In this document: positions 1-38,242 of the stretch, piece by piece
How the letters are laid out: each line of letters begins with the position of its first letter
Numbering within the stretch: the first letter of the stretch is position 1
NCBI GenBank assembly: GCA_022821775.1
Contig: JAJECY010000135.1
Coordinates: 1 to 38,242 of the forward strand
Length of the DNA: 38,242 bases
Reading direction: 5' to 3'
DNA from: Acidobacteriota bacterium
GTDB lineage: Bacteria; Acidobacteriota; Terriglobia; Versatilivoradales; Versatilivoraceae
Program-made: the position numbers and the translations under genes
Notes under the pieces: model-generated
What the model was told of the DNA's origin: nothing
The model's input: the letters and a program-made list of their open reading frames with translations, nothing else
Database searches by the model: none

Positions 1-40
1 TTATTCCTCGCTGGAGGAGATGGAGCGTCAGCGCAACGTT

Positions 41-65
41 GCCGGCAGGCAGCCACCCTGCCGGC
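41..65. repeat. 9-bp perfect hairpin, possible terminator without U-tract
   Basis: The arms GCCGGCAGG (41-49) and CCTGCCGGC (57-65) pair perfectly around a 7-base loop. No T-run follows on either strand, so it is not a standard intrinsic terminator. It may mark the 3' end of a gene that lies left of the window. Confidence 0.5.
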
Positions 66-114
66 GTGAACGGCATTGGCCAGTCAGAATGAACGGAAGG
101 GCCCCGTTACCGTT

Positions 115-187
115 CGATCCCAGTGGCGGAGTCGGTCAAGGCTGTGCCGGGCTAATGTGCGGGCGGGACGCCCGCGTTCCCGGGTGC
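115..187 (+). repeat. REP-like palindromic repeat, copy 1
   Basis: The core is the stem GCGGGCG-GGA-CGCCCGC (159-175), followed by a CCCGGG tail. About 45 bases of the 5' flank (GTGGCGGAG, then CAAGGCTGTGCC) are shared with the copy at 35214-35285. A third copy lies inverted at 35066-35095. High GC, a short perfect stem and purely intergenic placement fit the REP (repetitive extragenic palindrome) type. Confidence 0.7.
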
Positions 188-249
188 GCATCCCTTTTGG
201 ACGCCGCGTTGGCCCCCCTCCGGCTCGAAGACGGGCTTCGCCCTCTCGC

Positions 250-326
250 CGACTCCCCCTCAAGGGGGGAGTGATACTTGAGTGCCTGAAAGACGCAACA
301 ATCACTCCCCCCTTGAGGGGGAGTCG
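250..326. repeat. perfect 26-bp inverted repeat with 25-base loop
   Basis: Bases 250-275 are the exact reverse complement of 301-326. Each arm is itself near-palindromic (ACTCCCCC, then TCAA, then GGGGGGAGT). The same 26 bases recur at 9468-9493, and a one-mismatch version lies near 36602-36627. It could fold as one long hairpin or as two short ones. No U-tract follows, so terminator function is doubtful. Confidence 0.85.
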
Positions 327-451
327 CAGAAGTCGAGCCGAATGGCGAAGGCTTGTGCGGTGGGGGGTTCGCACAAGGCGAGCCAACGGCGAGATCTTGT
401 GCGCCGTCGCGGGTACGCACCAGCCAAGTTTCAGGCGAAGACTTCTGCGGC
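301..451 (+). repeat. long dispersed repeat, copy 1 (inverted copy at 9342-9493)
   Basis: The reverse complement of 9342-9493 matches this stretch with only scattered differences over about 145 bases. Both copies start with the CTCCCCC palindrome and run through shared blocks such as GGCGAGATCTTGTGCGCCGT. Both have an open frame encoding related Arg/Lys-rich peptide text, but neither has a start region, a ribosome-binding site or a domain. I read it as a non-coding dispersed element. Confidence 0.8.
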
Positions 452-554
452 CGGGGGGGAGGAGACGCCGGGCCGTCACACTGCGGCGCCCCCTCCCCAA
501 GGACCGCCCGCCGCCTGTGCTACAATCGGCCCGTCCTGGGTTCCGGGGGGATTC

Positions 555-1547
555 GTGCCCAAGCCATTCTACCGACCGCGCCGCCTGCGGGGCAGCCGCC
601 TGCTGCGCGCCATGGTGCGTGAGACCCGGCTCTCCCCGCTCAACTTCATCTATCCCCTCTTCGTCTGTCCGGGCGAGGGTGTGAAGCATGAAATCCCCTC
701 CATGCCCGGGAACTACCACTATTCGGTCGACCGGCTGGTGGAGGAATGCCACCAGGTGCGGTCGCTGGGAATCCCGGCCGTTCTGCTTTTCGGGATTCCG
801 CCGTCGAAGGACGAAGTGGGCAGCGGGGCCTACGACGAAGAAGGCATCATCGCCTCGGCGGTGCGGGCCGTCAAGGCGGCCGAGCCCGGCCTGCTGGTGA
901 TCACCGACGTCTGTCTCTGCGAATACACCTCCCACGGCCACTGCGGCAGCCTGCGGGACGGGGATGTCGACAACGACGCCACCCTGGAGCTCCTGGCCGA
1001 GACCGCGCTGGTCTACGCCCGGGCCGGCGCCGACCTGATCGCGCCCTCGGACATGATGGACGGCCGCGTGGAGGCCATTAGGAACAGGCTCGACGATCAC
1101 GGATTCGAAAAGACCCCGATTCTGTCCTACGCCGCCAAATACGCCTCCGCGTTCTACGGGCCCTTCCGGGAGGCGGCCGGCTCGGCCCCTCAGTTCGGCG
1201 ACCGGCGTTCCTATCAGATGGACCCCGCCAACCAGCGGGAGGCCCTGCGCGAGGTGGCTCTGGACATCGAGGAAGGAGCCGACATCGTGATGGTCAAACC
1301 GGCCATGCCCTACCTGGACGTCATCTATCGGGTCCGGACCGAATTCAATCTGCCGGTGGCGGCCTACCAGGTCAGCGGCGAGTATTCCGCCCTGGTGGCC
1401 GCCCACGGAAACGGCTGGCTGGACGAAGCGCAGACCGTACTGGAGTCGCTCACCTGCATCCGCCGGGCCGGAGCCGACTGGATCATTACCTACTTCGCCA
1501 AGGCGGCCGTCAAGCTCCTCGAGCGGGAGGCCGCCGCCGGATCCTAG
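555..1547 (+). CDS. hemB: delta-aminolevulinic acid dehydratase (porphobilinogen synthase)
   Basis: Condenses two molecules of 5-aminolevulinate to porphobilinogen in cytoplasmic haem/tetrapyrrole synthesis. The 330-residue product has the usual length of the family. It carries the zinc-site cysteines C120, C122 and C130 ([14 protein letters not shown]), which mark the zinc-dependent subgroup. The two active-site lysines are K195 ([12 protein letters not shown]) and K248 ([10 protein letters not shown], the Schiff-base lysine). The chosen start is the GTG at 555, a few bases after a G-rich Shine-Dalgarno-like stretch and matching the family N-terminus. An ATG at 612 is the alternative. The frame is open further upstream, but that part is a dispersed repeat. 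The next gene of the same pathway, hemL, follows after 64 bases, so the two are probably co-transcribed. Confidence 0.96.
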
Positions 1548-1611
1548 GCGGGAGAGCCGGTTCAACCGCTTTCGCCGGCCGGCCCCGCAAGGACCATTCC
1601 AGGGAGGAAAC

Positions 1612-2943
1612 TTGTACCGGAAGTCCCAACAACTCTACGAGAGAGCCCGGACGTTCATCCCGGGAGGAGTCAACTCGCCGGCCAGAGCCTTCCGGGCCGT
1701 GGGCGGCAATCCCCTGTTTATCGATCGCGGCAAGGGCCCGCGCATCTACGACGTGGACGGCAACGGCTACCTGGACTACGTGGGCTCCTGGGGGCCGCTC
1801 ATTCTGGGCCACTGCCACCCGGAGGTGATGGCGGCCCTGCGAGGGGTCCTGGAGACCGGCACCAGCTTTGGCGCCTCCACCGAACGGGAAGTGGAACTGG
1901 CCGAACTGATACACCAGGCCTTTCCGTCGGTGGAGAAGGTACGGCTCACCAGTTCCGGCACGGAAGCCGGCATGGCGGCCCTGCGGCTGGCCCGAGCCCA
2001 TACCGGCCGTTCCATGATCCTGAAGTTCGAGGGGTGCTACCACGGCCACGGCGACAGCCTGCTGGTAAAGGCGGGGTCCGGGGTAGCCACCCTGGGGCTG
2101 CCCGACAGCCCCGGCGTTCCCTCCGAACTGGCCCGGCTGACGCTGACCTGCCCCTTCAACCAACTGCCCGCCGTTGAAGAAGCCTTTTCCCGGCACAAGG
2201 ACAATATTGCCGCCGTGATCCTGGAACCGGTGGTCGGGAATATGGGTTGTGTCCCCCCGCGGCCGGGTTTCCTGGAAGGGCTGCGCGCCATCACCCGTCG
2301 GCACGGAGCGCTCCTGGTGTTCGACGAGGTGATGACCGGCTTCCGCATCGCCTACGGCGGCGCCCAGGAACGCTTCGGGGTCCAGCCGGATCTGACCCTT
2401 CTGGGCAAGGTGATCGGGGGAGGACTTCCGGTGGGAGCCTACGGCGGTCGAGACGAGATCATGAGCCGCCTGGCCCCGACCGGGCCCGTCTACCAGGCCG
2501 GCACACTCTCGGGGAACCCCCTGGCGGTGACCGCGGGCTTGACCACCTTGAAGATTCTCAGACGACCCGGGACCTACCAGGGGCTGGATCGACTGGCCGG
2601 CCAACTCCAGGGCGGCCTGACCCGGGCAGCCAACCAGGCCGGTGTCTCCGTCCGTGTCAACCATGTCGGCAGCATGTTCACGGTCTTCTTTACGCCGGGG
2701 AACGCCGGCAGCGAACCGGCTCAGCCCGACCGGGGCGCCGGCGCGCCGGTCACCGACTTCCCTTCCGCCAAGCGGTCGGATCCGGAACGCTTCTCGCGGT
2801 TCTTCTGGGACATGTTGCAAAGGGGAATCTATCTGCCCCCCAGCCAGTTCGAAGCCGCCTTTCTTTCCACGGCCCACACCCCCGCCGATATCGAAAAGAC
2901 TGTGTCTGCCGCCGCCGAGGTCTTTGCCGACTGGTCCACCTGA
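1612..2943 (+). CDS. hemL: glutamate-1-semialdehyde 2,1-aminomutase
   Basis: PLP-dependent aminomutase that converts glutamate-1-semialdehyde to 5-aminolevulinate, the substrate of the HemB encoded just upstream. It therefore implies the C5 route from glutamyl-tRNA. Family text is clear throughout: [13 protein letters not shown] at the N-terminus, [25 protein letters not shown], and [16 protein letters not shown] with the PLP lysine at K266. The 443 residues are slightly longer than usual because of a Gly/Ala/Pro-rich insertion around residues 363-385. The start is a TTG at 1612, supported by a strong Shine-Dalgarno (AGGGAGGAAA, 1601-1610). Gene order here is hemB then hemL. Confidence 0.96.
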
Positions 2944-3044
2944 GGTCTCCGGCCCGGCCGGTTTGTCCAAGGTGTCGCAGTGATTGAGGGCCCGGAGCCG
3001 ACCCGCCTCTTCCAGCCGGACCGTAAACGGAGAATCCTCCGCCC

Positions 3045-4505
3045 ATGGGCCTTCACCCTGTCGACTACGCCATCATCGCCGTCTACCTGGTGGGCGTGGC
3101 CTGGATCGGCACCCGCATCGGCGGCCGCCAGCAGTCTTCCCGAGACTATTTTCTGGGCGGCCGGGCCCTGCCCTGGTGGGCGGTGGGGCTCTCGGTGGTG
3201 GCCAGCGAGACAAGCACCCTGACCTTCATCAGCGTTCCCGGACTGGCTTACCAGGGAAACCTGCACTTCCTGCAACTGGCCCTGGGTTACTTTGCCGGAC
3301 GCTGCCTGGTGGCCCTCTTCTTCATCCCGGCCTACTATCGAGGAGAACTGGAAACGGCCTATGACTTCATTGGCAAGCGGTTCGGCCTCCCCCTGCGCCG
3401 GCTGACCTCCTCCGTCTTCATCCTCACCCGAGTGCTGGCCTCCGGGGTCCGCCTGTTCGCCTCGGCCATTCCCCTCCATCTCATCACCGGCCTGAGCTAT
3501 CCGGCAAGCATCCTCCTCATCGGAGTCTTCACCCTCATCTACACCTATATGGGAGGACTCAAGGCGGTCGTGGCCATGGACGTCGTGCAGACCTTCATCT
3601 ACCTGGCCGGGGCCGGCTTGGCCATGGCCCTCATCCTGGACCACCTGCCCCATGGGTGGCAGGATGTGGTCCGCTTCAGCACCGCCTCCGGCGCGGACAA
3701 GCTCTCGCTGCTGAACCCCTATGGGGGATCGGGTCTGACGGAGTGGCTGACCTCTCCCTACACCCTGACCGGAAGCCTGTTGGGAGGGGTCTTTCTGACC
3801 ATGGCTTCCCACGGCACCGATCAACTCCTGGTTCAACGCCTGCTGGCCTGCCGAACGGCCCGGGAGAGCCAACGGGCTCTGTTGCTGGACGCTGCCGTCA
3901 TCGTTCTCCAGTTCGCCTTCTTCCTGATGCTGGGGCTGTGCCTGTTTGCCTTCTACGGCGGCGCCGACCTCACCCAACTCGGATTGAAGAGTTCCGACCA
4001 GGTGTTCCCCAAGTTCATCGTCGAGCAGCTCCCCAGCGGGCTGGCCGGGCTGGTCATCGCCGGCGTGCTGGCCTCCGCCATGGGGACCCTCTCCTCGGCC
4101 ATCAGCTCCCTGGCCTCCTCCAGCTACCTGGACCTGTTTCGTCTTTCCAAGCGGGCCAGCGGCTTCAGCGCCCGGCAGGAGATGTTCTGGTCCCGAACCT
4201 TCACCCTGTTTTGGGGACTGGCGCTCATGGGGGGCGCCATGCTCTTCACCGACACCCGCAACCCGGTGGTGGAGCTGGGGTTGCGCATCGCCTCGGTGAC
4301 TTACGGCAGCCTGCTGGGAATCTTCTTCCTGGGGCTTCTGTCACGGCGGCCCAAGCCCGGCGACGCCCTCGCCGGTTTTCTGGCCGGAATCGTGGCCATG
4401 GCCCTCATCCTGACGCTGACCCGAGTCGACTACACCTGGCACACCTTGATAGGCTGCCTGGTGACGGTCGGAGTGGGCGGCGTCAAGGCCAGACTGGGAA
4501 GCTGA
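3045..4505 (+). CDS. sodium:solute symporter family transporter
   Basis: Inner-membrane secondary transporter of the SSS family (LeuT fold), coupling sodium influx to solute uptake. The 486 residues are hydrophobic, with about 13 predicted membrane helices. The first helix starts at residue 7 (DYAIIAVYLVGVAW). The loop SRDYFLGGRALPWWAVGLSV and the following ASETSTLTFISVPGLAY are typical of SSS transporters. The substrate (sugar, proline, pantothenate or another) cannot be told from the sequence. It starts 101 bases after hemL in the same direction. It may be read through from the haem genes, but a functional link is not implied. It ends 32 bases before the convergent toxin gene. Confidence 0.9.
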   Translation: MGLHPVDYAIIAVYLVGVAWIGTRIGGRQQSSRDYFLGGRALPWWAVGLSVVASETSTLTFISVPGLAYQGNLHFLQLALGYFAGRCLVALFFIPAYYRGELETAYDFIGKRFGLPLRRLTSSVFILTRVLASGVRLFASAIPLHLITGLSYPASILLIGVFTLIYTYMGGLKAVVAMDVVQTFIYLAGAGLAMALILDHLPHGWQDVVRFSTASGADKLSLLNPYGGSGLTEWLTSPYTLTGSLLGGVFLTMASHGTDQLLVQRLLACRTARESQRALLLDAAVIVLQFAFFLMLGLCLFAFYGGADLTQLGLKSSDQVFPKFIVEQLPSGLAGLVIAGVLASAMGTLSSAISSLASSSYLDLFRLSKRASGFSARQEMFWSRTFTLFWGLALMGGAMLFTDTRNPVVELGLRIASVTYGSLLGIFFLGLLSRRPKPGDALAGFLAGIVAMALILTLTRVDYTWHTLIGCLVTVGVGGVKARLGS

Positions 4506-4537
4506 GCGAATGAATGGGAGTAAGCCGCGAACCGCGC

Positions 4538-4969
4538 TCAAACCGGGAGGCGTTCGATGACGAGTCCCCGGAAACGGTCGAAGTCGCGATCTTCAGTCAG
4601 AAGCCGGGAGATGCCGTTCTCTCGGCAGAGCGCCACGATCTGAGCATCAAAGGCGACGTTGCCAATGGCGTTTGCCTCGCGCACCGCTTCCACCAGGAGT
4701 TCCGGATAGGCGGAACCGGGACAAAGCACGGTCACACTCGGTGAGGCAAGCAGCCTCGTCATCGCCTGGCACGATTCGTTGGCGGAGTAAGGAGGATTGA
4801 ACAGCTTGGGGTGGGTGATGACGCGAATGAATTCGCCAATGCAAAATACCGGGATACCCCAGCGGGCAGGGGACTCGGCGAGGGCGACGACCCGTGCGTG
4901 AGCGGCGAGATGCTTGGGCGACTCCTCGCGGTGTGCATGAACCAGAATGTTGGTGTCGACCGCGATCAA
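4538..4969 (-). CDS. vapC: PIN-domain ribonuclease toxin, VapC type
   Basis: Small PIN-domain protein of 143 residues, expected to be an RNase toxin held inactive by the antitoxin encoded just upstream. The acidic metal-binding residues of the fold are present: D5 (VDTNILVHAHR), E46 (IGEFIRV), D108 (AFDAQIVAL), and D127/D129 in LLTEDRDF near the C-terminus. Its start overlaps the antitoxin stop by four bases (ATGA, 4966-4969), which is typical of translationally coupled toxin-antitoxin operons. The RNA target cannot be inferred. Assignment to the VapC/PIN family is secure. Activity as a toxin is inferred from the context. Confidence 0.92.
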   Translation of the reverse strand: MIAVDTNILVHAHREESPKHLAAHARVVALAESPARWGIPVFCIGEFIRVITHPKLFNPPYSANESCQAMTRLLASPSVTVLCPGSAYPELLVEAVREANAIGNVAFDAQIVALCRENGISRLLTEDRDFDRFRGLVIERLPV

Positions 4970-5208
4970 TCGGGCGCCTCCATCCGATCGTAAAGGGCGT
5001 CCCTGTCGTCCAGATTGACCCCGGCGACCGCACGGCCTCGCTTGGTCAGCAACTCGGCCCGAAACCGGCGCGTCGAATCACGGGGCCCGGCTTGTAGGTA
5101 ATCTCGCAGGGCGCGTTCGATCAGTCGCGTCAGGGTCTCCCCTTGCTGAGCGGCACGGATCTTGGCGGTTCGGATCAGGTGGTCATCAAAGTTTAGAGTC
5201 GTGTTCAT
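4966..5208 (-). CDS. vapB: ribbon-helix-helix antitoxin, VapB type
   Basis: An 80-residue antitoxin with an N-terminal ribbon-helix-helix DNA-binding segment (MNTTLNFDDHLIRTAKIRAA, then a helix through ERALRDYLQ). Its C-terminal tail is charged and expected to wrap around the PIN toxin. It is the first gene of the pair and overlaps the toxin by four bases. No Shine-Dalgarno lies before its ATG. The promoter -10 box ends only 7 bases upstream, so the mRNA is probably leaderless. A perfect 11-bp inverted repeat overlaps that promoter and is the likely autoregulatory operator. Confidence 0.88.
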   Translation of the reverse strand: MNTTLNFDDHLIRTAKIRAAQQGETLTRLIERALRDYLQAGPRDSTRRFRAELLTKRGRAVAGVNLDDRDALYDRMEAPD

Positions 5209-5245
5209 ACAGAAATCTGTACCACTTTAGCCAGATTTCTGTCAA
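5209..5245 (-). promoter_or_regulatory. vapBC promoter and operator
   Basis: On the minus strand, the -35 box TTGACA (5240-5245) and the -10-like TACAGA (5216-5221) are 18 bases apart. The half-sites ACAGAAATCTG (5209-5219) and CAGATTTCTGT (5232-5242) form a perfect 11-bp inverted repeat with a 12-base gap. They cover the -10 region and touch the -35. This is the arrangement expected for repression by the VapB or VapBC complex. The predicted transcription start falls on or next to the ATG. Confidence 0.7.
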
Positions 5246-5326
5246 CTACTTTCCAATGAAAGAACGCAGGACATAAGCGTTCCGGGTTCAACTCTCCATT
5301 GACGACAGATTCTTGTCATTGAATCC

Positions 5327-5695
5327 ATGATCAGAAAACTCTATCTGGCGTTGGGGCTAATGGCTCTGTCGATTGGATTCGCGGGAATGTTTCTGCCCCT
5401 GGTTCCCACCACGCCGCTGGTCTTGCTGGCTGCCTGGTTCTTCTCCAGGAGCTCGCCTCGAATCCACCAATGGCTGCGATCCCACCGGCGCTTCGGACCC
5501 ATTCTGCGCGACTGGGAAAACGGGCAGGTGATCCGCCCGGGGGCCAAGGCCGCCTCGGTGGTCTTGATGTTCGGCCTGGTCGGATACAGCGTGTGGTTCG
5601 TGGTCGGCTCGCCCTACCTCCAGGCGCTGCTGATCCTTGTCAGCCTCGGCGTGGCCCTGTTCGTTCTCAGCCGTCCCTCGGCGCCCCCGGCTTGA
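5327..5695 (+). CDS. DUF454 (YbaN-family) small inner-membrane protein
   Basis: A 122-residue membrane protein of the DUF454/YbaN family, whose function is unknown. The family pattern is clear. Residues about 5-38 form a hydrophobic hairpin with FLPLVPTTPLVLLAAWFFSRSSPR. The amphipathic segment LRSHRRFGPILRDWENGQVI follows, and two more helices fill residues about 75-116. It starts at the ATG at 5327, divergent from the toxin-antitoxin pair, and tRNA-Val follows 97 bases downstream. No partner gene is evident. Confidence 0.88.
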   Translation: MIRKLYLALGLMALSIGFAGMFLPLVPTTPLVLLAAWFFSRSSPRIHQWLRSHRRFGPILRDWENGQVIRPGAKAASVVLMFGLVGYSVWFVVGSPYLQALLILVSLGVALFVLSRPSAPPA

Positions 5696-5792
5696 GGTCC
5701 CGGGCAGCCAGGGCGTTTCGGGAGCAATTTGAGCTTGTCAAGGTCGAAGGAGGCGTGCCAGAATCGCCGCCTAAGACTTCAACCCGGGCTCT

Positions 5793-5867
<75 letters not shown>

Positions 5868-6097
5868 TCCTTTATCTTTCAATACGCTTCAGTCGACAGC
5901 CTCCTGGCTTCCCATGCGCGCGCGGCAAGCTCCTCGCCGCCGCCGAAATCAGGGCGGTACGCCTACCGCTTGCGCCGAGCCCGGTCCTCACCTGCCGGAG
6001 CCCGCCCATGGCCGGGAATTGCGTTGACAGCCTTTCGCGCCGCCCGTTAACATCTCTGGCTTTCTACCGGTTGCCTGCCCTCGGGCGACCCTTGGCC

Positions 6098-6670
6098 ATG
6101 ACCTCCCAACTGCTCACCCCCGCCAACCAGATCACCATTCTGAGGATGGCCTTCATACCGGTTTTCGTCAACCTCCTGCTCTACAACCACCTCGGCTGGG
6201 CCTTCTTCGTCTTCCTGCTGGCCGGGGTCACCGATGGCCTGGACGGCCTGATGGCCCGGTGGCTGCAGCAGAAAACCGCCCTGGGAGCCCTGCTGGATCC
6301 CATCGCCGACAAGCTGCTGCTGACCACCGCCTTCGTCGTCCTTTCGATCAAGGACATGGATTTGCCCAACCTGATTCCCCTCTGGCTCACCATCTTGATC
6401 CTCAGCCGGGATGTGTTTCTGATCGTGAGCACTCTTATCATTCTGTTGATGACCGGTCATCGCAACTTTCCTCCCTCCGTTTACGGCAAGGCCGCCACCC
6501 TCATTCAGATCGTCACCCTGACGCTGGTGCTGCTGTTCAACTACCTGGGGACCGCTCCCCAGTGGCTGTGGATGCTATATCCGGTCACGGGAGCCATTAC
6601 GGTCTTCTCGGGACTGCACTACATTTATCGGGGAAAGAGAATGGTCTCCGAGGGACCGGCTCCGGCCTGA
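6098..6670 (+). CDS. CDP-alcohol phosphatidyltransferase, PgsA-like
   Basis: Integral membrane enzyme that transfers a phosphatidyl group from CDP-diacylglycerol to an alcohol acceptor. The N-terminal text (NQITILRMAFIPVFV) fits phosphatidylglycerophosphate synthases best. The family signature DG-x2-AR-x8-G-x3-D-x3-D is complete: D49, G50, A53, R54, G63, D67 and D71. The 190 residues hold about five or six membrane helices, as usual for the family. The ATG at 6098 was chosen because it precedes the canonical N-terminus. The frame is open further upstream but runs through the tRNA gene. The DUF512 gene follows after 32 bases in the same direction. Confidence 0.9.
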   Translation: MTSQLLTPANQITILRMAFIPVFVNLLLYNHLGWAFFVFLLAGVTDGLDGLMARWLQQKTALGALLDPIADKLLLTTAFVVLSIKDMDLPNLIPLWLTILILSRDVFLIVSTLIILLMTGHRNFPPSVYGKAATLIQIVTLTLVLLFNYLGTAPQWLWMLYPVTGAITVFSGLHYIYRGKRMVSEGPAPA

Positions 6671-6702
6671 GGCCCGCAGGAGACTTGTTTCACCCTTCCG
6701 CC

Positions 6703-8073
6703 ATGCCCGAAAACACGTCCATTACGGGAGTTGCCATCGATAGGGTGGAAGCCGGCTCCATCGCTCAGGAAGTGGGCATCGAACCCGGTGACCGCCTGTT
6801 GTCCATCGACCGGCGCGAAGTGGAAGATGCCCTGGACTACCGCTACTTGAGCTCACAGGTCGATCGGGAGCTGATTCTCACGGTGGCCAAGCAATCGGGA
6901 GAACTTTGGGATATCGAGATCGAAAAGGAAGAGGACGAAGACCTGGGTCTCGAGCTCGAGCCCATCCAGACCCGGATCTGCAAGAACAACTGCATCTTCT
7001 GCTTCGTGCACCAACTGCCGCGCGGCAAGCAGGTTCGCCGCACCCTGAGGGTCAAGGACGAGGACTTCCGGCTCTCATTCCTGTTCGGCCACTACCTGAC
7101 CCTGACCAACCTCTCCGAAAGGGACTATCAGCGGATTTTCGAACAGCGGCTCTCACCGCTCTATGTTTCCGTCCACGCCACCGAACCCGGACTCCGTCAA
7201 TACCTGCTACAGAACCGCAAGCCCGACGACCTGCTGGGAAACATGCGTCGCCTCATCGAGGGCGGTATCCGGCTGCACACCCAGATCGTGTTGATGCCGG
7301 GGATCAACGACGGAGCCCACCTGGAAAGAAGCATCCGGGATCTCCTGGCATTCCACCCCCAGGTCATGACCCTGTCGATCGTCCTGGTCGGCCTGACGGA
7401 CCACCGACGGGGACTGCCCCGATTGACGCCGGTTGACGCCGCCTATGCCCGCAAGACCATCTCCCACGTCTCCACCATCCAGGACCGCATTCGGGAATCC
7501 CACGGCACCCCGTTCTGTTTTCTGGGAGACGAGTTCTACATCATGGCCTCGCAGGCCATTCCGCCCCGTTCCCACTATGGGGATTTTCCGCTGGTCGAGA
7601 ACGGGGTGGGCATGGTTCGGACCTTCCTGGACGAATTCCACCGAGAGATGGAAAGCCAGTGGAAGCCTCCCACGGCGCCGATTCGCGGGACGGTCGCAAC
7701 CGGCAGGATCTTTCATCCGATCCTGCAGGACTGCATTGAACGCATGAACGCCGTTCTGGGAACCGACCTGCGCTGCGAACTGGTGGAAAACCGCTACTTC
7801 GGCGGCGGGATCACCGTGGCGGGACTGCTGACGGGCTCGGATATTTTCACCGGCCTGAGCGGCCGGGTCCATGGAGATTTCGTCGTTATCCCCTCCGAAT
7901 CCATGACGGGGGAAGGCGGCCTGTTTCTGGACGACTGGGTGCGGGCAGACCTGGAGGAACGACTGGGAGTGCCCGTGCGGGGCGGCGGCTTCCACCTGAA
8001 CGAATTCTTCGAGGCTGTCCTGCAGGGTGCGGGGGAAGGGATTGCGGCAAGTCCCGCCGGTTCCGGACCGTGA
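6703..8073 (+). CDS. DUF512 protein: PDZ domain plus radical-SAM-like FeS domain
   Basis: A 456-residue protein with an N-terminal PDZ-like domain (about residues 5-65, GSIAQEVGIEPGDRLLSIDRREV). A C-x3-C-x2-C motif at C93, C97 and C100 (RICKNNCIFCFVHQLP) would bind a 4Fe-4S cluster as in radical SAM enzymes. The C-terminal DUF512 domain follows, with text such as LGDEFYIMASQ, ENGVGMVR and SLTGSDI-like stretches. The family is conserved, but its reaction has not been established to my knowledge. Cytoplasmic location is likely because there is no signal peptide. The ATG at 6703 was chosen because the frame upstream overlaps the phosphatidyltransferase gene. A GGAG at 6679-6682 lies rather far away. 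Its stop codon is one base from the stop of the convergent protease gene. Confidence 0.92.
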   Translation: MPENTSITGVAIDRVEAGSIAQEVGIEPGDRLLSIDRREVEDALDYRYLSSQVDRELILTVAKQSGELWDIEIEKEEDEDLGLELEPIQTRICKNNCIFCFVHQLPRGKQVRRTLRVKDEDFRLSFLFGHYLTLTNLSERDYQRIFEQRLSPLYVSVHATEPGLRQYLLQNRKPDDLLGNMRRLIEGGIRLHTQIVLMPGINDGAHLERSIRDLLAFHPQVMTLSIVLVGLTDHRRGLPRLTPVDAAYARKTISHVSTIQDRIRESHGTPFCFLGDEFYIMASQAIPPRSHYGDFPLVENGVGMVRTFLDEFHREMESQWKPPTAPIRGTVATGRIFHPILQDCIERMNAVLGTDLRCELVENRYFGGGITVAGLLTGSDIFTGLSGRVHGDFVVIPSESMTGEGGLFLDDWVRADLEERLGVPVRGGGFHLNEFFEAVLQGAGEGIAASPAGSGP

Positions 8074-8074
8074 A

Positions 8075-9196
8075 TCAGGATTCGAAGACGCTGTGCTTGA
8101 GTCCTCGCTTGGCCTGGTTCAGGGCCGAATGAATGCTGAGGAACTCACCCACGTTCTCCATGGTCAACAGACCCGACAGGCGGCCGTTTCGGATCACGGG
8201 CATGGTGCGGCACTTGCACTTCTGCAGCCGGGCGAAAGCCAGCTCCAGCATTTCCGTGGCCTCCACCATCTGAAAGTCCCGCCGCATCACCGTGGACACC
8301 GGGGTGCTCAAGCCCTGCTTGGCCAAGGCGACCAGCAGGTCGGATCGCGTCAGGACACCCACCACCCGGTCGCCCTCAACCACCGGAAAGTCCTGCTGAG
8401 AACCGGCCAGAATCTCGTCCACCGCCTGGCCCAGGGAGTCGTAGGGAGAAAGCGTGCGAAACTTGGTGACCATGGAATGGCTGACTGGAATCCCCCCCAG
8501 GGCCGACCTCATTCCCACCAGGGATGCTTCCTGCTGGGCGCCCATCCAGACGAACAGGGCCACAAACAGCAGGAAGGGATTCCAGGAATAGAGTCCGATG
8601 AATCCAAACAGAAAAGCCATGCCCTGACCGAGGCCGGAGGCGATCTGGGTGGCCCGCAGGTAGTCCATTCTCATGGCCAGCAGGGCCCGCAACACCCTGC
8701 CGCCGTCCATGGGGAAGGCCGGCAACATGTTGAAACCGGCCAGAATCAGGTTGACCGCCATCAGAATCGGCAGGAACGACCCGAAAGTGAGTTGATCGAA
8801 GGCGATACGATCCAGAGCCCCCCACTGATCGGTTACCGTCAGCACGGCAGCCAGTGTCAGCGAAATGACGACGTTGACCGCCGGACCGGCCAGAGCCACC
8901 CAGAGTTCCTGCCAGGGATCTTCCGGCATCCTCTCCAGCCGGGCCACTCCTCCGATGGGCAGGAGCGTGATGTCCCGGGTGGCGATCCCGTACCTGCGGG
9001 CGGTCAGGGCGTGACCGAACTCGTGAAGCACGATGCAGACGAACAGGGCGAGGATGAAGAGAACCCCCGACAGGGCTGCGCCGGGACCACCCGCCTTCCA
9101 GTGGATAATGGCGAAATAACCGATGATCAGCAGAAAGGTCGCATGGATGTATACCCCGATGCCCGCGTATTCGCCGATTTTCCAGGACCACTTCAT
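8075..9196 (-). CDS. site-2-protease-type (M50) membrane metalloprotease with two CBS domains
   Basis: Intramembrane zinc metalloprotease of the SpoIVFB/Rip3-like subgroup. The 373 residues contain HEFGH (H58, E59, H62) in a membrane helix and the second metal motif NMLPAFPMDGG, with D164 as third ligand. A C-terminal CBS pair (about residues 245-360) could sense adenine nucleotides. Several membrane helices lie between residues 10 and 225. This type cleaves membrane-bound substrates such as anti-sigma factors or pro-sigma factors. No such target is encoded nearby. The start is the ATG at 9196. The open frame further upstream enters the dispersed repeat and has no family similarity. Confidence 0.93.
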   Translation of the reverse strand: MKWSWKIGEYAGIGVYIHATFLLIIGYFAIIHWKAGGPGAALSGVLFILALFVCIVLHEFGHALTARRYGIATRDITLLPIGGVARLERMPEDPWQELWVALAGPAVNVVISLTLAAVLTVTDQWGALDRIAFDQLTFGSFLPILMAVNLILAGFNMLPAFPMDGGRVLRALLAMRMDYLRATQIASGLGQGMAFLFGFIGLYSWNPFLLFVALFVWMGAQQEASLVGMRSALGGIPVSHSMVTKFRTLSPYDSLGQAVDEILAGSQQDFPVVEGDRVVGVLTRSDLLVALAKQGLSTPVSTVMRRDFQMVEATEMLELAFARLQKCKCRTMPVIRNGRLSGLLTMENVGEFLSIHSALNQAKRGLKHSVFES

Positions 9197-9541
9197 GGGT
9201 ATCCCGTTTCCCGGTGAAGACCATCGCCGGCGTTTCCGGGACGGATCGTCCGGCATTGCCGACCAACTCCGGCTCAAATTCATTTTAGACGGCTCAGAAC
9301 CGATTCGCCAACCGGCGCGCGACCGTGGCGGGCGCGCCGCCACCGCATCAGCCTTCGCCTGTAGGTTGGCTGGTGCCTGCCCGCGACGGCGCACAAGATC
9401 TCGCCGTTGGCTCGCCTTGTGCGTACCCCCCACCGCAGAAGCCTTCGCCATTCGGCTCGGGCTTCTGCGACTCCCCCTCAAGGGGGGAGTGATGGGAGGA
9501 TTTCGAGAGGTGGTGCCTTGCCGGGGAACGCTACTGGACAA
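9197..9541. other. divergent spacer with dispersed repeat
   Basis: A 345-base spacer between the M50 protease (minus) and the EamA transporter (plus). It must hold both promoters, but no convincing -35/-10 pair stands out. Most of it is the second copy of the long dispersed repeat (9342-9493), preceded by a 7-bp hairpin, GTGGCGG/CCGCCAC (9325-9343). Confidence 0.6.
9342..9493 (-). repeat. long dispersed repeat, inverted copy 2
   Basis: Reverse complement of the element at 301-451, ending in the same 26-base palindromic end (9468-9493). The two copies are about 9 kb apart in opposite orientation. Differences between them include single-base gaps, which would shift any reading frame and argue against a conserved peptide. 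Confidence 0.8.
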
Positions 9542-10423
9542 ATGCGGGACGACCCTTCCACCCACGGTATTCCCGGCGCCCTGATGATGGCGCTGGCCAC
9601 CCTGCTGGTGACCTGCATGGTGATCTGTGTTCGGATGGTCCCCGGCCAGTTGCACCCCTTTCAACTGGCTTTCTTCCGCAACTTTTTCGGACTGGCGGCG
9701 CTGGTCGCCTGGCAGTCGGGCAGCGGGCCCGGATTCCTGAAGACCAGTCGGCTCCGGCTTCACCTCGGCAGGGGCGTCTTCAACCTGCTGGCCATGCTGG
9801 CTTTCTACTCGGCCGTGTTCATCACGCCTATGGCCTCCATCGCGGCCCTCAACTTCACTTCGCCCCTTTTCGCCTCCCTGCTGGCCAACCTGGTGCTGAA
9901 GGAGCCTTTCCGGCTGCGCCGGCTGGCCGTGATCGCCATTGGAATGGCAGGCGCCGCCATCATCCTGCGACCGGGGATTGAGGCAATCGGCTGGGGGCCA
10001 CCGCTCATCCTGTTTTCGGCCATGATGTGGGCGGTCTCACTGATTTTCATCAAGGCGCTGTCCCGCACCGATTCCAGCCTGACCATCGCCACCTACATGG
10101 TGATTTTCACCACTCCCTTTTCTCTGCTGGCGGCCGTCCCCGTGTGGCAGTGGCCCGGCGGCGAGCAGCTTTTCTGGATGCTGCTGGTGGGTCTGCTGGG
10201 ATCCGCGGGGCAGATCTGCCTGGCCCGGGCCTTCAAGATGGCCGAGGCCTCGTCGGTGCTTCCCTTCGACTTCCTGCAGCTCGTCTGGGCCGCATTGCTG
10301 GGATTCCTGGTCTTCGGCGAGGTGCCCGACCGCTGGGTATGGCTGGGGGGAACCTTGATCTTTCTGAGCTCCACCTACCTGGCTCTCAAGGAATCGGGAA
10401 GCTCGGAAGTCTCCGTCCCCTGA
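9542..10423 (+). CDS. EamA/DMT-superfamily transporter
   Basis: Ten-helix inner-membrane permease of the drug/metabolite transporter superfamily. It is made of two EamA repeats, at about residues 13-140 and 152-283. The first repeat ends with the typical TSPLFASLLANLVLKEPFRLRRLAVI-type boundary, the second with LGFLVFGEVPDRWVWLGGTLI. At 293 residues it has the family length. The substrate is unknown; relatives export amino acids or other metabolites. The ATG at 9542 (MRDDPSTHG) was chosen. ATG codons at 9584 and 9587 (MMALATLLV) start closer to the first helix and are possible. The frame further upstream lies in the dispersed repeat. Confidence 0.9.
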   Translation: MRDDPSTHGIPGALMMALATLLVTCMVICVRMVPGQLHPFQLAFFRNFFGLAALVAWQSGSGPGFLKTSRLRLHLGRGVFNLLAMLAFYSAVFITPMASIAALNFTSPLFASLLANLVLKEPFRLRRLAVIAIGMAGAAIILRPGIEAIGWGPPLILFSAMMWAVSLIFIKALSRTDSSLTIATYMVIFTTPFSLLAAVPVWQWPGGEQLFWMLLVGLLGSAGQICLARAFKMAEASSVLPFDFLQLVWAALLGFLVFGEVPDRWVWLGGTLIFLSSTYLALKESGSSEVSVP

Positions 10424-10479
10424 CAGGGCAGGGGCGCTCTGGGGAATTCGCGGGGCAAGTCCGCTCCCTGTTGTTTCAT

Positions 10480-10550
10480 GAAGCCTCTTGCAAAATTCGT
10501 CGTCGAGCGTTCACGACATCGCCTACCTGCGGAATTTTGCAAAAGGCTCC
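10480..10550. repeat. palindromic element with GAGCCTYTTGCAAAATTC ends
   Basis: A 71-base inverted repeat. The left arm (10480-10499) and right arm (10531-10550) match at about 17 of 20 positions when one is reverse-complemented. The same end sequence bounds a larger element at 36487-36764. It could be a miniature element derived from an insertion sequence or a palindromic regulatory repeat. There is no reading frame inside. Confidence 0.7.
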
Positions 10551-10646
10551 CTCGTGCACCCGGTGTCCTGGTGAGAAATGCGGGCTTGTGTCAGAATGGG
10601 GACCCTTCATGGGGTGGAAGAACTTGCCAAACGAGGTCGAGCGCCA

Positions 10647-11408
10647 ATGAAACTCAAGAACAAAGTCGCCATTGTCACCGGTTCATCCCGCGGCATCGGC
10701 CGCGCCACCGCCATCGAACTGGCCAGGAACGGCGCCGACATGGCCGTGAATGCCTACAGCCACCCGGAGGAGGGGCAGGAAGTGGTCCGGGAAATCCAGG
10801 ATCTGGGACGCCGCTCCTTCCTGTTTCAGGGAAGCGTGGCCGATCGCGCCCAGGATGAAGCCATGGTACGGGAGACGGTGGAGAGGCTGGGGCGGCTGGA
10901 CATCATGGTGGCCAACGCGGCCTACAGCATCCGCAAGCCCTTCCTCGAAATGGAGGTCGAGGAGGTGGAGAAGACCTGGGGCGTGACGCTGTGGGGCGTC
11001 TTCCACTGCTGCCAACTGGCCGCCCGCCAGATGGTGAAGCAGGGCGAGGGCGGCAGCATCGCCATCGTGAGCTCGGTGCACGCCTCTCGACCCTACGCCC
11101 TTTCCACCGCCTACAACGGCGCCAAAGCCGCCATCAACCACATGGCGGCGACCTGGGCGGCCGAACTGGCCCGATACAGGATCCGGGTGAACGTCCTGGA
11201 GCCCGGCTGGATCGACACTCCCGGCGAACGAGCCTACGCTTCGGACGAGCAGATCAAGGAACGGGGAAGTAAGCTGCTGATGGGTCGTCTGGGCACCTCC
11301 GAGGAGATGGCCAAGGCCGTCCTGTTCATGGTCTCGGAAGAGGATTCCTCCTACATGACCGGAAGCGTCCTTCGGGCGGACGGAGGATTCGTGCTGCCCA
11401 AGCCCTGA
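10647..11408 (+). CDS. short-chain dehydrogenase/reductase (SDR)
   Basis: Cytoplasmic NAD(P)-dependent oxidoreductase of the classical SDR family, 253 residues. The cofactor motif TGSSRGIG is at residues 11-18. The catalytic set is complete, with serine at 142/143 (IVSSVHA), Y156 and K160 (STAYNGAKAA). NNAG is varied to VANAAYS at 88-94. The C-terminus ends in VLRADGGFVLPKP, as in glucose dehydrogenase/3-oxoacyl reductase-like members. The substrate is not determined. The start is the ATG at 10647, with AGGTCGA just upstream. It is followed after a repeat cassette by an MFS transporter in the same direction. Confidence 0.92.
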   Translation: MKLKNKVAIVTGSSRGIGRATAIELARNGADMAVNAYSHPEEGQEVVREIQDLGRRSFLFQGSVADRAQDEAMVRETVERLGRLDIMVANAAYSIRKPFLEMEVEEVEKTWGVTLWGVFHCCQLAARQMVKQGEGGSIAIVSSVHASRPYALSTAYNGAKAAINHMAATWAAELARYRIRVNVLEPGWIDTPGERAYASDEQIKERGSKLLMGRLGTSEEMAKAVLFMVSEEDSSYMTGSVLRADGGFVLPKP

Positions 11409-11413
11409 ACTAA

Positions 11414-11448
11414 AGAGTGGAGAGTGGAGAGTGAAGAGTGAAGAGTGG
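11414..11448 (+). repeat. heptamer tandem array (AGAGTGG), five units
   Basis: Five consecutive 7-base units, AGAGTGG or AGAGTGA. This is the left boundary of a cassette whose right boundary (11648-11697) carries the same heptamer in inverted orientation. Confidence 0.85.
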
Positions 11449-11647
11449 TTTGGTCGATGGGTCAATCATGGGGAAAAGAGGTATCCGCGAAGGGGCTGCA
11501 CGAGCATTTGGCTGCGGCTGGTTGTTCAAGCAGGTCTTTCCGTGTCTTGGCTTATTCGTGTTCATTCGTGGTTCGCGCTTGTGAACAATCGGTCTGTTTC
11601 CGCTCCAACGATCCACTCGGCGGGGCGTGGCTCCACTGACGACTAAT

Positions 11648-11697
11648 CACTCTCCACTGTCCTTAAACTCTTCACTCTCCACTCTCCACTCTCCACT
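11648..11697 (-). repeat. heptamer tandem array, inverted
   Basis: Reverse-complement units (CCACTCT and variants), interrupted once near 11661-11667. It pairs with the array at 11414-11448 to form long imperfect inverted ends around about 200 bases. Confidence 0.8.
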
Positions 11698-11724
11698 TTT
11701 TGCCTGTCCGCGCCGCCGTCGCAT

Positions 11725-13077
11725 TTGACGGGGCGGCCGAAATGGGGTGAAACAGGGGTGTTTCAAACATGCGATCCTTCCGATTCCTCGGAAGCGACTC
11801 CTGACACCACCGACAATCTCCCCGAGCAGCAGGAACTGGGAGAGCTGACGCCGGCCATGGAGCGCCGCAACGGCGTTCTCTTCTTCTGCTCCTACCTGCT
11901 GATCTACCTGGCCGCCCCGGTGACCTATATCGGCATTGTCCAGGCCGCGCTGTGCGACAAGCTGGGCGCCAGCTACGCGGTCGCCAGCCTGCCGGCCTCC
12001 CTCCACCTGCTGGGCGGGCTGGGGCCGTTGGTCTGTTCCTGGCTCATCCCCTACCGCCTGGAACGGGCCACCGTGGTCTGGTCCTACGGCATCAGCACCG
12101 GCGTGCTGGCCGCGGTGGGGACGACCCTGCTGCTGCCCTTGTCCAACGCGGTCCGCATTGCCGCTCTGCTGGCCCAGGGCCTGATCCAGGGCGTTTCCAA
12201 CTCGGTGGCCCACGCCTTCGGCTTCCAGTGCCTGCGCCGCGGAACCACCACGCCCGGGCGGGCCAGAATCTTCGGCATCGCCTTCGGATTCACTCCCCTG
12301 GCCGCGGTAGCCGGCTCCCTGGGAGCCCAGTTCGTTCTGAACCAGGGACTGTCCTTCCTCCCCTATCCCCTGGACTTCGCCTTCCTCTACGGCATCGGCG
12401 TGCCCTGCATGGCCACGGTCGCCTTCCTGAGCAGCCGCTACCAGCTCGTCCCGGTGAAAGAAAAGAAACAGCGTCCCCCGCTGCTGCCTTATCTCCGGCG
12501 CAGCATCGGATCCTTCTTCTCTTCCCGCCCACTGGCGTTGACCTGGATCGCCTATGTGCTCTGGTACTTCTCGCTCTCATCCATGCCCAACCTCTCGCTC
12601 TACACCAAGGTAGCCATGGGGAGGGAACCGAAGGAGTTTTCGGGACTGGTGATGGCCCTTCGCTTCGGATTCAAGTCGGTGGCCGGGTTTCTGCTGGGAG
12701 CTCTGGCGCTGCGGAGGGGAATTCGGTCGCCCGTGACCACAACGGTCCTGCTGGTGGGAGCCGGGATCGCCTGGGCCTGGGTGGTGCCGGGCTACGGCTA
12801 CCTGCTTTCCTTCGGGTTGCTGGGAGCGGGAGAGCTGGGAGGGGCCTACCTTCCCAACTACGTGGTCAGCATCTCGCCGGCGGCGGAGGGAGCCCGCAAC
12901 ATGTCCGTCATGGCCCTGGCCCCGCTGGCATCCAGCGTGGCTCCCGCCACCCACGGAGCCTTGACCGACGGGTTCGGATTCGCCGCCAGCTTCGCCTTCG
13001 CCATCGCCACCATCCTGGCGTCGCTCTGGCTGGTGTTCCGCCTGCCCATTATCAGAACCGCCCATCCGAAGAATTGA
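11725..13077 (+). CDS. MFS transporter
   Basis: Major facilitator superfamily permease with about 12 membrane helices, 406 to 450 residues depending on the start. The core begins at ELTPAMERRNGVLFFCSYLL. Basic loops between helices, such as SRYQLVPVKEKKQRPP near the middle of the protein, fit the MFS two-half design. The substrate is unknown. Start codons are uncertain: TTG 11725, GTG 11758 and ATG 11857 are all in frame, and none has an ideal ribosome-binding site. I keep the longest because the ELTPAM segment before the first helix looks conserved. The gene converges on the Tat-exported protein cluster (13099 onward) and could carry its product, but that is inference. Confidence 0.85.
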   Translation: MTGRPKWGETGVFQTCDPSDSSEATPDTTDNLPEQQELGELTPAMERRNGVLFFCSYLLIYLAAPVTYIGIVQAALCDKLGASYAVASLPASLHLLGGLGPLVCSWLIPYRLERATVVWSYGISTGVLAAVGTTLLLPLSNAVRIAALLAQGLIQGVSNSVAHAFGFQCLRRGTTTPGRARIFGIAFGFTPLAAVAGSLGAQFVLNQGLSFLPYPLDFAFLYGIGVPCMATVAFLSSRYQLVPVKEKKQRPPLLPYLRRSIGSFFSSRPLALTWIAYVLWYFSLSSMPNLSLYTKVAMGREPKEFSGLVMALRFGFKSVAGFLLGALALRRGIRSPVTTTVLLVGAGIAWAWVVPGYGYLLSFGLLGAGELGGAYLPNYVVSISPAAEGARNMSVMALAPLASSVAPATHGALTDGFGFAASFAFAIATILASLWLVFRLPIIRTAHPKN

Positions 13078-13098
13078 CTGACAGGTTCAATCGTCCCC

Positions 13099-14853
13099 TC
13101 AGTACTGGATGGGCGAGTCTTCGAAGTTCCGATGGTGGCGGTAGTCGATGTGGCAGTCCACATCCACCACGTCGACCGGGGAATTGATCCTGGGATCACG
13201 CTGGACCAGGGTCACGCCGACCTGGTTGGCTCCCTTTTTGGGGTAGTGATCGGGAGGCAGGTGGTATTCCAGAATGTAGCCGTAGGGCCCGACCGCCATG
13301 TTCTTCAGAACTCTGAAGTGCAGATCGATGTCGTTCCTGATGGCGTCCGGCAGAGCCCGGCCATTGAGGCTGACGGCCAGCTTGTCCAGGGAGGGTTCGA
13401 TGGAGGTGACCCGCACCCGCAACCGCACCGACTTGACCCGTCCCAGCGCCTGCCATGGTGACAGGTCGTCGGCCACGGCCAGGGGCAGGGTCACGGGTTT
13501 CCCCTCGGGCAACCGTTGGGGAAGAACAGGGTCCTGAATCGGGAACAGGGGCTTGGGGTCGCTTGCGGCTCGGTCCAGCGAGCGGACCCGGTAGTTCTTG
13601 TCGGCGGTGGCCAACAGCTCCGGCTGCCCCAGCAAGCGCAAAGTCTCGTACTCCGGCGCCGTCCAGGGCCAGCCGTTCGGCGCCCATCCTCCCGAGCTCA
13701 GACCGAACCCGTCGGCTCCCTTGTCGTAAGCCAGGGCCGCCGCCCCCCAGAGCATGGGAGCCGTGGCCGTACTCTCCAGTTGACGCCCCAGGCGGCTGGT
13801 GATCCCCGCCAGCACCCGGCAACCGGTTCCCCGGGTCAGCCTCACGGCGGCGGACAGGTCCAGATCCTGATCGAACAGGAGCATGTTGTTCCTGGGAGTC
13901 TCCTTCTTGTAGGGACTCATGCAGACCAGACCGTCCACCAGTTTTTCCGTCACCCAGGTCTCCACTTCAAATCCGGGAATCCTCCACATGGAGGGGGGAC
14001 CGGCGGGGATCCGAACATAGACCCGTTTCCGCCGACCTTGCGCTTCCTCGGCCTTGCGGGCCACCTCTCTGATATCGCGAATCCACTGCGTCAGCACGGG
14101 CGCCAGTCGAGCCACTTCGCCGAAGCGGCAGAAGGGGCCGAATTCGTTATCCAGCGAGAAGTCCAACTCCACCCCGTCGGACTCGTAACGGGTCAGTAGC
14201 TCCTCGAAAATCCGGAACCGCTCCCGGCGCACCTCGGCGTGAAGGAAGTTGAGCCGCCCGGCGCCGAACATGCGTCCCAGCAACTCGGCCTGCGGATGAT
14301 CGTCCTCCCCCACGTAAAACTGGGGGTTGTCGAAAACGAAATCGGACTTCCTGCCGTAACCCCGCTCCGATTCCGCGCCTCCTCCCATGATGCAGACCGG
14401 ACAGGTGGGAATGAACCAGATCCCCTTCCGGTGACAGCGCTCGGCCAGGATTCGCATGGGGTCGTTACCGTCGGCCACCAGTTGCTTGAGGTTGCGCGAG
14501 GCGCGGTAGAAGATGGGGTGCACCCAGACATCCACGTTGTCGCCCCACAACGAGGCCACCTGGCTGCCGTACTGGACGGCGCCTCCTTCAAGTCCGGCCG
14601 AATAGAGCAGGGTGTCGACGCCGCTGTCGACCAGTTGATCCACGGCGTAGGTCAGGTCGGCAGCCTCCAGCGGCGGCGCGAATTGATAGAGGCCGGAATA
14701 GTGCCGCCCATCGTCGTAGAAGAAGACCCTGGGTTCGCCCGCCTTCCCCTCCCCGGAGGCTCCCTGGTGGCGCTTTGCGGCCGAGGCCGGCTGGGCCAGG
14801 GCGGCGCCGGGGGCCGCCATGCCCAGAGCTTGCAGGAAATGTCTGCGCTTCAT
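13099..14853 (-). CDS. Tat-exported TIM-barrel glycosidase-like protein, paralog A
   Basis: A 584-residue protein with a twin-arginine signal (MKRRHFLQALGMAAPGAALA), so it is probably folded before export. Residues about 40-400 resemble the TIM barrels of family-10-like glycosidases. They include the segment RYESDGVELDFSLDNEFGPF (DGVELDF at 226-232), where Glu and Asp could serve as acid/base and nucleophile. The last 120 or so residues look like a beta-sandwich with VRLRVRVTSIEPSLDKLAVSLNG. It is closely related to the gene just upstream (32-60 bases apart). I do not recognise a named family, so glycoside hydrolase activity is inferred. The alternative start is the ATG at 14880; neither start has a well-placed Shine-Dalgarno. 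Confidence 0.8.
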   Translation of the reverse strand: MKRRHFLQALGMAAPGAALAQPASAAKRHQGASGEGKAGEPRVFFYDDGRHYSGLYQFAPPLEAADLTYAVDQLVDSGVDTLLYSAGLEGGAVQYGSQVASLWGDNVDVWVHPIFYRASRNLKQLVADGNDPMRILAERCHRKGIWFIPTCPVCIMGGGAESERGYGRKSDFVFDNPQFYVGEDDHPQAELLGRMFGAGRLNFLHAEVRRERFRIFEELLTRYESDGVELDFSLDNEFGPFCRFGEVARLAPVLTQWIRDIREVARKAEEAQGRRKRVYVRIPAGPPSMWRIPGFEVETWVTEKLVDGLVCMSPYKKETPRNNMLLFDQDLDLSAAVRLTRGTGCRVLAGITSRLGRQLESTATAPMLWGAAALAYDKGADGFGLSSGGWAPNGWPWTAPEYETLRLLGQPELLATADKNYRVRSLDRAASDPKPLFPIQDPVLPQRLPEGKPVTLPLAVADDLSPWQALGRVKSVRLRVRVTSIEPSLDKLAVSLNGRALPDAIRNDIDLHFRVLKNMAVGPYGYILEYHLPPDHYPKKGANQVGVTLVQRDPRINSPVDVVDVDCHIDYRHHRNFEDSPIQY

Positions 14854-14912
14854 GGTTGGTCGCGGCCTGACGGATTCCATGGAACCGTCAAGGCTGCTCC
14901 TCCTTTCTCATG

Positions 14913-16601
14913 TCAATACTCGATGGGACGCGGCTCGAAATGCCGGTGCAGCCGGTATTCGATGGAGCAGTCCACGTCCTGGATCTCGAACAGCAGATCC
15001 ACATCCGGGTCCTTCTCCAGCAGGGTCACCTTCACCACGTTTTCGCCGGGCTTCGGGTAATACTCGGGAGACAGCCGGTACTCATAGATCTGGCTGCCCT
15101 GGTAGGCCACTCCCTCCTTGACGAAGCGGTAGTTCAAGTCGGTGATCTGCAGCTTGGAGTCGGGCAGCGGCTTGCCGTTGAGCTCGATGCTGAGCCGGTT
15201 GAGGGAGGGCTCCAGGTTGTTGATGCGGACCCTCAGCCTGGCGGACCTCAGCCGATCCAGGGAGTGCCAGCGCCGCAGATCGTCGGCGACTCGCAGCGGC
15301 ACTTCCTGAGGCTTTCCGACCTCGAGCGGCTTGGGAAGCAGGGGATCGAATCCCGGCAGGCCCGATCCGAAAGTCCCGGGATTGCGAGGCTGGTCGCGCA
15401 CATGGTAGATCTTGTCGGCGGTTTCCAACAGCTCCGGAGACCCCAACGGACGCAGCCCGTCCACCATGGGCTCCAGGAAAGCCAGCCGCTGGCTTCGGAC
15501 CATGTCGTTGATTCCAAAGCCGGCCGCTCCCTGGTGGTAGGCGTTGGCGGCTGCCCCCCACACCAGCCTGGCGGTCGGCTTGTCGTCCCTCCGCTTCCCC
15601 AGGGTGGTGGAACACTCAACCAGAATGCGGCAGGAACTCCCTCGGGCCAGCGAAACCACCTTGGATATGTCGATGTCCTGGTCGAAAACTTCCGGGTCGG
15701 TGGAGGCGCAGATCAGGCCGTCCACCAATCCCTCCGCAATCCAGTCCGGCACCTCCAGGCCCGCGGCTTCCCAGGCCCGCGGGTTGGCCGGGATGCGCAT
15801 GTAGACTCGCTTGGGCCGGTCCTGCTCCCGCTCCGCCTTCAGGGCAATGGCCTTCAGCTCCCGCAGCCACCGGGTGAGCAGGGGCGCGCATTGGCTCACC
15901 TGGTCGAAGCGGCAGATGGGGAGCACCTCGGAGTGCACCTCCACGCCGTCGGTCGCGTAACGGGTGAGCAGTTCCTCGAAGATGCGGAGGCGCTCCTCCC
16001 TCACTTCCGGATGAATAAAGTTGAGCCGCACCGGAGAGATATACCGGGCTCGCGGGTCTTCATCCTTGCCCACCCGCAAGTGGTCGCTGTCGAGCACGAA
16101 GTCGGAGAGCCGCCCGGTGCCTCGCGCCTGCTCGGAAGCCCCCGCCCCGAGGTTGAGGTGAGCGCTGGCAAAGAACAGCATCCCCTTTTCATGACAGCGG
16201 TCGCAGAACAACTGGGGGCGATCCCAACCCTCTCGCACCAGTTGGCGCACATGCAAACCGTCCCGATAGTTCACCGCATGGTTCCATTTGCGCACGTTGC
16301 TCCCATGCATCTCCCCGACCTTGGTGTCGTAAATGCACATGCCCCCCCGGGGCGCCAGTTGAAAAATGATGGTGTTGACTGAGGTTCCGGCAACCATGTC
16401 CACCGTCTTGGTCACGTCCGCCTTGGTCAGCGGCGGCGCGATCCCCGACATGTGGTGGAAATCCTCCCGCAAAAACACGAGAGGCTCGTCCGGCGCCGGA
16501 CCGTCATCCTGAGGCCCGGCGGACAGGCTCCCCGCCGCTGAAACCATGGATACGGGTGCGGCCACACCCACTCCTTGCAGAAACCGCCTGCGATTCAGCA
16601 T
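14913..16601 (-). CDS. Tat-exported TIM-barrel glycosidase-like protein, paralog B
   Basis: A 562-residue paralog of the next gene in the operon. It shares FIHPEVREERLRIFEELLTRY, KRVYMRIPANP and the C-terminal beta-rich segment (RLRVRINNLEPSLNRLSIEL). A twin-arginine signal (MLNRRRFLQGVGVAAPVSMV) indicates export. The motif corresponding to DGVELDF in paralog A reads DGVEVHS here (218-224), so the second acidic residue is lost and the site may differ in activity. The start at 16601 has a good Shine-Dalgarno (GGAAAGGTG). A cupin gene ends 39 bases upstream. The substrate is unknown. Confidence 0.82.
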   Translation of the reverse strand: MLNRRRFLQGVGVAAPVSMVSAAGSLSAGPQDDGPAPDEPLVFLREDFHHMSGIAPPLTKADVTKTVDMVAGTSVNTIIFQLAPRGGMCIYDTKVGEMHGSNVRKWNHAVNYRDGLHVRQLVREGWDRPQLFCDRCHEKGMLFFASAHLNLGAGASEQARGTGRLSDFVLDSDHLRVGKDEDPRARYISPVRLNFIHPEVREERLRIFEELLTRYATDGVEVHSEVLPICRFDQVSQCAPLLTRWLRELKAIALKAEREQDRPKRVYMRIPANPRAWEAAGLEVPDWIAEGLVDGLICASTDPEVFDQDIDISKVVSLARGSSCRILVECSTTLGKRRDDKPTARLVWGAAANAYHQGAAGFGINDMVRSQRLAFLEPMVDGLRPLGSPELLETADKIYHVRDQPRNPGTFGSGLPGFDPLLPKPLEVGKPQEVPLRVADDLRRWHSLDRLRSARLRVRINNLEPSLNRLSIELNGKPLPDSKLQITDLNYRFVKEGVAYQGSQIYEYRLSPEYYPKPGENVVKVTLLEKDPDVDLLFEIQDVDCSIEYRLHRHFEPRPIEY

Positions 16602-16640
16602 GATGTTTCACCTTTCCTGCGATTGGGTGAGGAACTCAAC

Positions 16641-17009
16641 CTAGCCGGGCTCGGCGTCGGCGTCGCCGACATAGGTATTGGACAGCTTGGCGTAGTCCTC
16701 GCGGACGGGACTGAAAATATCCAGCGCCCGCACGGGTCCGCCCACGGCGATGGCCTTGTGGTAGACGTTGGGGGGAACCAGGAACATCGACCCCGCCTCG
16801 CAGACCCGGGTCTGATCTCCGATCGTCATCTTCAGCTTGCCCTCCAGCACGATCCCCCCCTGCTCGTGGGGATGGTTGTGCAGGGGAACCACGGCGCCCT
16901 CCTCGATCTCCAGGTAGGAGAGCATGAGGTTCTTGCCGTAGGGGGTACGGAGGCGGACTCCGGGCTGAAGCTCGAGGGCCGGAAGTTCCTTGATGTCGAT
17001 AAAGGGCAT
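16641..17009 (-). CDS. single-domain cupin protein
   Basis: A 122-residue cupin with motif 1 in PLHNHPHEQGGIVLEGKL (a His-rich metal site and Glu) and motif 2 near PPNVYHKAIAVGG. Such small cupins act as sugar-binding, isomerase-like or dioxygenase-like proteins, or as sensors, and the exact role cannot be read. The ATG at 17009 was chosen because GGAGGAG sits about eight bases upstream and the protein then begins exactly at the cupin fold. The longer frame to 17111 has no support. It lies between the toroid protein and the exported paralogs, which suggests the same pathway. Confidence 0.9.
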   Translation of the reverse strand: MPFIDIKELPALELQPGVRLRTPYGKNLMLSYLEIEEGAVVPLHNHPHEQGGIVLEGKLKMTIGDQTRVCEAGSMFLVPPNVYHKAIAVGGPVRALDIFSPVREDYAKLSNTYVGDADAEPG

Positions 17010-17122
17010 GTCGTCTTCTCCTCCTTCCATGGTTGTGAGATTGCGGCCAACACGACCGAGCAACCGAACGGCCCTGCATCGGGATGCGCCCGGACCGGCG
17101 CCGCTCTCCAATCGAGGATGGC

Positions 17123-18109
17123 TCAGCCGCCCAGGGCCTGGTGCACCTCGTCCAGCCAGACGACCATCTCGGCGGTGGCGTCGTTACTGCTCATCTGTCC
17201 GAATTTCCAGCAACCGTCCTCGGCCTGAGAGGCCAGCAGATTGTCGCCCACCCGGGCGGCCATTTCCGCGTATTTGCGCTCACCTGTCAGAGTGTAGAGG
17301 TTGGAGGCGGCCCAGGCCACCTTTCCCGCCCTCAGGCTCCTGTAGTTGAAATCGCTGGCTATCTCGGCCAGCCTCAGGTAGTCCTTCGCCAGACGGAGCC
17401 ACTCCCCCTGCCCGGTCGCCTTGTACAGGTTGGCCAGAAAGCCGGCGGCGATTCCGGGATGAAAGAAGTATTCGTCCCGCTCGGCAGAGGCGTTCAGCAC
17501 GAAACGGATCTCTTCCTCCGGATTGAAGTTCGATTGGAGGCCGCCTGCACGGCTGTAGACCGAATAGAGCTGTTCCGGGTAGTTGGGCTGCAGCCCCATC
17601 AACCGCTTCATCCAGCGGCCGACCCCCAGGCTCTCCCGCATCCGGCCGGTGTAGAGGGCGGCCTGGCCCCCTCCGCTCACCACCCATAGATCCTGCAGGA
17701 CCCGAGCGGTTCTCTGGGTCGGGCTGGAATAGAATCCGCCGCTCTCCTCATCGAAAAAGCGCAACACGAAATCCATGCCCCTTTGAGACAGGTCGAAGTG
17801 CCCCTGGCGATGGGCCGCGATGATGACCCAGATGTTGTAGTAGATGTAGTAGTACCCGTTGGTTTCCGGCAAGCGGGGCCCGAAGTCTCCGTCCGGGCCC
17901 TGGCCGTGCCGGCGAATCCAGTCCAGCAGCCGATTGGCCTCGGCGCTGGCCCCGCTGACCATCAAGGCCAACGGGACCTTGTAGTAGTCCGCCAGCCCGC
18001 GTTCCGGCGAACCGAAGCCCCCGTCCGGCCTCAACTGTCGCATCAGAAAGCGGCAGCCCCTGTCACGGCCTCGCCGGAAGCGGTCCTTGGACTTGGATCT
18101 TGATCCCAT
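17123..18109 (-). CDS. alpha/alpha-toroid protein of unknown function
   Basis: A 328-residue soluble protein without a signal peptide. Recurring motifs suggest the alpha/alpha-barrel fold of terpene cyclases, prenyltransferases or glycan lyases/hydrolases: LRPDGGFGSPERG (27-39), QGPDGDFGP and EESGGFYSS. Helical repeats with paired aromatic residues follow. No DxDD or other squalene-cyclase acid motif is visible, so a terpene role is unlikely. A role in sugar or uronate processing would fit the neighbours but is not shown. The start at 18109 is backed by a near-perfect ribosome-binding site (GGAGGTGAT). The aldo/keto reductase gene ends 30 bases upstream. Confidence 0.8.
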   Translation of the reverse strand: MGSRSKSKDRFRRGRDRGCRFLMRQLRPDGGFGSPERGLADYYKVPLALMVSGASAEANRLLDWIRRHGQGPDGDFGPRLPETNGYYYIYYNIWVIIAAHRQGHFDLSQRGMDFVLRFFDEESGGFYSSPTQRTARVLQDLWVVSGGGQAALYTGRMRESLGVGRWMKRLMGLQPNYPEQLYSVYSRAGGLQSNFNPEEEIRFVLNASAERDEYFFHPGIAAGFLANLYKATGQGEWLRLAKDYLRLAEIASDFNYRSLRAGKVAWAASNLYTLTGERKYAEMAARVGDNLLASQAEDGCWKFGQMSSNDATAEMVVWLDEVHQALGG

Positions 18110-18139
18110 GGGTCATCACCTCCACTTGGAAGGCCGCCG

Positions 18140-19084
18140 TCAAATCAGGTCCTGCCAATGGGTGGGGTCCACCAGGGCCGGATCGGACAGCGACAGCCCG
18201 GCCAGCGCCGGCATCATGGCCTCCGGCAGTGGGCCTCGGGAAAGGCCGGAAACATTGGACTCCAACTCGGCCTCATTCTTCAATCCCATCAGGACCGACG
18301 AGATCTCAGGCAGGGAAAGGCAGAACCGAACAGCGGCCTCGGCCAGACCGTCCACCTCCGAACCCAGGACCTGCAGGATCTTCGAAGCCTGCTCCCGAAG
18401 CGGAGCCAGCCTCTCGGGCAAGGAATCGATCTGAGGCGTGAGCACTCCCCGCAAGAAAACGGACCGCACAAAGACACCCACACCCTTGCGGGCGGCTTCC
18501 GGAAAGACTCGCCGCCTCATTTTCTGGTTGAGCAAACTGAAGGGGACCTGCAGCACCTGGAACAGCGGGTCTTTCAGGACGGCCAGCGCATCCTCTTCCC
18601 CATAGCAGGTCGCTCCCGCCAGCCGGATCTTCCCCTGGGACCGGGCCTCCTCCAGCGAATCCCGGATGGCGGTTTCTCTCAACAGCTTCTCGGTGGCGTT
18701 GTGGATGTAGAGCAGGTCGATGGCTTCCACCTGAAGCGCGCGCAGGCTGGATTCAATCGACTGGAACACCTGGTTCCGCTGTGCGGCGGCGCCCATCTCG
18801 CTGACCGGATGATCGAAGATCACCTTGCTGGAAATCCGCGGCCCGGGCGACAGGTCCTTCAGAGCCCGTCCGATCACCTCCTCGCTGTCGCCATAGGCCC
18901 GGGCCGTATCCAGCCAATTGATCCCCCGGTCCACAGCCCGGTGAATCAGCCGGATCGAGTCCTGAAGAGATGGCCGGGAATACTGAGGCGAGCCCTTGAA
19001 CCCGTAATCCAGCCCGATCTCGGCCGTGCCCAGAGACACCTCGGAGGCCGTCAACCCGGTATTGCCCAGCTTGCGAAGTCTCAT
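18140..19084 (-). CDS. aldo/keto reductase
   Basis: NAD(P)H-dependent cytoplasmic oxidoreductase of the AKR superfamily, 314 residues. The catalytic tetrad is present: D59 (NWLDTARAYGDSEE), Y64, K87 (ISSKVIF) and H128 (LLYIHNA). The N-terminal beta-hairpin (MRLRKLGNTGLTASEVSLGT) matches family members acting on sugars and small carbonyls. The start at ATG 19084 begins exactly at that motif. A TTG at 19102 is an alternative. It appears to be the first gene of a five-gene minus-strand cluster running to 13099, and a repeat cassette sits just upstream. Confidence 0.92.
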   Translation of the reverse strand: MRLRKLGNTGLTASEVSLGTAEIGLDYGFKGSPQYSRPSLQDSIRLIHRAVDRGINWLDTARAYGDSEEVIGRALKDLSPGPRISSKVIFDHPVSEMGAAAQRNQVFQSIESSLRALQVEAIDLLYIHNATEKLLRETAIRDSLEEARSQGKIRLAGATCYGEEDALAVLKDPLFQVLQVPFSLLNQKMRRRVFPEAARKGVGVFVRSVFLRGVLTPQIDSLPERLAPLREQASKILQVLGSEVDGLAEAAVRFCLSLPEISSVLMGLKNEAELESNVSGLSRGPLPEAMMPALAGLSLSDPALVDPTHWQDLI

Positions 19085-19137
19085 GGCTGGCCGCGATCTC
19101 AAGTCCCGGCATCGCTCCGGGCTGAAACAGCAGTGAA

Positions 19138-19168
19138 TAGTGGATAGTGATTAGTGGATAGTGATTAG
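19138..19168 (+). repeat. heptamer tandem array (TAGTGGA/TAGTGAT)
   Basis: Four alternating 7-base units and a partial fifth. It is the left boundary of a short cassette whose inverted partner lies at 19256-19286, in the 268-base spacer between the aldo/keto reductase and the next cupin. Confidence 0.85.
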
Positions 19169-19255
19169 ACCCAAACGTTAAGCATCTTGTCGGACTCGGC
19201 TCAGTCGTTCAAAATACACAACCAGGTCGTCAGGCACGTTCCGGTTCCCGAAAAC

Positions 19256-19286
19256 CTTCACTCTCCACTCTTCACTCTCCACTTTT
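19256..19286 (-). repeat. heptamer tandem array, inverted
   Basis: Units CACTCTC, CACTCTT and CACTCTC, then CACTTTT, in inverted orientation relative to 19138-19168. About 87 bases lie between the two arrays. Confidence 0.8.
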
Positions 19287-19352
19287 CTGAAGCACCTCTG
19301 TTTCACTCTGAATGATCCGTCCCGTCGTCGGGGACGGGGGGCCTGCTTGTTT

Positions 19353-19727
19353 CTAGCTAGCGGATTGGTCCAATTGCGGCTTGCCGAAGAAGAGAACAAC
19401 TCTCAGGGGCGAAGTCCCGTTGTTCTCGAAGCCGTGGGGCACCCCTGCAGGCACCAGGATGGCATCCCCGGCAGAGACGTCCAGGCGGTCGTCTCCAATC
19501 CACATCCTTCCCCGGCCCTGCGTGAAGTAGTAGATCTCCTCCAGAGCGCCCTCTTCCTCGTGGGTGTGGGTGCCTTCGCTGGTCCCCGGATCGAGCTCCC
19601 AAACGTGAAAGCGCGTCCCCAGGCGGCTCTTGCCGTCAAAAAAGGACCGTATTTGAATGGCGCCCCGGCCCTCGTGGACACCCTCCACTCGCCGGACCCC
19701 GGCTGAATCGTTTTCCTTGAAAAACAT
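19353..19727 (-). CDS. cupin-domain protein
   Basis: A 124-residue small cupin. Motif 1 is GTHTHEEEGALEEIYYFTQGRG and motif 2 is PAGVPHGFENNG, giving the usual 3-His/1-Glu metal site. The start at ATG 19727 follows GAGG by about 12 bases. It has its own well-formed promoter on the minus strand (TTGAGT and TACAAT, 18 bases apart), embedded in an inverted repeat shared with the divergent aldolase gene. The role is unknown; sugar-pathway cupins of this size act as isomerases or as binding proteins. Confidence 0.9.
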   Translation of the reverse strand: MFFKENDSAGVRRVEGVHEGRGAIQIRSFFDGKSRLGTRFHVWELDPGTSEGTHTHEEEGALEEIYYFTQGRGRMWIGDDRLDVSAGDAILVPAGVPHGFENNGTSPLRVVLFFGKPQLDQSAS

Positions 19728-19762
19728 GGTCAAAGTGATCCTCTGCAGGCCAAAGGCGAGAA

Positions 19763-19813
19763 ATTGTAACAGAGTGCCGTCAGGAAACTCAATTTGGAGG
19801 AAGCAATTGAGTT
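19763..19813 (-). promoter_or_regulatory. promoter and candidate operator between cupin and DapA-family gene
   Basis: On the minus strand, TTGAGT (19787-19792) and TACAAT (19763-19768) form a good promoter for the cupin. The half-sites AACTCAATT (19786-19794) and AATTGAGTT (19805-19813) form a perfect 9-bp inverted repeat with a 10-base gap. Their centres are 19 bases apart, about two helical turns, and the -35 lies inside one half-site. This suits binding of a dimeric regulator that could control both divergent genes. No regulator gene adjoins it. Confidence 0.65.
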
Positions 19814-19885
19814 CCCGCTAGCGCACCGATTCCGATCTACTTACAATGGAGGACTTCATTGCCGCCAGGAACAGGAGGTTTGCCG

Positions 19886-20836
19886 ATGCCCTTGACCAGT
19901 GACACCTTGAAAGGCATGTGGGCCGGAATGCCGGTCCCCTGGACCGCACAGGACCAGGTGGACGAAGAGGCCTTGCGGGAGAACGTCCGGCGGATGTGCC
20001 GGGCCGGCGCTCACGGGGTATACACCCACGGAACCACGGGAGAGTTCTATGCCCAGACGCCGGAGGAGTGGCGGCAGGTGGCGCGGGTCACGGTCGAGGA
20101 GTGCCGGCCGTTCGGAACTCCCACCCAGGTCGGATGCACCGCCCTGTGGACGGCCGAGGTTGTTCGCCGGGTCCGGTTCGCCCAGGAGATCGGAGCCGGC
20201 GGCGTCCAGGTGGCCTTCCCCTTCTGGCTGGCTCTGTCTGACGCCGAGGCTGTCGAATTTCTGAACGAGGTCACCCGACAGGCGCCCGGGATGCCGCTGA
20301 TTCTCTACAACACCGGGCGGGCCAAGAAGCCCCTGACCCCCGACCTGCTCAAGCGCCTGCTGGATCAGGACCTGCCCTTGATCGGGTGCAAGGGGGTCAA
20401 CAGTCCGGATGAGGCCGCGGCCTTTCTGGACCTGGATCCCGGGCTCAGGATCTTCGTGGGTGAAGAAAAGCTGGCTGATTGGTGGCATGCCGGGGTGCGC
20501 GGTTCCTACAGCTCCCTGGTCTATGCCTGCCCCAAGCTGATGCTGCGCTATTTTCAGCTCTGCGAAGAGGGCCATCCCGAGGCAGTGGAGATCGGCCAGG
20601 GCCTGCAGCGCCTCTTCCGGGAGTTCGTGTTGCCGCTCCTGCAAGAGGGCTTCACCGATACCGCCTTCGACCGCACCTTCGCGGCGGCCACCGGATTTCT
20701 GACCGGGGAACTGCTTTCCAGCCGTCCTCCCTACCGTGCGACCACCCGGAATCACGTGGACCGGTTCCGGCAATGCTGCCTGAGGCTCTTCCCCCGGTTC
20801 CTGGAAGAGAGCCGCGTTACCGCCGCAGCCGGCTGA
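19886..20836 (+). CDS. DapA/NanA-family class I aldolase (dihydrodipicolinate synthase family)
   Basis: A 316-residue Schiff-base lyase or synthase of the DHDPS/N-acetylneuraminate lyase family. The catalytic elements are present: GTTGE at 49-53, the YNTG tyrosine at Y141, and the lysine K169 in LIGCKGVN. The family acts on pyruvate plus an aldehyde, or on 2-keto-3-deoxy sugar acids. Because the neighbours are catabolic and no lysine-biosynthesis genes are nearby, a sugar-acid role is more likely than DapA proper. The ATG at 19886 has a strong AGGAGG upstream. It is divergent from the cupin with a shared operator-like repeat. Confidence 0.92.
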   Translation: MPLTSDTLKGMWAGMPVPWTAQDQVDEEALRENVRRMCRAGAHGVYTHGTTGEFYAQTPEEWRQVARVTVEECRPFGTPTQVGCTALWTAEVVRRVRFAQEIGAGGVQVAFPFWLALSDAEAVEFLNEVTRQAPGMPLILYNTGRAKKPLTPDLLKRLLDQDLPLIGCKGVNSPDEAAAFLDLDPGLRIFVGEEKLADWWHAGVRGSYSSLVYACPKLMLRYFQLCEEGHPEAVEIGQGLQRLFREFVLPLLQEGFTDTAFDRTFAAATGFLTGELLSSRPPYRATTRNHVDRFRQCCLRLFPRFLEESRVTAAAG

Positions 20837-20861
20837 GGCGGGGGGGCGGGTTGCCTGAAAC

Positions 20862-20990
20862 AACCACAAAAAGAGGAATCCACCAAGACACACGAAGGAC
20901 GACCAAGGGCCACCAAGGCGCTGAATAGAGGCCAGTCGTTTCCAGAAAAAATCCTGTGCATCCTGTGCATCGATGTTCAATTTGGGGGCC
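20862..20990. repeat. intergenic repeat-like spacer sequence
   Basis: Contains CCACCAAGACACACGAAGG and ATCCTGTGCATCCTGTGCAT, low-complexity direct repeats typical of dispersed spacer elements. I believe similar text occurs in other bacterial genomes, but this is recollection. An open frame runs through it into the peptidase gene and is not likely to be translated. Confidence 0.5.
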
Positions 20991-21002
20991 AACGAGCAAA
21001 GT

Positions 21003-23138
21003 ATGAAGAACACGAATGACCCTCGACCGACCGATTCCCCTGGATCGGTTTCCGTCCGTCTGGATTCAGAAGGGTTGGGAGCCGGCTCCCCCGCCCCCGG
21101 GTTCCGGCGGCTCGCCACCATCTCCCGGCTGGCATCCTGGCTTGCGCTGACGGCGCTGACCCTTTCGAGCGCCCAGGCCCGGCAAGCCCCGCCCGAAACC
21201 CGGACCTCCCACTACACCATCCAGGTCAAGCTTTTACCCGAGCAGCGCCTTCTGACGGGAAGCCAGGTGGTGGAATGGCGCAACGCCACCGGGAAGCCGG
21301 CCGGCGAGCTGTGGTTCCATCTCTACTGGAACGCCTGGCTGAACAACCGCAGCACCTGGCTGCGAGGGGACTCCCTGCGCTCCCGGCGCCGTTCCTCCCT
21401 GCGAAATCCGCAGCCGGGAGACTGGAGCTACCTCCGGGTGGAATCTCTGAAGGTGGAGGCCGGCGGGCCCTTCCGGGAATCGGACCGCACCTCCGCCATG
21501 GTCTTCGCCTCCCCGGACGACGGCAACGAGGACGATCGAACCGTACTGGTGGTCCCCCTGGAGCGGCAGGTGCAGCCCGGCGAGACCGTCAGGGTCTCCA
21601 TCGACTGGAAGGCCAAGATCCCGCGCACTTTTGCTCGAACCGGCTTCCGCGGCAATTTCTTCTTCATGGCCCACTGGTTTCCCAAGCTGGGAGTATTTCA
21701 GGCCGACGGCACCTGGAACTGCCACCAGTTCCACGCCGCCACCGAGTTCTTTTCCGACTACGGGAACTACGACGTCCGCATGACCGTTCCGGCCGGTTGG
21801 AAGCTCGGCGCCACCGGCGTGCAGCTCGGGGTGATCGATAACGACGACGGCACCTCGACCCATCGCTACCAGCAGGATAACGTCCATGGCTTTGCCTGGA
21901 CGACCAGCCCGGACTACCTGGAGGTTCGCCGCCGTTTCGACCATCCCGGCCTCAAATCGATAGATATTCGCCTGCTCTACCAGCCCGAGCACCAGGGACA
22001 GGTGGACCGCCACTTTCACGCCACCGAGGAGGCCTTGAAGCTCTACGGCCTCTGGTTCGGGGAGTACCCCTACGGTCACCTGACAGTGGTGGACCCCGCC
22101 TGGCGAAGCGGGGCCCGGGGCATGGAATACCCCACCCTCTACACCTGCGGCACCCGCTATCTCAACCCCTTCGGCGGCGGAGCTCCGGAAGGGGTCACCA
22201 TCCATGAGGCCGGTCACCAGTTCTGGTACGGGCTGGTGGGCAACAACGAATTCGAACACGCCTGGCTGGACGAAGGGATCAACACCTTTGCCACGGCCAG
22301 GGTCTTTGAGGCGGCCTACGGCAAGAGAGCCCCTGTGTACCGCTTCTTTCGGGGCTTTTTCCCGGTCATGATCCCAGAGATCCAGGCGGGGCGCATTCAG
22401 AACAGCCGGCGCCATCGGTTTCTCCCGGCAGCCCGGGGTGAAATTCCGGCCACCCCCAGCTACCTCTACCACCCCTCCACCTCGGGAGCCACCAGTTACA
22501 CCAAGACCGCTCTGTGGCTGCTGGCCCTGGAGCGTCGCCTGGGATGGGACGTCCTGCAGCGGATCCTCTCGACCTTCTTCGAGCGATCCCGTTTCCGCCA
22601 CCCCACTCCCGAGGAATTCTTCCGCGTAGCCCACCAGGTTTCGGGACAGGACCTTACCCCCTTCTTCGAGCAGGTCTTTCACCGGGACCGGGTCTTCGAC
22701 TACAGCGTGGAGTCGGTTTCCAGCGTGAAAGTGGAGACCAGAGGCTTTGTCGACAAGGATGGGCAATTCCTTCTCCTGGCGGAAACGGCCGATTCCCAAA
22801 CAACCGAAGAAACGTCCGTCCTCTACGAGACAACCGTGCTCTTGCGGCGGCTCGGGGATGGAGTGCTTCCGCAGGACATCCTGCTGAAGTTCGAAGACGG
22901 CGAGGAGTTCAGAACACGGTGGGACGGCAAGCACCCCTGGAAGCTCTACCGGCTGGTCAAGCCCTCCAAGCTCGACTACGCCGCCGTGGATCCCGAGTTG
23001 ACCAACCCGCTGGATGTCGATTTCACCAACAACAGCCGCCGCCTGCAGCCTCAGGCCAACCTGCCGGCCACCAAATGGGCCCTCAAGTGGCTGATCTGGC
23101 TCCAGGATTACCTGCAGACCGTGCTGGCTCTGCTATAG
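21003..23138 (+). CDS. M1-family zinc metallopeptidase
   Basis: Exported or membrane-attached aminopeptidase-like protein of about 711 residues. The zinc site is HEAGH (H401, E402, H405) followed 18 residues later by E424 in NEFEHAWLDEG. Upstream, RGMEYPTLY takes the place of the GxMEN exopeptidase motif. The N-terminus is unusual. About 45 polar residues precede a hydrophobic signal-like segment (ISRLASWLALTALTLSSAQA), so the true start may be a later codon. A hydrophobic C-terminal helix (LKWLIWLQDYLQTVLALL) could anchor it. The next gene begins 6 bases after its stop, so the two are almost certainly co-transcribed. Confidence 0.92.
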   Translation: MKNTNDPRPTDSPGSVSVRLDSEGLGAGSPAPGFRRLATISRLASWLALTALTLSSAQARQAPPETRTSHYTIQVKLLPEQRLLTGSQVVEWRNATGKPAGELWFHLYWNAWLNNRSTWLRGDSLRSRRRSSLRNPQPGDWSYLRVESLKVEAGGPFRESDRTSAMVFASPDDGNEDDRTVLVVPLERQVQPGETVRVSIDWKAKIPRTFARTGFRGNFFFMAHWFPKLGVFQADGTWNCHQFHAATEFFSDYGNYDVRMTVPAGWKLGATGVQLGVIDNDDGTSTHRYQQDNVHGFAWTTSPDYLEVRRRFDHPGLKSIDIRLLYQPEHQGQVDRHFHATEEALKLYGLWFGEYPYGHLTVVDPAWRSGARGMEYPTLYTCGTRYLNPFGGGAPEGVTIHEAGHQFWYGLVGNNEFEHAWLDEGINTFATARVFEAAYGKRAPVYRFFRGFFPVMIPEIQAGRIQNSRRHRFLPAARGEIPATPSYLYHPSTSGATSYTKTALWLLALERRLGWDVLQRILSTFFERSRFRHPTPEEFFRVAHQVSGQDLTPFFEQVFHRDRVFDYSVESVSSVKVETRGFVDKDGQFLLLAETADSQTTEETSVLYETTVLLRRLGDGVLPQDILLKFEDGEEFRTRWDGKHPWKLYRLVKPSKLDYAAVDPELTNPLDVDFTNNSRRLQPQANLPATKWALKWLIWLQDYLQTVLALL

Positions 23139-23144
23139 CAACTC

Positions 23145-24152
23145 ATGGACGCACGCACTCATTTCCTTGCCGGACTCAGGCTGATTCTGAGAACACCGTC
23201 GCTGCTGGCCTGGGTCTATTTCACCACTCTTGTCGTGGCGCTTCCCCTGACCCTGGCCATGAAGCACCTGCTGCAGGGTTCTTTCGAAGGCAGCCTGGTG
23301 GAAGACAATCTGCGCCGGGGCTTCGACCTGTCCTGGTACGAGGAGTTTGCCGCCAACAGTTCAGGACTGGGAACGACTTTCGGGCCCCGGGTGGTGGGTA
23401 TCCTCCCCGTACTGAGCAACCTGGAGCGGCTGTTGGACGGAAAGCTGCACCAGGTCGACCCCGCGGTGGTCGGGGCCGGCATCCTGATGGTGCTGGCCTG
23501 GTCGCTCCTGCTGGGGGGGATCCTAAGCCGATTCGCTCATGAGGAGGGACCCCACTCGCGCTCCGGCTTCCTGGCCCAGGGAGGTCTTTTCTTCTGGAGG
23601 TTCCTGCGACTTTCGGTGATCTCGGGGCTGATCTACTGGGGGATTATCCGGGGCGTCGGACAGCCTCTGCACGGCTGGATCGAAAGCGCCACCCGGGACA
23701 CCACCGTGGAGCGGACGGTTCTGATCTACACCCTCCTGGCCTACGCCCTGGTGGGAATGCTGTTCCTGATAACCCTACTGGTGCTGGACTACGCCAGGAT
23801 CTCCCTGGTGGTGGAAGAGCGCCGCAGCGTCCTGCTGGCGCTGGTTCGGGCCCTGGGGTTCGTCAAGGACCACCACCGCGCCGTGCTGGGCCTCTACCTG
23901 CTGTTGGCCGCCGCCGCCCTCCTCTGGTTTCTTGCCTATACGTGGTTGGCCCCGGGACCCAACCAGTCCACCTGGACCGCGGTCCTGCTGGCGTTCTCGC
24001 TCGGTCAGGCCTACCTGGTGGGACGGTGGATCCTCAAACTCTGGTTCCTGGCAAGCCAGACCCGCCTGTTTGTTTCCTCAAAGCCCCGGACTCCGCCGGC
24101 CGAGGTGACAGAAGATTCCCCTTGGGAAGACGGTCCAACCCCAGCCTACTGA
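23145..24152 (+). CDS. multi-spanning membrane protein of unknown function
   Basis: A 335-residue protein with about six membrane helices: near residues 18-40, 110-130, 150-170, 195-222, 245-262 and 272-292. A large non-membrane loop of about 70 residues lies between helices 1 and 2. The C-terminus is cytoplasm-like and proline-rich. Text in the middle (LDYARISLVVEERRSVLLALVRALGFVKDHH) resembles membrane proteins annotated only as hypothetical. It is tightly linked to the upstream M1 peptidase (6 bases), suggesting that they act together, for instance as a membrane peptidase assembly. That link is inferred only from spacing. Confidence 0.85.
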   Translation: MDARTHFLAGLRLILRTPSLLAWVYFTTLVVALPLTLAMKHLLQGSFEGSLVEDNLRRGFDLSWYEEFAANSSGLGTTFGPRVVGILPVLSNLERLLDGKLHQVDPAVVGAGILMVLAWSLLLGGILSRFAHEEGPHSRSGFLAQGGLFFWRFLRLSVISGLIYWGIIRGVGQPLHGWIESATRDTTVERTVLIYTLLAYALVGMLFLITLLVLDYARISLVVEERRSVLLALVRALGFVKDHHRAVLGLYLLLAAAALLWFLAYTWLAPGPNQSTWTAVLLAFSLGQAYLVGRWILKLWFLASQTRLFVSSKPRTPPAEVTEDSPWEDGPTPAY

Positions 24153-24299
24153 GCCGCCCCGGATCTGGGTTCCTTCCATGAGGGGGAGCCGTCGCGAGGC
24201 CGTTGGCTGGGACTGAGCCGCAGGTCGCCGGCATGGATGGGTCCTGAGAGGACCTGCAAGGCGCGGTGGCGATTTCGCGGGTATCAGTGCAATAGCGTG

Positions 24300-25067
24300 T
24301 CATACCCGCTCCGCCACCATCCACTGCATCCCCCGTCGGGACGCCTTCCAGCGAAAGGGAACTTTGCCCGGCTCGGTGAGGTAGCACTCGATCTTCCCTG
24401 AAGTCGACGGGCGCATGACGCAGAGATGGAGACCGTCCTCCCAAGTGAAGGGCCAGCGGGGCGGGCCGGCCAGCACCAGGTCGCAGTTGGACAGCACCTG
24501 GCCGTCCTGGATCACCGGTTGCATGGTGCTCACAAAGGAGATGTGCTCGGGGCCCCGGGGATCATCGCTCCCCAAACCGAAGAGCTGCCGGATGCCCACC
24601 TGCAGCGTCCGTCCCTGGCGGACCAGTTCCTTCAGCTCTTCCAGATCGCCGGACAGGGTCTCCCCGCCGGCGTCGTGCTCGTAGACCGGCCTCCAGCGGT
24701 CACAAAAAAACCAACGGTAGACTCCATAAGGGTAGTCGGCGCTCTCGTCGAGAGTGCGATTGTCCAGCATCCACTTGAGAAGGGAAAAACGGCCCGAGAG
24801 ATCGTATTTGAACAGGCAGAAGTAGGGCTGCTCGGCGATCTTCCCGCGATGCGCCAGGGAGTGGTGATGGGTCATCAGTCCGGCGAAGGCGTCGCCACTG
24901 CCGGCGTAGGTCTGTTGAAAATAGAGGGTTTCTTCGTAGTGCTCGGTGGAGAGGTAAAGGCGAAGGTCGGCGCCCCGGCGGACGGCCGCGGCCAGTTCCG
25001 GCGGAGACCCGGAGACGACCTCGCGATCGGCATTCTGTTCCAGTCCCAGCACCCAGTCAGCGGCCAT
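24300..25067 (-). CDS. unrecognised protein with internal duplication
   Basis: A 255-residue soluble protein with no signal peptide, and I recognise no family. A segment at residues 15-39 (REVVSGSPPELAAAVRRGAD, continuing LRLYL) reappears at 135-159 (GETLSGDLEELKELVRQGRT, continuing LQVGI), so it looks like two related modules. Between them lie Tyr/Trp-rich stretches (DYPYGVYRWFFCDRWRPVYE). The gene is real: the start at 25067 has the strong Shine-Dalgarno GGAGGTAAC, and the composition is protein-like throughout. It converges with the peptidase operon and is alone on its strand. Confidence 0.8.
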   Translation of the reverse strand: MAADWVLGLEQNADREVVSGSPPELAAAVRRGADLRLYLSTEHYEETLYFQQTYAGSGDAFAGLMTHHHSLAHRGKIAEQPYFCLFKYDLSGRFSLLKWMLDNRTLDESADYPYGVYRWFFCDRWRPVYEHDAGGETLSGDLEELKELVRQGRTLQVGIRQLFGLGSDDPRGPEHISFVSTMQPVIQDGQVLSNCDLVLAGPPRWPFTWEDGLHLCVMRPSTSGKIECYLTEPGKVPFRWKASRRGMQWMVAERV

Positions 25068-25269
25068 GGCGGTTACCTCCGCAGGTCAAGTTCGCAACCT
25101 CTAAGCCAACGGCTCCCCGGTCCGAAGAGAGGGTATGCCCGTGAGTCATAACACCATCGACAGTTGAGTCAAGTTTCGCACACGGGTCAAGTTCAGGACA
25201 CCAGCCTGCGAGGGGTGCGGACAGAGGTAGCTTGCGTTCTTGGGCAGAAAGGCGGGCCCGGGCAGGATC

Positions 25270-25302
25270 TTGACGATATCTACACAAATGATATACATTT
25301 TG
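25270..25302 (+). promoter_or_regulatory. tacAT promoter with small palindrome
   Basis: The -35 TTGACG (25270-25275) and -10 TATACA (25292-25297) are 16 bases apart. CAAATGATATACATTTTG (25285-25302) has 5-bp inverted arms, AAATG and CATTT, spanning the -10. It is a plausible autoregulatory operator for the antitoxin. The predicted start leaves a leader of about 45 bases, with AAGGA before the ATG. Confidence 0.65.
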
Positions 25303-25347
25303 AGTCCTGTCACACCCGCAAACATCCTGGCATAGAAGGACGGTCCA

Positions 25348-25605
25348 ATGGCCCAAGTCAACTTCCGAATGAAGGACGAGCGGCTCACGCTCATTGATCG
25401 AGCGGCGGCGATTCGGGGCGTTACACGCACCGAGTTCGTGCTACGGTCGAGTGAGGCGGCGGCGATCGAGACCTTGAATGAGCGCCCCGTCATTGCGCTC
25501 GACGACGACGCCTACGATGCCTTCGTTGCCGCGCTCGATGCACCGGTAGAACCGAATGACCGCTTGAGAAAACAGCTTGCGCGCCAGCCGCTGTGGGAAC
25601 GATAA
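25348..25605 (+). CDS. tacA: DUF1778 antitoxin, TacA type
   Basis: An 85-residue antitoxin. The N-terminal ribbon-helix-helix (MAQVNFRMKDERLTLIDRAA, then RGVTRTEFVLRSSEAAA) binds DNA. The acidic C-terminal half (IALDDDAYDAFVAALDAP) and the basic tail cap the acetyltransferase toxin in this family. The ATG at 25348 is preceded by AAGGACGG. The toxin gene overlaps its end by 13 bases. The promoter with a palindrome lies about 50 bases upstream. Confidence 0.92.
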   Translation: MAQVNFRMKDERLTLIDRAAAIRGVTRTEFVLRSSEAAAIETLNERPVIALDDDAYDAFVAALDAPVEPNDRLRKQLARQPLWER

Positions 25606-26096
25606 CCACTCCGGAGCCGATCAACGAACGTCATGACGTATCGCGATTCGACTCCGGAATAGACAGCCTCAATACATGGCTGCAGCGCAAGGCACGGTTG
25701 AACGAATCGAAGGGGGGCGCTCGGACTTACGTCGTCTGTGACGGCAACCGTGTGATCGCATTCTACAGCCTCGCCGCCAGTTCGGTGGAAAGGCGACGGG
25801 TATCGTCGCGCGTCGGTAGAAGCATGCCCGAACCGATTCCGGTGATCCTGTTGGGGCAACTGGCGGTGGACACGAACTACCAGGGCCGGGGCTTGGGGGC
25901 CGACCTGGTGATCGATGCAGCCAAGAGAGTGTTGACAGCGGCCGATTTGATTGGTGCGCGAGCCATTGTCGTCCAAGCGCTCAATGAGGAGGCGAAGAAG
26001 TTCTACGAGCAGTTCAGCTTCTTGCCATTCTCGGATCGCGAACCGCTCATGCTGATCCTCCGGATCTCTGAACTGAGGGCCGCGCTCCGAGGTTAG
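25593..26096 (+). CDS. tacT: GNAT acetyltransferase toxin, TacT type
   Basis: A 167-residue GNAT protein. Known relatives acetylate aminoacyl-tRNA and block translation when the antitoxin is missing. The acetyl-CoA loop is YQGRGLGADL, preceded by LLGQLAVDTN. The C-terminal KKFYEQFSFLPFSD is the conserved TacT tyrosine region. The start is the GTG at 25593 inside the antitoxin gene, so translation is probably coupled. It ends 75 bases before the convergent SDR gene. Confidence 0.92.
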   Translation: MGTITTPEPINERHDVSRFDSGIDSLNTWLQRKARLNESKGGARTYVVCDGNRVIAFYSLAASSVERRRVSSRVGRSMPEPIPVILLGQLAVDTNYQGRGLGADLVIDAAKRVLTAADLIGARAIVVQALNEEAKKFYEQFSFLPFSDREPLMLILRISELRAALRG

Positions 26097-26170
26097 CCCC
26101 GCCCTGCCGTGCAGATCATACGAGGAAAAACGGCTGATCGTTAATGAAGATGAACCACGACTGAGAGGGC

Positions 26171-26965
26171 TCACCATTCCCGGTGGTAGCCGGCGGTCCA
26201 TCCGCCGTCGACCACCAGCACGGCCCCGTTCACGTAGCTGGCTTCCGGGGCCACCAGGAAGAGAACGGCGTGGGAGATTTCCTCGACCCGGGCCGGCCGG
26301 CCCAGGGGAATGTGAGAGATGAGGCTGGCGGCGTTTTCGGAATAGGCCCCGTCGGGACCGTAGAAGAGGGCCTTGGTTCCTTGAGTCAGGGTGGACCCGG
26401 GCGCCACCGCATTGACCAGGATGCCCTGCGGCCCCAGCTCCAGGGCCATGGAGCGGGTCAGGTTGATCACTCCGGCCTTGGCGGCCACAAAGGCGCTCTG
26501 CAGCCGCAGCGGAACCAGGCCGGCCACCGAGCTGATATTGACGATCCTTCCCCCGGAATGCCTGAGAATAGCCGGAACGGCGGCCTGGCTGGCGACGAAG
26601 ACGCCGGTCAGATCGATATTCACGATCCGTTCCCAGTCCCGGCTGGAGAACCGGTGGATGGGAACCCGGTCGCTGAGGGTGTTGATGCCGGCGTTGTTGA
26701 CCAGGATCTGCAGGCCGCCCAGCCGGTCTTCGATTTCCGCGACTGCCCGGTCCATCTGCTTGCGATCAGAAACGTCCGCTTCCAGGGCCAGGCAGGTACC
26801 GCCCGATCGGCCAAGTTCACGGGCGGTGCGCACATTGGTTTCCCGGTCGACGTCCACGCTGGCCACCTTGGCGCCGTTGTTCACCAACGACTCGGCTATG
26901 GCCCGGCCGATGCCCTGGGCCCCGCCGGTGACCAGGGCGACTTGGCCGTTCAGATCGACTTTCAT
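26171..26965 (-). CDS. SDR-family protein with catalytic Tyr replaced by Phe
   Basis: A 264-residue short-chain dehydrogenase/reductase homologue. The cofactor motif TGGAQGIG (13-20), NNAG (LVNNAGIN), the catalytic Ser region (NISSVAG) and the lysine K163 are all present. The tyrosine of YxxxK, however, is phenylalanine (F159 in SAFVAAKAGV; codon TTT at 26489-26491). Ordinary SDR chemistry needs that tyrosine, so the enzyme may be inactive, use another residue, or serve a binding role. The rest of the sequence is well conserved, with no sign of decay. The HpcH/HpaI aldolase ends 33 bases upstream, so they form a two-gene unit. Confidence 0.9.
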   Translation of the reverse strand: MKVDLNGQVALVTGGAQGIGRAIAESLVNNGAKVASVDVDRETNVRTARELGRSGGTCLALEADVSDRKQMDRAVAEIEDRLGGLQILVNNAGINTLSDRVPIHRFSSRDWERIVNIDLTGVFVASQAAVPAILRHSGGRIVNISSVAGLVPLRLQSAFVAAKAGVINLTRSMALELGPQGILVNAVAPGSTLTQGTKALFYGPDGAYSENAASLISHIPLGRPARVEEISHAVLFLVAPEASYVNGAVLVVDGGWTAGYHREW

Positions 26966-26998
26966 TGACTGTCGCCCCGCGTCCGGGCTCTACCGGCT

Positions 26999-27787
26999 CT
27001 ATCCCTTTCGTCTCGCCTTGGCGTGATCCCGAACCATGCCGCAAACCAGGTCGGCCCTCTCGACCATCAAGCCGAAGTCCACTCCAAACTGCAGCCAATG
27101 GACCCCTTTCTCCATCCAGCGGATGCCCTGCTCCGGGTCCGAGCCGATGGCGATCCCAACGTAGACGGAGCTGCGGCGAACCCTTTCGATGATGGACTCG
27201 ATCACTTCCACCACCTCCGGGTGGCCGGGGTCGGCCATGTGCCCCAGCGACCCCGAAAGGTCATTGGGGCCGATCACCACGCTGGTCAGACCCGGAACGG
27301 CCACAATGTCGTCCAGGTTCTCCACCGCCTCGGCCGTCTCGATCTGGACCACCGTCAACACCGACTGATTGGCTCTCCTGCAGTAGTCGGGACCGCCGGT
27401 CCGAGTAAAGTTGGTGGGGCGGCGGGGACCGTAGCCGCGAATCCCTTCGGGCGGGTAACGGCAGGCCGCCACCGCGTTGCGGACATCCTCGGCGGTTCGA
27501 ATCATGGGAAAGATGATCCCGTCGGCTCCCAGGTCCAGAACCGGCTTCACCAGCACCGGATCGTTCCAGGGAACGCGCACCAGCGCGGTGGCTCCGCTGA
27601 CTCGAGTGGCTACGATATGACCCTCCACTCGCTCCAGGGTCATGCCGTTGTGCTCGGTGTCGATCCAGGCGAAATCATAGACCTGGCAGAGGGCTTCGGT
27701 GATCGCCCCATCGTTGAAGCTGATCCCCGCCCCCAGACAGAACTGACCCTGCTGCAGCTTCTGCTTCAGCTTGTTGGCATTTTCCAT
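26999..27787 (-). CDS. HpcH/HpaI-family class II aldolase
   Basis: A 262-residue divalent-metal-dependent aldolase or lyase of the 2-keto-3-deoxyglucarate/4-hydroxy-2-oxoheptanedioate aldolase family. Conserved residues are visible: WIDTEHN (E45, H46), R71 in LVRVPWND, GIRGYGPRRP, and the metal ligands E150 (VVQIETAEAVEN) and D176 (IGPNDLSGSLG). It cleaves 2-keto-3-deoxy acids to pyruvate or oxaloacetate-type products plus an aldehyde. The start at ATG 27787 follows GAGGAGAG. The SDR downstream is probably in the same transcript and may act on the aldolase substrate. Confidence 0.93.
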   Translation of the reverse strand: MENANKLKQKLQQGQFCLGAGISFNDGAITEALCQVYDFAWIDTEHNGMTLERVEGHIVATRVSGATALVRVPWNDPVLVKPVLDLGADGIIFPMIRTAEDVRNAVAACRYPPEGIRGYGPRRPTNFTRTGGPDYCRRANQSVLTVVQIETAEAVENLDDIVAVPGLTSVVIGPNDLSGSLGHMADPGHPEVVEVIESIIERVRRSSVYVGIAIGSDPEQGIRWMEKGVHWLQFGVDFGLMVERADLVCGMVRDHAKARRKG

Positions 27788-28074
27788 GGCTTGGCACTCT
27801 CCTCTTGATTCATTGTTGGGGGGGGATGCGTGGCGCGTTCCGGAAAGGCGCTGTGAACCTAGCACGCTTGCCGGGGGGAGTCAACCGCGGCGGCCATGGG
27901 GCCCAATTTGGGGTTGAGGGAGCCCAGCGAGAGCGCTAGACTTAAGGATCACCGTCATGGGCTTGTTCACCTTACCGGGGCCGGGATGCGACTATGACCG
28001 CGCCCGTGCCGGTGAGGCAGACGGAAGAACCCGCCTGGCCCCGACGGACGGAATGTCTCCAGAGAGGTCGGTCC
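27788..28074. other. divergent spacer between aldolase and DUF1549 operons
   Basis: A 287-base spacer that should hold two divergent promoters. Only weak candidates are visible, with no convincing -35/-10 pair. A run of G lies near 27818-27825. The plus-strand frame is open from 27994, but the family-like signal peptide begins at 28075. Confidence 0.4.
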
Positions 28075-31000
28075 ATGAAAAGGAAGGCTAGCTTGAGGCT
28101 GGGATGGTTTTGCGGGATGGTGTCGGGCCTGGTCCTGGGGGCGGGAGCGTCCGCCTGGGCGCAAAGTCCCGAGCAGCCGGCGGTGGAGTTCGACCGCGAC
28201 ATCCGTCCCCTCCTGACCGACCGCTGCTACGCCTGCCACGGGCCCGACGAGGCAGCCCGCACCACCGAGCTGCGCTTCGATACCAAGGAGGGAGCCTTCG
28301 CCGACCTGGGCGGATACCGGGCCATCGTCCCCGGCGACCCGGACCGGAGCGAGATGTTCAAGCGAATTACCGCCGGTGAGGAAGCCCTCCGCATGCCCCC
28401 GTCCTACTCCGGGCTCGAACTGAACAAACAGGAGATCGAACTCATCCGCCTGTGGATCGAGCAGGGGGCCCGGTGGCAACGTCACTGGTCCTTTATTCCC
28501 CCCGAACGTCCTCCGCTGCCCGACGTTGCCGGTCAGGGCTGGACCCGCAACCCGATCGATTTCTTCGTGCTGGACCGACTGCGCAAGGAGCAGTTGACCC
28601 CCTCCGCCCCGGCCGACAAGACGGTGCTCATTCGCCGGGTCGCCCTGGACCTGACGGGGCTGCCCCCCACGCCGGATGAGGTGGATGCCTTTCTGGCCGA
28701 CGATTCTCCACGGGCCTACGAGAAGGTGGTGGACCGCCTGCTGCGGTCTCCGCGCTACGGCGAGCACATGGCCCTGGCATGGCTGGATGCGGCGCGCTAT
28801 GCGGACAGCAACGGCTACCAGACGGACGGGGAACGGACCATGTGGCGCTGGCGGGATTGGGTGATCGAGGCCTTCAACGCCAACATGCCCTTCGATCGCT
28901 TCACCGTGGAGCAACTGGCCGGGGACATGCTCCCCCAACCCACCCTGGAACAGCGGATCGCCACCGGCTTCAATCGCAACCACCGGGGCAACGGCGAGGG
29001 CGGCATCATCGCAGACGAGTTTGCCGTCGAGTACGTGGTGGACCGGGTGGAGACCACCGCCACCGTCTGGCTGGGCCTGACCCTGGGCTGCGCCCGCTGC
29101 CACGATCACAAGTACGACCCCTTCAGCCAGAAGGAGTTCTATCGAACCTTCGCCTACTTCAACAACATCCCCGAGCGCGGCAAGGTCTACAAGTACGGCA
29201 ATTCTCCCCCGATGATCAAGGCGCCCACCCGGCGGCAACAGCAGCAACTTGCCGATCTGCAAGAGAAACTGGAGAGGGCCGAGCAGGACTTCCAGGCGCT
29301 GGAGCCGGAGCTGGACCGGGCCCAACAACAGTGGGAAGCCACCTTCGGGAAACGGCGCCCCCTCCACTGGTCCATTGCGGAAGGACTGTTGGGGCATTTT
29401 CCCCTGGATGGAAAGGCCCGCGGCTGGCGGCGTCCCCTCCCGGCATCCGCCAAGGGAACCAAGGCCAAGTCCGGATTCAAGGACGGACGGCCGGGATTCA
29501 CCCGGGGGAAGATCGGCCAGGCCGGCAGTTTCGACGGCCAACGCTTCATCGATGCCGGAGACCTCGGCAACTTCGGCTTCTACGACCGTTTCTCCTTGGG
29601 AGCCTGGATCTACCCCGAGGGCGAACAGGGCGGCGCCATCCTCTCGCGGACCCTGGAACTGGAAAAGGAAAAGGGATACCGGGTGGCCCTGCTGGAAGGC
29701 AAGGTCCACGTCAACCTGGTGGTGCGCTGGCTGGACGATTCCATCCGGGTCGAGACGGAGAGGACCCTGGCTCCCAATCGGTGGCACCACGTCATGGTGA
29801 CCTACGACGGGTCCCGCACCTCCAAGGCGATCAGGATCTACGTCGACGGCAAGCCGGAGAAATTCAAGGTGCTGGTGGATGACTTGAACCTCACCTTCAA
29901 GAACGAGGAACCCTTTCGCATCGGATCGGGGGGAGGACCCGGAAGCCGCTTCCAGGGGTTGATCGACGAGGTGAGAGTCTACGATCGCGCTCTCCCGCCG
30001 GACGAGGTCAAGGTGGTTGCCACACCGACGGCCATCAACGACATCGTAAGAAAACCGCCGGATCGGAGAAGCCGGACCGAAACCGACAAGCTTCGCGCCT
30101 ACTTCCTGCAGAAGCATGCGCCCAAGCCGGTGCGCCGGGCCCACCACCGGATCCTGGGCCTCGAGAAGCAAAAAGCAGCTCTATTGGAAGTGGTTCCCAC
30201 CACCATGGTGATGCAGGAGCGGGAGGAGCCGCGGGAGACCTTCATGCTGCTGCGAGGCGCCTACGACCAGCCCGGCGAGAAGGTCGATCCCGGCGTTCCC
30301 GAGGTCCTGAGCGGCGGCGCCAACGGAAAGATCCGCAATCGCCTGGACCTCGCCCGCTGGTTGGTCCATCCACGCAATCCGCTGACTCCGCGGGTGGTTG
30401 TCAACCGTTACTGGCAGAGGCTCTTCGGCCGGGGACTGGTTCGCACCGTCGAGGACTTCGGCTCCCAGGGTGAACGCCCGACTCACCCCGCCCTGCTGGA
30501 CTGGCTGGCCAGCGAGTTCGTGAGCTCAGGCTGGGATCTCAAGGCCCTGCAAAAGACCCTGGTCATGAGCGCCACCTATCGCCAGTCCTCCCGTGCCGCC
30601 CCGGAACTGCTGGCCAAGGATCCGGAAAATCTCCTGCTGGCGCGAGGCCCCCGCCAGCGGCTTTCGGCCCAGGCGATTCGCGATCAAGCCCTGTTCGTCG
30701 GGGGGCTGCTGGTGGAAAAGCTGGGCGGTCCTTCGGTGAAGCCCTATCAGCCGGCGGGGCTCTGGGAGGAACTGGCCGGGGATATCGCCTACAACCAGAG
30801 CACCGGGGAAGATCTCTACCGCAGGAGCCTCTACACCTTCTGGAAGCGCACCATCGCACCGCCCTCCATGCTGAATTTCGACGCTGCCGCCCGCGAGATG
30901 TGCACCGTGCATGTCAGCCGGACCAACACCCCCCTGCAGGCGCTCAACCTGATGAACGACGTCACCTTTGTGGAGGCCGCGCGCGGGCTGGCCCAGCGGG

Positions 31001-31278
31001 TGCTGGCCGAACCGCAGAGCCGATCCCATTCGGACCGGATTGCCCTGGCCTTTCGCCTGGCCACGGCCCGCCGGCCGACTGCCGAGGAAGGCAGGATCCT
31101 GCTGGAAAGCCTGGAAGCCCACCTGGCTACCTATCGCTCCAATCGCAAGGCGGCCAAGGAACTGCTGGGCACGGGAGAATCCCGCGTCCCCAAGGGCCTG
31201 GACCCCCGCGAGGTGGCCGCCTACACGGCCGTCGCCAGCCTGATTTTGAACCTCGATGAAACCATTACCAAGGAGTGA
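28075..31278 (+). CDS. exported cytochrome-c-like PSD1/DUF1549-LamG-DUF1553 protein
   Basis: A 1067-residue protein with a signal peptide (MKRKASLRLGWFCGMVSGLV, then LGAGASAWA). A planctomycete-type cytochrome c domain follows, with haem motif CYACH (C51, C54, H55). DUF1549 comes next, with CARCHDHKYDPF around 339-350. A concanavalin/LamG-like domain is inserted at about 440-635 (FPLDGKARG to IDEVRVYDRAL). DUF1553 covers about 755-1020, with LTPRVVVNRYWQRLFGRGLV and TNTPLQALNLMND. The mature protein should be periplasmic. These modules occur in carbohydrate-degrading bacteria, but their reaction is not settled. The DUF1501 gene follows after 3 bases and the DapA-like gene right after that, making a three-gene operon. 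Confidence 0.95.
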   Translation: MKRKASLRLGWFCGMVSGLVLGAGASAWAQSPEQPAVEFDRDIRPLLTDRCYACHGPDEAARTTELRFDTKEGAFADLGGYRAIVPGDPDRSEMFKRITAGEEALRMPPSYSGLELNKQEIELIRLWIEQGARWQRHWSFIPPERPPLPDVAGQGWTRNPIDFFVLDRLRKEQLTPSAPADKTVLIRRVALDLTGLPPTPDEVDAFLADDSPRAYEKVVDRLLRSPRYGEHMALAWLDAARYADSNGYQTDGERTMWRWRDWVIEAFNANMPFDRFTVEQLAGDMLPQPTLEQRIATGFNRNHRGNGEGGIIADEFAVEYVVDRVETTATVWLGLTLGCARCHDHKYDPFSQKEFYRTFAYFNNIPERGKVYKYGNSPPMIKAPTRRQQQQLADLQEKLERAEQDFQALEPELDRAQQQWEATFGKRRPLHWSIAEGLLGHFPLDGKARGWRRPLPASAKGTKAKSGFKDGRPGFTRGKIGQAGSFDGQRFIDAGDLGNFGFYDRFSLGAWIYPEGEQGGAILSRTLELEKEKGYRVALLEGKVHVNLVVRWLDDSIRVETERTLAPNRWHHVMVTYDGSRTSKAIRIYVDGKPEKFKVLVDDLNLTFKNEEPFRIGSGGGPGSRFQGLIDEVRVYDRALPPDEVKVVATPTAINDIVRKPPDRRSRTETDKLRAYFLQKHAPKPVRRAHHRILGLEKQKAALLEVVPTTMVMQEREEPRETFMLLRGAYDQPGEKVDPGVPEVLSGGANGKIRNRLDLARWLVHPRNPLTPRVVVNRYWQRLFGRGLVRTVEDFGSQGERPTHPALLDWLASEFVSSGWDLKALQKTLVMSATYRQSSRAAPELLAKDPENLLLARGPRQRLSAQAIRDQALFVGGLLVEKLGGPSVKPYQPAGLWEELAGDIAYNQSTGEDLYRRSLYTFWKRTIAPPSMLNFDAAAREMCTVHVSRTNTPLQALNLMNDVTFVEAARGLAQRVLAEPQSRSHSDRIALAFRLATARRPTAEEGRILLESLEAHLATYRSNRKAAKELLGTGESRVPKGLDPREVAAYTAVASLILNLDETITKE

Positions 31279-31281
31279 GCC

Positions 31282-32760
31282 ATGAATCCTTTCCTGGAAA
31301 GCCAGCTTCTGCTCACCCGTCGGCACTTTTTCGGTCTCTCCAGTTGGGGACTGGGGACAGCCGCCCTGGCATCGCTGCTGGAGGGAGACGCGGCCGCGGC
31401 CGGACCGGACCGGTCCGCAATCCAGCCGCTTCCCGGTGAGGCAGGGCTTCCGGAGCTTCCTCACTTCGCCCCCAAGGCCAAGAGAGTGATCTACCTGTTC
31501 CAGTCGGGGGCTCCCGCTCAAATGGACCTGTTCGACCACAAGCCCGGGCTGCAGGAGCGCCGCGCCCAGCAACTGCCCGATTCGGTGCGCAAGGGCCAGC
31601 GGCTCACCGGGATGACCGCCACCCAGGACAGCCTGCCCATCGCCCCCTCGATCTTCAAATTCAAGCAGAATGGCCAATCGGGAGCCTGGGTCAGCGAAAT
31701 CATGTCCCATACCGCCAAGGTCGCCGACGAGCTGTGCTTCATTCGGACCATGCACACCGAGGCGATCAACCACGATCCGGCCATTACCTTTTTCCAGACC
31801 GGCGCCCAGTTGGCCGGCCGCCCCAGCATCGGAGCCTGGCTCTCCTATGGGCTGGGAAGTCAGAATCGGGACCTGCCCACCTTCGTGGCCATGATCTCGC
31901 AAGGGACCGGCAAGTCCGACAGCCAGCCCCTCTACGATCGCTTGTGGGGCAGCGGCTTCCTTCCCACCAAGTACCAGGGTGTCAAGTTTCGCTCGGTAGG
32001 CGACCCCGTGCTCTACCTCTCCAATCCTCCGGGACTCTCCTCCGCCGGACGCCGCCGCTTCCTGGATGACCTTTCCCGACTCAACCAGTTGAAGCTGAAG
32101 GATTTCGGAGACCCGGAAATCTCCACCCGCATCTCCCAGTACGAGATGGCCTATCGAATGCAGACCTCGGTTCCGGACCTGATGGATCTGTCGAGCGAAC
32201 CGGAGAGGACCTTCGAGCTCTATGGACCGGCTTCCCGAAAGCCGGGGACTTACGCCGCCAACTGCCTGCTGGCCAGGCGACTGGTGGAACGCGGCGTGCG
32301 TTTCGTTCAGCTTTTCCATCGCGGCTGGGACCAGCACTCCAAGCTCCCCGAGCAGATCAAGGGGCAGGCCATGGATACCGACCAGCCCTCGGCGGCCCTG
32401 ATCCAGGATCTGAAGGAACGCGGACTGCTTGAGGACACGTTGGTGATCTGGGGCGGCGAGTTCGGTCGCACCGTCTACTGCCAGGGAAAGCTCACGGCCG
32501 ACGACTACGGCCGCGACCACCATCCCCGCTGCTTTACCATCTGGATGGCGGGAGGAGGCATCAAGCCGGGGACCACTTACGGCGAAACGGACGACTACAG
32601 CTACAACATCGTCCGCGACCCCGTCCACATCCACGACCTCCATGCCACCATCCTGCACTGCCTGGGAATCGACCACACCCAATTGACCTTCAAGTTCCAG
32701 GGGCGCCATTTCCGACTGACCGACGTGCACGGCAAGGTGGTGAAGCCGATTCTGGCCTGA
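31282..32760 (+). CDS. DUF1501 Tat-exported protein
   Basis: A 492-residue sulfatase-fold protein of the DUF1501 family. It has a twin-arginine signal ([20 protein letters not shown]) and family blocks [32 protein letters not shown] and [22 protein letters not shown]1501 genes almost always sit beside DUF1549/DUF1553 cytochromes, as here. Their joint function is unknown but is thought to concern extracellular polysaccharide use. It starts 3 bases after the upstream stop, so translation is probably coupled. Confidence 0.95.
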
Positions 32761-33912
32761 ATGGTGCGCCATTTTCAGTCCCACGAGCCTGGGCGTCCGC
32801 TCCCCACCCAATCCAAGGGAAAAGCACTGAAGAGCAATCCACCACCATCGAGGCCGGCTTCAGAGCGACAGGCTTCCCGAAGAAGTCTTTGTAAAATGGG
32901 CGCACTGGCCCTCGGGAGCCTGGCTCTTCCCTGGGGTTGCCGTCAACCGCCCGCCTCACCCGGCCGGCGCTGGAGTTCCACGGAGGAACTGATCAAGGCC
33001 CTGGACGGTCCCCACAACTACCTGCCCACTCCGTTTCGAGCCGATTACTCGGTGGACGTGGAAGGCCTTCGGCGCAACGTGGCCTACCACGCCGAAGGGG
33101 ATCGCCTGACGGTGGTGGTCGGAGGCGGCTATGGCGAAGGCTGGAAGCTGAGCCTGGAGGAGCACCGTGAGGTGGTCGCTGCCGCCGTATCGGGCGCCCG
33201 GCGGCAAATGCCGGTGATGGCGGGAGTGATCGGCGGATACAGGATTTCCATTGACATGGCCAGGAACGCCGAAAGGGCCGGCGCGGATGCGCTGGTGATT
33301 TTCCCTCCCCGAGGGCAACACTGGCGTGCTGAAAACTACTACGAATTCTACAAGGACATCATTGCTTCGGTCTCCATCGGCGCCGTCATCCTCCCCAGTG
33401 GCCAACACGATTTCTGGCCGGAGGTTCTCATCCGATTGGCCGAGATCCCCAACATGATCGGATTCTTCCCCTCTCTGGGCCCGGATGAGGACTACTATCC
33501 CAGGACCGGGGGACAGATTCTGGAGGCCGTTGCCAAGCCCCTGCTGTTCATGGCGGAAAATGAACCGGCCGCCTCCGCTTCATTTTCGCGGGGAAGCCGC
33601 GCCTATTCCACGGCGGCGGCCGCGCTGGTTCCGGAGGCCTCCAGGCGCTTCTGGAAGCACGGAGTGGCCGGAGAGACCGCGAAGATGGAGGAGGTGCTGA
33701 AAACCGAGGTGGACCCCATTCTCAAGATCCGCGGCTACAAGCCGGGCTACGGCATCAGCGGCATCAAGGTGGCCATGGAAGCCTTGGGAAGGGCCGGGGG
33801 GCCTGTCCGTCCGCCCGGCACCCAGGTGGATCCCGCAGATCGGGCAGGCATCGCCGAGATCCTGCGGAAGCATCCCGAGACGCGTTCCCTGGTCGTCGAG
33901 GACTTCACCTAG
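32761..33912 (+). CDS. exported DapA-family homologue lacking the Schiff-base lysine
   Basis: A 383-residue protein whose core (about residues 75-340) has the DapA/NanA fold text (LPTPFRADYSVDVEGLRRNV, GGGYGEGWKLSLEEHREVV). The N-terminus carries a twin-arginine-like signal (RRSLCKMGALALGSLALPWG, then Cys), so it is probably exported. In place of the catalytic lysine segment it reads NMIGFFPSLGPD, with F236 where K is expected. The tyrosine motif (YNxP) is also lost (VILPSGQHDFW). A class I aldolase reaction is therefore unlikely. It may bind a sugar acid instead. The start codon is uncertain. ATG 32761 immediately follows the DUF1501 stop and has no clear ribosome-binding site. Confidence 0.85.
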   Translation: MVRHFQSHEPGRPLPTQSKGKALKSNPPPSRPASERQASRRSLCKMGALALGSLALPWGCRQPPASPGRRWSSTEELIKALDGPHNYLPTPFRADYSVDVEGLRRNVAYHAEGDRLTVVVGGGYGEGWKLSLEEHREVVAAAVSGARRQMPVMAGVIGGYRISIDMARNAERAGADALVIFPPRGQHWRAENYYEFYKDIIASVSIGAVILPSGQHDFWPEVLIRLAEIPNMIGFFPSLGPDEDYYPRTGGQILEAVAKPLLFMAENEPAASASFSRGSRAYSTAAAALVPEASRRFWKHGVAGETAKMEEVLKTEVDPILKIRGYKPGYGISGIKVAMEALGRAGGPVRPPGTQVDPADRAGIAEILRKHPETRSLVVEDFT

Positions 33913-33988
33913 TCCGTAATTCTCCGCAAGCTCTTTCAGCGATGATCTTCGGGAATCCTATCAACTACAGATCGGAAAAAAATTTTTC

Positions 33989-35032
33989 ATGGTAACCAAG
34001 ACAGCCGACGAGCTTCGCCGTTTGACCCGGCAGATTCTGGAAGCGGCCGGAGCCGTCCCCGACCAGGCCGAAATCGTGGCGGAGCACCTGGTCCTGGCCA
34101 ATTTGCGTGGGGTGGACTCCCATGGAGTCTGGCATATCGAGGGCTATGTGCGGGCCATCCGGGACGGACACATCCGCGTGGCGGCGGAGCCGAAGATCGC
34201 CCGGGAAACCCCGGCAAGCGCACTGGTGCAGGGGGATTGGGCCTTCGGACACGTGGTGGGGCGCTTCGCCATGCAGACGGCCATTGAAAAAGCCGGGAAC
34301 CAGGGTTTGTCAGTCGTCTCCCTTGTTCAAACCCACCACATCGGCCGACTGGGTCACTATGCGGAAATGGCCGCGGCCGAGGGCATGGTCTCGATGGTCT
34401 GGGCCGGAGGCCAGGGGGCCGAGAAACCGGCTGCCGTCCCCTTTGGTGGGCGCAAACCCCTTTTTCACACCAACCCCATCGCCATGGGTTTGCCCATGGG
34501 AAGTCAAGCCCCTGTCATCATCGATTTCGCCACCTCGGCCACCGCCGGTGTCAAGGTGATCAACGCCTTCAACCGAAATCAGCAACTTCCCACCGATTGC
34601 GTTGTGGACAAGGAGGGGAATCCCACCACCGATCCCCGGAAATTCATCGACGGGGGCGCCCACCTGCCCTTCGGCGGCCACAAGGGCTATGCCTTGATGC
34701 TGGCCACCGAGATGCTGGGCAGGACCTTCAGCGGGGCTGACGACGGAGCCGGGCTCGACTATTCCGATCCTCTCTTTCGACGCCACGGCGCCACCTTGAT
34801 CGTCTTCCGGGCCGACCTGTTCCAGCCGCTGTCCCAGTACAGCGGGCGCGCCGACGAGCTGGCCCGCCGAGCCCTGGCCATTCCGCCCGCTCCCGGCTTC
34901 AAGGAAGTCCTGCTGCCGGGCGTGCCAGAGGACCGAACCCAACAGGTCCGCCAGCGGGACGGCATCCCCATCGCCGACGACATCTGGGAAACCATCGTCC
35001 AGTCGGCATCCTCGGTGGGTGTTCAGGCCTGA
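33989..35032 (+). CDS. malate/L-lactate/ureidoglycolate dehydrogenase family (Ldh2) oxidoreductase
   Basis: A 347-residue NAD(P)-dependent 2-hydroxyacid dehydrogenase of the Ldh_2 (type II malate/lactate dehydrogenase) family. Typical motifs are DSHGVWHIEGYV (D43-G46), QTHHIGRLGHYAEMAA (H116-H117) and LPFGGHKGYALML near residue 230. Relatives oxidise malate, L-lactate, ureidoglycolate or 2,3-diketogulonate-type sugar acids. With the LysR gene downstream and the aldolases nearby, a sugar-acid substrate is plausible. It is cytoplasmic, starts at ATG 33989 and lies 76 bases after the DapA-like gene. Confidence 0.92.
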   Translation: MVTKTADELRRLTRQILEAAGAVPDQAEIVAEHLVLANLRGVDSHGVWHIEGYVRAIRDGHIRVAAEPKIARETPASALVQGDWAFGHVVGRFAMQTAIEKAGNQGLSVVSLVQTHHIGRLGHYAEMAAAEGMVSMVWAGGQGAEKPAAVPFGGRKPLFHTNPIAMGLPMGSQAPVIIDFATSATAGVKVINAFNRNQQLPTDCVVDKEGNPTTDPRKFIDGGAHLPFGGHKGYALMLATEMLGRTFSGADDGAGLDYSDPLFRRHGATLIVFRADLFQPLSQYSGRADELARRALAIPPAPGFKEVLLPGVPEDRTQQVRQRDGIPIADDIWETIVQSASSVGVQA

Positions 35033-35065
35033 GACTTGGATCTGCACAGGCCGCCCCAAGGGACA

Positions 35066-35095
35066 CCCCCGGGAGCGCGGGCGTCCCACCCGCAT
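35066..35095 (-). repeat. REP-like palindromic repeat, inverted copy
   Basis: Reverse complement of the core of the copy at 35214-35285, differing at only one or two of 30 positions. With that copy it forms a head-to-head pair of the kind seen in bacterial interspersed mosaic elements. Confidence 0.75.
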
Positions 35096-35213
35096 CCTTA
35101 ATACCTGATTCCTTTTGCTGGCGTTGAGCCTTCGTCCGGTGCTGAAAGCAGCCGGCCTGTCGGCGGCAACCTCAACGGCCAAACCGAAGCAAACCCACGG
35201 CGCAGTTCCGGAT

Positions 35214-35285
35214 CGATCCGAGTGGCGGAGAGGGACAAGGCTGTGCCGAACATGGTGCGGGCGGGACGCCCGCGCTCCCGGGGGG
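35214..35285 (+). repeat. REP-like palindromic repeat, copy 2
   Basis: Carries the stem GCGGGCG-GGA-CGCCCGC (35257-35273) and about 45 bases of 5' flank shared with the copy at 115-187, 35 kb away. Confidence 0.75.
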
Positions 35286-35401
35286 CATCCTCCTCACCAT
35301 CAACCGGGAACATCGTTTCCATCGTGCCCGGAAGTCGGCCGACAAGCCGGGTTCAGAGCTCTCCCCGGGCGGTTTTTCAGCAGGAAATGACCGCGTAGCC
35401 G

Positions 35402-35452
35402 ATTGGCTAATTCCAATAGTTCGATATATGATTCGCATAAGAAAAACTTATG
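35402..35452 (+). promoter_or_regulatory. LysR-type binding site(s) upstream of lysR
   Basis: CATAAG-AAAAA-CTTATG (35436-35452) is a perfect palindrome containing T-N11-A (T35438, A35450), the consensus of LysR-family recognition sites. A second dyad, ATTGG-CTAATT-CCAAT, lies at 35402-35417. The ATG of the regulator is about 75 bases downstream. Both dyads probably serve its autoregulation or the control of a neighbouring gene. Confidence 0.65.
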
Positions 35453-35524
35453 GATTGCGAATACCCCTCGCCAGCCCGGCATGAGAACCGGGGAAGCGGG
35501 TATGACGCCCCTGTCCAACCCGAT

Positions 35525-36430
35525 ATGAACCTCGACCAGATTCGCAACTTCCATGCCGTGGCGGTCCACCGGAGCTTTACCATTGCCGCCGAAAAGCTCT
35601 TCCGCACCCAGCCGGCGATCAGCACCCAGGTCCGGACCTTGGAAGAAGAGTTGGGGGCCAGACTCTTCGATCGCATCGGAAAAAGGGTCTACCTGACCCA
35701 GGCGGGCGATGTGCTGTTCGACTATGCCGAGCGATTGCTGAATCTGCACGATGAAGCCAAGCTGGCGGTCACCGAGGTGAACACCGTTCCCAAGGGGAAA
35801 ATACTGATCGGCGCCAACGAGTCCACCTGTCTCTACGTGCTGCCCCAAATCTTCGCGCTCTTCAAGAAGAAATACCCGGAAGTTCAGATCAGCATCTACC
35901 GCAACTTTTCGAAGAAGGTTCTGGACAAGGTCCGCGGCAACCAGTTGGACTTTGGGATCGTCACCCTGCCCGTTCCGGAACAGGAGCTGAACATCCTGCC
36001 CATTGCCGAGGACGAACTGTGGCTGATAACCAGCCCGGACCATCCGCTGACTCTCCAAACCTCGCCCGACTTGGAGGAGGTCGTCTCTTATCCCTTCATT
36101 TTCCATACTGCCGGAACCACTCGCGAACGCCTCAGAAAACACTTCGGGAGCCAGTGGGACCGCTTGCATATCTCGATGGAACTCGCCAGCATCGAGACGA
36201 TCAAGAAATTCGTATCCATCGGCATGGGCATTTCAATTGTGCCGAAGAGCTATGCTGAAGAAGAACGCAGGCAGGGAACCCTGTGCCTGTTGCCTTTGAG
36301 GAAACTGAATCTGATTCGCAAGCTGGGACTCATCTACCGAAAAAATCGCTATCTCTCACGGGCTTGCATCGTCTTTCTCGAAGTCGTGGAAGAATCCATG
36401 CATGCCCTGGCAATGGAACGAAGTGGTTAG
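35525..36430 (+). CDS. LysR-family transcriptional regulator
   Basis: A 301-residue regulator. The N-terminal winged helix-turn-helix runs to about residue 60 (NLDQIRNFHAVAVHRSFTIA, then EKLFRTQPAISTQVRTLEEE). An LTTR effector-binding domain follows (about 90-295), with KGKILIGANESTCLYVLPQI and ISIVPKSYAEEE. The ligand is probably a small acid, but it cannot be named. The ATG at 35525 gives the standard N-terminus. The open frame back to 35450 is not needed. The likely target is the Ldh2 gene upstream or itself, since a LysR palindrome lies just before the gene. Confidence 0.93.
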   Translation: MNLDQIRNFHAVAVHRSFTIAAEKLFRTQPAISTQVRTLEEELGARLFDRIGKRVYLTQAGDVLFDYAERLLNLHDEAKLAVTEVNTVPKGKILIGANESTCLYVLPQIFALFKKKYPEVQISIYRNFSKKVLDKVRGNQLDFGIVTLPVPEQELNILPIAEDELWLITSPDHPLTLQTSPDLEEVVSYPFIFHTAGTTRERLRKHFGSQWDRLHISMELASIETIKKFVSIGMGISIVPKSYAEEERRQGTLCLLPLRKLNLIRKLGLIYRKNRYLSRACIVFLEVVEESMHALAMERSG

Positions 36431-36454
36431 TGGAGAGTGGAGAGTGGAGAGTGG
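36428..36454 (+). repeat. heptamer tandem array (AGAGTGG)
   Basis: TAGTGG followed by three AGAGTGG units, overlapping the LysR stop codon. It is the left boundary of a cassette of about 380 bases whose inverted partner is at 36836-36866. Confidence 0.85.
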
Positions 36455-36486
36455 TTCAATCAGCGGGCTGAGTATTATCCAATGAC

Positions 36487-36764
36487 GTGCCTTTTGCAAA
36501 ATTCTTCATTATGCGGGACTTATTGCCGGGAAGGGTTGTGATCCCCGAGAGGTGGCGTCTGCCCCCCTCCGGATCGACAGCGAGCTTCGCTTTTGTCTCT
36601 CCGACTCCCCCTCAAGGAGGGAGTGATTCTTGAGCGCTGAACCAGGGGCTTTGCCCGATTCCCAGGTTTGACGGAAACGATGTTCCCGGTTGATCGCGTG
36701 GAGAGTGCCCTCCCCGGGGGAGCTTTTGGGCGGGCCGTGGAGTTCCGAATATTGCAAGAGGCTC
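36487..36764. mobile_element. MITE-like element with 18-bp imperfect terminal inverted repeats
   Basis: The left end (36487-36504) and right end (36747-36764) match at 15 of 18 positions as inverted repeats. The same end sequence forms the small palindrome at 10480-10550. The interior has no transposase and carries other dispersed repeats. A clear target-site duplication is not visible. It is probably a non-autonomous remnant. Confidence 0.5.
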
Positions 36765-36835
36765 TGATGGCTGCTTAACGATCAATTCCCGATACAAGCT
36801 TGACGATGTCACGAGAAGCTGCCTTACTTCCGAAA

Positions 36836-36866
36836 CTATCCACTAATCACTAGCCACTATCCACTA
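36836..36866 (-). repeat. heptamer tandem array, inverted
   Basis: Units CCACTAT/CCACTAA/TCACTAG, inverted relative to 36428-36454. It lies just before the ribosome-binding region of the next gene. Confidence 0.8.
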
Positions 36867-36882
36867 ATGAGGGTGAACCAGG

Positions 36883-37506
36883 ATGGAGAACGAGAATCGA
36901 AACGCCAACGATGAAGCTCCCCGGCTCCCTTCCGAGACGGAGCCGGAGGGTTTCCGAGTCGAGATGGTCGGACCTTCCAGAAAGCGAACCTGGATTCTGG
37001 CGGGAGTGGTGATCGCAGCCGTACTCTTTCTGGTCGGTTCGGTGATCTCATCTTCCGGGGTGATGGACGCCTGGCTTCCCTGGACGCAGGAATACGCTCA
37101 GCGAAGGGTCCCGCCGGTGCCTGACGGAGGCGAACCCATTGCGCTGCTGGAGTTCAACCAGGAACGAGGCGAGGACACCATCACGGTGACGGGGAGAATC
37201 CTGAACCGAACCGAAGGAACGCTCGAGGATCTCATCGCCACACTGACCCTGATCACCTCTCTGGAGTTACCCCTGGAAGAGGACGTGCCGTTGACTCCCC
37301 AGAGCCTGGAAGCCGGCTCGGAGGGAACGTTCGAGTGGGTGAAACCGCTGTCCGGAGAGGCCGGCGGGATCAAGCTCAAGTTCAGGCTGGCCAACGGAGC
37401 CGTCATTCAGCATCGGGACAGCCGCTACGAGGATTCGGAGGAAACGCCGGAGGAGGCGCCCGAAGAGACGCCGGTGGATTTGACCGGTGAGGCCCCCACC
37501 GGGTAG
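36883..37506 (+). CDS. membrane-anchored protein with extracytoplasmic beta domain (FxLYD-like)
   Basis: A 207-residue protein with a polar 35-residue N-terminus and one membrane helix (about 36-57, WILAGVVIAAVLFLVGSVIS). A small beta-rich domain follows (about 85-180), with VTGRILNRTEGTLEDLIATL and AGSEGTFEWVKPLSGEAGGI, the pattern of FxLYD or similar domains. The acidic tail has an E-x-P-E-E pattern (EETPEEAPEETPVD). The function is unknown. The ATG at 36883 follows GAGGGTG. It is followed after 120 bases by a radical SAM gene. Confidence 0.8.
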   Translation: MENENRNANDEAPRLPSETEPEGFRVEMVGPSRKRTWILAGVVIAAVLFLVGSVISSSGVMDAWLPWTQEYAQRRVPPVPDGGEPIALLEFNQERGEDTITVTGRILNRTEGTLEDLIATLTLITSLELPLEEDVPLTPQSLEAGSEGTFEWVKPLSGEAGGIKLKFRLANGAVIQHRDSRYEDSEETPEEAPEETPVDLTGEAPTG

Positions 37507-37626
37507 ATTTTGTTTGGCCCGCGGCGATTCGTTTGCATATATTGTGCCCCCACTGCTGCGTAATCGGCTCATTTCCGAAAACCGATCGACCTCGATTCGG
37601 CCCGCGTTGAGCAGGAGTACGAAAGA

Positions 37627-38242
37627 ATGAACATGGGTAACGAAACAGGGATTCGCAGGACATTCCTGGCGGCCCACCGGCGTGTCAGGGAATGGCGCAT
37701 GGTTGCCAAAGCCCTGCTTTCCACCAGGCATCCGGTGCTGGCGCACCTCATCCCCATCCGCCGATGCAACCTTTCCTGCACCTACTGCAATGAGTTCGAC
37801 AAGGTTTCGGCGCCGGTGCCCATCGAGGAAATGCTGCGGCGGGTCGACCAACTGGCCCGCTTGGGCACCAGCGTGATCACCATCAGCGGAGGGGAACCGA
37901 TGTTGCACCCCGAGCTGGACGCCGTGGTGAAGCGGATACGGCTGCGAAAAATGATGGCGGGGTTGATAACCAACGGTTATCTGCTCAGTGTCAAGCGCAT
38001 CCGACAGCTCAATCAGGCGGGCCTGGAGCATCTGCAGATCAGCATCGACAACGTCAACCCGGACGACGTCTCCAAAAAAAGCCTCAAGGTTCTGGACCGG
38101 AAGCTGGTGATGCTGGCCGAGCACGCCGACTTCGCGGTCAACATCAACTCGGTCATCGGTTCCGGAATCCGCTTCCCCGAGGACGCCTTGCAGGTGGCGC
38201 GCCGGGCTGTCTCCCTGGGCTTCTCCAGCACCCTGGGCATCA
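37627..38242 (+). CDS. radical SAM domain protein (partial, cut by window edge)
   Basis: At least 205 residues of a radical SAM enzyme, open at the right edge. The 4Fe-4S motif is C-x3-C-x2-C in [17 protein letters not shown], near residues 48-55. It is followed by [12 protein letters not shown], the SAM-binding GGE block, and LITNGYLLS. An N-terminal extension of about 40 basic residues precedes the domain. The ATG at 37627 has AGGAG nine bases upstream. The subfamily cannot be fixed from the visible half; HpnH-like and other B12-independent radical SAM enzymes share these motifs. Confidence 0.9.

Follow-up and report, generated by a model that had tools for sequence, protein, structure and literature searches.

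Members of the DHDPS/NAL superfamily are characterised by a catalytic lysine that forms a Schiff base (PMC13398020). The locus studied here, in a stretch of 38,242 nucleotides from an Acidobacteriota bacterium (contig JAJECY010000135.1; hereafter the window), raises the question of what a protein of this fold does when that lysine is absent. The initial annotation described the open reading frame at 32761–33912 as an exported, lysine-less DapA-fold protein, apparently repurposed for binding or another reaction and probably belonging to a DUF1501 module. The features discussed below are as follows; residue numbers are those of the frame as annotated from ATG 32761 (383 aa).

27994–31278, + strand: secreted protein with the Pfam domains PSCyt1, PSCyt2 (DUF1549), Laminin_G_3 and PSD1 (DUF1553); 69% identical neighbour in G008
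31282–32760, + strand: DUF1501 protein (PF07394, E 1.8e-160), separated from the CTG by 66 nt; its counterpart in G008 is 84% identical
32815–32829, + strand: Shine-Dalgarno-like AAGGGA (32815–32820) and CTG start codon (32827–32829); aligned starts in six relatives
32827–33912, + strand: DapA/KdgD-fold protein with a Tat signal, 361 aa from the CTG, according to PF00701, AlphaFold2, Foldseek and the start-codon comparison
32875–32940, + strand: twin-arginine signal SRRSLCKMGALALGSLALPWGC (residues 39–60), conserved in the focal lineage and in most paralogue lineages
33391–33393, + strand: Leu211, at the position of the YNxP catalytic tyrosine after β5; Tyr in 16/16 Lys-positive family members
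33466–33468, + strand: Phe236, at the position of the Schiff-base lysine after β6 (232–235); Lys in 16 family and 17 outgroup members
33989–35032, + strand: Ldh_2 protein (malate/L-lactate dehydrogenase-like; PF02615, E 6.7e-103); 72% identical neighbour in G008

Fold and catalytic positions of the focal protein

The focal frame is unbroken, and its product matches PF00701 (E = 1.5e-30; 106 bits against a gathering score of 22.1). Its AlphaFold2 model, built from an alignment of 19 sequences, is a full (β/α)8 barrel with eight strands and pLDDT >90 for 253 residues, and it places Phe236 at the end of strand β6. The best Foldseek matches of this model all come from the DHDPS/NAL superfamily, the top one being 4ur7 (keto-deoxy-galactarate dehydratase; TM 0.86–0.87 by target length, 27% identity). 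The description as a DapA fold is therefore correct as to superfamily and barrel, but among named families the protein is closest to KdgD (5-dehydro-4-deoxyglucarate dehydratase) rather than to DapA itself. The protein does not reach the curated cut-offs of KdgD (TIGR03249, 148 vs 374 bits; PRK03620, 168 vs 278 bits) or of DapA (TIGR00674, 71 vs 206 bits). The gene at 19886–20836, cited in the initial annotation as a canonical DapA, does have its lysine intact, but its PF00701 score of 81 bits marks it as a divergent member, and the genome has a far better match at another place (C152, 310 bits).

The replacement of the lysine by Phe236 is well founded. The same residue occupies this position in six same-genus orthologues (G001–G006) and in one from another genus (G008), while the basal relative L020 has Leu, and Phe or Leu is found in 9/9 rows of the focal lineage. 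A sequencing error was rejected, given the Phe in seven other genomes. The tyrosine is equally lost, with Leu-Pro standing for Tyr-Asn after β5. Neither the lysine of the class I mechanism nor the tyrosine of KdgD is thus present, and with both gone the chemistry of the superfamily is unavailable to the focal protein. A lysine that could restore the site from another position was sought in the focal lineage: only K259, K336 and K370 are fixed there, and none of them qualifies, since K336 occurs throughout family and outgroup, and K259 and K370 lie away from the C-terminal ends of the strands.

Among the residues retained throughout the family are H85, T90, E126, W219, E268 and R324, with H85, W219 and the GxGE motif fixed, and those fixed in the focal lineage alone are H216, P237, L239, Y246, N267, A270 and Y326. 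Among the three most diverged members, the residues at the C-terminal ends of the strands are 64% identical vs 47% overall. Conservation on the other side of the barrel is almost as high (61%), so the pocket does not stand out strongly.

Start codon and export signal

The gene had been described as starting directly after the DUF1501 stop. Indeed, ATG 32761 abuts this stop, but it is not conserved in relatives. The codon aligned to CTG 32827 is CTG in G005, G004 and G002, TTG in G003, ATG in G001 and GTG in G008. Moreover, an in-frame TAA lies four codons (G005) and two codons (G004) upstream of the aligned start, no ATG, GTG or TTG was found before the RR motif in these two genomes, and other relatives carry frame-shifting indels upstream of the conserved start. 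On the strength of these stops, indels and aligned codons we rejected a start at ATG 32761, and translation very probably begins at CTG 32827. With this start the gene would begin 66 nt past the DUF1501 stop, and Phe236 would become Phe214. The probable CTG start is common to four genomes and is swapped for TTG, ATG or GTG in other relatives.

The twin-arginine-like signal claimed earlier is recognizable as SRRSL followed by a hydrophobic stretch (39–59) that includes GALALGSLALP, and the SRR-x-[FL] motif with its hydrophobic stretch is kept in the focal lineage and in most paralogue lineages. Because translation very probably starts at the CTG, upstream of the RR motif, the signal should be part of the protein, contrary to the refuting case that the initial annotation had named. 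Cys60 is a possible lipid-anchor cysteine in an atypical lipobox (PWGC, scored against [LVI][ASTVI][GAS]C); the corresponding residues are PWGC in the genus, MTGC in G008, and MAAC, SSGC or LQGC in paralogues.

Paralogues, lysine losses and selection

The source genome contains five related copies, namely the focal gene, one gene each on contigs C204 and C41, and a tandem pair on C175. The nearest paralogues of the focal gene lie on other contigs and are only 42–50% identical to it. Same-genus genomes have three to six matching places each, some of which are fragments of split genes, and G008, from another genus of the same bacterial family, has five. Our searches covered Acidobacteriota, plasmids and one pattern-based genome scan (close relatives only). 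Outside the bacterial family, which we take to consist of sponge and marine MAGs, G641 is the sole genome with a member among 299 genomes of the class. Complete members score at least about 457 bits, after which scores drop to about 215 bits for the rest. The source genome encodes 14 PF00701 proteins, 11 of them with the lysine; the three without it all belong to the KdgD-like family of the focal gene, which comprises five lineages in this bacterial family, most of them bearing export signals.

At the lysine column, the focal lineage has Phe (Leu in L020), the C41 lineage and L058 have Glu, and the second C175 gene has Gln, while Lys is present in the C204 lineage, the first C175 gene, L033 and G641. 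After β5, the focal lineage carries Leu or Phe, and the Glu/Gln rows have a longer loop that includes a conserved His; in these rows the residue aligned to the tyrosine varies between Phe, Tyr and His. A family tree computed without the lysine and tyrosine columns separates the Phe/Leu clade (99/99) from the Glu/Gln clade (92/87). A tree forcing all Lys-less rows together was rejected by the AU test (p = 0.027), a rejection of a single loss that is of moderate strength only. Thus, there is moderate support for at least two losses of the lysine, to Phe/Leu in the focal lineage and to Glu/Gln in another.

The RR motif with its hydrophobic stretch is found in the focal, C204, C41 and second C175 lineages, in L033 and in G641; the first C175 lineage keeps the RR with no hydrophobic stretch, and no signal was seen in L020, L058 or the G008 copy of the first C175 gene. 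Export and lysine loss, which the initial annotation had treated together, are therefore separate traits: the Lys-positive C204 lineage and L033 share the Tat signal, and L020 and L058 are Lys-less without a clear one. Lineages with the lysine and lineages without it both carry the signal, so that export likely preceded the loss of the lysine.

All lineages are under purifying selection, with median pairwise dN/dS values of 0.17 (focal), 0.12 (C204), 0.13 (C41), 0.14 (second C175) and 0.20 (first C175). The Lys-less and Lys-positive genes are under similar constraint, and these values indicate that the lineages are not decaying, which favours a repurposed protein over a dying one.

Three further members or branches deserve mention. 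The gene at L003 1507–2595 (− strand) and its relatives have Glu in place of the lysine and a conserved His-bearing insert after β5, and its product is modelled as a full barrel; a new reaction is more plausible for it than for the focal gene. The tandem pair consists of L049 5690–6745, with Lys and no good signal, and the next gene (C175:7279–9263), with Gln and a Tat lipoprotein-like signal; G008 has kept this pair, next to RraA-like and amidase-like genes. Finally, L012 1432–2484 (C204:8784–9671; lysine intact) and L053 10392–11432 form a second, distant PF00701 branch with a Tat-type signal, so that DapA-like proteins of these bacteria may have become exported on more than one occasion.

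Gene neighbourhood and possible role

The focal locus and that of G008 (L044) have exactly four genes in common, the PSCyt/PSD1, DUF1501, focal (69% identical) and Ldh_2 genes, the last of which closes the block, and both flanks differ between the two loci. In the PSCyt/PSD1 gene a signal-like sequence follows an internal ATG at 28075; no export signal was seen in the Ldh_2 protein. The conservation of this block in another genus supports the proposed association of the focal gene with the PSCyt/PSD1 and DUF1501 genes, but the initial claim of a fusion by operon comes from gene order and strand only, and a promoter and terminator scan of the four genes gave no more than expected by chance. The DUF1501 family is strikingly expanded, with 53 genes in the source genome (4.4 Mb), 56 in G001 and 37 in G008. 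Since these genes are so numerous, a lone DUF1501 adjacency is weak evidence, and a conserved order with different flanks means more.

The Glu lineage also lies beside PSCyt2/PSD1 and DUF1501 genes (G000, G001 and G008), the Lys-positive C204 lineage lies beside amidohydrolases, and the members in G007 and G641 adjoin or lie near aldo/keto reductases. Family members next to or near aldo/keto reductase genes recur at L057, L056, L058 and L106, and the reductases at L057 and L106 have an RR motif near the N-terminus. It had been proposed to check whether homologues next to DUF1501 genes always lack the lysine and carry the signal. We found no strict match: the Lys-positive L095 in G641 has a DUF1501 gene about 1 kb away on the opposite strand, while the Gln lineage, L020 and L058 are Lys-less without an adjacent one. 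A rule that the lysine is absent whenever DUF1501 is adjacent is thus too simple, and the coincidence of the two is a tendency only.

Taken together, the Phe or Leu throughout the focal lineage, the lack of a rescue lysine, the full barrel, the conserved signal and start, the dN/dS and the four-gene block support a reading to which we give about an even chance: that the focal protein is a Tat-exported, possibly lipid-anchored KdgD/DapA-fold barrel without a Schiff base, repurposed for non-covalent binding or chemistry. It would reside in the periplasm or at the outer face of the inner membrane, partner with the neighbouring PSCyt/DUF1501 proteins, and bind a sugar-acid or keto-acid-like ligand non-covalently through the kept T90, E126, Y160, E268 and R324, with a contribution from the newly fixed H216, N267, Y246 and P237. 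The barrel could act as a binding subunit or as a non-Schiff-base lyase or isomerase, and the Ldh_2 enzyme might act on the product in the cytoplasm. The large number of DUF1501 genes and the weakly distinguished pocket count against it, and so does the replacement of polar catalytic residues in the focal lineage by Phe, Leu, Pro and Ala, a pattern as compatible with a scaffold as with a binder.

The same replacements, which leave few obvious catalytic groups, weigh against an enzyme with a new Lys-independent reaction (an acid-base or metal-assisted lyase, hydratase or epimerase), which we consider rather unlikely despite the strict conservation of H216, N267, Y246 and Y326, the conserved His insert and Glu/Gln gained by the Glu/Gln lineage, and neighbours that are redox and sugar-acid-type enzymes. 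DapA-type enzymes are usually dimers or tetramers, which favours a non-catalytic regulatory or structural subunit in a mixed oligomer with a Lys-positive exported paralogue; such paralogues are encoded in same-genus genomes and in G008, and the Gln lineage is in tandem with a Lys-positive gene. However, the focal gene is not beside a Lys-positive member and its nearest paralogues are distant, so that we regard this as unlikely but still a serious rival. An ordinary class I KdgD/DapA-type enzyme with its lysine supplied from elsewhere would agree with the KdgD-like best score and the standard fold, but it is very hard to reconcile with the loss of the tyrosine as well, the lack of a lineage-specific conserved strand-end lysine, and KdgD and DapA scores far below cut-off. 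As for a decaying pseudogene or an assembly error, the simultaneous loss of all hallmark catalytic residues and the in-frame stops that precede the conserved start in two of the relatives could suggest it; yet the frame is open from that start, the predicted fold is intact, and the Phe recurs in seven other genomes of two genera with dN/dS of about 0.17, which rules it out for practical purposes.

Returning to the repurposed barrel, a broader version is tentative and rather doubtful: in an exported KdgD-like family, the aldolase lysine would have been replaced at least twice, each time with coordinated remodelling of the pocket, and the outcome would be a Lys-independent enzyme or receptor in the periplasm, acting on extracellular sugar acids together with the PSCyt/DUF1501 cytochrome module. 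The residue that defines a whole enzyme superfamily seems here to have been lost more than once under purifying selection, and the Lys-keeping sister copies offer a ready comparison for a class I aldolase barrel taking another role. The focal barrel is also a small, foldable partner candidate for the abundant, functionally unexplained DUF1501/PSCyt modules.

Within the set of papers searched, nothing directly relevant turned up on Lys-less or exported DapA-type proteins or on DUF1501 with DUF1549. Among known systems, KdgD (PDB 4ur7) resembles the focal protein in fold and gives its best NCBIfam subfamily match (PRK03620, E 2.6e-49), but the focal protein has no Schiff-base Lys or catalytic Tyr, and it carries a Tat signal and an extra loop, DEDYYPRTGG, after β6. 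With DapA (4-hydroxy-tetrahydrodipicolinate synthase) it shares the PF00701 superfamily, barrel architecture, GxGE motif and C-terminal helices; unlike DapA, it lacks the Lys, the YNxP Tyr and the Thr of the GTTGE-type motif, and has an export signal. The Lys-positive paralogues with signals in the same bacterial family (C204 lineage, L033) and L095 in G641 are 41–50% identical, with H85, W219 and GxGE fixed and the same Tat-type signal, but keep Lys and Tyr, and their usual neighbours are amidohydrolases or aldo/keto reductases instead of a PSCyt/DUF1501 block. For the PSCyt/PSD set, a role in carbohydrate metabolism has been suggested, although its function is reported as unknown (PMC5615132). 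The PSCyt/PSD1 pairs of Planctomycetota and Verrucomicrobia, found with DUF1501, have the same domain set and a neighbour of unknown function, whereas here a Lys-less barrel and an Ldh_2 gene come after the pair.
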